Shown here one piece after another: positions 1 to 64,000 of a stretch of 64,000 nt of DNA (the stretch's first letter is position 1; each line of letters starts with the position of its first letter). The translations under genes were made by a program, and so were the position numbers. A model generated the notes under the pieces. That model was not told the DNA's origin. It did no database searches and saw only the letters and a list, made by a program, of their open reading frames with translations. This DNA is from Pseudomonas oryzihabitans (GTDB lineage Bacteria > Pseudomonadota > Gammaproteobacteria > Pseudomonadales > Pseudomonadaceae): contig NZ_CP021645.1 of assembly GCF_006384975.1 (NCBI RefSeq), positions 1,826,001 to 1,890,000 of the forward strand, read 5' to 3'.

Positions 1-845
1 ATGGCCATGCAGCGCTCGCCGCAGGAGCCGTAGGCGGCGCCCATCAGCGCATTGACGGTGTTGCCGAGGTCGGCGTCGGGCATGACCACCGCATGGTTCT
101 TGGCGCCGCCCAGGGCCTGGACGCGCTTGCCCTTGGCGGTGCCGCGGGCATAGATGTATTCGGCGATGGGAGTGGAGCCGACGAAGCTCAGCGCCTTGAC
201 CTCGGGGGCGTCGAGCAGGCCATCGACGGCTTCCTTATCGCCATGCACCACGTTGAGCACGCCCTTGGGCAGGCCGGCTTCCTCGAACAGCTGGGCGATG
301 GCCAGGGTGGAGCTGGGATCGCGCTCGCTGGGCTTGAGGATGAAGGTGTTGCCGCAGGCGATGGCCAACGGATACATCCACAGTGGCACCATGGCCGGGA
401 AGTTGAAGGGGGTGATGCCAGCGACCACGCCCAGGGGCTGGAAGTCGGACCAGGTGTCGATGCTGGGGCCGGCGTTGCGGTTGTATTCGCCCTTGAGCAA
501 TTCGGGCGCGGCGGTGGCGTATTCGACATTTTCGATACCACGGCGCAGTTCGCCGGCGGCATCTTCCAGGGTCTTGCCGTGCTCTTCGCTGATCAGCTGG
601 ACCAGGCGTGCTTCGTTGCTTTCCAGCAGTTGCTTGAAGCGGAACAGCACCTGGGCGCGCTTGGCCGGCGGGGTGTTGCGCCAGGCCGGATAGGCCGCCT
701 GGGCGGCGTCGATGGCCTGCTGCAGGGTGGCGGCATCGGCCAGGGGCACTTCGCGGATCACCGCGCCGGTGGAGGGGTTGTAGACCGGTGCACGGCGGCT
801 GCCACCGTCGACCAGTTGGCCGCCGATGAGATGCTTGAGGCTCAT
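1..845 (-). CDS. mmsA: CoA-acylating methylmalonate-semialdehyde dehydrogenase, partial (C-terminus beyond window)
   Basis: The first 281 residues of an aldehyde dehydrogenase superfamily protein read from an ATG at 845, with AAGGAG about 8 bases upstream. The open frame runs off the window edge, so about 220 C-terminal residues are missing (family about 500). Visible are the NAD-fold stretch with ITPFNFPAMVP and, at the very edge, GERCMA, which carries the catalytic cysteine of the MmsA type. The family oxidises malonate or methylmalonate semialdehyde to acetyl- or propionyl-CoA. It lies 57 bases downstream of an omega-amino-acid transaminase on the same strand. The pair is therefore expected to turn beta-alanine into malonate semialdehyde and then acetyl-CoA. 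Assignment to MmsA over other aldehyde dehydrogenases rests on the cysteine motif and this neighbour. Confidence 0.9.
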   Translation of the reverse strand, partial: MSLKHLIGGQLVDGGSRRAPVYNPSTGAVIREVPLADAATLQQAIDAAQAAYPAWRNTPPAKRAQVLFRFKQLLESNEARLVQLISEEHGKTLEDAAGELRRGIENVEYATAAPELLKGEYNRNAGPSIDTWSDFQPLGVVAGITPFNFPAMVPLWMYPLAIACGNTFILKPSERDPSSTLAIAQLFEEAGLPKGVLNVVHGDKEAVDGLLDAPEVKALSFVGSTPIAEYIYARGTAKGKRVQALGGAKNHAVVMPDADLGNTVNALMGAAYGSCGERCMA

Positions 846-902
846 GAAGGGACTCCTTGTACGAGAGGCAGGCGCTCCGCGGTGGGAGCGCCGGAGAGGG
901 GA

Positions 903-2249
903 TCAGTCGAGGCGGTTCAGGACATCGCCGACGGCGGCGAAGACGCGGTCCAGGTCCTCGATCTTGGCGTTGAAGGTGGGCCCAAATTGCAGGGTGTCAC
1001 CGCCAAAGCGGACATAGAAACCGGCCTTCCATAGGGCGATGCCGGCCTCGAAGGGACGGATCACCGCATCGCCATCGCGCGGGGCGAGCTGGAGGGCGCC
1101 GGACAGGCCGCAGTTGCGGATGTCCACCACGTGCTTGGCTCCCTTGAGGCCATGTAGCGAGGCTTCGAATTTCGGCGCCAGCTCGGCGGCCTGCTGCACC
1201 AGGTTTTCCCGCTCCAGCAGTTCCAGCGCCGCCAGGCCCGCGGCGCAGGCGACCGGATGCGCCGAGTAGGTGTAGCCATGGGGGAATTCCACCATGTGCT
1301 CGGGCGTGGCCTGGTTCATGAAGGTGTCGTAGATGGCGCTGCTGGCGATCACCGCGCCCAGGGGCACGGCACCGTTGGTGACCTGCTTGGCCACGTTCAT
1401 GATATCCGGCGTCACGCCGAAGAATTCGGCACCGGTGTGGCGACCCATGCGGCCGAAGGCGGTGATGACCTCGTCGAAGATCAGCAGGATGTCGTGCTGG
1501 GTGCAGATCTCGCGCAGGCGCTGCAGATAGCCCACCGGCGGCACGATCACCCCGGCCGAACCGGACATGGGCTCGACGATGACCGCGGCGATGTTGGAGG
1601 CATCGTGCAGCTCGATCAGCTTGAGCAGCTCGTTGGCCAGCTCGACGCCGCCGGTCTCGGCCATGCCTTTGGTAAAGGCCAGGCCCGGTTGCAGGGTGTG
1701 CGGCAGGTGGTCGACGTCCATGAAGGAGCCGTACAGCTTCCGGTTGCCGCCGATGCCACCCAGGCTGGTGCCGGCGATGTTGACGCCGTGGTAGCCACGG
1801 GCGCGGCCGATCAGCTTGGTCTTGGCCGGCTGGCCCTTGATGCGCCAGTAGGCGCGGGCCAGCTTGACCGAGGTATCAGCGCTCTCGGAGCCCGAACCGG
1901 TGAAGAAGACATGATCGAGACCGGCCGGAGTCAGTTCGGCCATCTTCTCGGCCAGTTGGAAGGACAGCGGATGACCGTACTGGAAGCCCGGCGAGTAGTC
2001 GAGGGTGCCCAGTTGGCGCGCCACGGCCTCCTGGATCTCCTTGCGCGAGTGCCCGGCGCCGCAGGTCCAGAGGCCGGAGAGGCTGTCATAGATGCGCCGG
2101 CCCTGGTCGTCGGTCAACCAACTGCCCTCGGCGGCCACCACGATGCGCGGGTCTTTCTGGAAGGCGCGATTGGCGGTGAAGGGCATCCAGTGGGCGCGCA
2201 GGTTGAGCTGGGCGGCGACGGGCGGGGTGACGGTCAGCGGCTGGTTCAT
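903..2249 (-). CDS. omega-amino acid (beta-alanine)-pyruvate aminotransferase
   Basis: A 448-residue class III PLP-dependent aminotransferase, colinear with the Pseudomonas putida beta-alanine:pyruvate transaminase (about 449 residues). Visible are the N-terminal HWMPFTANR, SLSGLWTCGAGH near 57-67, the phosphate-binding TGSGSES (117-123), the cofactor-ring aspartate in IFDEV (D259) and the Schiff-base lysine in NVAKQ (K288). The conserved C-terminal VRFGGDTLQFGPTF is intact. It transfers the amino group of beta-alanine or related omega-amino acids to pyruvate, giving malonate semialdehyde, the substrate of the mmsA product next in the operon. No strong ribosome binding site is visible before 2249, but the start matches the homologue. 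Substrate range cannot be read from sequence; the gene is often called bauA or an omega-transaminase. Confidence 0.92.
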   Translation of the reverse strand: MNQPLTVTPPVAAQLNLRAHWMPFTANRAFQKDPRIVVAAEGSWLTDDQGRRIYDSLSGLWTCGAGHSRKEIQEAVARQLGTLDYSPGFQYGHPLSFQLAEKMAELTPAGLDHVFFTGSGSESADTSVKLARAYWRIKGQPAKTKLIGRARGYHGVNIAGTSLGGIGGNRKLYGSFMDVDHLPHTLQPGLAFTKGMAETGGVELANELLKLIELHDASNIAAVIVEPMSGSAGVIVPPVGYLQRLREICTQHDILLIFDEVITAFGRMGRHTGAEFFGVTPDIMNVAKQVTNGAVPLGAVIASSAIYDTFMNQATPEHMVEFPHGYTYSAHPVACAAGLAALELLERENLVQQAAELAPKFEASLHGLKGAKHVVDIRNCGLSGALQLAPRDGDAVIRPFEAGIALWKAGFYVRFGGDTLQFGPTFNAKIEDLDRVFAAVGDVLNRLD

Positions 2250-2715
2250 GACGGGGGCTCGGGCGTGGACAGTGAATCCGCAGAGTGCGCCAGGTCTTGC
2301 GTGAGTTAAATGATTTTTTTCTTGCGCTTACAGGTAAAAAAACTCAACAAAACACTGAAGTCTTCACGCGGGCTGCAGCGGTGGCTTCCTCTCTCCATGC
2401 CAATGCACCGCCTGGAAAACACCCATTCCAGAGCGGTCTAGCGATCTGTTGTCACAGCGCGGAAACATGCAGAAAAGAATAAAAATTAATGAAAATCAGT
2501 TACTTGCCTGAAACGCCTTAAGCTAGCCGCCCGCCGCTGTAGTCCCGTGGCGCCGAGGCACCTCGCCTCACCTCTCTTCCCGGCACGTAGTCCTGCCGGG
2601 CGCGGTAGCCTGTCCGCCGTCTCTGCCGCGTAGCCCATCTCATCCGCTGTTCGTGCCCGTGCCCCTCTCTCGAGGCGTAGCGCGTGGCCAGCCTATTCCT
2701 CAAGGAAACCTCCCC
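2250..2715. other. 466-bp divergent intergenic region
   Basis: This non-coding stretch separates the aminotransferase (minus) from the acyltransferase (plus). It has AT-rich patches at about 2308-2345 and 2478-2505 and a 7-bp inverted repeat CCCGGCA/TGCCGGG at 2579-2585 and 2594-2600. Promoters for both flanking genes should lie here. I found no convincing sigma54 or sigma70 pair and no conserved small ORF. Confidence 0.5.
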
Positions 2716-3714
2716 ATGCTGATTCAGCTCAACTGGATCCGCGGCCTGGCGGCCGTTCTCATCGTGTTCCACCATATGACCGTGGGCAGCTACCAGACCA
2801 CCGAACACCAGCAGATCGCCCTGAATCTGCTGTCGCTGGAAACCACCTGCATCTTCGTCGCGCTCTCGGGCTTCTTCTTTCGCTACAACCTCGGTAAGTA
2901 CAGCTACCGGGTCTACCTGGGCAAGAAGCTGCAAAACGTCATCCTGCCCTATCTGCTGATCTCGATCCCCGCCGTGCTGCTCTATGTCTCCGGACTCAAG
3001 CAGGAGCACGAGTGGATCGACATGAACGCCTTCCATGACTGGCCGCCCTTCGCCCAGACCGCGCTGCTGCTGGCCACCGGCGCTCACCTGGGCCCGCTGT
3101 GGTTCATCCCGGCGCTGACGCTGATCTTCCTACTGGCGCCGGCTCTCGAATGGCTGGTTGCCCGCGGCCTGCTACCTGCCGCGACCCTGGTCGGCCTGCT
3201 CTATTTCCTGATCTCCGAGCGCCCGGCCAACGACGCCGATCCGCTGCTGGCGGCGCTGCATTTCCTGCCGATCTACCTGTGCGGCATGCTGGCCTGCGAG
3301 CAGCGTGAACACCTGCAACGGCCGCAGGCGCGCTATTGGCTGCTGGCCGCCCTGCTGCTGCTGAGCGGCGCGGCGGTGCTCGACAGCGCCTTCTATGGAT
3401 TGCAGAAGCTGGCGCTGTGCCTGTTGCTGTTCGCCGTGTTCAGCCAGCAGGTCGAGGCGCCGGCCCGTGCCGAAGGTCGCCTGAAGAAGGGGATGGCCCT
3501 GCTCGGTGCCTACAGCTTCGCCATCTACTTCCTCCACGGCTATCTGGCCGGTGCCTATCGCCTCCTAGGCAGACTGCTGGGTGAGCAGAATTTCGCCCAG
3601 TACCTGGGTACCCGCCTCTGCCTGACGTTGATCACCCTACTGGTCTGCATCGCCGCGGTCCGGATGGTCAAGCAACTCACCCCGCAGCGCAGCCGGGTGC
3701 TGATCGGCGCCTGA
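2716..3714 (+). CDS. acyltransferase family 3 (OafA/NodX-like) membrane protein
   Basis: A 332-residue polytopic membrane protein of the acyltransferase-3 family. The ATG at 2716 is preferred over the open-frame start at 2653 because AAGGAAA lies about 8 bases before it and the family begins with the short LIQLNWIRG motif. The family arginine (R9) and paired histidines (H19, H20) lie in and after the first helix. About ten hydrophobic segments follow, including LLISIPAVLLYVSG, LWFIPALTLIFLL and AIYFLHGYLAGAY. Relatives acetylate or succinylate sugars of O-antigen, exopolysaccharide or other envelope glycans at the inner membrane. It stands alone between catabolic genes, so its substrate is unknown. 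Confidence 0.8.
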   Translation: MLIQLNWIRGLAAVLIVFHHMTVGSYQTTEHQQIALNLLSLETTCIFVALSGFFFRYNLGKYSYRVYLGKKLQNVILPYLLISIPAVLLYVSGLKQEHEWIDMNAFHDWPPFAQTALLLATGAHLGPLWFIPALTLIFLLAPALEWLVARGLLPAATLVGLLYFLISERPANDADPLLAALHFLPIYLCGMLACEQREHLQRPQARYWLLAALLLLSGAAVLDSAFYGLQKLALCLLLFAVFSQQVEAPARAEGRLKKGMALLGAYSFAIYFLHGYLAGAYRLLGRLLGEQNFAQYLGTRLCLTLITLLVCIAAVRMVKQLTPQRSRVLIGA

Positions 3715-3767
3715 GGCGGGTCGCTGGCGCCGGTCTTGGCAGAGCCTTATGCTGTCCCGCATTTGCG

Positions 3768-4697
3768 GTGGCAGTCATGAAGACGACGCGCAAGGCCCTG
3801 CTCGCCCAGGTCGGCGATTTCGAGATCCGTCTGCTGCGGCTGTTCAAGACGGTGGTGGAATGCGGCAGCTTCACCGCTGCCGAAGGCCGGCTGGGCATCA
3901 CCCGCTCGGCCATCAGCCTGCACATGAACGATCTGGAGAAGCGCCTGGGCATGCGTCTCTGCCAGCGTGGTCGCGCGGGCTTTTCCCTGACCGACGAAGG
4001 TCGCGAGGTGCTCAAGGCCAGCCAGTCGCTGTTCGCCGCCCTGGAAGGCTTTCGCAGCGAGGTCAACCAGTTGCACCAGCACCTGCGCGGCGAGCTGAAC
4101 CTGGGCATCATCAACAACCTGGTCACCCAGCCACGCATGCGCATCACCCACGCCCTGGCCGCCCTCAAGCGCGCCGCACCGGGCGTGCTGGTGAACATCG
4201 GCATGACCCTACCCGGCGAGATCGAGACCGGGGTACTCGACGGCCATCTGCACCTGGGCGTGCTGCCGCTGATCAATGCCCTGGCCGGCCTGGAATACCT
4301 GCCACTCTACGAGGAGCGCGCTCTGCTCTACTGCAGCCGTGCCCATCCACTGTTCGAAGTGGCCGACGATGCGCTGGATGAGCGTGTCCTGGCGGCGCAG
4401 GACGCGGTCGGGCCCAATCACCTGCTCAACCAGGACGGCCACGAGCGCCATGCCGCACTGAACTGCACGGCGCGCGCCTCGGATCGCGAAGGGGTGGCCT
4501 TTCTCATTCTCACCGGCTGCTATATCGGCTACCTGCCTGACCACGTCGCCCAGCCCTGGGTAGTCCAGGGCCAGCTGCGCGCCCTCGATCCCGAGCGTTT
4601 CCACTTCGACACCACCCTGGCCGCCGTCACCCGCAAGGGTCGGCGACCGAATCTGGTGCTGGAGCGCTTTCTCGAAGCCCTGGCCGAGACCGTCTAG
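3768..4697 (+). CDS. LysR-family transcriptional regulator
   Basis: A 309-residue LysR-type regulator. The N-terminal winged helix-turn-helix (about 17-80) contains LLRLFKTVVECGSFTAAEGRLGITRSAISLHM, interrupted here only for description; the remainder is an effector-binding domain. The open frame begins with GTG at 3768, and an in-frame ATG lies three codons later at 3777; neither has a clear ribosome binding site. The stop codon overlaps the stop of the convergent SDR gene inside the palindrome CTAG (4694-4697). Possible targets are the adjacent genes or the beta-alanine pair, but nothing in the sequence decides. The gene is full length. Confidence 0.85.
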   Translation: MAVMKTTRKALLAQVGDFEIRLLRLFKTVVECGSFTAAEGRLGITRSAISLHMNDLEKRLGMRLCQRGRAGFSLTDEGREVLKASQSLFAALEGFRSEVNQLHQHLRGELNLGIINNLVTQPRMRITHALAALKRAAPGVLVNIGMTLPGEIETGVLDGHLHLGVLPLINALAGLEYLPLYEERALLYCSRAHPLFEVADDALDERVLAAQDAVGPNHLLNQDGHERHAALNCTARASDREGVAFLILTGCYIGYLPDHVAQPWVVQGQLRALDPERFHFDTTLAAVTRKGRRPNLVLERFLEALAETV

Positions 4698-5422
4698 TTG
4701 GGGCTGCGGGTCGGGCGGATGACGATCTCGTTGACGTCCACCTCGTCCGGTTGCTCAATGGCATAGCGCACCGCCCGGCCAATGGCGTCGGGTTGCAGGG
4801 CGATGGCGCGGTAGTCGTCCATCATCGCCCGCGCGGCAGGATCGCTGATGGTCGAGGCCAGCTCGCTTTCCACCACGCCCGGATGGATGCAGGTGACGCG
4901 CAGGTCGTCCCGCTCCTGGCGCAGCCCTTCGGAGATCGCCCGCACCGCATGCTTGGTGGCGCAATAGACCGCCGCTGTGGGCACCACCGACAGGGCGCCG
5001 ATGGAGCCGAGATTGATGACGTGGCCGGCGCCGCGAGCGGTGAATTCCGGCAATACCGCGGCGATGCCGTTGAGCACGCCCTTGATATTGACGTCGACCA
5101 TGCGCATCCACTCCTCGGTCTTGAGCGAGGCCAGGGGCGACAGCGGCATGATGCCGGCGTTGTTGACGATGACGTCCACCCGCCCCCAACGCTCGCGGGC
5201 GGCCGCGACGAAGGCGGACACGTCGGTGGCGTCGGTGACGTCCAGCCGGCGGCACGCCGCTTCGCCACCTGCGGCGTTGATTTCGGCGGCCAGGGCTTCC
5301 AGCCGTTCGCTGCGGCGGGCGCCGAGCAGCAGCCTGCAGCCGGCGGCGCCCAGTTCGCGGGCGATACCCGCGCCTATGCCACTGGAGGCGCCGGTGATGA
5401 GTACGACCTTGTTGATAGCCAT
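4694..5422 (-). CDS. short-chain dehydrogenase/reductase (SDR)
   Basis: A 242-residue classical SDR oxidoreductase. The cofactor motif TGASSGIG is at 10-17, NNAG at 87-90, and the catalytic set is S140, Y153 and K157 (in YCATK). R36-R37 after the second beta strand suggests NADP preference. The ATG at 5422 follows GGAGGA (rc of 5426-5437), a good ribosome binding site. It diverges from the truncated lysR gene at 5588, the usual layout for a LysR regulator and its target oxidoreductase. The substrate is unknown. The protein resembles the YdfG/serine-3-dehydrogenase-like SDRs often annotated simply as SDR family oxidoreductase. Confidence 0.88.
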   Translation of the reverse strand: MAINKVVLITGASSGIGAGIARELGAAGCRLLLGARRSERLEALAAEINAAGGEAACRRLDVTDATDVSAFVAAARERWGRVDVIVNNAGIMPLSPLASLKTEEWMRMVDVNIKGVLNGIAAVLPEFTARGAGHVINLGSIGALSVVPTAAVYCATKHAVRAISEGLRQERDDLRVTCIHPGVVESELASTISDPAARAMMDDYRAIALQPDAIGRAVRYAIEQPDEVDVNEIVIRPTRSPN

Positions 5423-5587
5423 GGAGGAATCCTCTGTGATGGTTCGGAGCCCCTGGACGGTACAGCCGCCTGCTACCTGCCCCCCGGTACAAGGAGGTGA
5501 CGGTCAAGGGTTGCCACCACCTTAGCCATCGCCCATTGTCGTGATAACTCCACCATTCCTGACCGACGTGGTTAGCTAGACTTACCA

Positions 5588-6346
5588 ATGCCTACCGATC
5601 TGAATCTACTCAAGGTCTTCGTCGTGGTGGCCACGGCCGAGAACTTCCGCGTGGCGGCCGATCGCCTGGGGGTCAGCCGCTCCGCGGTCAGCCAGGCCAT
5701 CCGCCGGCTGGAAGACGAACTGGGCAGTTCCCTGGTGCAGCGCACCACCCGCAGCGTGCGCCTGACCGAAGCGGGTGAGCGCCTGCATCGGCAGGTGGCT
5801 GGCCCCCTGTCCGGCCTGCTCGGCGCCCTGGACGAGGCCAGCTACGCCGGACCACCCCGGGGATTGCTGCGGGTCGCCGTCACCTCCATCGCCGAGCGCT
5901 TTCTCGATGGGCCCCTGCTGGCCGGCTTCGTCGAGGCCTATCCGGAGGTGACGCTGGACATCACCGTCACCGACGAGGAATTCGATATCGTCGCGCGCGG
6001 CTTCGATGCCGGCGTGCGGCTGGGCGAGGTGATCGAGCAGGACATGATCGCCATCGCGGTGACAGGTGCGCAGCGCGAGGTGGCGGTGGCGACCCCGGCC
6101 TACTTCGCCCGGCATGGGCGCCCGACCCATCCACGGGAACTGGCCAACCACCGTTGCATCGGCTGGCGCCCAGCGCCGGAGGTGGCGCCTTGGCGCTGGG
6201 AGTTCAGCGAAGCGGGCCGCGCCTTCGATGTGGCGGTATCGCCGCGGATCACCACCAACGACATGCTGCTGATGATCCGCACGGCGCTCGCCGGCGGCGG
6301 CATCACCTTCGGCATGGAGGACACCTTCCGGCCCCATCTAGTGTAG
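5588..6346 (+). pseudogene. LysR-family regulator truncated by IS3-family insertion
   Basis: 252 codons of a LysR regulator. The N-terminal DNA-binding helix-turn-helix (about 4-63, with FRVAADRLGVSRSAVSQAI) and most of the effector domain are normal. The frame ends at a TAG (6344-6346) lying within the left inverted repeat of the IS element. Family members with this layout are about 295-305 residues, so about 45-50 C-terminal residues are gone. No matching LysR tail appears beyond the other IS end at 7593. The insertion was therefore accompanied by loss of the 3' end. A stable DNA-binding form might still be made, but autoregulation and effector response are probably damaged. It is divergent from the SDR gene, its likely target. 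Confidence 0.85.
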
Positions 6347-6368
6347 TGGTCAAGTTTTGGTGGACACC
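6342..6368 (+). repeat. IS3-family inverted repeat, OrfB end
   Basis: This is a 27-base terminal repeat starting TGTAGTGGTC and ending GGTGGACACC. It matches the other end of the element apart from a central stretch. Its first bases supply the TAG that now ends the interrupted lysR reading frame. Confidence 0.88.
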
Positions 6369-6381
6369 GGGATAGGGGATT

Positions 6382-7559
<1,178 letters not shown>

Positions 7560-7566
7560 CTATCGA

Positions 7567-7593
7567 GGTGTCCACGAGAATTAGGCCACTACA
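7567..7593 (-). repeat. IS3-family inverted repeat, OrfA end
   Basis: Read on the minus strand, this repeat starts TGTAGTGGCC and ends CGTGGACACC. It is the partner of the repeat at 6342-6368. It lies 11 bases outside the OrfA start, so it probably also contains or adjoins the transposase promoter. Confidence 0.88.
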
Positions 7594-7624
7594 AGCGTGG
7601 GGTCTGGGATTGCCCTCTCCCCGG

Positions 7625-7776
7625 CCCTCTCCCGGAGGGAGAGGGGGCGCACCGCTCAGCTCAGACGTAGGGTGGAAAACGGCGCAGCCTTTTCCACCTG
7701 GTGCGAAGGCAGACCGTTGGGCTTCGGCGATGGAGCTGCCTCAACCCAACCTACAGGATGCGTAGGTTGGGTTGAG
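7625..7776. repeat. cluster of three dispersed intergenic hairpin repeats
   Basis: Three perfect inverted repeats lie in a row between the IS element and the HAD gene. They are CCCTCTCCC/GGGAGAGGG (7625-7645), GGTGGAAAA/TTTTCCACC around CGGCGCAGCC (7671-7698), and a 15-bp stem CTCAACCCAACCTAC with its complement (7740-7776). The middle one shares 18 consecutive bases with a hairpin at 19046-19070. These look like the short interspersed repeats common in Pseudomonas intergenic DNA. They may also terminate transcription of the pentose phosphate operon ending at 7804. Confidence 0.8.
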
Positions 7777-7803
7777 CGCAGCGAAGCCCAACAGGCAGGG
7801 CCC

Positions 7804-8607
7804 TCAGCTCCCCAGAATCCACCGATCGATGGCCACGGCCACGCCGTCCTCCTGGTTGCTGGCGGTCACCTGGTCCGCGGCTTCCCGTACGGCTACGCCG
7901 GCCTGCCCCATGGCGATGGCCAGGCCCGCCTGGCGGAACATGGGGACGTCGTTGCTGCCATCGCCGATGGCCGCCGTGCGCGCCACGGGCACGCCCGCGG
8001 CCTGGGCCAGTTCGATCAGGGCGTCGCCCTTGTTGGCCTTGGGATGGGTGATGTCCAGGTAATAGAGCTGGGAGCGCAGCACCGTGGCTCCCTCCCCCAG
8101 TCGCTCGCCCAGCTTACCTTCCAGGGCTTCGAGACCCGCGTGATCGCTACCAGCGGCAACGATCTTGTCGACGCGGTCCAGGTAGGGTTCGAAGGAGTCC
8201 ACCACCGTCGGCCCATAGCCCAGCGCCCGCGTCTCACGGGGGACGTAGGGTCCCTCGGGATCGCGCGTCAGCCAGAGGTCATCGGCGAACAGCCAGACCT
8301 CGAAGGCCTCGCGCTCCAGGCGCTGCAGCACCTGGCGGGTGACGTCCTCGGCCAGCCGATGGGCGTGGATCAGGCTGCCATCCGCCTGCACCAGATTGCC
8401 GCCATTGAAGCCGGCCACTGGCTGCTGGATGCCCAACCGCTGCACCAGCGGCAGCAACGCTCGCGGCGGGCGACTGCTGACCAGGGTGATGGCCTTGCCG
8501 GCGGCCTGCAGCCGCGCGACGGCGGCGATCACCGTCTCGCTCAGGCTCTTGTCGTCGCGCACCAGGGTGCCGTCGATATCCGACACCAACAGGTCGATGG
8601 GCGTCAT
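7804..8607 (-). CDS. Cof-type HAD-IIB family hydrolase (sugar-phosphate phosphatase-like)
   Basis: A 267-residue haloacid dehalogenase superfamily phosphatase. The nucleophile motif is DIDGT (D10, D12). The lysine and aspartate motifs appear as NKGDAL and GDGSNDVPMF near the C-terminus, and the cap between them is the IIB type. I place the start at the ATG at 8607, which overlaps the zwf stop as ATGA and implies coupled translation; an upstream in-frame ATG at 8622 is possible. Members dephosphorylate sugar phosphates or pyridoxal phosphate. Being the last gene of a pentose phosphate operon suggests a sugar phosphate or housekeeping 'damage' substrate, which is inference. It does not resemble a 6-phosphogluconolactonase. 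Confidence 0.85.
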   Translation of the reverse strand: MTPIDLLVSDIDGTLVRDDKSLSETVIAAVARLQAAGKAITLVSSRPPRALLPLVQRLGIQQPVAGFNGGNLVQADGSLIHAHRLAEDVTRQVLQRLEREAFEVWLFADDLWLTRDPEGPYVPRETRALGYGPTVVDSFEPYLDRVDKIVAAGSDHAGLEALEGKLGERLGEGATVLRSQLYYLDITHPKANKGDALIELAQAAGVPVARTAAIGDGSNDVPMFRQAGLAIAMGQAGVAVREAADQVTASNQEDGVAVAIDRWILGS

Positions 8608-10160
8608 GCCAGTTTGTGCCATGAATAGCCGTCCTTCTTCAGAAGTTCATCGGCGCCGGCGGGGCCGGCACTACCCGCGGCATAGCTTTCCACCTCGCCC
8701 CCCTGCTTCCAGGCATCGAGGAAGGGTTGCACCGCACGCCAGCCATTCTCGATGTTGTCGGCGCGCTGGAACAGGGTCTGGTCGCCGATCAGGGAGTCGT
8801 AGATCAGCGTCTCGTAACCAGTGGAAGGCTGCATCTCGAAGAAATCCGAGTAGGCGAAGCCCATGCGGATGTTTTCCAGCTCCACGAGCGGCCCAGGGCG
8901 CTTGGCGTGGAAGTCGAACCACATGCCTTCGTCCGGCTGGATCTGGATGATCAGGTAGTTGGGCCGCATGCGGTCGATCTTGGTGTCGCGGAACTGAGCA
9001 TAGGGCGCGTGCTTGAAGCAGATGGCGATCTCGGTGTCGCGCACCGCCAAACGCTTGCCGGTACGCAGGTAGAAGGGCACCCCCGCCCAGCGCCAGTTAT
9101 CGACGAACAACTTGAGCGCCACATAGGTCTCGGTCTGGCTCTCGGGATCGACGTTGTCTTCCTCGCGATAGCCCTTCACCGCCTTGCCGTTCATAGTGCC
9201 GGCGGCATACTGCCCCCGCACCGAGTTGGCCAGGGCCTCTTCGACGGTCTGGGGACGGATGGCGCTGACCACCTTGGCCTTTTCATCGCGCACCGAGGTG
9301 GCATTGAAGGACGCTGGCGGCTCCATGGCGACCATGGCCAGCAGTTGGAACAGGTGGTTGGGCACCATGTCCCTCAGGGTGCCGGTCTTCTCGTAGAAGT
9401 CGCCACGCGCTTCCACCCCCACCGTCTCGGCGGCGGTGATCTGCACGTGGTCGATGTAGTGGTTGTTCCAGAACGACTCGAACAGGGCGTTGGAAAACCG
9501 GCTGACCAGGATGTTCTGCACCGTCTCCTTGCCCAGGTAGTGGTCGATTCGATAGATCTGCTTCTCGTCCATGCTCGCCAGCAGCCGCTGGTTGAGCGCC
9601 TGGGCACTGGCCAGGTCGGCGCCGAAGGGTTTTTCCACCACCAGCCGGCGATAGGCGTCTTCGCGTTCCTCCAAGAGCCCGGCCTTGCCGAGGCGCTCGG
9701 CCACTTCACCAAAGAAACGCGCCGCGGTGGCCAGGTAGAAGACGGCGTTGCCGGTCTCGGCCTGGGCGATACGCTCACCCACCGCCTGGTAGGTGGCGTC
9801 TTCGAGGAAGTCACCCTGTAGATAGCGGATGCGGCTGCGCAGCCGACCCCAGAGGTCGGCGTCCAGCGCCTCGTCACGGGACTTGCCCTTGGCTTCGGCC
9901 TGATCGCGGATGAAGGCCTCCAGCCGGTCGGCGAAGCCTTCATCGGTGTTGGGATTGTGGTCGACCCCGACGATGAGGGTGCGCTCGTCCAACAGGCCAT
10001 CACGCAGCAAGTTGTACAGCGAAGGCATCAGCAGTCGCTTCACCAGATCGCCGCTGGCACCGAACAGGAACAGCGTGGCCGGCGGCGCGGTGGGAGCTTT
10101 CGTGCAGGAACGGCGCTCCTGGGGAGCGGTGTTGGGGGTGACGGCAGGAGACTCGGTCAT
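8604..10160 (-). CDS. zwf: glucose-6-phosphate 1-dehydrogenase
   Basis: A 518-residue glucose-6-phosphate dehydrogenase. It oxidises glucose 6-phosphate to 6-phosphoglucono-1,5-lactone with NAD(P)+. The dinucleotide motif GASGDLVKR is at 34-42, EKPFG at 176-180, and the substrate-binding active site RIDHYLGK at 204-211. The C-terminal substrate domain (YLRTGKRL, FKHAPY) is complete. The N-terminus carries about 25 extra low-complexity residues (Thr/Pro/Ala) before the Rossmann fold, compared with usual 485-490 residue enzymes. A later start is therefore possible, although no good internal methionine is present. It lies 83 bases after gnd and is coupled to the HAD gene by ATGA. Pseudomonas often has several zwf paralogues; this one belongs to a pentose phosphate operon rather than to edd-glk or hexR. 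Confidence 0.95.
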   Translation of the reverse strand: MTESPAVTPNTAPQERRSCTKAPTAPPATLFLFGASGDLVKRLLMPSLYNLLRDGLLDERTLIVGVDHNPNTDEGFADRLEAFIRDQAEAKGKSRDEALDADLWGRLRSRIRYLQGDFLEDATYQAVGERIAQAETGNAVFYLATAARFFGEVAERLGKAGLLEEREDAYRRLVVEKPFGADLASAQALNQRLLASMDEKQIYRIDHYLGKETVQNILVSRFSNALFESFWNNHYIDHVQITAAETVGVEARGDFYEKTGTLRDMVPNHLFQLLAMVAMEPPASFNATSVRDEKAKVVSAIRPQTVEEALANSVRGQYAAGTMNGKAVKGYREEDNVDPESQTETYVALKLFVDNWRWAGVPFYLRTGKRLAVRDTEIAICFKHAPYAQFRDTKIDRMRPNYLIIQIQPDEGMWFDFHAKRPGPLVELENIRMGFAYSDFFEMQPSTGYETLIYDSLIGDQTLFQRADNIENGWRAVQPFLDAWKQGGEVESYAAGSAGPAGADELLKKDGYSWHKLA

Positions 10161-10243
10161 GACAGGGCCTTAGCCACGAGGGCGGCGGGTGCCGTCCCCC
10201 GGGCGCGGCCCGTGGCCGCTCCACAGGGGGAACGGCCGAGATT

Positions 10244-11221
10244 TTACTGCGGGATTTCGACGTGGCCGCCGAAGCCGAATCTCATGGCCGACAGGAGCTT
10301 GTCGGCATAGGTGGCTTGCTGGCGGGAGCGGAAACGGGCATAGAGGGCCGCGGACAGTACGTTGACCGGCACCGCCTCCTCGATGGCCGCCTCGATGGTC
10401 CAGCGACCTTCGCCGCTGTCGGCCACCGAGCCGGAGAATTTCTCCAGCGCGACGTCGCCGGCCAGGGCCTGGGCGGTCAGGTCCAGCAGCCAGGAGGACA
10501 CCACGCTGCCACGGCGCCAGACCTCGGCGATGTCGGCCAGGTCCAGGTCGAAGCGCTCGTCTTCCGGCAGCTTGTCGCTGTTCTTCATCTTGAGGATGTC
10601 GAAGCCCTCGGCGTAGGCCTGCATCAGGCCGTACTCGATGCCGTTGTGCACCATCTTGACGAAGTGACCGGAACCGGCCGGGCCGGTGAAGATGTAGCCG
10701 CGCTCGGCGCGCTCGTCCGGGGCATTGCGGCCCTTGGTGCGCTCGATGCTACCGTAGCCGGGGGCCAGGGCCTCGAAGATCGGCTCCAGGCGCTCGACCG
10801 CCGCGGACTTGCCGCCGATCATCATGCAGTAGCCGCGCTCCAGGCCCCAGACGCCGCCGGAGGTGCCGACGTCGACGTAGTCGATGCCTTTCTCGGCCAG
10901 GCTCTTGGCACGCCGGATGTCGTCCTTGTAGTAGCTGTTGCCGCCATCGATGATGACGTCGCCGGGAGCCAGGCGGTCGGCCAGCTCGGCGATGGTCTGC
11001 TCGGTCGGCTCGCCGGCGGGCAGCATGACCCAGATGGCGCGCGGCTGCGCCAGGGCCGCGATGACGCCATCGAGACCATCGGTAGCGATGGCGCCTTCCT
11101 TGCCGAGCCCGGCCACGGTTTCGGCACTGCGGTCGTAGACCGCGACTTCATGTCCATGCTTCATCAAACGCCGTGCGATGTTGCCGCCCATGCGGCCCAG
11201 TCCGATGATTCCCAATTGCAT
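10244..11221 (-). CDS. gnd: 6-phosphogluconate dehydrogenase, decarboxylating (short NAD-type)
   Basis: A 325-residue 6-phosphogluconate dehydrogenase of the short form (YqeC/GntZ-like), which lacks the long C-terminal dimer tail of the 470-residue enzymes. GLGRMG (7-12) begins the Rossmann fold. The substrate site contains SGG (121-123) and [15 protein letters not shown] (183-197) with catalytic K189. D30-R31 at the end of the second strand fits NAD preference, as known for this subgroup. It converts 6-phosphogluconate to ribulose 5-phosphate and CO2. Many Pseudomonas lack this step and use Entner-Doudoroff only, so its presence next to zwf is informative. It is 18 bases downstream of tal-pgi. 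Confidence 0.93.
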
Positions 11222-11239
11222 GATGATGACTCCTTGAGG

Positions 11240-14059
11240 TCAGGCGACCGCCGCCTCGACCAGTTCGACGATTTGTTGCAGGCCAGCGTCTATGTCGCCG
11301 CCCTTGATGTGCACACGCAGGTAACGCCGTCCACGTTCGGCCAGTACCTCGAGGTCGCCCTTGGCCTGGGCGGCCTCGACGACGCCGAAGCTCAGGCTGC
11401 GCCCGGGAATCTCCAGGTCGTTCTGGGCATCGGCGGTAATCTGGATGAACACCCCCGAATTGGGGCCGCCTTTATAGGCCTGCCCGGTGGAGTGCAGAAA
11501 ACGGGGGCCGAAGCCGCCGACGGTCGCTACGCGCTTGCTGTCGCGAATGCTATCACGCATGGCGCTTAAGGCTTCCTGATGCAATGCATTGCGCTCCAGA
11601 TAAGCCAGCACCGCCAGGTAATCACCGGGCTGCAAACGCGCCAGGTGCGCCTTGATGGCGGCCCGCGCGCTGTCCTGCCCCTGCAGGTCAGCATCGCCGA
11701 ACAGCGCCAGATCACCTTCTTCCAATAGGGGTTGGTCGCCGCTCAGTTGGCCTTCGCGCTCGTAGCCATCGGTGAGGGCGCGGGTCTTGACCTTGCTGGC
11801 CTCCACGTCGGGTTGATCGAAGGGATTGATGCCGATGACCGCACCGGCCACCTCGGTAGCCACTTCCCAGCGGAAGAATTCCTGACCGATCAGCTCGGCA
11901 CGGGCAAGACGGATGTCGACCACCGGATGCCCCGCCGCGGCCAGCGCCTGTAGACGGGCCTCGCGCTCGGCGTCTTCTTCGCCGGCCAACACCAAGCTGA
12001 CGAACACCCGATCCGCGCCGTAGACGTCCGGTTCACCGAGCGGCTCCAGGTCCACCGGAATGATGCCCTTGCCTTGCTTGCCGGTACTTTCAGCCAGCAA
12101 TTGCTCCAACCAGGCCCCCAGGCTGGACACCCCAGGCGAAGCGATCAGAGTCACCTTGTCGCGCCCGGCACGGACCGCCTCGCCCAGTACCACGCCCAGA
12201 CGGATGCCAGGGTTGATGGCCGGTGGTGCACTGGGGCTGCAGGCCAGCACCATGGGCTGGGTGACCTGGAAGAAGTCGGCCACGGAGTGGCCGAGCAATG
12301 CCAGGGGCACCATGCCGAACACCGAGAGCACCGAGTAGCGGCCGCCGATATGGGGATCGCCCTGGAAGATGGCGCGATAACCCTGGGCGGTGGCGCTGGC
12401 TTCGAGCTTGGAACCCGGATCGGTGATGGCGACGAAACGCCGCTGTACCTCGGCCTCACCCAGCGCCCGCGCCACGGCCTGGTGGAAATAGGCACGCAGG
12501 ATTTCCGGCTCCAGGGTCGAACCGGACTTGCTGGACACCAGGAACAGGGTCTTGCGCAGGTCCAGTTGGTCTTCCAGCGCGCTGATCTGCGCCGGATCGG
12601 TGGAATCCAGTACCTTGAGGGTGAGACCGCCGCTGGCGGTGCCCAGGGTATTGGCCAGCACCTCCGGCCCCAGACTGGAACCGCCCATGCCCAGCAGCAC
12701 CACGGTATCCAGGCCTTCACTCCGCACGGCCTCGGCCAGCGCCGAGAGCGCCGCGGGATCGGCCTGGCGGCCCTGGGCAGCGGCGAGCCAGCCCACCCAC
12801 TGGTCTTCGTCGCGCCCGGTCCACAGCGAGGCATCGCCCTGCCAGAGGCGCCGGGACCAGCCTTCGCGCCGGGCTTCGTCGAGGCGGGCCTCGACGGCTT
12901 CGTTCAGGGCCTTGGGTAGACGATAGCTAGCCGCATTGAGGCGCTCGCCGAGAAAATCGAGGCGCTTCTGCCCTACCGCGCCCAGCAGGGCATCGGCGGC
13001 GTCCTCGAACTGGCGGGCGCCGTCCTTGACCAGTTGCTTGGCCACGCCATCCAGATCGAGTCCGCCTTGGGCGGTCGCATCCAGCACTCGCTGCGCGGCT
13101 TCGATATCGGTGATCAGCATGGGCGCCACAGTGCCATGGTCGCGGAAGGCGTCCATGGTCTTGGGCGGCATGGTGTTGACGGTATCCGGCCCGATCAGTT
13201 GATCCACATAGAGGGTATCGGGATAGGCCGCGTCCTTGGAGCCGGTGGAGGCCCACAGCAGGCGCTGCGGCCGCGCGCCCTTGGCTTCCAGCACCTTCCA
13301 GCGCGGCGACTCGATCAGCCGCAGGTAGTCCTGGTAGGCCAACTTGGCATTGGCGATGGCGATCTTGCCGCGCAGCGCCGCCAACTCGCCGTCACTGCCC
13401 TTGCGCTCGTCGATGCGCTTGTCCAGCACGCCATCCACCCGGCTGATGAAGAAACTGGCCACGCTGGCCAGGCGGGAGATGTCCTGGCCCTGGTGCAGCC
13501 GCGCTTCCAGACCGGAGATATAGGCCTCAGCCACCGCCATGTAGGCGTTGCGATCGAACAGCAGGGTCACGTTGACGTTGATCCCCTCTTCGATCAGCTT
13601 GCGGACCGCCACCGCCCCTTCGGGCGTGCCGGGTACCTTGACCATCAGGTTGGGCCGATCCACCGCCTGCCAGAGGCGACGGGCCTCCTCCAGAGTGGCG
13701 CGGGTATCCAGCGCCAGATAGGGCGAGACCTCCAGGCTCACATAGCCATCGCGCCCCTCCAGCCGGTCATAGACCGGGCGCAGGATGTCGGCGGCCTGCT
13801 GGATGTCTTCGATGGCCAGGTGTTCGTAGACGTCCACCGGCTCGGCATCGGCCTTTTCCAGAAAGGCCTTGAGGCTGGCATCGTAGTCGCTGCCGTGCCC
13901 CATGGCCTTCTCGAAGATCGACGGATTGGAGGTAACGCCGGTCAGGCCGTCACGCTCGATCAGCTTCTGCAGCTCGCCTTTGGCGAGAAACTCGCGGCTG
14001 ACGAAATCGAGCCATACCGCCTGCCCCTGCTCCGTCAACTGTTTGAGTGGATTGCTCAT
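11240..14059 (-). CDS. bifunctional transaldolase / glucose-6-phosphate isomerase fusion
   Basis: A 939-residue protein joining two enzymes. Residues about 1-370 are a transaldolase: D18 in WLDFVSRE, TSNPSIFEKA near 43-52, and the Schiff-base lysine in MVKVPGT (K141). Residues about 390-939 are a phosphoglucose isomerase with LLGMGGSSLGPEVL, SSKSGSTLEPE and the C-terminal GQAYKGGPNSGVF. The frame is continuous with no internal stop or obvious second start signal, so it is a true fusion. The transaldolase domain returns pentose phosphates to fructose 6-phosphate, which the isomerase domain changes to glucose 6-phosphate, the zwf substrate. Its start overlaps the tkt stop by ATGA. Such fusions (tal-pgi) are known in scattered bacteria but are not standard in Pseudomonas. 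Confidence 0.95.
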   Translation of the reverse strand: MSNPLKQLTEQGQAVWLDFVSREFLAKGELQKLIERDGLTGVTSNPSIFEKAMGHGSDYDASLKAFLEKADAEPVDVYEHLAIEDIQQAADILRPVYDRLEGRDGYVSLEVSPYLALDTRATLEEARRLWQAVDRPNLMVKVPGTPEGAVAVRKLIEEGINVNVTLLFDRNAYMAVAEAYISGLEARLHQGQDISRLASVASFFISRVDGVLDKRIDERKGSDGELAALRGKIAIANAKLAYQDYLRLIESPRWKVLEAKGARPQRLLWASTGSKDAAYPDTLYVDQLIGPDTVNTMPPKTMDAFRDHGTVAPMLITDIEAAQRVLDATAQGGLDLDGVAKQLVKDGARQFEDAADALLGAVGQKRLDFLGERLNAASYRLPKALNEAVEARLDEARREGWSRRLWQGDASLWTGRDEDQWVGWLAAAQGRQADPAALSALAEAVRSEGLDTVVLLGMGGSSLGPEVLANTLGTASGGLTLKVLDSTDPAQISALEDQLDLRKTLFLVSSKSGSTLEPEILRAYFHQAVARALGEAEVQRRFVAITDPGSKLEASATAQGYRAIFQGDPHIGGRYSVLSVFGMVPLALLGHSVADFFQVTQPMVLACSPSAPPAINPGIRLGVVLGEAVRAGRDKVTLIASPGVSSLGAWLEQLLAESTGKQGKGIIPVDLEPLGEPDVYGADRVFVSLVLAGEEDAEREARLQALAAAGHPVVDIRLARAELIGQEFFRWEVATEVAGAVIGINPFDQPDVEASKVKTRALTDGYEREGQLSGDQPLLEEGDLALFGDADLQGQDSARAAIKAHLARLQPGDYLAVLAYLERNALHQEALSAMRDSIRDSKRVATVGGFGPRFLHSTGQAYKGGPNSGVFIQITADAQNDLEIPGRSLSFGVVEAAQAKGDLEVLAERGRRYLRVHIKGGDIDAGLQQIVELVEAAVA

Positions 14060-16140
14060 TTGGCACTCCCGGAGCGTTGTGCCTGTTCCTTGGCCAGTTT
14101 GACCACGTTCTCCACGGTGTAGCCGTATTTGGCCTGCAGCTTGCCGATGGGAGCCGAGGCGCCGAAGGTGCTCATGGTCACCGAGGCGCCCTTGCGCCCG
14201 ATGTAGCGTTCCCAGCCCAGCGGACCCGCCTGCTCGATGGCGACGCGCCCCAGGACCTCATCAGGCAGCACGGACTGCTTGTAGGCCTCGTCCTGCTCTT
14301 CGAACAGCTCCCAGCAAGGCATGGAGACGACCCGCGCCTTCACCCCTTCGCCCTTGAGCTGTTCATAGGCCTGCATCGCCAGGCCCAGCTCGCTGCCGGT
14401 GGCCATGAGGATGACCTGGGGCTTGCCGCCCTCGGCATCGGCGACCACATAGGCGCCCTGGGCGACGCCCTCGGCACTGGCGTACTTCGAGCGATCCAGG
14501 GTCGGCAACGGCTGGCGCGACAGCACCATGCAGGAGGGTCTATTGGTCTGCTGCAGGGCGATCTTCCAGGCCTGCACGGCCTCGTTGGCATCGCCCGGAC
14601 GCAGGGTCAGCAGACCCGGGGTAGCGCGCAGCTGGGCCAGGTGTTCGATGGGCTGGTGGGTGGGGCCGTCTTCGCCGACGCCGATGGAGTCGTGGGTGAA
14701 GACGAAGACCACCGGCAACTCCATGATCGACGCCAGGCGGATCGGCGGCTTCATGTAGTCGCTGAATACCAGGAAGGTGGCGGTGAAGCTGCGCAGGTAG
14801 CAGAGCGCCATGCCGTTGGCGATGGAGCCCATGGCGTGCTCGCGGATACCGAAGTGCATGTTGCGACCGGATGGCTCGCGGGCGGAGAAGCTGCCGGCGC
14901 CGTCGAACTTGAGATTGGTCTTGGTGGACGGTGCCAGATCCGCGGCGCCCCCGATCAGCCAAGGGATGTGCTGGGCGAAGGCGTTGAGCGCCTTGCCGCC
15001 GGATTCACGGGAAGCCACGCCCTTCGCATCAGGCTCGAAGCTGGGCAGTTGGGCATCCCAGCCGTCCGGCATCTCGCCGGCGCGCATGCGCTGAAGTTCG
15101 TCGGCGCGGGTGGGGTCGTCCTGGCGCAGGCGGTCGAAGGCGCGATTCCAGTCTTCGTAGAGGCCGCTGGCACGCTCCAGCAGGGCATCGCGCAGATGGT
15201 GGCGCGCTTCCTCGGGCACCAGGAAGTCGGCATCCTCGGGCCAGCCGTAGGCTTTCTTCGCCAGCTTGATCTCGTCCGCGCCCAGGGGCTCGCCATGGGC
15301 GGCAGCGGTGTTCTGCTTGTTAGGCGCGCCATAGCCGATGAGGCTGTCGACCACGATCAGGGTCGGCTTGCCAGCGTTGCCCTTGAAGCGATGCAGGGCT
15401 GCGGCCAGGGCTTCGGCGTCATTGGCATCCTTGACGTGCAGGGTATGCCAGCCATAGCCGCGGAAGCGCTCGGCCACGTCTTCGCTGAAGGCCAGCTCGG
15501 TGTGGCCCTCGATGCTGATGGTGTTGTTGTCGTAGATCCAGCAGAGATTGTCCAGGCCCAGGTGACCGGCCACGGAGGCTGCCTCGCCGGAGACGCCCTC
15601 CATCATGTCGCCGTCGCCGCAGAGCACATAGACGTCATAGTCGAAGAGGGTCGCGCCCGGCTGGTTGAAGCGCGCAGCCAGCCACTTCTGCGCCAGCGCC
15701 ATGCCGACGCTGTTGCCGCAGCCCTGGCCCAGCGGCCCGGTAGTGGTCTCCACCCCGGTGGTCATGCGGTACTCGGGATGGCCCGGGGTCTTGGAGTCCA
15801 GCTGACGGAATTGCTTGATGTCGTCGAGGCTGACTGCCTCCTTGCCGGTGGCGGTGCCGTGCTCGTCGATTTCCTTCACCCCCGCCAGATGCAGCAGCGA
15901 ATAGAGCAGCATGGAGGCGTGGCCGACCGAGAGCACGAAACGGTCGCGGTTGGGCCAGTCCGGATGCTCGGGGTGGTAGCGCAGGAAGCGACTCCACAGC
16001 GTATGACCGACCGGAGCCAGGGCCATCGGCGTACCGGGGTGCCCGGAGTTGGCCTTCTGTACCGCGTCCATGGACAGGGTACGGATGGTATTGATGGTCA
16101 GTTGGTCGGCATTGGAGCTGGAAGGTGCGGTGGAACCCAT
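14056..16140 (-). CDS. tkt: transketolase
   Basis: A 694-residue thiamine-diphosphate enzyme exchanging two-carbon units between sugar phosphates. I chose the ATG at 16140 (MGSTAPSSS...) over the longer open frame to 16311. It has CGAGGA about 8 bases upstream, and the following INTIRTLSMDAVQKANSGHPG is the family N-terminus. The cofactor motif GDGDMMEGVSGEA lies near 155-167 and ends with DNNTISIEGH. The pyrimidine domain includes GIREHAMGSIANGM and the phosphate site HDSIGVGEDGPTHQP. It is the first gene of the operon; its stop overlaps tal-pgi (ATGA). Confidence 0.95.
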   Translation of the reverse strand: MGSTAPSSSNADQLTINTIRTLSMDAVQKANSGHPGTPMALAPVGHTLWSRFLRYHPEHPDWPNRDRFVLSVGHASMLLYSLLHLAGVKEIDEHGTATGKEAVSLDDIKQFRQLDSKTPGHPEYRMTTGVETTTGPLGQGCGNSVGMALAQKWLAARFNQPGATLFDYDVYVLCGDGDMMEGVSGEAASVAGHLGLDNLCWIYDNNTISIEGHTELAFSEDVAERFRGYGWHTLHVKDANDAEALAAALHRFKGNAGKPTLIVVDSLIGYGAPNKQNTAAAHGEPLGADEIKLAKKAYGWPEDADFLVPEEARHHLRDALLERASGLYEDWNRAFDRLRQDDPTRADELQRMRAGEMPDGWDAQLPSFEPDAKGVASRESGGKALNAFAQHIPWLIGGAADLAPSTKTNLKFDGAGSFSAREPSGRNMHFGIREHAMGSIANGMALCYLRSFTATFLVFSDYMKPPIRLASIMELPVVFVFTHDSIGVGEDGPTHQPIEHLAQLRATPGLLTLRPGDANEAVQAWKIALQQTNRPSCMVLSRQPLPTLDRSKYASAEGVAQGAYVVADAEGGKPQVILMATGSELGLAMQAYEQLKGEGVKARVVSMPCWELFEEQDEAYKQSVLPDEVLGRVAIEQAGPLGWERYIGRKGASVTMSTFGASAPIGKLQAKYGYTVENVVKLAKEQAQRSGSAK

Positions 16141-16250
16141 GGCAAGCGTCCTCGTGCTGGCAGGCGCGCCACCCGCGACGAAAACGGTCCGACCGTCCTT
16201 GCAACCGTTGACACCGGGAGCAGCACCGAAAAGGTAAGCGTCGCGCACTC

Positions 16251-16267
16251 GACGAGCCCTGCTCGTC
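16251..16267 (-). promoter_or_regulatory. inverted repeat in tkt leader
   Basis: GACGAGC and GCTCGTC flank a 3-base loop, giving a perfect 7-bp stem about 110 bases upstream of the tkt start. It could be an operator or a leader hairpin controlling the pentose phosphate operon. No known factor is matched. Confidence 0.3.
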
Positions 16268-16359
16268 CCGGTAGAGGGGGCGGAATATCCTGCCGCGACC
16301 TCTTGCCGCACGCGCGAGTCCTTCTCTAGAACAATGCCATGCCAGGTTGGTTCCGCACT

Positions 16360-16381
16360 TTTTGTTAGTCGGCTAACAAAA
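16360..16381. promoter_or_regulatory. perfect 9-bp palindrome between fleR and tkt
   Basis: TTTTGTTAG, a TCGG loop, then CTAACAAAA lie 10 bases after the fleR stop and about 220 bases before tkt. As RNA it could be a weak terminator for fleSR, though no long U run follows. As DNA it looks like an operator for a dimeric regulator of the tkt operon. TTGT...ACAA resembles HexR half-sites, but the spacing is 10 instead of the usual 7-8. Confidence 0.45.
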
Positions 16382-16391
16382 TCCTAGCTGT

Positions 16392-17768
16392 TCAGCCAGC
16401 CAACAGGAGGCGCTCTAGATCGAGCCCTGCATCACGCATCTGCGCCAGCTTGTACCTGAGGGTGCGGGCACTGATACCAAGGCGCTCGGCGGTTTCCTTA
16501 CGCCGGCCCTGCTCCGCCCTGAGGGTCTCCAGAATGAGCTGGAATTCTCGCTCGCGCAGATCCTCGTCCAGGCCACGCCCCTCTTCCACGGCGGGCAACG
16601 GCTCCGCCAGGGAGACGGCAGGAGCCAGGGCACCCAGGCCCGGCAGACCGGCGAGGCAGAAATCCTCCGGCTGGATGCTGGCACCCTGCTGCAGGATCAG
16701 CGCGCGTTGCACGGCGTTGTCCAGTTCGCGCACGTTGCCAGGCCAGGGATGGCTGCGCAGCAGGCGCTCGGCGGCGGCGTCCAGTCTGGGGGCGGGGCGT
16801 CCCTGGCGGGTGGCATGGGCCGCCAGCAGGCGCTCGGCCAGCGGCAGGATGTCGTCCGGTCGTTCGCGGAGCGGCGGCCAGCCCAGGGGAAACACCGACA
16901 ACCGATAGTAGAGGTCCTCGCGGAAGCGACCGGCAGCGACCTCGCCTGCCAGGTCGCGGTTGGTGGTGGCCAGCACCCGGATATCCAGCGCCAGCGGCTT
17001 GCGTGCACCCACCCGCTCCACTTCGCGCTCCTGCAGCACCCGCAGCAACTTGGCCTGCAAACCCAGGGGCATCTCGGAAATCTCGTCCAGCAACAGGGTA
17101 CCGCCCTGGGCCAGTTCGAACTTGCCCGGCTGGGCCGCCACGGCGCCAGTGAAGGCACCCTTCTCGTGGCCGAACAGGATGGCTTCGAGCAGATTGTCGG
17201 GAATGGCGGCGCAATTGACCGCCACGAAGGGGCCACTTGCCCGGGCCGACTGGTCGTGGATGAAGCGCGCCAGCACCTCCTTGCCGGTACCGGATTCGCC
17301 GGAGACGAGTACCGTGGAATCGCTCGCCGCTACTCGCCGCGCCAGGGCCAGCAACTGGCGACTGACTGGCGCCACAGCCACCGGTTGATCGGCTGGCACC
17401 TGCCCGGGAGTCGGACACAGCCGCGCCACCAGATCCAGCAGCACCCGCGGCTCGAACGGCTTGACCAAATAGTCGGCCGCTCCGCCGCGCATGGCCTCGA
17501 CCGCCCGCTCGATGCTGCCGAAGGCGGTCATCAAGAGCACCGGCAAGGCGGGATCGCGCAAGCGGATGCTGGCCAGCAACTGATGGCCATCGATGCCCGG
17601 CATATTGACGTCGCTCACCACCAGGGCGAAGGACTCCTCCGCCAGCGCCAGCAATGCGGCCTCGCCACTGTCCACGGCGCGGTAACTGTAGCCGCCCAGT
17701 TCGAGGGTATCGGCCAGGGCTTCGCGCAGGGCGCGATCGTCTTCCACCAGGAGAATGGGCTGGGTCAT
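16392..17768 (-). CDS. fleR: sigma54-dependent flagellar response regulator FleR
   Basis: A 458-residue NtrC-type regulator. The receiver domain (about 4-115) has D10-D11, phosphoacceptor D53 and K103. The AAA+ domain carries Walker A GESGTGKE (157-164), the sigma54-contact loop GAFTGA (204-209) and Walker B LLLDEIS. A Fis-type helix-turn-helix ends the protein (KETAERLGISARTLRYKL). FleR, phosphorylated by FleS, activates the class III flagellar promoters in Pseudomonas. It overlaps fleS by 4 bases (ATGA). In P. aeruginosa fliEFGHIJ follows; here the next genes are tkt and the pentose phosphate operon, so the flagellar cluster is broken at this point. Confidence 0.95.
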   Translation of the reverse strand: MTQPILLVEDDRALREALADTLELGGYSYRAVDSGEAALLALAEESFALVVSDVNMPGIDGHQLLASIRLRDPALPVLLMTAFGSIERAVEAMRGGAADYLVKPFEPRVLLDLVARLCPTPGQVPADQPVAVAPVSRQLLALARRVAASDSTVLVSGESGTGKEVLARFIHDQSARASGPFVAVNCAAIPDNLLEAILFGHEKGAFTGAVAAQPGKFELAQGGTLLLDEISEMPLGLQAKLLRVLQEREVERVGARKPLALDIRVLATTNRDLAGEVAAGRFREDLYYRLSVFPLGWPPLRERPDDILPLAERLLAAHATRQGRPAPRLDAAAERLLRSHPWPGNVRELDNAVQRALILQQGASIQPEDFCLAGLPGLGALAPAVSLAEPLPAVEEGRGLDEDLREREFQLILETLRAEQGRRKETAERLGISARTLRYKLAQMRDAGLDLERLLLAG

Positions 17769-18964
17769 GCCGGGGTCTCCGAAGTCGTCAGCAGCGGGAG
17801 GATAAAGGTCACCAGCGTGCCGCGGCCCAGCCGCGAGCGCACGGCCAGTCGGCCACCGTGGGCCTTGGCCATCGCCAGGGCCACGGGCAGTCCGAGACCG
17901 GTGCCGGTGGTCTTGGTACTAAGGAAGGGCTCACCCAGGCGCTGCTGTACCGCCGGAGGGATACCAGGGCCCGTGTCGCTGATCGCCAGTCGCAGCTCGG
18001 CAGCGCGACGATAGAGATGCACCTTGAGCCGTCCCGGTCGACCGCTACCTGCCATCGCCTGCAAGGCGTTATGGATGAGGTTCAGCGCCGCACCCACCAG
18101 CATGTCGCGATTACAGGCAAGCAGACCGCTGCCGGCATCGTTCTGCCAACGGACCTGGCAGCTACCGAGATGAGGCGCTGCCGCTTCTCGCAAGGCCGCG
18201 AACAGCGCACTGGGCGCCAGCCGATCCGCCAGCGGCAGTTCGCCGCGAGCGAACACCAGCATGTCGCGCACCTGATTTTCCAATTCGTGCAGCCGCTCCT
18301 TCAGGCGACTGGCGAAACGCTGCTGCTGCGCCACCGCCAGCCCGCCCTCCTCCAGATGACTGGCATAGAGCAAGGCCGCGGTCAGCGGCGTACGGATCTG
18401 GTGGGCGAGCGAGGCCATGGTCCGGCCGAGCGCCGACAGTCGCTCATGCCGTGCCAGCTCGCCTTGCAGGTGACGGGTTTCGGTAAGGTCGTTGAGCAGC
18501 ACCAGTTGGCCCGGTTCACCGTCGAGCGAGCGGGTGGCGATGGAGACACGCCGACCGTCGCGCAGCGACACCTCGTGGCCGTCGTCATGCCGCGGGGCGA
18601 AGGCCCGGGCGATCACCGCGCGCCACAGCTCTCCCAGCAGTGGTTCGCCGAGCAGGGCTACCGCCACCGGATTGACGTCTCGTACGCGACCAGCACCATC
18701 GACCACCACGATACCGGCGGGCAGCACATCGAGCAGATTCTGCAGCCGACTGGCCAGGCGTTCCTTCTCCGCCAGCTCCTGCAGACGTTGAGCGGACACC
18801 CATTCCAGCTCGCCCTGCAGGGAGTTCATCCGCGCTTCGAGCAGCTGGAAGGATTCGCTCAATTGACGCGACATCTGTCCCAAGGCCTCGCGGGCCTGTG
18901 CCGAAGCGGAAGCCTCCGCGACAGTCTCGGCAGGAACGGATGAAGAAAGGGCTTGCACAGGCAT
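17765..18964 (-). CDS. fleS: flagellar sensor histidine kinase FleS
   Basis: A 399-residue cytoplasmic histidine kinase without membrane segments. It has an N-terminal helical or coiled-coil region (about 30-75), a PAS domain (about 72-165), the dimerisation/H box LAHQIRTPL with H188, and an ATPase domain (NLIHNALQAM, DTGPGIP, TGLGL). I start at the ATG at 18964 (MPVQALSSS). Upstream in-frame ATGs at 18994 and 19018 fall at or within a sigma54-type promoter (19007-19022), and the 18964 start gives the length usual for FleS (about 400). The open frame further upstream runs through a dispersed repeat and is not real. FleS phosphorylates FleR. Confidence 0.92.
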   Translation of the reverse strand: MPVQALSSSVPAETVAEASASAQAREALGQMSRQLSESFQLLEARMNSLQGELEWVSAQRLQELAEKERLASRLQNLLDVLPAGIVVVDGAGRVRDVNPVAVALLGEPLLGELWRAVIARAFAPRHDDGHEVSLRDGRRVSIATRSLDGEPGQLVLLNDLTETRHLQGELARHERLSALGRTMASLAHQIRTPLTAALLYASHLEEGGLAVAQQQRFASRLKERLHELENQVRDMLVFARGELPLADRLAPSALFAALREAAAPHLGSCQVRWQNDAGSGLLACNRDMLVGAALNLIHNALQAMAGSGRPGRLKVHLYRRAAELRLAISDTGPGIPPAVQQRLGEPFLSTKTTGTGLGLPVALAMAKAHGGRLAVRSRLGRGTLVTFILPLLTTSETPA

Positions 18965-19006
18965 CGGCTCGGGCTCGCGACGGACAATTGACATTATCCG
19001 GGCTTG

Positions 19007-19022
19007 AGCAAGACCCATGCCG
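19007..19022 (-). promoter_or_regulatory. candidate sigma54 promoter of fleSR
   Basis: On the minus strand CGGCAT, five bases, TTGCT places GG and GC ten bases apart, as at -24/-12 promoters. In P. aeruginosa fleSR is transcribed by sigma54 with FleQ. The predicted transcription start near 18996 supports the fleS start at 18964. The -24 element is not perfect (CGGCAT for TGGCAC). Confidence 0.6.
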
Positions 19023-19045
19023 GCCTCGCGCAACAGCGCTGTAGC

Positions 19046-19119
19046 GTGGAAAACGGCGCAGCCTTTCCACTTGCAGAGCCCCAAAAACAAAGGTGGATGA
19101 GGCTACGCCGTCATCCACC
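19046..19119. repeat. pair of intergenic hairpin repeats, second copy of family at 7671
   Basis: GTGGAAAACGGCGCAGCC at 19046 is identical to 18 bases at 7672. It closes as a hairpin with TTTCCAC (to 19070). A second stem GGTGGATGA/TCATCCACC follows at 19092-19119, with related loop sequence. It lies between fleQ and fleS and may separate their transcripts. Confidence 0.8.
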
Positions 19120-19129
19120 CTACCTCGAT

Positions 19130-19150
19130 ACCTTCAGCAGCGCTGAAGGT
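19130..19150 (-). terminator. hairpin after fleQ
   Basis: ACCTTCAGC, a 3-base loop, GCTGAAGGT form a perfect 9-bp stem starting 3 bases beyond the fleQ stop. There is no T run, so if it terminates it does so weakly or with Rho. Confidence 0.45.
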
Positions 19151-19153
19151 GCG

Positions 19154-20632
<1,479 letters not shown>

Positions 20633-20713
20633 GTCCCTGCCCCATTCGGCTTGTCGTTCGCTACGCGCAGGTGTCACCTGCATCCAAGTGCCAACTGGTC
20701 GGCATCTTGCGCA

Positions 20714-20742
20714 AGTTAAGACAAATTGTGCGTTGGGGTCAA
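20714..20742 (-). promoter_or_regulatory. candidate sigma70 promoter of fleQ
   Basis: On the minus strand TTGACC, 17 bases, TTAACT lie about 80-110 bases upstream of the fleQ start. fleQ is known to use sigma70 in P. aeruginosa. The -10 element is only a partial match. Confidence 0.45.
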
Positions 20743-20794
20743 TTTTATGGCGGTGGATTATCGAAACTTTGCAGCAGTGCCAGCGGAACGATAA

Positions 20795-21106
20795 TCAACT
20801 GAAGAGCTGATAGACCTTAGCGGCCTGACTCGACTTGTTGACCTTGGCCAATTCCTGGCCGGCCGCATCCCGCTCTGCCTTGCAGGTATCGAGCATGGCG
20901 GCATACAGCGTCAGCAGCCGCTCGAGGCTGGCCCGCAGGGCCAGGGCCTCGTCACCGGTCGCATACAGGGCCTCGTCGACGAACAGCCGGCAATCCAGAT
21001 CCAGTTCGGCGATCCGTGTCCAATCCCGCGCCTTGAGCGCAGCCGCCATCTGCTCGTAGACGAGCTCAACGCGTTCCACCGGGGTCTTTTGCATGGCGAC
21101 GCTCAT
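20795..21106 (-). CDS. fliT: flagellar protein FliT (FliD export chaperone)
   Basis: A 103-residue, mostly helical protein following fliS with a 15-base gap. It has the short length and amphipathic character of Pseudomonas FliT-family chaperones (called FleP in some annotations). It has no enzymatic motif. FliT binds the FliD cap protein before export and helps target it to the export apparatus. The sequence alone is weakly conserved; position after fliD-fliS is the main evidence. Confidence 0.8.
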   Translation of the reverse strand: MSVAMQKTPVERVELVYEQMAAALKARDWTRIAELDLDCRLFVDEALYATGDEALALRASLERLLTLYAAMLDTCKAERDAAGQELAKVNKSSQAAKVYQLFS

Positions 21107-21121
21107 CGGTCGACTCCAGAA

Positions 21122-21502
21122 TCAGGGGGCAATGGCATCCCAGCCGGATTTGATCTCGCGGATCAGGCCGGATACTTCTTCGAGAATAGCAGGATCGTTC
21201 TCACGATTGGCTTCGCTGAGGCGACGAATCATGTAGTCGTACAGTCTATCCAGGTTGACGGCGATTTCACCGCCCTGCTCGAAATCCAGTACGTCCTTGA
21301 GCCCCGCGACGATGGAAACCGCCTTGCCGATCAGCTCACCCTTCTCGGGCAGCCAACCGCGCTCCAAAGCACCCTGGGCCTTGGCCAGACGATCCAGCGC
21401 ACCCTGCATGAGCATCTGAATCAGCTGATGCGGGCTGGCTTCGAATACCTGCGCCTGCAGACCGACCTGCTGGTATTGGCGCATGGCTGTCATTGCGTTC
21501 AT
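21122..21502 (-). CDS. fliS: flagellin export chaperone FliS
   Basis: A 126-residue FliS. The start at 21502 (MNAMTAMRQYQQVGLQ) has AGAGGT about 6 bases upstream; the longer frame to 21550 lacks support. The family signature ASPHQLIQMLMQGALDRLAKA lies in the first third, and LYDYMIRRLSEAN follows. FliS binds the disordered C-terminus of flagellin in the cytoplasm and prevents early polymerisation. It is co-directional with fliD (94 bases upstream) and fliT. Confidence 0.95.
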   Translation of the reverse strand: MNAMTAMRQYQQVGLQAQVFEASPHQLIQMLMQGALDRLAKAQGALERGWLPEKGELIGKAVSIVAGLKDVLDFEQGGEIAVNLDRLYDYMIRRLSEANRENDPAILEEVSGLIREIKSGWDAIAP

Positions 21503-21596
21503 GTCACGACCTCTGTGCGTTTCCGATACCTTCTTTATCGGTCGCCGCATGCAGAACTTGACGATTTTCTCGACTTAATTAGCCGAGCCCAGGCTG

Positions 21597-23039
21597 TCAG
21601 CTCTTGTTGGCGAACGGCATGGCCGCCAGCTGTTGCGAAAGCGAAGATGCAGTGGTCGACAGCGACGAGTACAGCTGGTCCATGGCGTTGTATTGCTTGT
21701 AGAGCCGATCCGAGAGCGCCGTCATCCGGGTATTGAGCGCCGTGGTCTGCTGATCCACCTTCTTGAGGGTATCGCTCAGGGAGTTGGAACGCTGCTCGAG
21801 GATACCGTTGGTCATGGTATAGGGATCGAGCTTACCCTTGAGGCGCGCCGCCAGGCCTTTGTCACCGGTGAAGAAGCCAGCCAGGTCGCTGAAGTTGGAA
21901 CTCACCATTTTTCCGAGTTTGGTGTCATCGATGGACAGGGTGCCATCCTTCTGGGTGGTAATGCCCAGGTCGGCCAGCGCCTTGACGGAGCCCGTTCCCT
22001 GCAGCGTACCCAGCTCGTTGCGAATAGTGGCCGTAAGCCCTCGCGCCGTGGCGTCGCCAACCAGTGCCGCCGCGATGGGAGCGCTGTTTTCCCCCACCGT
22101 CGTCACCGAGGTCTGAGTCTTGATCACACCCATCAGCTTGTTGTAGGAGTCGACGAACTTCTGGATGTTACTTTTGACGCCTGATTCGTCCTGGCTGACC
22201 CCTACGGTCAAAGGGCTACCCGCCGTGGTGGTGGCTTTCAGAGTGAAACTCAGGCCACCTACCGCATCGCTTACGGTATTGGAGGTACTGGTGATCTTCA
22301 GCCCGTCGATGGTCATCTGGGCGCTTTTAGCCTTCGTGAGCGTATGGGCGGCGGCAGGATCGCTCGAGTCACTATCACCTGCCTTATAGGCCAGCTTGGT
22401 CAGACTCTGACTACCCGAGCCGTCATCACCACTCACTGACACCGAGATATCGTTGCCGTCCCCGGTTTTGGTACTGCTAAGCACCAGGCGGGAGCCCGAG
22501 CTGTCGTTGACGATGTTGGCACTCAGGCCCTGACTCTGACCCGCCTTGTTGATGGCGTCGCGGATGCCGCTCAAGGTGTTGTTGCTGGCATCGACCTTGA
22601 TATCCGACAGCTTGGTGTCGCCGATCTTGATGCTCAGCGTGCCCTTACCGAAGGTGGAAGGTGAGGTAGTGCCGGAGCTGGAGGTAGAGTTGGCCGGCAA
22701 GGCAGCCAGGGCCACCTTGCTGCTGCTAGCCAGCTGACTGACTTCGACCTGATAACTCCCGATGCTGGCGCTGGAGCTGGCCGTTGCAGTGAGATAGTCG
22801 CTTTTCGACAGCGTGACGGCACGCGCCTGAAAGCTGGTAGGGCTGTTCAGCGTGGTCAGCGCGGTCTGGAATTCGCTGATGGCGCTTTTCAAGGAACCAA
22901 TGGCAGTGAGCTGGGCAGTCGCCTTGCTCTGGGTCTTGCTGAGCTGATCCGCCTTGGGCGCCTTTTCCGCCGCCACCATCTTGGTGACGATGGAGTCGAT
23001 ATCCAGTCCCGAACCGCCAATCCCACTTATGCCTGGCAT
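21597..23039 (-). CDS. fliD: flagellar filament cap protein FliD (HAP2)
   Basis: A 480-residue filament cap. The N-terminal GISGIGGSGLDIDSIVTKM is the standard opening. The centre is a Ser/Thr-rich exposed domain, and the C-terminal helix (LSDTLKKVDQQTTALNTRM, YSSLSTTASSLSQQLAAM) is the D0/export part. The cap, a pentamer or hexamer, folds incoming flagellin at the filament tip and in Pseudomonas also binds mucin. It is preceded by AGGAGAAATG, with the ribosome binding site close to the start. FlaG ends 70 bases upstream. Confidence 0.95.
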   Translation of the reverse strand: MPGISGIGGSGLDIDSIVTKMVAAEKAPKADQLSKTQSKATAQLTAIGSLKSAISEFQTALTTLNSPTSFQARAVTLSKSDYLTATASSSASIGSYQVEVSQLASSSKVALAALPANSTSSSGTTSPSTFGKGTLSIKIGDTKLSDIKVDASNNTLSGIRDAINKAGQSQGLSANIVNDSSGSRLVLSSTKTGDGNDISVSVSGDDGSGSQSLTKLAYKAGDSDSSDPAAAHTLTKAKSAQMTIDGLKITSTSNTVSDAVGGLSFTLKATTTAGSPLTVGVSQDESGVKSNIQKFVDSYNKLMGVIKTQTSVTTVGENSAPIAAALVGDATARGLTATIRNELGTLQGTGSVKALADLGITTQKDGTLSIDDTKLGKMVSSNFSDLAGFFTGDKGLAARLKGKLDPYTMTNGILEQRSNSLSDTLKKVDQQTTALNTRMTALSDRLYKQYNAMDQLYSSLSTTASSLSQQLAAMPFANKS

Positions 23040-23109
23040 TTCATTTCTCCTCCGCCAACGTTACGTCGCCGTTCCGACTCCCGCTCATCCGATACAAGTT
23101 CCACGCCAA

Positions 23110-23514
23110 CTAAGCTTTGGCCTTGAACATGAGGCTACGGACATCGTCCAGCTGCTTGGCCAGCTTGAGGACTTCCTCGCTGGGAATCTGCCGGATCAGT
23201 TTGCCGGATTCGCCGTCCAGCACCTTAACCACCATCTCGCCAGTGGAGTCGTCGACGCTGAAATCCAGGTTGCGGTGCTCTTCCTGGAACTTGGTCTTGA
23301 GCTTGGACAGGGCGTCGTCGACGTCGCCACCCTCCTCTGCCTTGACCTTGGTATCCGTAGCCGTAGCGGCTTGGTGGTCCTTGGGCGGCCGGAGCGAGGC
23401 TGCAACCGAAGTCTCCGACGTGGTGGAATCCGAACCGGATGCTACAGCCTGAGCCCCCGAATGACCGCCATAGAGGGTTACTGCCGAAAAACCCGCTGTT
23501 TTGACGATGTCCAT
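23110..23514 (-). CDS. flaG: flagellar protein FlaG
   Basis: A 134-residue FlaG-family protein. The conserved C-terminal half contains LDFSVDDSTGEMVVKVLD and the final IRQIPSEEVLKLAKQL; the N-terminal half is variable and Ser/Ala-rich. In Pseudomonas it lies between fliC and fliD, as here, and influences filament length. A hairpin at 23539-23566 separates it from fliC. Confidence 0.9.
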   Translation of the reverse strand: MDIVKTAGFSAVTLYGGHSGAQAVASGSDSTTSETSVAASLRPPKDHQAATATDTKVKAEEGGDVDDALSKLKTKFQEEHRNLDFSVDDSTGEMVVKVLDGESGKLIRQIPSEEVLKLAKQLDDVRSLMFKAKA

Positions 23515-23538
23515 AATAGTGTCCTCGCAACGCGTGAA

Positions 23539-23566
23539 AGGGAGAAGGGGCGTCCCCCTTCTCCCT
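23539..23566 (-). terminator. hairpin downstream of fliC copy 1
   Basis: A 12-bp perfect stem (AGGGAGAAGGGG with its complement) with a 4-base loop, followed on the minus strand only by TTTCAC. It shares its stem with the terminator after fliC copy 2, which fits tandem duplication. Partial read-through to flaG-fliD is likely. Confidence 0.65.
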
Positions 23567-23586
23567 GCCTAGACCGATGTTCCGTC

Positions 23587-25035
23587 TTACTGGAGCAGAC
23601 TGAGCACCGATTGCGGCAATTGTTTGGCCTGGGCCAGGATCGCGGTACCTGCCTGTTGCAGCACCTGGTTCTTCGACAGATTCGCGGTTTCCGCGGCGTA
23701 GTCGGTGTCTTTGATCCGGCTACGGGCGGAGGTGGCGTTTTCCGAGATATTGGTCAGGTTGCTGATGGTGTTGTCGAAGCGGTTCTGCACCGCACCGAGG
23801 TCCGCGCGCTGGCTGTCGATGTTGGCCAGGGCCTGGTCGATCACCGACAGGGCTTTCTGGGCACCGTCAGCGGTGGAGATGTCGACGTCGGAGACCTTGC
23901 TCAGCGTGGACTTGGTGGCACCGAAGATCGCCGTGGTATCGCCGGTCATGGCGAAGGTCGTCGGCGAATCCAACTTGACATAGCCCATGCCCTGGCCACC
24001 ATTAGCCCTGACATCGACCGCGGCGCTGTAGGTACCGTCGGACCTCTGCGAGGCGACGTTAATGTTGCCTGAAGCGGTGCTGCCGGTGTCTTTGCCGAAT
24101 GTGATGTTCTCACCGGTTGCCGAGGTGATGGTCAGCTTCCTGGCTTGGCTATCGTAGTTGGCGGTGACACCCAACTTGGCGGCGTTGGCGTTGATCTGGT
24201 CGGCCATGTCCTTGGTGCTGGTCACCCCCACCAGGTTCAGCGAATTGCTACCGACCTGCATGGTCATGTTGGCCGAACCGCTGGAGATGGTGTCGGTCAC
24301 GGTCAGGACGGTACGTGCCGAAGCAGAGAGACCAGGGATCTGGCCGTTCATATTCCCTGCGATGGTCTTGGCGGAGTCACCGGAAGCATAGGTCACCGCC
24401 GTACTTTTGCCGCCCCCTACCAGGGTGATGCTGCCACTGGAAGTCAAGGCGCTGCCGCTACCGGCAACCACGCTACCGGCAGTGGTACCAGCAGAGCTAC
24501 CAGAACTGCTGCCAACCTGGTTGGAACCCAGAGCGGTGGCAGAGGTGTCCTTCAGGGTAACGTCGATGGTTTCGTAGGCGTTGGCGCCGATCTGGAAGCT
24601 GGTGGTGCCGAAGGAGCCGTCCAGCAGCTTGCGGCCACCGAAGGTGGTGGTCTGGGCGATACGGGTCAGTTCGTTCTGCTGCGCGGTCACTTCCTTCTGC
24701 AGGGCGGCACGGTCGGCATCGCTGTTCGAGCCGTTGGCGGACTGCACGGCCAGGTCGCGGATACGCTGCAGGATGTTGGTGGACTGCTGCATGGCGCCCT
24801 CAGCGGTCTGCGACAGGGAGATGCCGTCGTTGGCGTTGCGGGTCGCCTGGTTCAGACCGTTGATCTGGTTGGTCAGACGGTTGGAGATCTGCAGACCGGC
24901 GGCATCGTCCTTGGCGCTGTTGATGCGGCTACCGGTGGACAGGCGCTGCATGGAGGTGGCCAGGGAGCTGGACGCGTTCTGCAGGTTACGCTGGGTGTTC
25001 AAAGACGGGATGTTGGTATTGACGGTAAGGGCCAT
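23587..25035 (-). CDS. fliC: flagellin, tandem copy 1
   Basis: A 482-residue flagellin. The D0/D1 N-terminus ([17 protein letters not shown]) and C-terminus ([19 protein letters not shown]) are canonical, and the central region (about 175-390) is Ser/Thr/Gly-rich and surface exposed. It starts at 25035 after GGAGGACG, not at the longer frame to 25077. It has its own consensus sigma28 promoter at 25125-25151. The protein differs from copy 2 by one residue (K in STLSKVSD versus Q). Serines and threonines in the centre are likely O-glycosylation targets of the adjacent glycosyltransferase. Confidence 0.97.
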
Positions 25036-25054
25036 GGTGGCGTCCTCCAGTAGA
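23899..25054. repeat. identical flagellin block, copy 1
   Basis: This block appears to match 25661-26816 base for base (about 1156 bp). It runs from the central/3' part of fliC to 19 bases upstream of the ATG. Outside it the sequences differ: eight substitutions within 23683-23898, and unrelated upstream DNA apart from the promoter. Tandem duplication followed by gene conversion is the simplest reading. Confidence 0.9.
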
Positions 25055-25124
25055 GCCTCGTTTGCCTCAACCCTCACGCTAGAGCGGCTGGTTCAGGCGT
25101 CCCTGTGTTTCGCATTCAAGGAAT

Positions 25125-25151
25125 TTATCGGCGCCAGTCCTCGAAACTTTA
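25125..25151 (-). promoter_or_regulatory. sigma28 (FliA) promoter of fliC copy 1
   Basis: On the minus strand TAAAGTTT, an 11-base spacer and GCCGATAA make a perfect FliA consensus. It lies about 90 bases upstream of the ATG, leaving a long leader with GGAGG. Confidence 0.93.
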
Positions 25152-25298
25152 GCTTTGCATGATAGCTTTTTGATGGCTCTCAACCCCTGAAAAGCGCTCT
25201 ACGCCGGTAGTTTGGCAGATCTGTCAGCGACGCCAGCTTTCAGGCGAAACCTTTACGGGACCACGTAGGAATCAGGGCGCAATCTGAACCGCCCAAGC

Positions 25299-25333
25299 CA
25301 AAAAGGGAGAAGGGGTAATCCCCTTCTCCCTTT
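25299..25333 (-). terminator. Rho-independent terminator of fliC copy 2
   Basis: On the minus strand AAAGGGAGAAGGGG, ATTA, CCCCTTCTCCC and then TTTTT: a strong GC stem with a T run, 16 bases after the fliC stop. It isolates the copy 2 transcript from copy 1. Confidence 0.9.
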
Positions 25334-25348
25334 GCCCAGCGGTCAGCC

Positions 25349-26797
25349 TTACTGGAGCAGACTGAGCACCGATTGCGGCAATTGTTTGGCCTGGGCCAGG
25401 ATCGCGGTACCTGCCTGTTGCAGCACCTGGTTCTTCGACAGGTTCGCGGTTTCCGCGGCGTAGTCGGTGTCTTTGATCCGGCTACGGGCGGAGGTGGCGT
25501 TTTCCGAGATGTTGGTCAGGTTGCTGATGGTGTTGTCGAAACGGTTCTGTACCGCACCAAGGTCCGCTCGCTGGCTGTCGATGTTGGCCAGCGCCTGGTC
25601 GATCACCGACAGGGCTTTCTGGGCACCGTCAGCGGTGGAGATGTCGACGTCGGAGACCTGGCTCAGCGTGGACTTGGTGGCACCGAAGATCGCCGTGGTA
25701 TCGCCGGTCATGGCGAAGGTCGTCGGCGAATCCAACTTGACATAGCCCATGCCCTGGCCACCATTAGCCCTGACATCGACCGCGGCGCTGTAGGTACCGT
25801 CGGACCTCTGCGAGGCGACGTTAATGTTGCCTGAAGCGGTGCTGCCGGTGTCTTTGCCGAATGTGATGTTCTCACCGGTTGCCGAGGTGATGGTCAGCTT
25901 CCTGGCTTGGCTATCGTAGTTGGCGGTGACACCCAACTTGGCGGCGTTGGCGTTGATCTGGTCGGCCATGTCCTTGGTGCTGGTCACCCCCACCAGGTTC
26001 AGCGAATTGCTACCGACCTGCATGGTCATGTTGGCCGAACCGCTGGAGATGGTGTCGGTCACGGTCAGGACGGTACGTGCCGAAGCAGAGAGACCAGGGA
26101 TCTGGCCGTTCATATTCCCTGCGATGGTCTTGGCGGAGTCACCGGAAGCATAGGTCACCGCCGTACTTTTGCCGCCCCCTACCAGGGTGATGCTGCCACT
26201 GGAAGTCAAGGCGCTGCCGCTACCGGCAACCACGCTACCGGCAGTGGTACCAGCAGAGCTACCAGAACTGCTGCCAACCTGGTTGGAACCCAGAGCGGTG
26301 GCAGAGGTGTCCTTCAGGGTAACGTCGATGGTTTCGTAGGCGTTGGCGCCGATCTGGAAGCTGGTGGTGCCGAAGGAGCCGTCCAGCAGCTTGCGGCCAC
26401 CGAAGGTGGTGGTCTGGGCGATACGGGTCAGTTCGTTCTGCTGCGCGGTCACTTCCTTCTGCAGGGCGGCACGGTCGGCATCGCTGTTCGAGCCGTTGGC
26501 GGACTGCACGGCCAGGTCGCGGATACGCTGCAGGATGTTGGTGGACTGCTGCATGGCGCCCTCAGCGGTCTGCGACAGGGAGATGCCGTCGTTGGCGTTG
26601 CGGGTCGCCTGGTTCAGACCGTTGATCTGGTTGGTCAGACGGTTGGAGATCTGCAGACCGGCGGCATCGTCCTTGGCGCTGTTGATGCGGCTACCGGTGG
26701 ACAGGCGCTGCATGGAGGTGGCCAGGGAGCTGGACGCGTTCTGCAGGTTACGCTGGGTGTTCAAAGACGGGATGTTGGTATTGACGGTAAGGGCCAT
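25349..26797 (-). CDS. fliC: flagellin, tandem copy 2
   Basis: A 482-residue flagellin, the first of the tandem pair in transcription order, with the same architecture as copy 1. It differs from copy 1 at one residue (Q in STLSQVSD) and at eight nucleotides near the 3' end, while the remaining 1.15 kb is identical. It has its own sigma28 promoter (26887-26913) and strong terminator (25299-25333), so both copies can be expressed separately. The distinct flanks and terminators argue against an assembly duplicate. Confidence 0.97.
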
Positions 26798-26816
26798 GGT
26801 GGCGTCCTCCAGTAGA
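25661..26816. repeat. identical flagellin block, copy 2
   Basis: Partner of 23899-25054, offset 1762 bases. It includes the start codon and ribosome binding site of fliC copy 2. Confidence 0.9.
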
Positions 26817-26886
26817 ACCTTGTGTGCCTGAGTATGCGAGTGGGACCTGCTTGCTCAGGCGCCCCGGTAATTCGCATTCAAGAGGT

Positions 26887-26913
26887 TTATCGGTGCTTAT
26901 CGTCAAACCTTTA
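26887..26913 (-). promoter_or_regulatory. sigma28 (FliA) promoter of fliC copy 2
   Basis: On the minus strand TAAAGGTT, an 11-base spacer and ACCGATAA. The spacing is right, with two mismatches from consensus in the -35 block and one in the -10 block. It may be slightly weaker than the copy 1 promoter. Confidence 0.88.
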
Positions 26914-27077
26914 GAGTTTTTAGCGACTTTTCTTCGCTGGAAGCTTGACAGCAAGCAACATACCGATTCGTGCAGAAGGGTTATCGACCGAAGTAGCGAT
27001 TTATTTAGCCCACACGAAACAATTTGCGGGGGTATAGACGCCATCGCCTGCGGCGCGCAGCCTTGAGCGGATGGTGA

Positions 27078-27107
27078 AATGAAAAGCGCCCGAAAGACGG
27101 GCGCTTT
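27078..27107 (-). terminator. terminator after the large glycosyltransferase gene
   Basis: On the minus strand AAAGCGCCCG, a 5-base loop and CGGGCGCTTT followed by TCATTTC give a strong 10-bp stem. It lies 34 bases after the stop and before the fliC copy 2 promoter. Confidence 0.85.
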
Positions 27108-27140
27108 GAAGGTGGCAGGTAGGCTCGGACGGCATCGCGA

Positions 27141-33061
<5,921 letters not shown>

Positions 33062-33114
33062 TTACCGGAAGAGTAGCAGCAAAAAATCGGCCAATTCAGC
33101 TAGGCCATAGCTCA

Positions 33115-34413
33115 TCACAGGTACTTGAACAGGCTCAGCTGGGCGATCTTCACGAAGCTCTGCTGCGACGCCTGCAGCACGGTGTTCTGCAAGGCGTATC
33201 GCGACAGGGCTTCAGGATAGTCGAGATCCTCGAGGTCCGACTGGACCGACTTGTTCACCAGCGTGACGTTGGCAATGAAGTCGCTGGTGGAGTCGACGAC
33301 GTTCAAGCGCGCGCCCACCTTGCCGCGAACACCGTCGACCTGGGTATAGGCCGTGTCCAGATTGCTCAGAGCCACGGCGGCGCTGTCGCGGATCTTATAA
33401 ACCCCCTCGGTACTGCTGTCGCCACTTTCCAGCGCCTTGCGCAGGTCGGATACGACGTTGAGCAGGCTACGCTTCTCGTTGGCGGTGTCGCGGGTGATCT
33501 TGAATTCGTCTCCCGAGGCCGGGGCCCCGTCTATCTGCACCTTGACCCCGCCGTAGCGGATGAACCGACTGGATTCCTGGGTGCTGCTCAGACTGTCGGC
33601 CTTGAGCTGGCCAGCGGGTGGGTTGGCCGGATCGTAGGCAGCCCATTGCGCGGCGGTTGGCGCGTTCTTGAGATCATAAATGACGTACTTCTTGTCATCC
33701 AGAAAATGGATGCCTATCCCATCGGTACTGGCCGGCGGAGAACTGGCCGGGAAGGTCGAATCGTATGCACCCTTGTCTTCCACCAGCCCCAGTGAAATCC
33801 GCCCGGTACCGGTATTGGTCGACGCCTTGGCGGTAGCCACGCGGTTGGCGTTGAAGTTGTTTTCGAAGGCGTCCTTGCCGCTGTCGCTGATGGAAACGAA
33901 GGTTGAGCTGGCGATCTGCACGTTCCGCTGCCCTTCATCGCCTTTATAGCTGTAGGTACCGTCGGCATTACGCACATAGGGCTGGGTATCGCCCATGGAG
34001 CCGGAAAACAGGTATTTGCCGCTGGCATCCTTGCTGTTGAGCAGGTTCATCAACTCGTCTTCGCGCTGACCGACCTCTTTCGCCAGGGAGGCCCGGTCGG
34101 TCGGATCGAGAGCGCCATTGCCCGCCTGGACAGCGATTTCGCGGATCCGCGTCAGCACGGTCTCCACCGAGGTCAGCATGGCTTCTTCGGTATTCAGGCT
34201 GTTCTTGGCCGCGGTCATGCCGGTGTTGTATTGACCGTTGAGCGACTCTTCCTGGCTCAATTGCAAAAGCTTGACCGAAGCAACGGGATCATCCGCCGGC
34301 GTAAGAATTTTCTTGCCAGTGCTGATCTGTTCCTGGGTACGGCTGACACTGCCATAGTTGCTCTGCAGGCCGTTGATGCCGTTATTGAAAGCCTGGACGG
34401 TGGAAATGCGCAT
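33115..34413 (-). CDS. flgL: flagellar hook-filament junction protein FlgL (HAP3)
   Basis: A 432-residue HAP3. The flagellin-like N-terminus (MRISTVQAFNNGINGLQSNY, QEQISTGKKILTPADDP) and the C-terminus (LQASQQSFVKIAQLSLFKYL) are conserved, with a variable middle. It forms the junction ring between FlgK and the filament. Last gene of flgFGHIJKL, 11 bases after flgK. The 113 bases between it and the PseB-like gene contain no clear terminator. Confidence 0.95.
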   Translation of the reverse strand: MRISTVQAFNNGINGLQSNYGSVSRTQEQISTGKKILTPADDPVASVKLLQLSQEESLNGQYNTGMTAAKNSLNTEEAMLTSVETVLTRIREIAVQAGNGALDPTDRASLAKEVGQREDELMNLLNSKDASGKYLFSGSMGDTQPYVRNADGTYSYKGDEGQRNVQIASSTFVSISDSGKDAFENNFNANRVATAKASTNTGTGRISLGLVEDKGAYDSTFPASSPPASTDGIGIHFLDDKKYVIYDLKNAPTAAQWAAYDPANPPAGQLKADSLSSTQESSRFIRYGGVKVQIDGAPASGDEFKITRDTANEKRSLLNVVSDLRKALESGDSSTEGVYKIRDSAAVALSNLDTAYTQVDGVRGKVGARLNVVDSTSDFIANVTLVNKSVQSDLEDLDYPEALSRYALQNTVLQASQQSFVKIAQLSLFKYL

Positions 34414-34424
34414 GGGCGGGTTCC

Positions 34425-36464
34425 TTATCTGAAGGCGCCGATCAGGGTGTCGAACAACGACTGGGCGATCTTGATGACCTGTGCCGAGGCGCCGTAGTAC
34501 TGCTGGAACTGGACGAGCTTGGCTGCCTCTTCGTCCAGGTTCACCGCCGACAGGGAGTCACGATTGTCTTGGGATTGCTTGAGCACGGTTTCACTAGCAG
34601 CAGAATCCACCCGTACTTGGGCGGTCAGGGTGCCGACCCGCTCAACCAGGCCGCCATAGGCATTGCTGTAGGTGGTGCCGGTAGTGCCGTACCCGCCCAT
34701 GGTGTTCTTGGTCTGCAGGGCCACCAGGCTAAGGGCGTTGCGGTTATCGGACACGGCACCGCTATTGGTACTGAGGGTAAAGCTGTCACCGGACTGAGGC
34801 ACACCGCTGATATTGAATTCGTAGCTATAGCTGTTGTTGGTGGTCGGATCGGTGTACTGCAGCCGGACGGTATTGGTCTGGCCGCTGGTGAGGCTTCCCG
34901 TCGTGGGCGATACATAGCTGAGTGTCGCCCCCGTTGGCAGGGTTCCGGTCAGCGTCTTGCTGGTGGCGTCATAGCTGAGTTTGAGACCATTGGTACCGAA
35001 CAGGCGGCCGAAATCGGCGGTATTGACGGGTGACACCGTAGTGGTCAGTGACGGCTGGGTAATGGCACCAGTACCACGATTATTGGTTGTGGTACTGGCC
35101 TTGGCCGTGCCAGCAAAACCCAGCTGGCTGGCTTGGGCCAGATCTACCTTGAGCTGCGACGCACCCCGCCGAGTGGGTTGTAAGCTGAAAACGTCGCCGG
35201 CTTTAGCCTTGGCCAACTCCGCTGCGGTGAACTGAACCTTGAAGCCCTGATCGTTACCATTGGCATCCGTCAGAGTGAGGGTAACCGGATCGGTACCACT
35301 CTGATTGACGGTTAGCGCCGCGTTATCGCTCACCCGGCGCGCCGTGAATCCTGTGCCGTTGAAGTCCAACCGGTAGTCACTGGGATTGAGCTTGCTCGTG
35401 TCGGTAATACTCAGGGTGGCATTGGCCGAGCCGGTGTTGGTGGAGCGGCCCATGACGCGCAGACCGATACTCAGGGTATCGTTGATGTTTCCGAACAATG
35501 CCGAACCAGCATTGCCCGACAGGTCTAGGCCTTGCCCCAGTTGCTTGTTGACGGTATCCGCCAGCGTCAACGATAGCTGACCGAGACTGTTATAGGCATG
35601 GTCCAACGCGGTATCGCGATAGGACAACAAGCCTCCCATCTCACCACCTTTGATCTGGTTCGAGATGTTTTGCTCGGTCGCGCCCGAAGTCAGGACGACC
35701 TGAAACCGCGACGGGTCATCGGCGCCAGGTTTCGCCGTCATAGTGGATACGCTATTGCCTACCACCAGCGGTTGACCGGTTCCGACAAACAGGTTGAGCG
35801 CACCATCGTCCTGGCTGACCACCTGCAGCCCGACCATGCCGGACAGTTGCTTGATGGCCTGCTCGCGAGCATCGATGAGATCGTTGGGTGCCGCCCCCGC
35901 CGCCTTGGAACGCGCAATGGCGTCGTTCAGGCTACCAACGGTCTTGGCTAGCGCATTGATCTGTCCGGTGAGCGCCGAAAGCTGATCATTGATCTGACCG
36001 TTCTGCTTGTCGATCTGGTCGTAGAGCGTATTGAATGACTTGGCCAATCCTTGGGCTTGAGCAAGCACTGCCTCGCGCGCTGGAATCGAAGAAGGATCTT
36101 GCGAAGCCGTCTGCAGCGTGGCGAAGAACTTTTGCATCGCCGGGGTAATCCCGGTGGTGCTATTGGAGAGCAGCCCGTCGAGCTGGGAGATCTGGGCCTT
36201 GAAGCTCTGCAATTCGCTGTTCTGACTGTTCGCGGTTCTCACCTGGCTGGTCAGAAAATCGCTGGCAAGACGACGCACGTCCACCGTCTGGGAACCCGAG
36301 CCGATGTAGCCCGAGCCATTGAACTGGGCGATGTTGGTCTGCTGGATGGCCTCTTGGCGCGAATAGCCCGCGGTATTGACGTTGGCGATGTTGTGCCCGG
36401 TCGTGGTCAAGGCGTTCTGCGTGGTCCGCAGCCCTGACAAACCGATGGAAAGTAGATCAGCCAT
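34425..36464 (-). CDS. flgK: flagellar hook-associated protein FlgK (HAP1)
   Basis: A 679-residue HAP1. The opening LLSIGLSGLRTTQNALTTTGHNIANVNT is the rod/hook-family motif, and the end NLDEEAAKLVQFQQYYGASAQVI is the FlgK C-terminus. The large central region (about 350-560) is Thr/Gly/Asn-rich and surface exposed. It joins the hook to FlgL. It is 10 bases downstream of flgJ with AGGAGTGACCC before the ATG. Confidence 0.95.
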   Translation of the reverse strand: MADLLSIGLSGLRTTQNALTTTGHNIANVNTAGYSRQEAIQQTNIAQFNGSGYIGSGSQTVDVRRLASDFLTSQVRTANSQNSELQSFKAQISQLDGLLSNSTTGITPAMQKFFATLQTASQDPSSIPAREAVLAQAQGLAKSFNTLYDQIDKQNGQINDQLSALTGQINALAKTVGSLNDAIARSKAAGAAPNDLIDAREQAIKQLSGMVGLQVVSQDDGALNLFVGTGQPLVVGNSVSTMTAKPGADDPSRFQVVLTSGATEQNISNQIKGGEMGGLLSYRDTALDHAYNSLGQLSLTLADTVNKQLGQGLDLSGNAGSALFGNINDTLSIGLRVMGRSTNTGSANATLSITDTSKLNPSDYRLDFNGTGFTARRVSDNAALTVNQSGTDPVTLTLTDANGNDQGFKVQFTAAELAKAKAGDVFSLQPTRRGASQLKVDLAQASQLGFAGTAKASTTTNNRGTGAITQPSLTTTVSPVNTADFGRLFGTNGLKLSYDATSKTLTGTLPTGATLSYVSPTTGSLTSGQTNTVRLQYTDPTTNNSYSYEFNISGVPQSGDSFTLSTNSGAVSDNRNALSLVALQTKNTMGGYGTTGTTYSNAYGGLVERVGTLTAQVRVDSAASETVLKQSQDNRDSLSAVNLDEEAAKLVQFQQYYGASAQVIKIAQSLFDTLIGAFR

Positions 36465-36474
36465 GGGTCACTCC

Positions 36475-37695
36475 TCAGCCCCGCGACGACGGACCGCCCA
36501 GGGAGGCGACGGTCTGGTAGGTGTTCATGTTGCGAGCGATCTGGATCACCTTGCGGGCGTATTGCGGGTCGGTGGCATAACCGGCCTGTTGCAGCCCCTG
36601 CATGAAGCGCTCGGAATTGCCATTGGTGGAGAGCGCCTTGTCGTAGCGGTCGTTGCTCTGCAGGAAGTTCACGTAGTCATGGAAGCTGTCGGCGAAGGAG
36701 TCGTAGGTGCGGAATTTCTCGGTCTCCTTCACCGCCTTGCCATTGACGAACTCCTGGGTCACGGCCGTGGCGCTGCCGCCGTCCCAGCCGTGGGACTTGA
36801 TGCCGAACAGGTTATTGCTGTTGCTGCCATCGGCCTGCTTGACCATGTGCTTACCCCAGCCCGTCTCCAGCGCGGCCTGGGCCACCAGGTACTTGGGATC
36901 GACGCCCAGGCGCTTCGCCGCGGCTTCGGCCATCGGCATCATGGTGTCGACGAATTCCTGACGGGTGCGAAAGCGCGTCTTGCCGGTGGCGGCCGAGGTG
37001 CTGTCGAGGCCGGCCACGGCATCGTTCGCGGCAGCCGTCTTACCGGTCGACTGGGTAGCGTTCTGGCGCCAGGCGCTCTGCGCAGCGACCACGTCCTGGT
37101 AACTCTGCTTGAGAGCGGCGCCCTGCTCCGCCGCGCCGGAAATGTTGGCGGCCGTACGCTCGGCCAGGCGCCCGGGCAAGGCCAGGCGGCGAGTGTTGAG
37201 CGCAGCGGACTCGTCACGCCCGGAAGCCGTGGTGGCCGCCGGCGTCAGACCGCGACTACCGGCCTCGTTCAGCTTGGCATTGCGACCAGCGGCCAGCTGG
37301 CTTTCGGTCGGCGCGGCCTGGCCCACCTGAGCGAAGGGATTGGGACGTGCCGAGGGGTGCGTGGTCTTGCTCAGCTGCCGCTCCAGGACATTGGCCAGGC
37401 CGATACCGCCGCCGTCGCGCGACAGCGACACGGCCAGTTGCTGGTCGTACATGTCCTGGTACTGCTTGGTGGTCTCGCTGGAAAAGGGGCTGTCCTTGTC
37501 CGCCAGTGCCTGGTTGGCGCTGCGCATGGACTTGAGCATCTGGTTCAGGAACAGCGACTCGAATTCGCCCGCGACCTTCTTGACGTTTTCCGCGCTGTCG
37601 CGATCCTTACCCTTCATCTGGGCCAACCGATTCAGGTCGGTGAAGGCCCCCGAATCCTTGACGTTACCGTAGTTGCCACCCAGACGAGATTCCAT
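36475..37695 (-). CDS. flgJ: flagellar rod assembly protein/muramidase FlgJ
   Basis: A 406-residue two-domain FlgJ. The N-terminal rod-capping domain (about 30-125, VAGEFESLFLNQMLKSMRS) is followed by an Ala/Thr-rich linker (about 130-250). The C-terminal glucosaminidase domain (about 250-400) carries YLVAQAALETGWG and NLFGIKSHGWDG; the glutamate in ALETGWG is the likely catalytic residue. In the periplasm it opens peptidoglycan for rod growth. No signal peptide, as expected, because it leaves through the flagellar export system. Confidence 0.95.
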   Translation of the reverse strand: MESRLGGNYGNVKDSGAFTDLNRLAQMKGKDRDSAENVKKVAGEFESLFLNQMLKSMRSANQALADKDSPFSSETTKQYQDMYDQQLAVSLSRDGGGIGLANVLERQLSKTTHPSARPNPFAQVGQAAPTESQLAAGRNAKLNEAGSRGLTPAATTASGRDESAALNTRRLALPGRLAERTAANISGAAEQGAALKQSYQDVVAAQSAWRQNATQSTGKTAAANDAVAGLDSTSAATGKTRFRTRQEFVDTMMPMAEAAAKRLGVDPKYLVAQAALETGWGKHMVKQADGSNSNNLFGIKSHGWDGGSATAVTQEFVNGKAVKETEKFRTYDSFADSFHDYVNFLQSNDRYDKALSTNGNSERFMQGLQQAGYATDPQYARKVIQIARNMNTYQTVASLGGPSSRG

Positions 37696-37707
37696 CGCCC
37701 GCTCTCC

Positions 37708-38808
37708 TTAAATTACGATCAGATCAGCCTGCAAGGCGCCGGCCTGTTTCAACGCTTCGAGAATGGCGACCAGGTCGCTGGGCGCCGCGCCCACCTGATT
37801 CACCGCCCTCACGATCTCATCCAGCGTGGTACCCGGCCCGAACTTGAACATCGGCTTCGCCTCCTGTTTGGCCTTGACGGTCGACTTGGGCGTCACCACC
37901 GTCTGGCCACCCGACAAGGGATCGGGTTGGCTGACCTGAGGGTCTTCGCTGATGGTCACGGTCAAGCTGCCTTGGGTGACCGCGGCCGGCGAGACCTTGA
38001 CGTTCTGGCCGATGACGATGGTCCCGGTACGGGAGTTGACGATGACCTTGGCCACCGCCTGCCCCGGGTCCACTTCCATGTTCTCCAGGATCGACATGTA
38101 GTCGACGCGCTGGCTGGGATCCACCGGTGCCGTGACGCGAATCGACCCGGCATCGATAGCGGATGCAACCCCCGCGCCAAGTGTCTCGTTGATCTTGTCG
38201 ACCACCCGCTTGGCCGTGGTGAAGTCACTGCGCTTGAGGTCTAGGACGATGCTATTGCCCTGATCGAAACCGCTCGGCACCGGTCGCTCGACGGTCGCGC
38301 CGTTTGGAATGCGCCCGGACGACGGAACGTTGACGGTGATCTTCGAGCCATCGCGACCTTCGGCGTCAAAACCACCCACCACCAGGTTGCCTTGAGCGAC
38401 GGCATAGATCTGGCCGTCGATGCCCTTGAGCGGCGACAGCAGCAGGCTGCCGCCGCGCAGGCTCTTGGCGTTGCCGATGGAGGACACCGTGATGTCGATG
38501 GTCTGGCCCGGCTTGGCGAAGGCCGGCAGGTCGGCATGGATGGAGACCGCCGCCACGTTCTTGAGCTGCGCCGTGGTACCCGGCGGCACCTTGATGCCGA
38601 ACTGGGCGAGCATGTTGTTGAAGGTCTGGACGGTGAACGGCGTCTGGGTGGTCTGGTCACCGGTACCCGGCAAGCCCACCACCAGGCCATAGCCGATCAG
38701 TTGGTTGGTCCGCACGCCCTGGATGTCGGCGATGTCCTTGAGACGATCCGCCTGGGCCAGGGGCATGACCAGGGCCAGGGCAACTGCAACGATGAGAGTC
38801 TTGAACAT
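37708..38808 (-). CDS. flgI: flagellar P-ring protein FlgI
   Basis: A 366-residue P-ring protein, colinear with P. aeruginosa FlgI (369). The start at 38808 (MFKTLIVAV) has AAGGAT about 9 bases upstream; an ATG three codons earlier is too close to it. A Sec signal peptide ends near AQA-DR (about residue 20). Conserved stretches include [20 protein letters not shown] and the C-terminal [17 protein letters not shown]. The subunits form the periplasmic bushing around the rod. Confidence 0.95.
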
Positions 38809-38819
38809 GGCGCTCATCC

Positions 38820-39515
38820 TTAGAACGGCATCAGCGGGCTGCTGAAGAACTGGCTCAACCAGCCGGGCTGGCTGGCGTCGGCGAAGGCACCGGTCCCCGA
38901 ATAGGTGATCCGCGCATCGGCCACGCGGGTGGACGAGACGGTATTGTCAGTGGCGATGTCGTCGGCACGGACCATGCCCTGGATGCGCATCAACTCGTTG
39001 CCGGTATTCAGCGTCAGCCACTTCTCACCGCGGACCACCAGGATGCCGTTGGGCAACACCTCGGCGATGGTCACGGTCAGCGAACCGGACAGACTATTGC
39101 CCTGGGCCGCCGTGGACTTGCCGGTATTGGAGCGGTTGCCGGAGAAGCCAGCGTCCAGGCTGAGGTCGCCATCAGCCAGCGGATTAGGGATCTTCGGCTT
39201 GGCGCCGAACAGCGAGGTCAGCCCGAGAGTCGTCTTGCTGTTCTTGGCGACATCGGAGCTGGCGTTCTTGCTGGCCTGGGTCTTCTCCTGCAGGGTAACA
39301 GTGATGATGTCGCCCACGCGGAAGGCCTTGCGGTCGGTATAGAGATTCTGCTCGAACCCCGACTGGAAGATCGCACCGTTGTTCTGCGCCGCCGGCACCG
39401 GTGTACGCGGCAGGACCGGCGCGTAGTAGGGATCGTCCGGCTTGGCGGCCGGGGCTACGCATCCTGCGAGTACGAGCGCTCCAAGAAGCGGGGCGACGGC
39501 GAACAGAGGTTTCAT
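38820..39515 (-). CDS. flgH: flagellar L-ring lipoprotein FlgH
   Basis: A 231-residue outer membrane lipoprotein. The ATG at 39515 is used because the upstream GTG (39530) overlaps the GAGGA ribosome binding site. The signal peptide ends with lipobox LAGC (about 15-18), giving a lipidated cysteine. Conserved [19 protein letters not shown] and the C-terminal [19 protein letters not shown] mark FlgH. It forms the L-ring in the outer membrane. Confidence 0.95.
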
Positions 39516-39536
39516 GAAACGCTTCCTCACAGGGGA

Positions 39537-40322
39537 TTAAAGCTGCTGGGTAACGAAGCCGAGCATCTGATCGGCAGTGGAAATGACCTTGGAATTCATC
39601 TCGTAGGCGCGCTGGGTGGTGATCATGTTCACCAGCTCCTCGACGGTGCTCACGTTGGAGTTTTCCAGGGTGCTCTGCAGCACGGTGCCGAGGCCGTTCA
39701 GACCCGGAGTACCGACCTGGGGCGCACCGCTGGAGGCGGTCTCGCTGAACAGGTTCTGGCCCACGGCCTGGAGACCGCCCGGATTGACGAACTGAGCGAT
39801 CTGCAGATTGCCGATGACCTGCGGCGCGGGCTGGCCGGCGGTGGTGACCGACACGGTGCCATCCTGCCCGACGGTGAAGGTCTTGGTGTCGGCCGGCAGC
39901 ACGATGGCCGGCTGCAGCGCAAAGCCATTGGCTGTGACCACCTGGCCATCGGCATTCAGGTGGAAGGTGCCGTCACGGGTGTAGTTGATGGTCCCGTCGG
40001 GCATGGTCACCTGGAAGAAACCATCGCCGTTGATGGCCATGTCCAGCGGCTGGTCGGTGGTCTGCAGCGAACCTTCGGTGAAATTCTTCTGGGTGCCGAC
40101 GATGCGCACACCGGTACCCAGCTGCAGGCCGGAGGGCAGTTGGTTGTCCTGAGTGGACTGGGCACCCGGCTGGCGACGGATCTGGTACAGCAGATCCTGG
40201 AACTCGGCACGATCGCGCTTGAAGCCGGTGGTGGAGACGTTGGCCAGGTTGTTGGAAATGGTGGTGAGGTTCATGTCCTGGGCGGACAGACCGGTCTTGG
40301 CGACCCACAGTGACGACATCAT
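39537..40322 (-). CDS. flgG: flagellar distal rod protein FlgG
   Basis: A 261-residue distal rod protein, nearly identical in length and motifs to Pseudomonas FlgG. The N-terminus SLWVAKTGLSAQDMNLTTIS and the C-terminus VEELVNMITTQRAYEMNSK are the rod/hook helices. It lies 46 bases after flgF and 21 bases before flgH. Confidence 0.96.
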   Translation of the reverse strand: MMSSLWVAKTGLSAQDMNLTTISNNLANVSTTGFKRDRAEFQDLLYQIRRQPGAQSTQDNQLPSGLQLGTGVRIVGTQKNFTEGSLQTTDQPLDMAINGDGFFQVTMPDGTINYTRDGTFHLNADGQVVTANGFALQPAIVLPADTKTFTVGQDGTVSVTTAGQPAPQVIGNLQIAQFVNPGGLQAVGQNLFSETASSGAPQVGTPGLNGLGTVLQSTLENSNVSTVEELVNMITTQRAYEMNSKVISTADQMLGFVTQQL

Positions 40323-40368
40323 GATGGTATTCCTCGAAGTGCCGGTTTTACGTCGGCGCTAGCCGTTA

Positions 40369-41112
40369 TCAGGAGAATTGCAAAACCTTTGCCATCGCCG
40401 CGTCGTTGTCTTCCGCGCTGCGCATCATCTTCACCTGCAGCTCGAACTGGCGAGACAGGGACAGGATCGAGGTCATCTCTTCAGCCGCATTGACGTTGCT
40501 CGACTCGACGAAGCCGGAGACCAGGGAAACGTTGGCATCCGCCGGCGGGGCGGCTTGCCCCTGCTTCATGTGCAGCAGGCCATCGAGCCCCTTCTCCATC
40601 TGCTTGGTATCGGGATTGACCAGCTTGATGCGGTCGACCTGCGCCAGCGCATTGGGCGCCTGGCCCATGCCGCGTATGGTGATGCTGCCGTCCTGGCCGA
40701 TCTCCACCTTGGACGCAGGCGGCACGGCGATCGGACCGCCATTGCCGAGCACCGGCAAACCATTGCCGGTGCGCAACATACCCAGGGGGTCAATCTGCAG
40801 GCTGGAGGTACGGATATAGGCTTCCTTACCGGAAGGGTCCTGGACGGCAACGAAGCCCGGCCCCTGGATGGCCACATCCAGGTCACGCCCGGTCTCCTGC
40901 AGCGCGCCGGGGGTGAAGTCCGTCGCCGGTCGCTCGCTCATGGAATAGACGCGCGAGGGCATCGTCTCGCCGAACACCTGCATCGAGCGCGCCTGCTCGA
41001 GATCCTTGCGAAAGCCCGACGTCGAGACGTTGGCCAGGTTGTTGGCGTGGGCGCGCTGGGCCATCTCGTTCTGGCTGGCGCCGGTCATGGCGACGTACAG
41101 CAGCTTGTCCAT
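40369..41112 (-). CDS. flgF: flagellar proximal rod protein FlgF
   Basis: A 247-residue rod protein with the family N-terminus (LYVAMTGASQNEMAQRAHANNL) and a C-terminus containing VNAAEEMTSILSLSRQFELQ, each interrupted at conserved points. First gene of the flgFGHIJKL operon, with a sigma54 promoter 54-69 bases upstream (41166-41181). Confidence 0.95.
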   Translation of the reverse strand: MDKLLYVAMTGASQNEMAQRAHANNLANVSTSGFRKDLEQARSMQVFGETMPSRVYSMSERPATDFTPGALQETGRDLDVAIQGPGFVAVQDPSGKEAYIRTSSLQIDPLGMLRTGNGLPVLGNGGPIAVPPASKVEIGQDGSITIRGMGQAPNALAQVDRIKLVNPDTKQMEKGLDGLLHMKQGQAAPPADANVSLVSGFVESSNVNAAEEMTSILSLSRQFELQVKMMRSAEDNDAAMAKVLQFS

Positions 41113-41165
41113 CTGATCCTCCGACGGCGGCAGATTGCCGCCAAAACGTGCGTTCGGAGTGTGTT

Positions 41166-41181
41166 TAGCAAGCGCCGTTCC
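41166..41181 (-). promoter_or_regulatory. sigma54 promoter of flgFGHIJKL
   Basis: On the minus strand TGGAACG, four bases, TTGCT gives the -24/-12 spacing. It lies about 55 bases upstream of flgF, as expected for a FleQ-dependent class II flagellar operon. Confidence 0.85.
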
Positions 41182-41218
41182 AGAAAATTAAAATCCTTAT
41201 AAAACAGTTGCTTGAAAA

Positions 41219-41248
41219 TAAAAAAGCCTCCCGAAGGAGGCTTTTCCT
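41219..41248 (-). terminator. Rho-independent terminator of flgBCDE
   Basis: AAAAGCCTCC, a 4-base loop and GGAGGCTTTT followed by TT on the minus strand. It lies 35 bases after the flgE stop and just before the flgF sigma54 promoter, dividing the two operons. Confidence 0.92.
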
Positions 41249-41282
41249 GGCAGCAGGTCGCGCCGCCGTCAGAGAAACGACA

Positions 41283-42632
41283 TCAACGCAGGTTGATGAT
41301 CGTTTGGGTGATGGCGTTCTCGGTCTCGATGGTCTTGGCGTTGGCCTGGTAGTTGCGCTGCGCCACGATCATGTTGACCAACTGGCTGGAGATATCGACG
41401 TTGGACGACTCCAACGCACCTGCCTGCAGCGCACCCAAGGTGCCAGAGCGCGGCGTTCCTACCACTGGCTGACCCGACCCTGCCGACTCGACCCAAGAAG
41501 TCTTACCCATTGGCGTCAAACCCTGGACATTGGCGAAGTTGGCCAGAATGACCTGTCCCTGCACCTTGGACTGGCCATTGGTGTAACGCGCGAAGATCTG
41601 CCCGGTGTCATCGACTTCCAAGCCAGACAATTGGCCAGTGGTGTAACCATCCTGATTGACGCTGGTAACAGCGAAGGAGCTGCTGTACTGAGTGGACCCA
41701 CGCATATCGATCGTGATACCCGCAGCGTTGGCTTTGGCACCGTTCGACGACCAGACCGCGGGCGTACCGCCATTGGAGATTGCTGGAACCCAGTCCTTCA
41801 GATTGAGTACGCCCTCGAAGGCGCCCGAGGACGCATTGTTGACCTTGGTCAAATTGGTCGAGGTAATGTTGGCCCCATCCAAAGCACCACTACTGGTGAA
41901 GGGTAGCTTCACGGTATAAGGCGTCGCGATCTTGGTGGTGGCGTCCTCCTTAGTCGGATCCCCTGGATTACGACCATCGATCAGCACGTTCATGGTCCAG
42001 CTGTTGTTGCTGTCCTTGACGAAATATTGCGACAGCACGTGGGCATTACCCTGACTGTCGTAGATGTTCACCGAGGTGGAGGAGTTGTAGCTGGTGGGAT
42101 CCGAAGGGTTGAACGGTGTCGTCGTGGGAGTCGTATTGGTCGAATTCAGGTTCACGGTTTGCTTCATGGAACTGGTGGGCTTGGGCGCCTGGCTCGCCGT
42201 CTCTACCCGCAGATCACTTCGCACACCCGGCTGCAGCAGACCCTGGGCATTGGTGGTGTAACCCTGCAGCCGATAGTTGTTGTTATCGACGATGTAACCG
42301 TCCTTATCCGTGCCGAAATAACCTGCCCGAGTGTATTGAATAGCCCCGTTATTGCTGGTCATGAAGAAACCGTTGCCATTGATACCCATGTCCAGCGCAT
42401 TCTGGGTGTAGTCGATGGTGCCCTGGTTGAACAGCTGGCCGACGTTGCCGAGCAGCACACCACTGCCCTGGGCATTCTTGCCGGTACCCAGCACCGAGGC
42501 GGCATAGAGATCCTGGAACTCGGCGCGCGACTGCTTGAAGCCCACGGTACTGGCATTGGCGATGTTGTTGCCGGTGATGTTGAGATCACTGGACGCGGCC
42601 TTGATGCCGCTCAAACCGATATTGAAAGACAT
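41283..42632 (-). CDS. flgE: flagellar hook protein FlgE
   Basis: A 449-residue hook protein. The N-terminal NIGLSGIKAASSDLNITGNN and C-terminal ALESSNVDISSQLVNMIVAQ are the D0 helices; the centre is variable and Thr/Asn-rich. It polymerises into the hook on the distal rod under the FlgD cap. Last gene of flgBCDE, 26 bases after flgD, followed by a strong terminator. Confidence 0.95.
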   Translation of the reverse strand: MSFNIGLSGIKAASSDLNITGNNIANASTVGFKQSRAEFQDLYAASVLGTGKNAQGSGVLLGNVGQLFNQGTIDYTQNALDMGINGNGFFMTSNNGAIQYTRAGYFGTDKDGYIVDNNNYRLQGYTTNAQGLLQPGVRSDLRVETASQAPKPTSSMKQTVNLNSTNTTPTTTPFNPSDPTSYNSSTSVNIYDSQGNAHVLSQYFVKDSNNSWTMNVLIDGRNPGDPTKEDATTKIATPYTVKLPFTSSGALDGANITSTNLTKVNNASSGAFEGVLNLKDWVPAISNGGTPAVWSSNGAKANAAGITIDMRGSTQYSSSFAVTSVNQDGYTTGQLSGLEVDDTGQIFARYTNGQSKVQGQVILANFANVQGLTPMGKTSWVESAGSGQPVVGTPRSGTLGALQAGALESSNVDISSQLVNMIVAQRNYQANAKTIETENAITQTIINLR

Positions 42633-42658
42633 GCTGGATTCCTCTCTTGCGCCGCGCC

Positions 42659-43375
42659 TTACTGGCCGACCGCCTGGACTTTGGAGATGCCGATGCTGCC
42701 GATGCCGGCAAGGTTGAGTGTCATTTCGCCGCCGTTCTGCCCCAGCGTCACACTGTCGACATTGGCCGGTAAGCTGGTTTTCATGGCTTCAGTCTTGCCA
42801 TCCACGCTGGCCTGGGCCTCGAAACGATAGGTGCCAGCATCCAACTTCTTGCCGTCAGCGTTGGTACCATCCCAGGTGAAGTTCACCAGACCGCTGGACT
42901 GTTGGCCGAGGTTCAGACGATTCACCTGACTGCCGCTTTCGTTGTACACGTTGACCCAGACGTTGGGACTGGATGCGGTCAAACTCATCGCACCTTTGAA
43001 GTTCGTGCTGGTATCCACCTTCACCTTGTCGGTATCGACGATCACCTTTCGCCCTACCAAGGTGGAAGCCTGTAGCGCCTGGGACGACTGGCTGCCGGAC
43101 AGGATCGAACTCACACTGGTATTGAGGTTGGTGATGCCCTCGACAGTACTGAATTGCGCCAGTTGCGCGATGAATTCACCGTTGCCCTGCGGCTCCAACG
43201 GATTCTGGTGATTCATCTGGGCGACCATCAGCTTGAGGAACTCGTCCTTGCCGAGCTGGCTGGTCTTCTTGGTCCCGCTGGCACTGGTACTGCTGTCGGA
43301 CGTCGTGCTCGTCTTGTTGACCGAGTACTTGTCCAATACCGACTGCGCGGTGGAATTGGTGGTACTGATAGCCAT
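42659..43375 (-). CDS. flgD: flagellar hook cap / assembly protein FlgD
   Basis: A 238-residue hook cap. A Ser/Thr-rich N-terminal tail is followed by the conserved LGKDEFLKLMVAQMNHQNPL (about 41-60) and GEFIAQLAQFSTVEGI. The C-terminal part has the Ig/tudor-like FTWDGTNADGKKLDAGTY. It is exported and sits at the hook tip during assembly. 12 bases after flgC. Confidence 0.95.
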   Translation of the reverse strand: MAISTTNSTAQSVLDKYSVNKTSTTSDSSTSASGTKKTSQLGKDEFLKLMVAQMNHQNPLEPQGNGEFIAQLAQFSTVEGITNLNTSVSSILSGSQSSQALQASTLVGRKVIVDTDKVKVDTSTNFKGAMSLTASSPNVWVNVYNESGSQVNRLNLGQQSSGLVNFTWDGTNADGKKLDAGTYRFEAQASVDGKTEAMKTSLPANVDSVTLGQNGGEMTLNLAGIGSIGISKVQAVGQ

Positions 43376-43387
43376 GGCGCCGGTTCC

Positions 43388-43825
43388 TTACTGACCCAGG
43401 GTCAGTACCTTCTGCATCATCTGTTTGGCGGTATTCATCATTTCCGCATTGGTCTGGAAGGCGCGACTGGCGGAAATCATGTCAGCCATCTCTTCCACCA
43501 CGTTCACGTTCGGGTAATAGACGTAGCCGTCCTTGTCCGCCATGGGATGGTTGGGCTCGTAGCGCTTCTGCACTTCGCTCGGATCCTCGACGATGCCCTT
43601 CACCTCCACCCCGACCCCGGCCTGGCCCTGGTCGTCGAACAGCGAGTCGCCGCCCTGGGCGGCATTGAGCTGGGTGGCGAACACCGGATGCCGCGCCTTG
43701 TAGGTCTTGTCGACACTGGAGGAGACGGAGTCGGCGTTGGCCATGTTGCTGGCCACGGTATTCAGGCGAACGTTCTGGGCGCTCATCCCACTACCGGCGA
43801 TGTTGAACAGCGAACTCAAGGACAT
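43388..43825 (-). CDS. flgC: flagellar proximal rod protein FlgC
   Basis: A 145-residue rod protein with N-terminal FNIAGSGMSAQNVRLNTVAS and C-terminal NVVEEMADMISASRAFQTNAE, both FlgC signatures. It is 2 bases after the flgB stop, so translation is probably coupled. Confidence 0.96.
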   Translation of the reverse strand: MSLSSLFNIAGSGMSAQNVRLNTVASNMANADSVSSSVDKTYKARHPVFATQLNAAQGGDSLFDDQGQAGVGVEVKGIVEDPSEVQKRYEPNHPMADKDGYVYYPNVNVVEEMADMISASRAFQTNAEMMNTAKQMMQKVLTLGQ

Positions 43826-43827
43826 GG

Positions 43828-44250
43828 CTATTCTCCGCGCAGGGCCGACATCAGGCCCTTGAACTTGCTATTGAGCAGGGTGAAGCTGGCCTGGAAATTC
43901 ATGGCGTTCTCGGCATAGTTCGCCTGCTCCACCTGAGCATCCACGGTGTTCTGGTCCACCGACGGCTGGCTAGGGATACGGTACTTGAGCGCCGCATCGC
44001 CCATGCCCATGTCGAAGCCCTCGGCATGAATGTGCCGGCTGTTGGTGGTTTCCAACTCATAGTGATGCGTGGCACCAGAGGCGCCCTTGGCCGCCTGCTC
44101 GGCCAGCACCGCGCTGAAATCCAGATCCCGCGCCTTGTAGCCGGGGGTATCAGCGTTGGCGATGTTGTTGCCCAACACCTCGGCACGCTGCGAACGGAAG
44201 TTCAGCGCCTTTTCGTGCAACCCGAGTGCCTTATCGAAACTGATGCTCAT
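43828..44250 (-). CDS. flgB: flagellar proximal rod protein FlgB
   Basis: A 140-residue rod protein with RAEVLGNNIANADTPGYKARD and a C-terminus with ANYAENAMNFQASFTLLNSK. First gene of flgBCDE, with a near-perfect sigma54 promoter 36-51 bases upstream. Confidence 0.96.
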   Translation of the reverse strand: MSISFDKALGLHEKALNFRSQRAEVLGNNIANADTPGYKARDLDFSAVLAEQAAKGASGATHHYELETTNSRHIHAEGFDMGMGDAALKYRIPSQPSVDQNTVDAQVEQANYAENAMNFQASFTLLNSKFKGLMSALRGE

Positions 44251-44285
44251 GTCGAGAGACCTTTGACGTGGCTTGCAAGCAATTT

Positions 44286-44301
44286 AGCAAGGCCCGTGCC
44301 A
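44286..44301 (-). promoter_or_regulatory. sigma54 promoter of flgBCDE
   Basis: On the minus strand TGGCACG, four bases, TTGCT match the -24/-12 consensus exactly. It should be activated by FleQ. Confidence 0.92.
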
Positions 44302-44425
44302 GTCTTAAGCACCTATCAAAATCAAGGGCTTAGCGCACTACGGCAGTCGCTGACGGGGTAAGCGGCAAGGTTTTTCCGCCGCCTTTGCCGAAACCGAGCA
44401 AGAACGCGGCAAAAGTTTGGCGCAA

Positions 44426-44453
44426 AAGAAAGGGCAGACCGAGGTCTGCCCTT
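44426..44453 (-). terminator. Rho-independent terminator of cheV-cheR
   Basis: AAGGGCAGACC, two bases and GGTCTGCCCTT followed by TCTTTT on the minus strand. It lies 17 bases after the cheR stop and before the flgB promoter. Confidence 0.9.
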
Positions 44454-44469
44454 GAGAGTCCTGCTTGGC

Positions 44470-45297
44470 TTACTTGGCCTTGTAGATGATGCCTGGATTG
44501 CACTGCACCATCTGATAGAGATCCGGTAAACCGTTGAGCGCCTCGGACGCGCCCAGAAAGAGATAACCACCGGGCTTGAGGGTGGCATGGATCCGCGTGA
44601 GGATGTCTTTCTTCACCTCGGCGGAGAAATAGATCAGTACGTTGCGGCAGAACACCATATCGAACTTACCGAGGCTGGCGTAGCTGTCCAGGAGGTTCAG
44701 CGCGCGGAATTCGATCCGGCTGCGGATCGCCGGCTTGACGGCCCAGCGCCCCGGCTGGAGTACGTCGAAATAACGCTGCAGACGCTCTTGGGATAGCCCG
44801 CGACCAATCGCCAGCGAATCGTATTCGCCCGACTTCGCCGCGGTGAGAATGGCACCAGACAGATCGGTCGCCACGATCTGCATGCCGCCCCGCCCTTGTC
44901 CCAGGGCGCTACGCTCGAATTCGTCCATGGTCATGGACAACGAGTAAGGCTCCTGGCCTGACGAACAAGCGGCCGACCATACCCGCAGGCGCTGGCCGAA
45001 GGTGTTCTTGGTCAACTCCGGCAGCAGGCGATTCTTGAGCACCTCGAAGGGATAGGTATCACGAAACCAGAGGGTTTCGTTGGTCGTCATCGCATCGATC
45101 ACCCTCTCCCGCAAACCGCCCCGGGGCTGCGTCTGGATGCGCTGTACCAACTCCGACAAGGTCTTGATCCCCTCGGTCTCCATGAGCTTGTTCAGCCGAC
45201 TGGAGACGAGGTACTGCTTATTGTCACCGAGCAGAATCCCGCTGGACTTCTCGAGGAAATCGCGAAAAAGCACAAAATCCGCGTTGACTGCTGACAC
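44470..45297 (-). CDS. cheR: chemotaxis protein methyltransferase CheR
   Basis: A 275-residue CheR that adds methyl groups from SAM to glutamates of chemoreceptors. I chose the GTG at 45297 (read MSAVNADF) because GGAG lies 6 bases upstream and the start matches the Pseudomonas homologue; the open frame extends to 45339. The N-terminal domain ends near 75 (AMTTNETLWFRD), and the SAM site is RVWSAACSSGQEPYSLSM with the family acidic residue later in VATDLSG. FCRNVLIYF and FLGASEAL follow. It is in operon with cheV and lies 41 bases after it with this start. Confidence 0.94.
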   Translation of the reverse strand: MSAVNADFVLFRDFLEKSSGILLGDNKQYLVSSRLNKLMETEGIKTLSELVQRIQTQPRGGLRERVIDAMTTNETLWFRDTYPFEVLKNRLLPELTKNTFGQRLRVWSAACSSGQEPYSLSMTMDEFERSALGQGRGGMQIVATDLSGAILTAAKSGEYDSLAIGRGLSQERLQRYFDVLQPGRWAVKPAIRSRIEFRALNLLDSYASLGKFDMVFCRNVLIYFSAEVKKDILTRIHATLKPGGYLFLGASEALNGLPDLYQMVQCNPGIIYKAK

Positions 45298-45338
45298 TGC
45301 CGCTCCGCCTTCTGGATACCGAGGTAAAGACGCCTTCA

Positions 45339-46271
45339 CTAGTGACTGTCGACCGCATTGATGCGCTCAACCACTCGGGAGGCGAGATCATCGGGGCGGA
45401 ACTTGGCCAGGAAGTCATCCGCGCCGACCTTCTTGACCATGGCCTGGTTGAAGACGCCAGACAAGGAGGTATGCAGCAGTATATGCACTTTCTGCATCCG
45501 CGGATCATGACGGATTTCCGCCGTGAGGGTATAGCCGTCCATTTCCGGCATCTCGATGTCGGAAATGATCATCAGCAATTCATCTTCCGGACGCTTACCT
45601 TCCCCTACCATGGCCTGCAGATAGTTCAATGCCTGCCGCCCATCATTGAGCGCGATGACCTCCACACCCACGGTCTCCAGGCAGCGGCTCACCTGCTTGC
45701 GCGCCACCGAGGAGTCATCGACGATCAGCACGCGCTTGGTCACGGCCTTGGCCTGTACCACTTCGCTGATCACCCCGGCCGACACGGTCTCGACGGACGG
45801 CGCCACCTCGGAAAGGATCTTCTCGACATCGATGATCTCGACGAGTTGATTGTCGACCCGAGTGACTGCCGTCAGATAATGGTCGCGACCAGTACCTTTG
45901 GGCGGCGGATTGATGCCTTCCCAGTTCATGTTGACGATGCGCTCTACCGACCGCACCAGGAAGCCCTGCACCTTGGTGTTGTACTCGGTGATGATCACGA
46001 AGCAGTTGTTGATGTCATCCAGACCGCGACGGCCCGTGGCCATCGACAGGTCGATGATGGGAAAGGTGCCACCACGAATGCTGGCCACGCCCCGTACCAC
46101 CGGGCTCGACTTCGGCATCACGGTGAGCTTGGGGCACTGGAGTACCTCCTTCACCTTGAACACATTGATGCCATAGAGCTGCGAGCCGTCCAGACGGAAC
46201 AGCAGCAGCTCCAGACGGTTCTGGCCCACCAGTTGGGTACGTTGGTTGACTGCGTCCAATACACCAGCCAT
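45339..46271 (-). CDS. cheV: chemotaxis coupling protein CheV
   Basis: A 310-residue CheW-receiver fusion. Residues about 15-155 form the CheW domain (YGINVFKVKEVLQCP). Residues about 178-305 form a response-regulator domain with D185-D186 and phosphoacceptor D238 in ISDIEMPEMDG. It links chemoreceptors to CheA and adapts the signal. Its start faces flgA across 66 bases. It is the first gene of cheV-cheR. Confidence 0.95.
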   Translation of the reverse strand: MAGVLDAVNQRTQLVGQNRLELLLFRLDGSQLYGINVFKVKEVLQCPKLTVMPKSSPVVRGVASIRGGTFPIIDLSMATGRRGLDDINNCFVIITEYNTKVQGFLVRSVERIVNMNWEGINPPPKGTGRDHYLTAVTRVDNQLVEIIDVEKILSEVAPSVETVSAGVISEVVQAKAVTKRVLIVDDSSVARKQVSRCLETVGVEVIALNDGRQALNYLQAMVGEGKRPEDELLMIISDIEMPEMDGYTLTAEIRHDPRMQKVHILLHTSLSGVFNQAMVKKVGADDFLAKFRPDDLASRVVERINAVDSH

Positions 46272-46309
46272 TTGGTGACTCCTCTCGTTGCCACGAGCCG
46301 GTAAAAACT

Positions 46310-46325
46310 CGGCACACAGCTTGCT
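46310..46325 (+). promoter_or_regulatory. candidate sigma54 promoter of flgA
   Basis: CGGCAC, five bases, TTGCT retains GG and GC at -24/-12. Transcription would start near 46337, almost at the first ATG of flgA (46338). That makes the second ATG at 46368 a serious alternative start. Confidence 0.6.
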
Positions 46326-46337
46326 TAGGTATGAATC

Positions 46338-47096
46338 ATGAAGACCGAAGCGACGTGTTTCCGACCTATGAAAACCTCTTGCCGGTGGGCTGCCAATCTC
46401 GTGTTGATCCTGACGTGCCTGAGCGGAAAGGCCTTTGCGGAAGGCGACTACACCTCATCTGACGAACTTATCGGCGCTGTCGAAAGTTTTCTTGAGGAAC
46501 GCGTACAGGAATATTTGCTGGAAGCGGGTTTCAACGCGCGCCACGAAAACCAGATCAATCCTCTGGATCCGCGCTTGCGCCTCGCCGCCTGCGACAAACC
46601 CCTGACACTTTCGCAACAGGGCACACCTACACCGGTGGGCCGGATCAGCATCAAGGTGCGCTGCGAAGGCAGCAGCCCCTGGACGGTGTTCGTGCCAGTT
46701 CAGGTAAAGCTATACCGTCCCGTGGTGGTCGCCGTCCAGCCGTTATTGCGGGGAACGGTGCTGGACACCCAGAACGTAGCGCTCATGGAGCGGGATGTCG
46801 GGGTCCTTACCCAGGGCTATCTCACCAGTCTGGAACAGGTGGTGGGCGCCCAGCTCAAGCGCCAGGTGGTCAATGAACAGGTACTCACCCCTGCTTTTCT
46901 GGAGCAGGCCGAATTGGTCCGCAAGGGTGAACAGGTGGTCATCAGTGCGCGCAGCGCTTCCTTCAATATCCGTATGCAGGGGCAAGCCTTGGCCGACGGC
47001 GCCAAGGACGAAGAAATCCGCGTACGCAACCTGAGTTCGAACCGGGTGATCCACGCCCGCGTGGTCGATCAGGGGCAGGTGGAGGTGGCGCTTTAG
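46338..47096 (+). CDS. flgA: flagellar P-ring assembly chaperone FlgA
   Basis: A 252-residue periplasmic chaperone. The Sec signal peptide runs to about AFA-EG (residues 34-36) in the long form. A shorter start at 46368 (MKTSCRWAANLVLILTCL) gives a normal signal length and fits the sigma54 site. The mature part has LDPRLRLAACDKPL and the SAF-type C-terminal domain (YRPVVVAVQPLLRGTVL, with GEQVVISARS later). It helps FlgI assemble into the P-ring. Confidence 0.92.
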   Translation: MKTEATCFRPMKTSCRWAANLVLILTCLSGKAFAEGDYTSSDELIGAVESFLEERVQEYLLEAGFNARHENQINPLDPRLRLAACDKPLTLSQQGTPTPVGRISIKVRCEGSSPWTVFVPVQVKLYRPVVVAVQPLLRGTVLDTQNVALMERDVGVLTQGYLTSLEQVVGAQLKRQVVNEQVLTPAFLEQAELVRKGEQVVISARSASFNIRMQGQALADGAKDEEIRVRNLSSNRVIHARVVDQGQVEVAL

Positions 47097-47192
47097 TCGA
47101 AGAGTCAAAAGGAGTACCTTTGAGCGTCCGCATCCAGGAACCTCCGCGCGCCATCCTGTCGAAGGATGTGAACCGTCGCACAGGTCTAGGGC

Positions 47193-47219
47193 TAAAGTTT
47201 CGGTCTATCACGCCGATAA
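47193..47219 (+). promoter_or_regulatory. sigma28 (FliA) promoter of flgMN
   Basis: TAAAGTTT, an 11-base spacer and GCCGATAA: a perfect consensus 40 bases before flgM. It lets FliA raise its own anti-sigma factor once the hook is complete. Confidence 0.93.
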
Positions 47220-47258
47220 GCCGGGTATGCGAACGAGACTACACGAGGATCTCCACTC

Positions 47259-47567
47259 ATGGCTCTAGATATCAATCGCCTGAATTCGTCCTCTTCTTCA
47301 GGCATGGGCGGCACTAAGGCTGCCACGAACAAGGAAGCGGCACCGGCGCAAACCAACGATGCCAAGACGACGTCTCCTAGCGTCTCCGGCGAATCGGTCA
47401 GTCTGAGCGCCGAAGCCAAGCAGCTGAGCTCCCTCACTGCAGGACTGAAGGATTTGCCGGTGGTCGACAGTGACAAGGTCAGCCGCCTGAAACAGGCCAT
47501 CGCCGATGGCTCTTACAAGGTCGACAGCCAGAAGGTGGCCGACAAACTGCTGGCGTTCGAGTCCTGA
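47259..47567 (+). CDS. flgM: anti-sigma28 factor FlgM
   Basis: A 102-residue FlgM. The N-terminus is disordered and Ser/Lys/Thr-rich. The C-terminal FliA-binding half has [21 protein letters not shown] followed by VADKLLAF, interrupted here at the family's conserved points. It holds FliA inactive until exported through the finished hook. The perfect sigma28 promoter upstream closes the feedback loop. Confidence 0.95.
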
Positions 47568-47628
47568 CGCCCGGTTCCGGCATGGCCTTCCTGACGATCA
47601 CAGCTAACGTTCGAACGGAAACCATGCC

Positions 47629-48096
47629 ATGTCCAATGCCACCCTGCTCGAGATCACCCTTCACGACATCGATTTGAGCGAGCGGTTGCTGGCTTTGATC
47701 GATCAGGAATTCCAGGCCTTGACCGAGCGTCAGCTGGAGGCGTTGGAATCCCTGTTGGGTGACAAGCAGATCCTGCTCAAGCAACTGGATCAGCACGCTC
47801 AACAGCGTACCACCCTGCTCCGCAACCACGGATTGGCGACCGACCTGCAAGGCCTCAGTGCCTACGCAGCTACCCAGGCGAACGGTCCTGATCTGCTGGC
47901 AGCTTCCGCTCGCCTCGTCGAGCTCATGGATAAATGCAAGGTCCATAATGCTCGCAATGGCCAGATCATTCAGGCCAATCGCTTCGTAGTGGGCAAATTG
48001 CTCAACGTCTTACAGGGTACGACCGCGCCTAATCTGTACGACAGCCGCGGCGGCCGAACCCAGGGCGGCTACCAGCGACCGCTCAGCTCGGCCTGA
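47629..48096 (+). CDS. flgN: flagellar export chaperone FlgN
   Basis: A 155-residue, mainly helical chaperone for FlgK and FlgL. The long N-terminal coiled region (LLALIDQEFQALTERQLEAL) and the C-terminal HNARNGQIIQANRFVVGKLL fit the family. It follows flgM by 61 bases and is probably cotranscribed from the sigma28 promoter. Confidence 0.92.
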   Translation: MSNATLLEITLHDIDLSERLLALIDQEFQALTERQLEALESLLGDKQILLKQLDQHAQQRTTLLRNHGLATDLQGLSAYAATQANGPDLLAASARLVELMDKCKVHNARNGQIIQANRFVVGKLLNVLQGTTAPNLYDSRGGRTQGGYQRPLSSA

Positions 48097-48186
48097 CGGC
48101 CACCTTTCCCTCAAAGATCGCGATTAAGCTGCATGGATGGCTGTTAGCCATTATGCTGGCGCACCGCAACTTACAGGAGTGACAAG

Positions 48187-48921
48187 GTGTCAGGATCTTT
48201 CGCCAGCGATAATGCGCCCCAGCCACCCAAGGTGTACCGCTCAGCCGGCGAGATCATAGCGTCTCTGCGCCCGGCGCTGCAGCATCACATCCCGCTGCGG
48301 ATCACCTTCGTGCGTCAGGGCCAGCAGTTTCAAAGCTTCGTCGTAGCAATCGACGAAGCCAAGGGGCTGATCGCACTGGATGAGTTCATTCCCCGTGAAG
48401 CGGAACGTCTACTGGAACAGGGTCAGTCCTTTAAGGTAGACAGCCTACACGAAGGCATCCTGGTCAGTTGGCGGATCGACCATCAGGTCCAATTCAGCGA
48501 ACTCGATGGCCACCGCTGCTACTGGGTCGGCTTGCCCGCGGAACTCACCTATCACCAAAGACGCAACGCCTTCCGCGTCAAGCTCCTACTGAACCGGCCA
48601 GCTACTGCTGAATTGGTTCAGGACACCCAACAGATTCAGCTGCGCGGCCAGTTGATCGACCTGTCGGCGACGGGTTGCAAGTTGCGCTTTCCCGGCAACG
48701 TCACCCACCTGCTGCAACCCGGCCAACTGGTACAGAGCTTCACCGCCGAATTACCCATGGGCGCCATCACCACCGCGGTGAACATCCGCCATGTGACCTG
48801 CCTGGATCGTCTCGAACAGAGCGACGTTGGTGTCAGCTTCCACAATCTCAACGGCGCTACCCAGCGTCAGATAGAGCGCTTCGTGTACCAGTTGCAGCGG
48901 GAAAACCGCCGCTTCGAGTGA
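48187..48921 (+). CDS. flgZ: PilZ-domain c-di-GMP-binding flagellar brake protein (YcgR/FlgZ-like)
   Basis: A 244-residue YcgR-type protein. It starts with GTG at 48187 after CAGGAG. The N-terminal YcgR domain (about 20-120) is followed by PilZ, with RRNAFR (125-130) and DLSATG (158-163), the two c-di-GMP binding motifs. On binding c-di-GMP such proteins slow or bias the flagellar motor. The position after flgMN is standard in Pseudomonas. It ends 14 bases from the convergent MFS gene. Confidence 0.92.
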   Translation: MSGSFASDNAPQPPKVYRSAGEIIASLRPALQHHIPLRITFVRQGQQFQSFVVAIDEAKGLIALDEFIPREAERLLEQGQSFKVDSLHEGILVSWRIDHQVQFSELDGHRCYWVGLPAELTYHQRRNAFRVKLLLNRPATAELVQDTQQIQLRGQLIDLSATGCKLRFPGNVTHLLQPGQLVQSFTAELPMGAITTAVNIRHVTCLDRLEQSDVGVSFHNLNGATQRQIERFVYQLQRENRRFE

Positions 48922-48935
48922 CTGAATAAGCAGGA

Positions 48936-50291
48936 TCATGGCGCTCCCGTTTTCGCGGGCGATTCAGCGGACGCTTCCACCTCCTCGGCCGAAGGCCCTT
49001 CCGCGGCGACGGGTGTCTCGGTCGACGACTCGCTGTGCATCTGCTCCTGGACGACCTGGCTGTCGACCCGGGGATCCAGGGCCGCTGCCAAGGGTGAGCT
49101 GGTGGACCCTTCCGGCATGGGCACATGGTTCAGCGGCGCCTCGTCGACCAGGTGCTTGCCGGTCACCGCATCAGGGCGGATCCGCCAGATGAGCACGCCA
49201 CCGCACAGCACGACGAAGGCATAGAGCATGTTGGGCCCGATCAGATTCATCAGGGCCCCCACCGCCAGCGGACCGATACAGGCTCCCACGCCAAAGGTGA
49301 CCAGCAGCATGGCGCTCAGGGAGACACGGCGCTCTCCTTCGATGTGGTCATTGGAAAGCGCGACCGCCAAAGGATAGAGCACGAACTGCAGCAGACTGAC
49401 GATCAAGCCCAAGGGCAACAGCACCACTGGCGGAACGTGGGGTAGCACGGCCAGCGGCAAGGCGGCGATGGTGAGCGCTATGGCGATCGTGCGGATCAAG
49501 CCACTGCGATCGTGCCGATCCGACAGCCAGCCAATCGGCCATTGGGCGATCAGTCCGGCGAAGATGCAACAGGCCATGAACAGACCGATGCGTTCGGTAG
49601 GCAGCCCCTGGGCGCTGGCATAGAGCGGTGCCAGACCGTAGAAGGAGCCGATCACCAAGCCGGCGACCAGGGTAGTGGTGAGGGACTGCGGAACCCGCTG
49701 GATGAAGAAGGTGGGCTCCAGTGGCGCCGGCTTGAGCGGCGCCGGGTGAATCTTGCCGGTCACCGCCACGGGCACCAGGCACAGGGCGTAGCAGGTGGCG
49801 ACCAGCATCAGCTTGTCGACATCCAGATCGGGTGAAGCCACCAGTACCGTCTGGCCCAGGGCGAGGCCGAGGTAGGAAGCGGTCATGTAGCCAGAGAAGA
49901 CCTTGCCCCGCTCGCCGGGACCGGCCTGCTCGTTGAGCCAGCTCTCCAGGACCATGTACTGGCACATCATGCTCATCCCGATGAGCAGTCGCAGGCCCAG
50001 CCACACGGGCAACCAGGGCAGCAGGCCGATGCCGAGCACGGCCGCGCCGGCGATGCCGGCACAGGCCACATAGGCGCGGATATGGCCTACCCGGGCGATC
50101 AGCCGATGCCCCAGCTTGCCACCGATCACCAGCCCCAGGTAATAGGCGGCGGTCAGGGCACCGACCCAGAACCCCTGGACCTGCTCCGCCGCCAGGCGCA
50201 ACCCCAGATAGGTGCTCAGCAACCCGGTCCCGATCAACATCAACAGCGTCGCGAAATAAAGCCCGCGAAACGCCGACAGCACACGCCCCAT
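48936..50291 (-). CDS. MFS transporter with long acidic C-terminal tail
   Basis: A 451-residue major facilitator protein (YcaD-like) with 12 predicted membrane segments over residues about 1-385. Motif-A-like GGKLGHRLIARVG lies between helices 2 and 3, and QWPIGWLSDRHDR in the second half. The last about 65 residues are Ser/Glu/Pro-rich, acidic and low complexity, which is not typical of the family core. It lies beside flgZ in other pseudomonads too. The substrate is unknown. It is 44 bases after the glycan operon on the same strand, so read-through is possible. Confidence 0.85.
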   Translation of the reverse strand: MGRVLSAFRGLYFATLLMLIGTGLLSTYLGLRLAAEQVQGFWVGALTAAYYLGLVIGGKLGHRLIARVGHIRAYVACAGIAGAAVLGIGLLPWLPVWLGLRLLIGMSMMCQYMVLESWLNEQAGPGERGKVFSGYMTASYLGLALGQTVLVASPDLDVDKLMLVATCYALCLVPVAVTGKIHPAPLKPAPLEPTFFIQRVPQSLTTTLVAGLVIGSFYGLAPLYASAQGLPTERIGLFMACCIFAGLIAQWPIGWLSDRHDRSGLIRTIAIALTIAALPLAVLPHVPPVVLLPLGLIVSLLQFVLYPLAVALSNDHIEGERRVSLSAMLLVTFGVGACIGPLAVGALMNLIGPNMLYAFVVLCGGVLIWRIRPDAVTGKHLVDEAPLNHVPMPEGSTSSPLAAALDPRVDSQVVQEQMHSESSTETPVAAEGPSAEEVEASAESPAKTGAP

Positions 50292-50335
50292 TGCCTACTC
50301 CGTCGTCTCTTGCGCACCAGGCGAGCGCGACGGAC

Positions 50336-51184
50336 TTAGCTTCGTCGTTGCGCTGCCAGCTGGGCGTCCTCGCCCAGGCGTGGATTGTAATGGCCTGCAC
50401 AGGCCTTCATCAGTACCTGTAGCACCGAAAGATTACCTCTTACGCTGCTGATCTTGGTGGGTACCTCGCCCTTCGGATAGCGTCTCACCGTGGGGAGTTC
50501 CACGCAGCGGTAACCCAATTTCGGCACGCGATAGGACAGATAGGCCAGCAACTCGTAGGTAGTGAATTCATCGCGGAACGGCGCGACCCGCGGATCCAGC
50601 AGCATGGCCCGGCTGTAGGCGCGAAAACCCTGGGTGGTATCCGTCCAGTGGAAACCCGAGGCCAGGCTCAGCATGGGCGCATGGATGAAGCGAATGGCGA
50701 AGTCGCGGGACTTGGGCGTGTTCTCCGCCACGCCACCGGCGAGGAAACGCGAGGCCTGGACGAAGTCGTAGCCCTGCTCGATGGCTTCGATGAAGCGCGG
50801 GATGGCGTCCGGATCGTCCTTGTCATTGCCATCGATGGTCACGATCGCGGTGTAGCCCTCATCGAGCACGAAGGCGTAGGCGCAGCGCAGCTGAGCACTG
50901 AGTTTGCCGGGTGCCGTCTTGACCAGCAGCCCGCGAACGCCCAGCTCTTGCAGCCGTTGCGGCTCCAGAGAGCCATCGGTACTGCCGCCGTCGATGATGA
51001 TGACATCGGCGATATCGGCGATCTTCAACGCCGCCATGCGTCGCAGCAGGCTGAGGATACGCTCGCCTTCGTTGATGACTGGAATCACCACGCAATGCGG
51101 GCGGCTGCGGCCGTTCCAGAAGGTCGTCGTGTAGCTGGGTACCTGCCAGAGGGCACGCTCGGCGGTGGGAATTGCAGTAGTCAT
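50336..51184 (-). CDS. glycosyltransferase family 2 (GT-A, soluble)
   Basis: A 282-residue GT2 protein, last gene of the seven-gene glycan operon. The ATG at 51184 has GGAGG 5 bases upstream; the longer frame to 51229 is rejected. Residues about 30-230 form the GT-A fold: VVIPVINEGERI, IIDGGSTDGS, and the metal-binding DGN in TIDGNDKDDPDAI (the usual DXD position). TTYELLAYLSYR and ELPTVRRYPKG follow. No C-terminal membrane helices are seen, unlike the other GT2 of the operon. Relatives act as polyprenyl-phosphate or sugar transferases. Donor and acceptor are unknown. Confidence 0.8.
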   Translation of the reverse strand: MTTAIPTAERALWQVPSYTTTFWNGRSRPHCVVIPVINEGERILSLLRRMAALKIADIADVIIIDGGSTDGSLEPQRLQELGVRGLLVKTAPGKLSAQLRCAYAFVLDEGYTAIVTIDGNDKDDPDAIPRFIEAIEQGYDFVQASRFLAGGVAENTPKSRDFAIRFIHAPMLSLASGFHWTDTTQGFRAYSRAMLLDPRVAPFRDEFTTYELLAYLSYRVPKLGYRCVELPTVRRYPKGEVPTKISSVRGNLSVLQVLMKACAGHYNPRLGEDAQLAAQRRS

Positions 51185-51197
51185 AGATCCTCCAGGG

Positions 51198-51554
51198 TCA
51201 ACCGACACGGGCCGTGATGAGGGCGACACCGGCGATGATCAGGACGATGCCTGCCGCCGTGGTCCAGGGAAAGGCTTCGCGAAAGATCGCTACCGACAGC
51301 AGCGCGACGCTGGCGATGGCCCCGGCCGTCAGTACCGGATGCGCCACGTTCAACGGCAGCTTGGCCAGGGCGGCGGCATAGAGCAGGAACGCCAGACCGT
51401 ACATGAAGAGACCCAGCCAGAACGGCCAGTTGGTCAGGGCAGCCATGGGATCGGCAGGACTGGGAAAACGGCGCGGTGGCAGCATCGCCATCTTCACCAG
51501 TACGCTCGCCGAGGCATTGGAGGCGATGCCCAGGATCAGGATCAGCCATTTCAT
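51198..51554 (-). CDS. small four-helix EamA/SMR-like membrane protein (possible lipid-linked sugar flippase)
   Basis: A 118-residue, very hydrophobic protein with four predicted membrane segments (WLILILGIASNASASVLVKM, FWLGLFMYGLAFLLYAAALA, VLTAGAIASVALLSVAIF, AAGIVLIIAGVALITA). It resembles the SMR/EamA half-size proteins such as ArnE/ArnF, which move undecaprenyl-linked aminoarabinose across the inner membrane. Start overlaps the upstream gene by ATGA. In this glycan operon a flippase role is likely but inferred. Confidence 0.78.
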   Translation of the reverse strand: MKWLILILGIASNASASVLVKMAMLPPRRFPSPADPMAALTNWPFWLGLFMYGLAFLLYAAALAKLPLNVAHPVLTAGAIASVALLSVAIFREAFPWTTAAGIVLIIAGVALITARVG

Positions 51555-52384
51555 GCGGCGGTCTCCGGCAAATCACGATAGGCCCGGATGGCGACCTGTA
51601 CCCCACGCTCCAGCGCGGCCAGGTTGGAGCCCTGCTTGGCCGGCAGCATCTCGATGCTGACGACCTGCTCGGGCAGCCGCCGGGTCAGGGCGAAGGCGAT
51701 CCCCTCATGGTTGGTACCCCCCTCCCCCAAGGTCACCAGGTCCGGCTCGCTGGCATGGACATGGCCGATCAACTCGGCATGCTCTTCGAGCACGCGAGCG
51801 GCATCTTCCTCGTTGATGGTCAGGGCGCCGGTGTCGAGCTGCATGCGGATCGCCGGATGAGCCACCGCTCGCACCACCGCCGCGGTGGAATCGCTGTCGA
51901 TCATGAAATTGGCGCCATAGCGTGGCGGATTGGGCTCCAGGCAGATGAGTACCCCATGGGTAGCGGCGACATCGCCCAGGCGCAGGAAGAACTCGCGGGC
52001 CTGCGCCAGCGCCTGGTCATCGCTCAAACCCGAGCGGTCACGATTGCGCGGCGAGCCGAACACCAGCCGAGTAGCGCCTAGCCCTTCGGCGACCCGGCAG
52101 ACGCCTTCCAGTTGGGCGAGCAACGCCTGCTGGACGTCCCCGTCACCGAAGACATTGAGCCCGGTCGTACCGAACAGCAGTGCCTGCATGCCGGTGATCT
52201 CGATGCCTCGGGCTTGCCACTGTTGGCGTACCGTCTGGATCTCCTGGGTCGTGGCCACCTTGGGATCGGCGAAGTACTTGCCGGGGGCGATATCGATGGC
52301 ATCCACCCGATACTGCTGCAGGATCTCGGCGACCATGGCGTCGTCGGGGACGTCCCAGGCGATATTGGAAATGGCGATGCGCAT
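51551..52384 (-). CDS. sugar phosphate isomerase/epimerase-like TIM-barrel protein
   Basis: A 277-residue xylose-isomerase-like TIM barrel (AP endonuclease 2 superfamily). Likely metal ligands are E150 (CLEPNP), D184 (LDTGAL), H210 (HVHASEPD) and E245 (SIEML). The start at 52384 shares its A with the preceding stop (TGATG), with GGAGGGG upstream. Members isomerise or epimerise sugars or inositols, or dehydrate keto-inositols. In this operon it would make or modify a sugar precursor. The exact reaction is unknown. Confidence 0.8.
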   Translation of the reverse strand: MRIAISNIAWDVPDDAMVAEILQQYRVDAIDIAPGKYFADPKVATTQEIQTVRQQWQARGIEITGMQALLFGTTGLNVFGDGDVQQALLAQLEGVCRVAEGLGATRLVFGSPRNRDRSGLSDDQALAQAREFFLRLGDVAATHGVLICLEPNPPRYGANFMIDSDSTAAVVRAVAHPAIRMQLDTGALTINEEDAARVLEEHAELIGHVHASEPDLVTLGEGGTNHEGIAFALTRRLPEQVVSIEMLPAKQGSNLAALERGVQVAIRAYRDLPETAA

Positions 52385-53172
52385 CACTGCCCCTCCGCCT
52401 TGATCACCGGAGGTTCCGACTGCGCATAGGCGCGCACCGCCAGCAGGGTGTCGCGGGCGCTGTACTGGTAGCCGTCGCGGCCGCCGAAGACTGCCGCGTG
52501 GACACTGCGGAAATCGTAGCGCGCCGGGGTGCCTTCCAGGGTATTGCCGAAGTCCCGGCCGAAGCCCAGGCGGGCGATGTCCGCCACGCTGATGGGTTCG
52601 GCGGTCAGGTGGACGAGCTCCAGGCCGGCCGCCTGGGCGGTCTGGATGTCGTAGCCGAGATTGACCATGGGGTAGAACTGGAAGACGCCGCGGCTTTCCA
52701 CCGCCTGCAGGTTGTTGTCGTTGAGCAGATCGTAGATCACGTTCTTGCGCAGCCCCGGCCCGACCAGGCCGGGCAAGCGAACGATCAGCGCCTTGGCGAA
52801 GTGCTCGCGCACGAACCGCTCCAGACGATAGCGATTGGCGCCGTAGGCATGCAGGCCCTCTTCGTCCACCGCCGTGTTTTCATCCACGCCGATCGGCTGC
52901 TTGAACACATCCACGGTGCTGATCAGCACGAAGGAGTCACACTCGATACGCGAGAGATGGCTGATCAGCCCATCGATCTTCTGGCGATCGGCCGCGGGAT
53001 CGCGGTTGGCGATCCACTTCTGCGCCGGCGCACCCGCGCAGATCACCTGGCCATAGGGCCGATCACCGATCTGCTCGATGTTGGTGGAGCGGAACAGTGC
53101 ACCGAAGGCCTTCTGCTTGAGCAGCGTCGACCCTACGAAGCCGCTGTACCCTATCAATGCGTCGGTCTTCAT
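52384..53172 (-). CDS. NAD-binding epimerase/dehydratase-like protein
   Basis: A 262-residue Rossmann protein of the extended SDR type. GYSGFVG (8-14) is the nucleotide motif and LISTVDVF (83-90) the usual strand with Ser/Thr. At the catalytic site Y110 is followed by R114 instead of the normal YxxxK lysine. That may change or abolish redox catalysis. It is about 50 residues shorter than standard NAD-sugar epimerases. The start at 53172 is preceded by AAGGGG; the longer frame to 53220 overlaps the neighbour. It probably acts on an unusual nucleotide sugar or aldehyde, or only binds. Relation to known epimerases is weak. Confidence 0.72.
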   Translation of the reverse strand: MKTDALIGYSGFVGSTLLKQKAFGALFRSTNIEQIGDRPYGQVICAGAPAQKWIANRDPAADRQKIDGLISHLSRIECDSFVLISTVDVFKQPIGVDENTAVDEEGLHAYGANRYRLERFVREHFAKALIVRLPGLVGPGLRKNVIYDLLNDNNLQAVESRGVFQFYPMVNLGYDIQTAQAAGLELVHLTAEPISVADIARLGFGRDFGNTLEGTPARYDFRSVHAAVFGGRDGYQYSARDTLLAVRAYAQSEPPVIKAEGQ

Positions 53173-53177
53173 GTTGC

Positions 53178-54809
53178 TCACCCCTTGGTCTTGAATCTCA
53201 GGCAATAGTCCGGTTGGCACTCCTCGACGGGATAATGGGCGTCCAGGTAGGCCTTGAGTCGTGGAAACTTGTCGTGCATGGAGAGGTTGTTCAGGTTGAA
53301 TGACCAGAACGTCGTCGAATACACCACCGCCGGTGGATCAGCGCGCTGCAGGTCGCTGAGCAGGTCCGCTTCGTAAGGCGGCGTGGCATACACCGGATAG
53401 ATGTACTTGGTGCAGGCCGGCAGATCCGTCACGCCGTTGATCACGCCGTTGTTGGCGAGGTCGAACACGCACTGGGCATGGCTCTCGAGCAGGCGCCGTG
53501 CGGCCCATTGCACGCCGGGCGTGGCCAAGGCGGCATCGTCAGGCATGGCGGACAGCTCCGGCACCCAGGCCAGTCCCTGGGACCAGACGCGCTCGACCGG
53601 CGACTTGTAGAGATTAAAGGCGGCCAACAGCAGCACCAGCGCTGCCAGCGCCGGTACCAGCAGGCGCTGGGTGAACGCCAGCAGCGCCCCCACCAGCAGC
53701 ACGGCGAAGAAGGGGGAAGGATTGAGCCCTACCAGGCCGAGCAAGATCGCCGCTGCGACACAGGCGAAAGCCGCCCGGGGATGAGCCGCGAGATCCCAGC
53801 CGCCGCTGCGCGCCAGGCGCTGACGGCGGGCGGCATAGAGCAAACTCAGCAGCGGCACCCAGAAACCCATCTGGATATGCTGGAAGTCCGCCCGGTTGAC
53901 GCCGATCTTGAAGAAGATGACCAGCAGTACGGCGAGGGCGCCAATCAGCGGCAAATCTTCATTCCAGCGCCACGGCCAAGGCAGGCAGCGGATCAGGGCG
54001 AAGCCCGCCAGCGCCGTGGGCACCGCCAGCAACAAGCTCAGGGCGAGCGGTCGGGCGCTCAGGCCGTAGCCCCACTGGGACGAGGTTTCGAGCAGGAAGG
54101 TCAGATTCTTGACGTAGTCGGTCAGGGCGAAGAAATCGGTCCCGAGACCAAGCCAGGCGACGGTCGCCAGAAAGCTCAGGATCGATAGCGCATGCCGCCG
54201 CTGCAGTAGCAGCGCGAGCAGCACGGCCGAGCCGATCGCCAGCACCCCGGCGATGCCGCGATCATAGGACCAGAACACATTGAAGCCCGCCGCCAGGCCC
54301 AGCAGCAGCTCACAGACCAGCCGTCCGGCCGTGGTCTCCACCTTGCGATGCAGGCAGAACAGGAACAGGGACAGCAGCAGGAACAGATCGCGGTAGCCCA
54401 CCACCTGAGTGGCCAACGCCCCCACTGCCACCAGCAGGATCAGCCGGGCGCGGCCCTTCGGCAACGGGCAGAGCAAGACGGCCGTTGACCACAGCAGCAG
54501 GGCTGCGAAGGTATTGCACAGGCCATAGAGGATCTGCGTCACCAGAAAGGTGTGCTGGGCGCCGAACCAGGTCTGGGCCAGCCAGACCGGCACGAAGTCC
54601 AGCCCACCGTGAATGGTGAAGGCATGCTCGCCCGGCTGGCTATGCAGCAAGGTCGGCAGGGTCGCGAAATACTCCCCCTGATGGAAGGGATCGAGAATGA
54701 CGCCCTTGCCGAACAGGAAGAAGTTGATGACGGAAAAAACCAGAACGGTGATGAAGCCGGCGCTGCCGGACGCCCCCCTGGGCGCCGCGTCAATGGAAGG
54801 GTTCGGCAT
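53178..54809 (-). CDS. polytopic membrane protein, possible GT-C-like glycosyltransferase
   Basis: A 543-residue integral membrane protein that I cannot assign to a named family. The start at 54809 follows TGGAGCG and overlaps the FAD gene by 20 bases; the frame to 54917 is an antisense-like extension. About 10-12 membrane segments run over residues 15-430. An acidic pair typical of GT-C first loops is not clear, but YDRGIAG and NRADFQH are charged loop motifs. The C-terminal about 110 residues are soluble, with cysteines in HAQCVFD, LPACTK and EECQPDYCL, and are likely periplasmic. Size and context suggest a polyprenyl-sugar-dependent glycosyltransferase or polymerase. This is inference. Confidence 0.7.
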   Translation of the reverse strand: MPNPSIDAAPRGASGSAGFITVLVFSVINFFLFGKGVILDPFHQGEYFATLPTLLHSQPGEHAFTIHGGLDFVPVWLAQTWFGAQHTFLVTQILYGLCNTFAALLLWSTAVLLCPLPKGRARLILLVAVGALATQVVGYRDLFLLLSLFLFCLHRKVETTAGRLVCELLLGLAAGFNVFWSYDRGIAGVLAIGSAVLLALLLQRRHALSILSFLATVAWLGLGTDFFALTDYVKNLTFLLETSSQWGYGLSARPLALSLLLAVPTALAGFALIRCLPWPWRWNEDLPLIGALAVLLVIFFKIGVNRADFQHIQMGFWVPLLSLLYAARRQRLARSGGWDLAAHPRAAFACVAAAILLGLVGLNPSPFFAVLLVGALLAFTQRLLVPALAALVLLLAAFNLYKSPVERVWSQGLAWVPELSAMPDDAALATPGVQWAARRLLESHAQCVFDLANNGVINGVTDLPACTKYIYPVYATPPYEADLLSDLQRADPPAVVYSTTFWSFNLNNLSMHDKFPRLKAYLDAHYPVEECQPDYCLRFKTKG

Positions 54810-55893
54810 CGAGGCGCTCCAGAGCATCGAAAATGTTATCGATCTTGCCGCCCAGCATCGAATAGCAACCGGGCAGTTCGGTATGCTGCTCGAAGAGAAT
54901 GGGACGGCCGTCGTCACCCTCGTTCTTCATCAGGATGGTCTTCACCTCGAACAGCGAATCCCGGTACTCCACCCGAGCCGCATCCGCCATGTAGCGCGCC
55001 ACGTCGCGGACCATCCAGTCCGCACGGGAAGCGCGATCGTAGTCGTCGAGGCGGGCGTAGGGATCGGTACCGTTGGCGTCTTCCCAGTTCATATGCGGGG
55101 TGTAGCGCACGTGCGACAGGGTATGCAGGCCCCGCGCCGGGAAGGGCATCATCGAGAAGAACGGACCGTCCATCACCGTGACACCGAGGTTACGCAGCTC
55201 CGGCGGCATCTCGACCAGCGCCATCTCGGTGATTTCGTGTCGCAAGCGCGTGGTCGTACCGGGGAAGTCCCCGGTGTACTGGTTGAGGCCGCTATAGGTG
55301 CAATTGAACAGATAGCGGCACTGCATTTCCTGCTGCCCCGCGTCCCCCACGACCTCGACGCTCAAGCCACCCGACGTACCGTGAATCGCGGTGACCCTGC
55401 TGTTGAACAGCAACTCGACCCCGACCGCATCGAGTTCGCGACTCACCTCGCCGGCAAGCACGGCGGAATTGAAGGCGTACTCTTCGGTGAGATAAACCGC
55501 CTCGATGAGACGGTTGTCGAAGAGTCGGGAAAACTCTTCGGGAGCCGGCTGTAGAGAGGCTTCGATACCTTGGCAGAAGCGCTCGAACTGCTTGGCGGTC
55601 ACCTTCGAGTTGTTGCGGGCGATGGCATACAACTTGGTGAAATCCCGCACCACGACATCAGGATAATCACGCAGGAATCTCGGCAAGTTAACGCGACTGC
55701 GAAAGGCGGTGACGAAACTACGCGGATAGTGATAACCGTTATGGACACGGGCCTGATTGTGATAGGAAGCACGCTTCAGCAAGCCGTCTTCCCGCTCTAT
55801 CAAGGTGACCTTGGCGAAGCCCCTTACCCGCATCAGATAAAGGGCCGTCATGGCGCCATAGAAGCCACCACCAATGACGATCGCATCTTTCAT
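54790..55893 (-). CDS. FAD-dependent oxidoreductase (DAO-like) in glycan operon
   Basis: A 367-residue flavoprotein of the D-amino-acid-oxidase/GlpO fold. The FAD motif GGGFYG (8-13) follows VI, and E35-R36 lies at the end of the second strand. NQARVHNGYHYPRS (about 46-59) and the C-terminal GCYSMLGGKIDNIFDALE are characteristic. GAGGA is 6 bases before the ATG at 55893. It would oxidise a C-N or C-OH bond of a sugar, polyol or amino sugar during glycan synthesis. The substrate is unknown. Eight bases follow the upstream GT2 stop, so they share one transcript. Confidence 0.82.
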   Translation of the reverse strand: MKDAIVIGGGFYGAMTALYLMRVRGFAKVTLIEREDGLLKRASYHNQARVHNGYHYPRSFVTAFRSRVNLPRFLRDYPDVVVRDFTKLYAIARNNSKVTAKQFERFCQGIEASLQPAPEEFSRLFDNRLIEAVYLTEEYAFNSAVLAGEVSRELDAVGVELLFNSRVTAIHGTSGGLSVEVVGDAGQQEMQCRYLFNCTYSGLNQYTGDFPGTTTRLRHEITEMALVEMPPELRNLGVTVMDGPFFSMMPFPARGLHTLSHVRYTPHMNWEDANGTDPYARLDDYDRASRADWMVRDVARYMADAARVEYRDSLFEVKTILMKNEGDDGRPILFEQHTELPGCYSMLGGKIDNIFDALERLDAEPFH

Positions 55894-55901
55894 GATCGTC
55901 C

Positions 55902-56921
55902 TCAGGCTACGCCACTTTGAGTTGCCGGCCTCACACTGCCGCCCTGGACCACTTCGACATTGAGCTTGTCCCGACGCGTCATGACCGCGCTGGTGAACTC
56001 CTGGGCCACGTGATACAGCGGGCCTTCGTTGGCTCTATGGGTCAACTGCAGGACATATTCGCCCAGGACCAGCAATACCAGCGATATCAGAAAGAACATG
56101 CCGGACTGCTGTAATGAAATGGTCACCCAGCCAGGCGCCACATCATCTTTGAACAGTCCTACCGCAATGACGTAGATGGAATAGAGCAGATTCGACATGG
56201 CTCCGACGATGGACAGAAAACTGACCATCCGCATCGGCTTGCGCGTGGACGACACCAGCAAGCGCGCGCCCTTGTCGAAGTTGCCGGACAGCCGCTTGGC
56301 CCGGCTACTGCGTGGCTGCGCGCTGTATTCCAGGTTGCTGCGGGAAAACCCTGCCGTGGCCGGTAAATGTCGATAGGTCAGGGCCGGCGCCGGGTGACGC
56401 AGGATGTAGTTGATGACCTTCTTGCTGAGCATCCGGTACTGGGGGGCATCCTTGGCGAGATCCACCCCGTTGAAACGTTTGTAGAGATAGTTGAAGCCCT
56501 TGGCGGACAGGTTGTACGAAAATGTCTGGCGAACTTTCTGCCGATTGTTGGCGAACACGACGTCGGTGCCCTCGGCCGCGTGCTTGAGCATCTCCGGCAA
56601 GAAGGCGATGTCGTCCGTTTCGGGATCGATAACTACCGCGAAGTCACCCAGCGCATTTTCCAGCCCCACCCAGGCTGCCGTATCGGAATCCACTTCCTTG
56701 GTCAGGGCATATACCTGGAGATTGGGCAATCCATTGATGCTGGTCAGTTGCTTCAAGCAGGCTACGCTGTCATCAGAGGAAGCGTTATCGACGATGATAA
56801 GTTCGTAGTCACTCACCAGTGGACCGACTACAGCTGCGGCGTGCTCCAAGGCGCTTTGCAGCTCGGTTGCCTGATTACGAACGACGAACACGACTGAAAG
56901 TAGGACGGGATAAAAGGCCAT
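55902..56921 (-). CDS. glycosyltransferase family 2 with C-terminal membrane helices (GtrB/DPM-like)
   Basis: A 339-residue membrane GT2, first gene of the glycan operon. Start at 56921 with GGAGG 8 bases upstream; the frame to 56957 is rejected. The GT-A domain (about 1-220) has VVFVVRNQATELQ, IIVDNASSDDS and VIDPETDDIAF (the DXD-like acidic site). Two hydrophobic helices near the C-terminus (SIVGAMSNLLYSIYVIAVGL and MFFLISLVLLVLGEYVLQL) anchor it as in GtrB or dolichol-phosphate mannose synthase-like enzymes. It probably loads a sugar on undecaprenyl phosphate. Confidence 0.85.
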   Translation of the reverse strand: MAFYPVLLSVVFVVRNQATELQSALEHAAAVVGPLVSDYELIIVDNASSDDSVACLKQLTSINGLPNLQVYALTKEVDSDTAAWVGLENALGDFAVVIDPETDDIAFLPEMLKHAAEGTDVVFANNRQKVRQTFSYNLSAKGFNYLYKRFNGVDLAKDAPQYRMLSKKVINYILRHPAPALTYRHLPATAGFSRSNLEYSAQPRSSRAKRLSGNFDKGARLLVSSTRKPMRMVSFLSIVGAMSNLLYSIYVIAVGLFKDDVAPGWVTISLQQSGMFFLISLVLLVLGEYVLQLTHRANEGPLYHVAQEFTSAVMTRRDKLNVEVVQGGSVRPATQSGVA

Positions 56922-57174
56922 GACGCGAACCTCCAGAGGCGTTCCAGATTCATGCAATGCAGACGGTTAGCCATCGGAGAGTACAGATAAATTCAGCGGG
57001 TTTATTTCTGCTGCTCTATGCTGTGATCACAGCCACAAATCGTTATTGGAAGAGCGTGGAAGTCGAACAAGGTCGCTGTTTTTACCCTATCCTTCAGAAC
57101 AGCTGTAACGGTTCTGCAAGGACTAATGCATGGCGAAGGACGCAGGAAGGAAACGCGGAAGACAGAATTGAATC

Positions 57175-57251
57175 TGGTGTCCCAGAGTGGGGTCGAACCA
57201 CCAACCTTCCCCTTAGGAGGGGGATGCTCTATCCAATTGAGCTACTGGGAC
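57175..57251 (-). tRNA. tRNA-Arg (anticodon CCT)
   Basis: A 77-nt cloverleaf on the minus strand with 3'-CCA encoded. Acceptor GTCCCAG pairs with CTGGGAC, and the discriminator is A. The D-arm is GCTC...GAGC. The anticodon stem TCCCC/GGGGA encloses loop CTCCTAA, giving CCT. The T-arm is GGTGG-TTCGACC-CCACT with one G-T pair. It lies 253 bases upstream of the glycan operon and is transcribed towards it, so the operon lies at the tRNA 3' side, a common island position. Confidence 0.95.
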
Positions 57252-57510
57252 AGGAAGGGCGCTCATGGTAATGGGCAGCGAGAATTTTGTCATGTTCCGG
57301 TTGAAAACGGCTCTGACAGGCCGACACTGTGCAAAAGCGGCATTATTGTGAGCCGGCTTTGCAATTTTGGCGGTACGTCGGTAAATTGACGTCAACAAAA
57401 AGTAAATCCAGGGACGGTATCGTTGCAGCGTCCAAGGTGCCCGTGATCGCTAGCGGAACGAGACGAGGGCTTACGCCTTCACTGATTTTGACTCCAGATG
57501 AAGTACCTCA

Positions 57511-57825
57511 ATGACCCAGGCCATTAGATCCTACTCAAGCCGTACCGCTGACAAATTCGTCGTGCGTCTGCCCGAAGGCATGCGAGAGCGCATCGCGGAT
57601 GTGGCCCGCAACCATCATCGCAGCATGAACTCCGAAATCATTGCGCGCCTCGAACAGAGCCTGCAGCAGGAAGGCGCCTTGGGCGACGAACCCGGGCTGC
57701 GCCTGGACAGTCCCGAGGTCACTGCCAACGAGCGAGAATTGTTGCAGCGGTTTCGCCAGCTGTCTGGTCGGCAGCAGAACGCGCTGATCTCCCTCATCGC
57801 CCACGACATCGACGCCGCTTCCTAG
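57511..57825 (+). CDS. amrZ: ribbon-helix-helix transcription factor AmrZ (AlgZ)
   Basis: A 104-residue Arc-family regulator almost colinear with P. aeruginosa AmrZ (108). The ribbon-helix-helix (about 15-55) contains [20 protein letters not shown] and [17 protein letters not shown], nearly identical to AmrZ. The C-terminal tetramerisation part [19 protein letters not shown] is also conserved. AmrZ activates alginate genes and twitching, and represses fleQ and c-di-GMP-related genes in Pseudomonas. fleQ and the whole flagellar cluster lie in the same window. It diverges from the tRNA and is convergent with mgtE. Confidence 0.95.
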
Positions 57826-57879
57826 TGACGTCCAGGCTGCCCTGGCCCTGGGCAGCCTTTCGCCGCAGCCCCGCCTGAG

Positions 57880-59325
57880 CTACATCAGGAACAGGGTGGC
57901 GAGCCCCAGGAAGATGAAGAAGCCACCGCTGTCCGTCACGGCGGTGATCAGTACGCTCGACCCCATCGCCGGGTCGCGACCGAAGCGTTGCAGCGTCATG
58001 GGAATGAGTACCCCCATGAAGGCCGCGAGCAGCAGGTTCAGGGTCATAGCCCCCATCATGACCAGTCCAAGCGACCAGCTGTTGTACAGATAGAAGGCTA
58101 CCAGGCCGATCACTCCACCCCAGATGACGCCATTGCACAGGGCCACGCCCATCTCCTTGCGCAACAATCTGGCGGTATTGGTGACGCTGATCTGCCCCAG
58201 CGCCATGGCTCGCACGATCATGGTGATCGCCTGATTACCCGAGTTGCCACCGATCCCAGCCACGATGGGCATGAGCGCGGCCAAGGCCACCAGTTTTTCG
58301 ATCGACCCCTCGAACAGCCCGATCACCCGCGAGGCGATGAAGGCGGTGATGAGGTTGGTGGCCAGCCAGGTCCAGCGATTGCCCACCGATTTCCAGACCG
58401 AGGCGAAGACGTCTTCGTCTTCGCGCAGACCGGCCATGTTGAGGACTTCGCTTTCGCTCTCCTCGCGGATCAGGTCGACCATCTCGTCGATGGTGAGGCG
58501 CCCGATCAACTTGCCGTTCTTGTCCACCACGGGGGCGGATACCAGGTCATAGCGCTCGAACGCCTGGGCGGCATCGTAGGCGTCGCCATCCGGATGGAAG
58601 GCGACGGCCTCCTTGGCCATGACCTCGGCGACCAGCTTTTCCGGGTCGTTGACCAGCAGTCGCTTGATGGGTAGCACGCCCTTGAGAATGCTGTCGGTAT
58701 CGACCACGAAGAGCTTGTCGGTGTGGTCGGGCAGTTCCTTCAGCCGGCGGAGATAGCGCAGCACCACTTCTAGGGCGACGTCATCGCGGATAGTGACCAT
58801 CTCGAAGTCCATCAGGGCGCCGACCTGATCCTCGTCGTAGGACAGCGCGGAACGCACCCGCTCGCGCTGCTGGGCATCGAGCGCTTCCATGAGCTCGTGC
58901 ACGACATCGCGCGGCAGATCCGGCGCCAGATCCGCGAGTTCGTCGGCATCGAGCTGACCGGCCACGGCCAGGATCTCCTGATCGTCCATGTCGGCGATCA
59001 GCGTTTCGCGAACGGCGTCCGAGACTTCGAGCAGGATCTCGCCGTCGCGCTCCGTCTTGACCAGCCCCCAGACGGTCAGGCGATCCTCTTGCGGCAAGGC
59101 CTCGAGGATGAAGGCGACGTCTGCGGGGTGCAGCTCGTCCAGCCGAGCGCGCAGTTCTTCGAGGCCTTCTTCGGGGATATCGGCGGGAGAAACCGGGCCG
59201 AGGTCCTGGGCTTCACGCGCCTCGACGGCGAGGTCGTAGCGCTCCAGCAATTCCACGACCTGGGCGAGCCGCTCTTGCAGCGTCTCGTGGGGCTTTCTGA
59301 TTTCTGCTTCGTTCACTACGTTCAT
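57880..59325 (-). CDS. mgtE: magnesium transporter MgtE
   Basis: A 481-residue MgtE-type Mg2+ channel. The cytoplasmic N-domain (about 30-145) has ALPQEDRLTVW and MDDQEILAVAGQLDADELADL, followed by two CBS domains (about 150-275, with PVVDKNGKLIGRLTIDEMVDL interrupted at conserved points). Five membrane helices follow (about 305-480), with MPIVAGIGGNSGNQA as the pore motif. The start at 59325 follows CGGAGTG, and the frame extends to 59355. The N- and CBS domains sense cytoplasmic Mg2+. Confidence 0.94.
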   Translation of the reverse strand: MNVVNEAEIRKPHETLQERLAQVVELLERYDLAVEAREAQDLGPVSPADIPEEGLEELRARLDELHPADVAFILEALPQEDRLTVWGLVKTERDGEILLEVSDAVRETLIADMDDQEILAVAGQLDADELADLAPDLPRDVVHELMEALDAQQRERVRSALSYDEDQVGALMDFEMVTIRDDVALEVVLRYLRRLKELPDHTDKLFVVDTDSILKGVLPIKRLLVNDPEKLVAEVMAKEAVAFHPDGDAYDAAQAFERYDLVSAPVVDKNGKLIGRLTIDEMVDLIREESESEVLNMAGLREDEDVFASVWKSVGNRWTWLATNLITAFIASRVIGLFEGSIEKLVALAALMPIVAGIGGNSGNQAITMIVRAMALGQISVTNTARLLRKEMGVALCNGVIWGGVIGLVAFYLYNSWSLGLVMMGAMTLNLLLAAFMGVLIPMTLQRFGRDPAMGSSVLITAVTDSGGFFIFLGLATLFLM

Positions 59326-59612
59326 AGCGCACTCCGGCCTGTCGGCGGAGCGCACCGACGGACCCTATTTCAACAACGGGACGAAAACGACGATTAGGTG
59401 TTGACTGGGTAAGTCCATGAGGGGGTGACCACTGCCCCGGCGGGGCTGACGGCGGGGATGATACACCGGAGCGCTGGCGGGCGCGAAGGCAAAAGGTTTT
59501 CAAAACAGCTATTTGCAAAGGTTTCCAGGTTCCGGAAAAGCGCTCATCCGATCGTCGTCTGGCGACCAATACTTCGCTAAGCTTTAGGCAGACACGTCAG
59601 GGAGGACGTTCC
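59326..59612. other. 287-bp divergent intergenic region between mgtE and a small secreted-protein gene
   Basis: It holds the promoters and leader of mgtE (minus) and of the 59613 gene (plus). The mgtE leader has a hairpin around GTCGG...CCGAC close to the start. I looked for an M-box-type Mg2+ riboswitch and did not recognise one. Confidence 0.5.
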
Positions 59613-60089
59613 ATGAAGAAGTTGCTCGCGCTCGGCCTGCTGCTGGGCTGCGTTGCCGCCCAGGCCGCCACGGTCTATCGCTGCGAGGATGCCGGCGGCC
59701 GTCTCACCTTTTCCGCAACCGGCTGCGCCCTCGATAGTGCAAGCAGCCTGCAAGACGCGGACAACGCTCGTCCGGGCGGGGCCAAGCCTACCTTGATGGC
59801 CAAGCCAAGAGCCGCAGCGCGGCGAATTGCCCCGCATGCACCTACGGTAGTCGGAACCAAGGCGGATGGCTGCGGTGACCTGCTCACCGCCAGCGAAAGG
59901 CGCCAGGCGATCATTCGCGGGCAGGTCAAGGCCGGCATGAGCCGAGCGGATGTGGAGAACGCCTTGGGCCAGCCACGGCGGATTTCGCAGCTGGATACGG
60001 TCACCCGCTATCACTACGACGCACGCAACCGGCAGGAGCGCGCACGACTCGTCACCTTCGACGAGAACGGCTGCGTGCGTCGACGCTGA
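59613..60089 (+). CDS. secreted protein with DUF4124-like N-terminus and SmpA/OmlA-like C-terminus
   Basis: A 158-residue exported protein. The signal peptide (MKKLLALGLLLGCVAAQA, about 1-18) ends at AQA-AT. The DUF4124-like stretch TVYRCEDAGGRLTFS follows, then a Pro/Ala linker. The C-terminal VKAGMSRADVENALGQPRRI resembles the BamE/OmlA repeat. Four cysteines may form disulphides. The function is unknown; probably a periplasmic or envelope protein. GGAGGACG lies before the ATG. Convergent with pheA. Confidence 0.82.
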   Translation: MKKLLALGLLLGCVAAQAATVYRCEDAGGRLTFSATGCALDSASSLQDADNARPGGAKPTLMAKPRAAARRIAPHAPTVVGTKADGCGDLLTASERRQAIIRGQVKAGMSRADVENALGQPRRISQLDTVTRYHYDARNRQERARLVTFDENGCVRRR

Positions 60090-60109
60090 CGCACGCAGTC
60101 GCGCCTAAG

Positions 60110-61204
60110 TCAAAGCACGGCGCGCGGATAGGAACCTAACACCTTCAACGCCACGGCGCTGCTGGACAGCCGCTCCAGCACGTCGCGGATCAGCGGATCG
60201 GCCTGGTGACCGACGAAATCGATGAAGAAGACATAGGTCCACTTGCCACTGCGCGAGGGCCGCGTCTCGATCCGGCTCAGATCGATGTTGTTGGCGTGGA
60301 ACGGCAGCAGCAGCTCGTGCAGGGCACCGGGCTTGTTCTGCATGGAGACGATGATGGAGGTCTTGTCGTCGCCACTGGGCGGCACGTCCTGGTTGCCGAT
60401 GATGAGGAAGCGGGTGGAGTTGTCCGGCCGGTCCTCGATCTTCTGCTGTACCGGGGTCAGCCCATAGAGCGAGGCCGCCATGTCACCGGCGATGGCCGCG
60501 CTATTCCACTCCCCTTTCACCCGCCGCGCCGCCTCGGCATTGCTGGCCACCGCCACCCGCTCGACGCTGGGGTAGTAGGAGTCCAGCCACTTGCGGCACT
60601 GCGCCAGGGACTGGGCATGGGAATAGATGCGGGTGATGCTGTCGGCCTTGGTGTTCTCGCCGATCAGCAGGTGGTGGTGGATACGCAGTTCCACCTCGCC
60701 ACAGATCGACAGGTTGTGTTCGAGGAAGCTGTCCAGGGTGTGGTTGACCGCACCCTCCGTGGAGTTTTCCACCGGCACCACGCCGAACTGGGAAGCGCCA
60801 GCAGCGACCTCGCGGAACACCTCATCGATGGCCGCCATCGGCCGCGTGACCACGGCCTTGCCAAAGTGCTTGAGCGCGGCAGCCTGGGAGAAGGTACCTT
60901 CCGGGCCGAGGTAGGCGACGTGCAGCGGCTCTTCCAGGGCCAGGCAGCAGGACATGATCTCGCGGAACAGCCGCGCCATGTCTTCGTTGCCCACCGGGCC
61001 AGCGTTGCGCTCCATCACCCGCTTGAGCACCTGGGCCTCGCGCTCGGGTCGATAGAACACGGGCTTCTCGCCCTCCGCCAGCGTCTTCATCTTGACTCGC
61101 GCCACGTCCTGGGCGCAGCGGGCGCGCTCGCTGATCAGCTCCTGGATGCGCTCGTCCAGGCTGTCGATGCGCAGGCGCAGGGCCTTGAGCTCGTGTTCCG
61201 ACAT
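60110..61204 (-). CDS. pheA: chorismate mutase / prephenate dehydratase (P-protein)
   Basis: A 364-residue bifunctional enzyme of phenylalanine synthesis. The chorismate mutase domain (about 1-90) has LRLRIDSLDERIQELISER. The dehydratase domain (about 95-275) has AYLGPEGTFS, VPVENSTEGAV and the TRF motif in DNSTRFLIIG. The ACT domain (about 285-364), with KPGALHELLLPF and SRIETRPSRSGKW, binds phenylalanine for feedback control. It starts 2 bases after the serC stop. In other pseudomonads hisC and tyrA-aroA follow; here they do not. Confidence 0.96.
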   Translation of the reverse strand: MSEHELKALRLRIDSLDERIQELISERARCAQDVARVKMKTLAEGEKPVFYRPEREAQVLKRVMERNAGPVGNEDMARLFREIMSCCLALEEPLHVAYLGPEGTFSQAAALKHFGKAVVTRPMAAIDEVFREVAAGASQFGVVPVENSTEGAVNHTLDSFLEHNLSICGEVELRIHHHLLIGENTKADSITRIYSHAQSLAQCRKWLDSYYPSVERVAVASNAEAARRVKGEWNSAAIAGDMAASLYGLTPVQQKIEDRPDNSTRFLIIGNQDVPPSGDDKTSIIVSMQNKPGALHELLLPFHANNIDLSRIETRPSRSGKWTYVFFIDFVGHQADPLIRDVLERLSSSAVALKVLGSYPRAVL

Positions 61205-61206
61205 GG

Positions 61207-62292
61207 TTAGCCGTGCTCCTTCTCGAATTCGGCCAGGTAGGTCACCAGGGCCTGGACGGCCTCTAGGGTAACGGCGTTGTAGATGGAGGCACGCATGCCG
61301 CCCACCGAACGATGCCCTTGCAGGTACAGCAGGCCACGCTCGTCGGCGCCCTTGAGGAAAGCCTTGTCCAGGCGCTCGTCGGCCAGGCGGAAGGGCACGT
61401 TCATCCAGGAGCGATCATTCTTGGCGATGGGATTGCTGTAGAAGTCGCTGCCATCGATGAAGCCGTACAGCAGGTCCTTCTTCTGGCGATTCAGGCGCTC
61501 CATGGCGGGTAGGCCACCCTGCTCCTTGAGCCACTTGAAGACCAGGCCCGAGAGGTACCAGGAGAAGGTCGCCGGGGTGTTGTACATGGAGCCGTTGTCG
61601 GCCTCGACCTTATAATCGAGCAGCGTCGGGCAGGCGACGCGGGCGCGACCCAGCAGGTCTTCGCGGACGATCACCACCACCAGACCGCTGGGCCCGATGT
61701 TCTTCTGGGCGCCAGCGTAGATCAGGCCGAAGCGCGAAACGTCCAGCGGACGCGACAGGATGTCGGAAGAGGCATCCGCCACCAGGGGCACGTCGCCGAC
61801 TTCCGGAATCCAGTCGAACTCCAGGCCGCCGATGGTCTCGTTGGGCGTGTAGTGGACGTAGGCAGCGTCCTTGGACAGCTGCCATTCGTTCTGCCCGGGA
61901 ATGGCGAAGTAGTCGTACTGCTTGGCACTCGCCGCGACGTTGACGGCGCCGTAATGCTGCGCCTGCTCGATGGCCTTGCGCGACCAGATGCCGGTATCGA
62001 TGTAGTCGGCCTTGCCGCCCTCGGGCATCAGGTTCATCGCCAGCTGGGCGAATTGCAGGCTGGCGCCGCCCTGCAGGAACAGCACCTTGTAGTTGTTGGG
62101 GATGACCAGCAGCTCGCGCAGGTCGGCCTCGGCCTGAGCGGAGATGGCGGTGAAGTCCTCACCGCGGTGACTCATCTCCATCACCGACAGGCCTCGCCCC
62201 TGCCAATCCAGCAGATCGGCCTGGGCCTGGCGCAGCACAGCTTCGGGCAGGGCCGCCGGACCGGCGCAGAAGTTGTAGGCACGCTTGCTCAT
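61207..62292 (-). CDS. serC: phosphoserine aminotransferase
   Basis: A 361-residue class V aminotransferase for serine and pyridoxine synthesis. The opening RAYNFCAGPAALPEAVL, SHRGEDF, the phosphate-binding QGGASLQF (74-81) and the PLP lysine K197 in YAGAQKNIGPSG are all present. The start overlaps the gyrA stop as ATGA. It forms the gyrA-serC-pheA unit typical of Pseudomonas. Confidence 0.96.
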   Translation of the reverse strand: MSKRAYNFCAGPAALPEAVLRQAQADLLDWQGRGLSVMEMSHRGEDFTAISAQAEADLRELLVIPNNYKVLFLQGGASLQFAQLAMNLMPEGGKADYIDTGIWSRKAIEQAQHYGAVNVAASAKQYDYFAIPGQNEWQLSKDAAYVHYTPNETIGGLEFDWIPEVGDVPLVADASSDILSRPLDVSRFGLIYAGAQKNIGPSGLVVVIVREDLLGRARVACPTLLDYKVEADNGSMYNTPATFSWYLSGLVFKWLKEQGGLPAMERLNRQKKDLLYGFIDGSDFYSNPIAKNDRSWMNVPFRLADERLDKAFLKGADERGLLYLQGHRSVGGMRASIYNAVTLEAVQALVTYLAEFEKEHG

Positions 62293-64000
62293 CGCTCGTC
62301 ATCCTCGTCGGGAAGGTCATCGCTCGGCACGTCGCTGGCGCCGGGCAGCACGTCATCTTGATCCGGTTCGTGGCTGTCGACCGGCAGTTCCTTGTCGAGC
62401 ACCTCGTCGCCGAGTTCGGCTTCGTGGTCCAGCAGCTCTTCGTCCACCGAAGGCTCCTGCACCCGCTCCAGGCCCACCAGCTTCTCGCCTTTGCCGAGCT
62501 TGATCAAGGTCACGCCCTGGGTGTTACGACCAGTCCGGGAGATACCCTCGACCGGCGTCCGCACCAGGGTGCCCTGGTCGGAGATCAGCATGATTTCCTC
62601 GCCGTCCAACACCTGGATGGCGCCGATCAAGGGACCGTTACGCTCGTTGATGACCATGGCGATCACGCCCTGGCCACCGCGACCGCGCTGCGGGTATTCG
62701 GCCATGGCGGTACGCTTGCCGAAGCCGTTGAGGCTGGCGGTGAGGATCTCGGCGCCCGGCTCGGGGATCAGCATGGAGATCAGGCGCTGGCCTTCGGCCA
62801 GACGCATGCCGCGCACGCCGCGGGCGGTACGGCCCATGGTGCGCACGTGACGCTCCTTGAAACGGATGACCTTGCCGCCATCGGAGAACAGCATGACCTC
62901 ACGGGCGCCATCGGTGATGGCGGCGGCGATCAGGCTGTCGCCCTCTTCCAGTTTCAGCGCGATCAGGCCGTTGCTGCGCGGACGGCTGAATTGCACCAGC
63001 GGAGTCTTCTTCACGGTACCGTTGCGGGTAGCCATGAAGATGTAGGCACCGGTGGGCTCGTCCTGGCCGGCGTCGAGAACCTCGCCCTCCTCGCCTTCGC
63101 TCTCGACGTCGTCTTCCACCAGCACGGCGTCTTCGATGTCCAGGTTGTCGTCCTGCTCGCCCAGATCCTCCTCACCGATAGGCGCCTGCTGGCGCACGGC
63201 TTCCAGGTCGACCGGCAGCATGGCGGTGATGCGCTCGCCTTCGGCCAGCGGCAGGAGGTTCACCAGCGGACGGCCACGGGCGGCGCGGGAGGCCTCGGGG
63301 ATCTCGTAGGTACGCTTCCAGTAGACCTTGCCCAGGCTGGAGAACAGCAGCAGGGTGGTATGGCTGTTGGCGACCAGCAGGTGTTCGATGTAGTCCTCGT
63401 CCTTGACCGCCGAGGCCGAGCGGCCGCGACCGCCACGGCGCTGCGCCTGGTAGGCGTGCAGCGGCTGGGACTTGGCGTAGCCGCCATGGGAGATGGTGAC
63501 GACGCGGTCTTCCTCGGTGATGAGGTCGGCGATGGTCAGGTCCACCTGGGAGGCGACGATCTCGGTACGACGCTTGTCGCCGAACTCGGCCTTGACCTTT
63601 TCCAGCTCTTCGCGGATGACTTCCATCAGCCGCTCGGGGTTGGTGAGGATGCGGATCAGCTCGCCGATCTGCTGCAGGATCTCCTGGTACTCGGCGATGA
63701 GCTTCTCGTGCTCCAGGCCGGTCAGGCGGTGCAGACGCAGATCCAGGATGGCCTGGGCCTGTTCGGGCGAGAGGTGATACTTGCCCTCGTGCAGGCCGTA
63801 TTGCTCGGGCAGGTCGTCCGGCCGGCAGGAATCGGCACCGGCGCGCTCGACCATCTCGCGTACCGCGCTGGACTCCCAGGGCGTGGCGATCAGGCGCTCC
63901 TTGGCTTCGGCCGGGGTCGGCGAAGTCTTGATCAGCTCGATGACCGGATCGATGTTGGACAGGGCGACCGCCTGGCCTTCGAGGATGTGGCCACGCTCGC
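62289..64000 (-). CDS. gyrA: DNA gyrase subunit A, C-terminal part (N-terminus beyond window)
   Basis: About 570 codons of GyrA, open at the window edge. Visible are the end of the breakage-reunion domain (ILDLRLHRLTGLEHEKLI) and the beta-pinwheel. The GyrA-box QRRGGRG, which tells gyrase from topoisomerase IV, is present near 63435, and QRGRGGQG is a later blade. An acidic insert at about 63060-63180 (with EEDLGEQDDNLDIEDAV) and an acidic C-terminal tail are present. The stop is in the ATGA overlap with serC. Confidence 0.96.
   Translation of the reverse strand, partial: ERGHILEGQAVALSNIDPVIELIKTSPTPAEAKERLIATPWESSAVREMVERAGADSCRPDDLPEQYGLHEGKYHLSPEQAQAILDLRLHRLTGLEHEKLIAEYQEILQQIGELIRILTNPERLMEVIREELEKVKAEFGDKRRTEIVASQVDLTIADLITEEDRVVTISHGGYAKSQPLHAYQAQRRGGRGRSASAVKDEDYIEHLLVANSHTTLLLFSSLGKVYWKRTYEIPEASRAARGRPLVNLLPLAEGERITAMLPVDLEAVRQQAPIGEEDLGEQDDNLDIEDAVLVEDDVESEGEEGEVLDAGQDEPTGAYIFMATRNGTVKKTPLVQFSRPRSNGLIALKLEEGDSLIAAAITDGAREVMLFSDGGKVIRFKERHVRTMGRTARGVRGMRLAEGQRLISMLIPEPGAEILTASLNGFGKRTAMAEYPQRGRGGQGVIAMVINERNGPLIGAIQVLDGEEIMLISDQGTLVRTPVEGISRTGRNTQGVTLIKLGKGEKLVGLERVQEPSVDEELLDHEAELGDEVLDKELPVDSHEPDQDDVLPGASDVPSDDLPDEDDER

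Follow-up and report, generated by a model that had tools for sequence, protein, structure and literature searches.

In O-antigen glucosylation by gtrABC systems, GtrA is the flippase, GtrB the Und-P-Glc synthase and Gtr the GT-C transferase. The operon described here comes from Pseudomonas oryzihabitans, from a 64,000-nucleotide stretch of contig NZ_CP021645.1 that was analysed as a whole and is called the window. It shares with gtrABC systems a small proposed flippase with four transmembrane helices, a GT2 synthase and a single GT-C transferase that varies between strains, and its GT1 protein is homologous to GtrB. However, an SMR protein stands in place of GtrA, the GtrB homologue has no DXD motif while a separate DPMS-like GT2 is present, and an FAD enzyme, a TIM barrel and an SDR are added; the original prediction from this DNA had rightly singled out the FAD enzyme and the TIM barrel as extras relative to a gtrABC-type set. 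The operon has in common with the ArnC/ArnT/ArnEF pathway for lipid A aminoarabinose a GtrB/ArnC-like protein, an ArnF-like SMR protein and a GT-C transferase that resembles ArnT in fold and size, whereas it holds one SMR protein instead of two, a proposed redox engine replaces amination, and Pfam and NCBIfam searches found no homologues of ArnA, ArnB or ArnD among the seven operon proteins.

Two other systems parallel the redox chemistry proposed for the operon. The mycobacterial decaprenyl-phospho-arabinose system (DprE1/DprE2, Rv3789, AftA/Emb) combines a flavoenzyme/reductase pair, in the operon a putative one, with a small SMR-type proposed flippase and GT-C transferases, but the FAD enzyme of the window has the DAO fold while DprE1 has a different flavoprotein fold, a TIM-barrel epimerase is present in addition, and the operon carries no phosphoribosyl entry enzymes. 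Escherichia coli YcjQ/YcjR/YcjS, which interconvert gulosides and glucosides, oxidise the sugar, epimerise it beside the ketone with a TIM barrel and reduce it, as proposed for the operon; they employ two NAD-dependent sugar dehydrogenases, in contrast to FAD plus SDR here, and the set includes no glycosyltransferases. The Ycj genes sit in a carbohydrate import and metabolism setting (PMC11543891). The three-component pentofuranose systems of Citrobacter youngae O1/O2 have a polyprenyl-phosphate sugar, an optional lipid-level epimerase, a flippase and a GT-C protein, all of which are also proposed for the operon, and have as features of their own a PRPP-derived pentofuranose, a MATE-family flippase, the single SDR epimerase ORF13 and a different GT-C family, GT136; DprE1/DprE2 and ORF13 epimerise polyprenyl-phosphate pentoses (both from PMC11127046). 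Another GtrA-dependent cluster, distinct from the operon set, is described in PMC13390465. No description of the operon gene set was found in the open-access PMC literature, and one may exist elsewhere. We consider it rather likely that the operon is a gtr/arn-type glycan decoration system (synthase, flippase and GT-C transferase) with an added engine that epimerises a lipid-linked sugar.

Operon layout and conservation

By open reading frame analysis of the window, seven minus-strand genes at 56921–50336 make up one tight operon (Table 1), and its coordinates and junctions were confirmed from the sequence. The GT1 stop lies 8 bases from the FAD start, the FAD and TM frames overlap by 20 bases, and 5 bases separate the TM stop from the EPI ATG. 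EPI and TIM overlap by 1 base (TGATG), TIM and SMR by 4 bases (ATGA), and 13 bases lie between SMR and GT2. The protein classes named in the original prediction agree with Pfam, NCBIfam and PDB profiles, the polytopic protein being GT-C-like by fold. A scan of promoter-like and terminator-like sites returned 1 against 2.1 expected and 6 against 6.0 expected, respectively, neither of them in excess.

Table 1. Genes of the operon and its immediate neighbours (positions in the window)
Feature	Position	Strand	Length (aa)	Assignment
GT1	55902..56921	-	339	GtrB/ArnC-like membrane GT2 homologue, ~2 C-terminal transmembrane helices, DXD lost
FAD	54790..55893	-	367	DAO-fold flavoenzyme; proposed oxidase/dehydrogenase of sugar secondary hydroxyl
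TM	53178..54809	-	543	GT-C-fold protein; proposed periplasmic transferase
EPI	52384..53172	-	262	extended-SDR-like; proposed ketosugar reductase
TIM	51551..52384	-	277	AP_endonuc_2 TIM barrel; proposed ketosugar epimerase
SMR	51198..51554	-	118	four-transmembrane-helix SMR/EamA, ArnE/ArnF-like; proposed lipid-sugar flippase
GT2	50336..51184	-	282	soluble dolichol-phosphate-mannose-synthase-like GT2; proposed polyprenyl-phosphate-sugar synthase
MFS transporter	48936..50291	-		directly downstream of operon (Pfam, NCBIfam)
tRNA-Arg (CCT)	57175..57251	-		upstream neighbour of operon

The seven-gene operon is a real, conserved unit. The set recurs across genera and FAD and EPI share one genome distribution, so its occurrence is more than chance: of 248 Pseudomonadaceae genomes 21 have FAD, and the same 21 have EPI, a coincidence of 6e-31 under random placement with kinship ignored, and among 398 genomes sampled across the phylum FAD occurred in 6, EPI in 7 and both in 5. 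In one genome (G509), FAD and EPI lie on separate contigs. The neighbourhood search bore out the claim that the genes belong together. Among the best 80 loci of 561 relatives, a sample biased to close relatives, all six core genes were present in 61, EPI and TIM were adjacent in 72 and FAD was directly preceded by GT1 in 77, with matches below 100 bits dropped from the count except for SMR and GtrA; this cut-off left out a weak GT2 in L058 and L063, plus an opposite-strand GT1 there (81–85 bits). EPI and/or TIM were missing in 8 of these 80 loci: four carry an aldo/keto reductase (see below), L082, L115 and L117 are cut off by the edge of a contig, and in L084 FAD is followed by 2.3 kb containing a polytopic frame. 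In distant loci the gene order is shuffled and the genes still lie together. The distance matrices of these six genes show correlations of 0.70–0.92 with one another (62 loci, no housekeeping control).

The MFS gene adjoins the operon in loci of its own genus and is absent beside the other loci of the same comparison, and the transporter is probably not part of the system. The tRNA-Arg does lie beside the operon, as the original prediction had it, but the neighbourhood looks incidental. A genomic island at this tRNA was considered for the genus and rejected: a search of the window for the last 23 bases of the tRNA, with up to 3 mismatches allowed, found no second copy, and all 13 of the 13 genus genomes compared carry the operon GT2. 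No integrase was noticed by eye in the list of window reading frames. Mobility elsewhere is indicated by plasmid carriage in other bacteria, as in a 10.8-kb Psychrobacter plasmid whose annotated genes, beyond the six core genes and a polytopic protein of uncertain relation to the window TM, serve replication and mobilisation only. A phage serotype-conversion system was considered as well and set aside as weakly supported. Viral contigs scanned for close relatives of the single FAD protein gave no match, phage records yielded one fragmentary FAD match (55% of the query, 36.7% identity), and in PHROGs GT1 and GT2 fell into GtrB-like families and SMR into a QacE family, while FAD, TM, EPI and TIM had no match at E <= 0.001.

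The proposed redox enzymes and the level of their substrate

The FAD protein matches PF01266 (DAO), and its structure model is closest to glycerol-3-phosphate dehydrogenase, a membrane-associated enzyme. Because the predicted fold is common to amine oxidases, an alcohol substrate is not forced. TIM matches the PDB profiles of D-psicose/D-tagatose 3-epimerases and of the 3-keto-D-glucoside 4-epimerase 6WN6 (YcjR). The TIM residues E150, D184, H208, H210 and E245 are each conserved in 97% or more of 80 sequences; E150, D184, H210 and E245 align with the metal/catalytic E-D-H-E of tagatose/psicose 3-epimerase-like barrels. EPI has a weak RmlD-like profile match. Counted from the residue after Met, its G7, G10 and G13 (GxxGxxG), S84, Y109 and R113 are present in 80 of 80 sequences, the motif being YxxxR instead of YxxxK, with Arg at the SDR catalytic Lys position throughout. 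The oxidation step probably makes up half of a redox epimerisation, of which TIM barrel and SDR would carry out the other steps. In four of the 80 loci (L096, L097, L114 and L123), spread over more than a single clade of the FAD tree, an aldo/keto reductase replaces SDR and TIM.

Diverged FAD-EPI-TIM trios occur beside sugar ABC import genes (L169) and, in Mesorhizobium, among transposases with TIM on the opposite strand (L159). Neither has recognised glycosyltransferases, and a lipid-linked sugar is therefore not a necessary substrate of the engine. Most rare sugars are made at the nucleotide-sugar level, and by this general route FAD, TIM and SDR would turn an NDP-hexose into a rare NDP-sugar that GT2 loads afterwards onto polyprenyl phosphate, with flipping and GT-C transfer to follow. 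The RmlD-likeness of EPI, weak as it is, points to a nucleotide-sugar reductase family, and EPI-TIM stand ahead of the glycosyltransferases in the gene order of five alphaproteobacterial plasmids. We nevertheless hold this route to be unlikely, since GT1-FAD, the tightest pair of the comparison, ties the flavoenzyme to a membrane GtrB-like protein and its nearest fold belongs to a membrane-associated enzyme. The published polyprenyl-linked pentose parallels, moreover, act after loading (PMC11127046).

Glycosyltransferases, flippase and GT-C protein

GT1 matches the profiles of 5EKE/5EKP (E 3e-24 to 6e-24) and ArnC 9HWJ (E 1.6e-22). The 5EKP match makes it a GtrB homologue, yet DxD is present in none of 86 sequences, and the catalytic domain is degenerate in roseobacter- and Sphingomonas-type members. 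In comparison, GT2 is the strongly conserved glycosyltransferase of the operon: DGNxKD occurs in 76 of 76 sequences, with DGN (D-x-N) in place of DXD, and the alignment with the 5MLZ profile (E 1.4e-12) runs through the SRxxxGG region. In Cereibacter, GT2 is fused to a PMT_2 domain. The lost motif and the degenerate domains, set against the conservation of GT2, make GT1 the weaker loading candidate, contrary to the original prediction of a GtrB-like loader; judged by sequence, the soluble, DPMS-like GT2 would be favoured. GT1 is probably the membrane partner of the FAD enzyme, and possibly a non-canonical synthase. Two active synthases, adding two sugars or a disaccharide while FAD makes a stable keto-sugar as end product, seem improbable to us in view of the same losses in GT1, even though both proteins pass the Pfam cut-off for Glycos_transf_2 and GT1 keeps D45, D50, D103 and D104 in 79, 82, 81 and 77 of 86 sequences. 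That the FAD-SDR-TIM trio serves sugar catabolism or metabolite repair beside independent glycosyltransferases, as the import genes at L169 might suggest, is very unlikely given the six core genes in 61 of the best 80 loci of 561 and on the 10.8-kb plasmid, their clustering despite shuffling, and their correlated distance matrices (no housekeeping control).

SMR matches PF00892/PF00893, with ArnF as top NCBIfam match (33.6 bits, where the cut-off is 99), and no PF04138 (GtrA) match was found in the window protein by Pfam at E <= 0.1. In the five alphaproteobacterial plasmids (L028–L031 and L033), GtrA occupies the SMR position by annotation, checked with Pfam in L028. Six of the 80 loci hold the other five core genes without an SMR match, one of them having a weak GtrA match ~9 kb away, and neither SMR nor GtrA was found in an Azospirillum relative. 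The P. oryzihabitans genome itself has a separate GtrA adjoining a GtrB-like gene outside the operon.

Structure prediction, which had been proposed earlier for the 543-residue TM protein, gave a GT-C membrane fold. Acidic residues follow the first transmembrane helix, where a conserved DxFHxGE...HGxxD region is also located. Among the 50 structural matches listed, 46 are GT-C transferases and the remaining 4 are chains of GPI transamidase; AftB and EmbB are two of the proteins with which the model aligns. At the sequence level, 14 members gave no GT-C Pfam family at E <= 1, PDB sequences returned nothing useful for TM, and a 1053-residue family gave one chance-level PDB match. Polytopic proteins near the core fall into many sequence groups, in a grouping by sequence only that took every such frame, operon member or not.

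Proposed pathway and implications

In the gtr/arn-type system with a redox engine that we favour, we infer each reaction, the lipid-linked substrate level, the sugar and the acceptor from what was observed, namely the genes and their families, the predicted folds, the conserved motifs, and the patterns of co-occurrence and exchange. On the best reading, by analogy with DprE1/DprE2 or YcjQRS, an oxidise-epimerise-reduce sequence would give a polyprenyl-phosphate rare sugar. On the cytoplasmic side of the membrane, GT2 would load a hexose, perhaps glucose from UDP-glucose, onto polyprenyl phosphate. Anchored there together with the GtrB-like GT1, the flavoenzyme would form a ketone from a secondary hydroxyl close to the phosphate; the metal-dependent TIM barrel would invert the carbon beside it; and the SDR would reduce the ketone, with or without inversion. 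The lipid-linked sugar would then be flipped by SMR, or by GtrA in several alphaproteobacteria, and the GT-C protein would pass it to an acceptor in the periplasm, for instance LPS or a different glycan of the envelope. The exchanges of SMR for GtrA and of SDR plus TIM for an aldo/keto reductase, and the varied polytopic proteins, fit these roles. Points against the pathway are Arg at the catalytic Lys position of EPI, DGN in GT2, the loci lacking a flippase match, the diverged trios apart from recognised glycosyltransferases, and the flavoenzyme fold common to amine oxidases. The make-oxidise-flip-transfer pathway originally put forward thus has a candidate for each step, but its oxidation is recast as half of a redox epimerisation, and a surface molecule as acceptor is something we only infer.

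More speculatively, the operon could carry a swappable engine for rare hexoses on polyprenyl phosphate, in which a pseudo-GtrB presents the sugar to the glycerol-3-phosphate-dehydrogenase-like flavoenzyme, and TIM plus SDR, or an aldo/keto reductase, set one or two stereocentres; the flavoenzyme may pass electrons to the respiratory chain. Starting from a single precursor, such an engine would yield products of the altrose, allose, gulose or mannose type, and it would spread as cassettes, plasmids included, with interchangeable GT-C proteins.

If the proposed pathway is correct, redox epimerisation of lipid-linked sugars would extend beyond the pentofuranoses of mycobacterial arabinan, Citrobacter and related systems, as a widespread module built on an unrelated flavoenzyme plus an extra epimerase. 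The authors of PMC11127046 knew no further epimerases in O-antigen side-chain glycosylation beyond ORF13 and the DprE1/E2 type. The proposed pathway would also add a GT-C sequence family without a Pfam match and a possible pseudo-GtrB, and would predict unrecognised rare sugars in the surface glycans of strains of many genera.

Operon layout and surroundings

From the window sequence, the seven minus-strand genes originally predicted as a make-oxidise-flip-transfer glycan operon beside tRNA-Arg were borne out. They encode a GtrB/ArnC-like membrane protein (GT1), a DAO-fold flavoenzyme (FAD), a GT-C-fold polytopic protein (TM), an extended-SDR-like protein (EPI), an AP_endonuc_2 TIM barrel (TIM), an ArnF-like 4-TM protein (SMR) and a DPMS-like glycosyltransferase (GT2), in this order, with junctions of 8, -20, 5, -1, -4 and 13 bases. 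The surrounding genome is a single 5.36-Mb contig, and the mgtE-like and MFS neighbours were seen again beside the operon in own-genus loci.

Features of the window and of compared loci
Feature	Coordinates	Observation
Operon	56921-50336	
tRNA-Arg		Upstream of operon
mgtE-like gene		Upstream of operon; label assigned by eye
MFS gene		Downstream of operon
Arc-like ribbon-helix-helix protein	57511-57825	Small; between tRNA and mgtE-like gene; possible regulator of surrounding region
Flagellar cluster	21597-47096	Flagellins, hook-associated and basal-body proteins (by eye, ORF list)
Flagellin-like ORFs	23587-25077, 25349-26797	Adjacent; identical first residues in printed starts
Genes adjoining flagellins	27141-33001	1566-aa ORF matching methyltransferase, weakly glycosyltransferase; Polysacc_synt_2 dehydratase-like gene; resembles a flagellin glycosylation island
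GtrA gene, own genome	G000:C1:4955256-4956499 (L167, L002)	Separate; adjoins GtrB-like gene
Split FAD gene, Pseudomonadaceae	L042:8892-9972	Broken across two reading frames, set otherwise complete; likely pseudogene or sequencing error
Exosortase gene, Ruegeria conchae	L033:14576-16228	VPLPA-CTERM; follows GT2, where a GT-C-like protein would stand
Diverged FAD-EPI-TIM trio	L169:7994-18272	Next to sugar ABC import genes and one encoding a DUF4432 protein

Co-occurrence and exchanged parts

The operon genes are one functional unit. FAD was found in 21 of 248 Pseudomonadaceae genomes and EPI in the identical 21, the single genome with two FAD genes also having two EPI genes. Among 398 genomes sampled across the phylum, six carried FAD, seven EPI and five both, in one case on separate contigs. 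One EPI-only genome has EPI-TIM-SMR-GT2 on a 3.5-kb contig that begins 0.4 kb ahead of EPI, the other a more diverged FAD-EPI-TIM trio whose FAD fell under the threshold; where FAD occurs alone, the gene is a distant homologue (L158).

Genome-collection scanning gave 561 relatives, of which the best (closest) 80 were fetched; judged by FAD, Pseudomonas rhizoryzae (99%) and P. oryzihabitans (93%) are the nearest named ones. In these 80 of 561, no more than 9 kb from FAD, lay GT1 (79/80), EPI (73/80), TIM (72/80), GT2 (68/80), SMR (65/80) and all six core genes, TM not counted (61/80), and core matches above 100 bits shared one strand in 80/80. In more distant loci gene order is shuffled and the genes are still clustered. 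Plasmids of Sagittula, Roseobacter, Sphingomonas, Cereibacter and Ruegeria have the order EPI-TIM-GT1-FAD-GtrA-GT2. Azospirillum has EPI-TIM-GT2-FAD-GT1 and neither SMR nor GtrA, and a 10,782-base Psychrobacter plasmid, whose remaining annotated genes serve mobilisation and replication, has EPI-TIM-SMR-FAD-GT1-GT2, then a 479-aa polytopic protein. Further loci show yet other orders.

The small membrane protein is SMR in some loci and GtrA in others, both proposed exporters of lipid-linked sugar in known systems. Polytopic proteins close to the core are diverse and form many sequence groups, much as gtrC of gtrABC varies between serotypes, and in Cereibacter GT2 is fused to a PMT_2 domain. In four of the 80 loci (L096, L097, L114, L123), GT1-FAD is followed by a different GT2 with an aldo/keto reductase, then a GtrA-like protein. 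The reductase matched its Pfam family in all three examined (L096, L097, L123) and GtrA did so in L097 and L123; D-Y-K-H residues, which we take to be the usual aldo/keto reductase motif, were read by eye. These loci occupy more than one clade of the FAD tree, which suggests that modules were exchanged repeatedly.

Relation to known systems

The operon would work similarly to gtrABC and to DprE1/DprE2 with Emb/Aft transferases. We do not class it as arn, given the lack of ArnA/B/D in the operon, as DprE1, given a flavoprotein fold that we take to differ, or as gtrABC, given the absence of GtrA from the window and of the GtrB DXD motif; a classical-looking GtrA/GtrB-like pair coexists elsewhere in the genome. 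It would also resemble the three-component systems of Citrobacter, in which an epimerase plays an auxiliary part; the paper on these states that flippase activity has no direct proof so far (PMC11127046).

Candidate pathway

The best-supported order is load-oxidise-epimerise-reduce-flip-transfer: GT2 would load a sugar, FAD oxidise it, TIM epimerise the carbon beside the ketone, EPI reduce the ketone, SMR flip the lipid-linked sugar and TM transfer it. Such oxidise-then-reduce chemistry predicts that another reductase type could replace SDR and TIM, as in the aldo/keto loci. Several results speak against a lipid-linked decoration system and would allow the enzymes to act on free or nucleotide sugars instead: Arg in place of Lys in EPI, the DGN motif of GT2, loci that lack both SMR and GtrA, and the diverged L169 trio, perhaps a catabolic relative of this engine.

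For the lipid-linked pathway, glycerol-3-phosphate dehydrogenase, which acts at the membrane and oxidises the carbon adjoining the phosphoester carbon, suggests by analogy C2 of a polyprenyl-phosphate hexose as FAD's target. TIM could then invert C3; YcjR-like 3-keto chemistry would instead allow inversion at C4 or C2, and from glucose possible products include altrose, allose, gulose and mannose. Given the tight GT1-FAD pairing and the lost motif, GT1 may be a pseudo-GtrB presenting the lipid-linked sugar to FAD. We file the operon as a putative variant within the polyprenyl-phosphate-sugar decoration systems.
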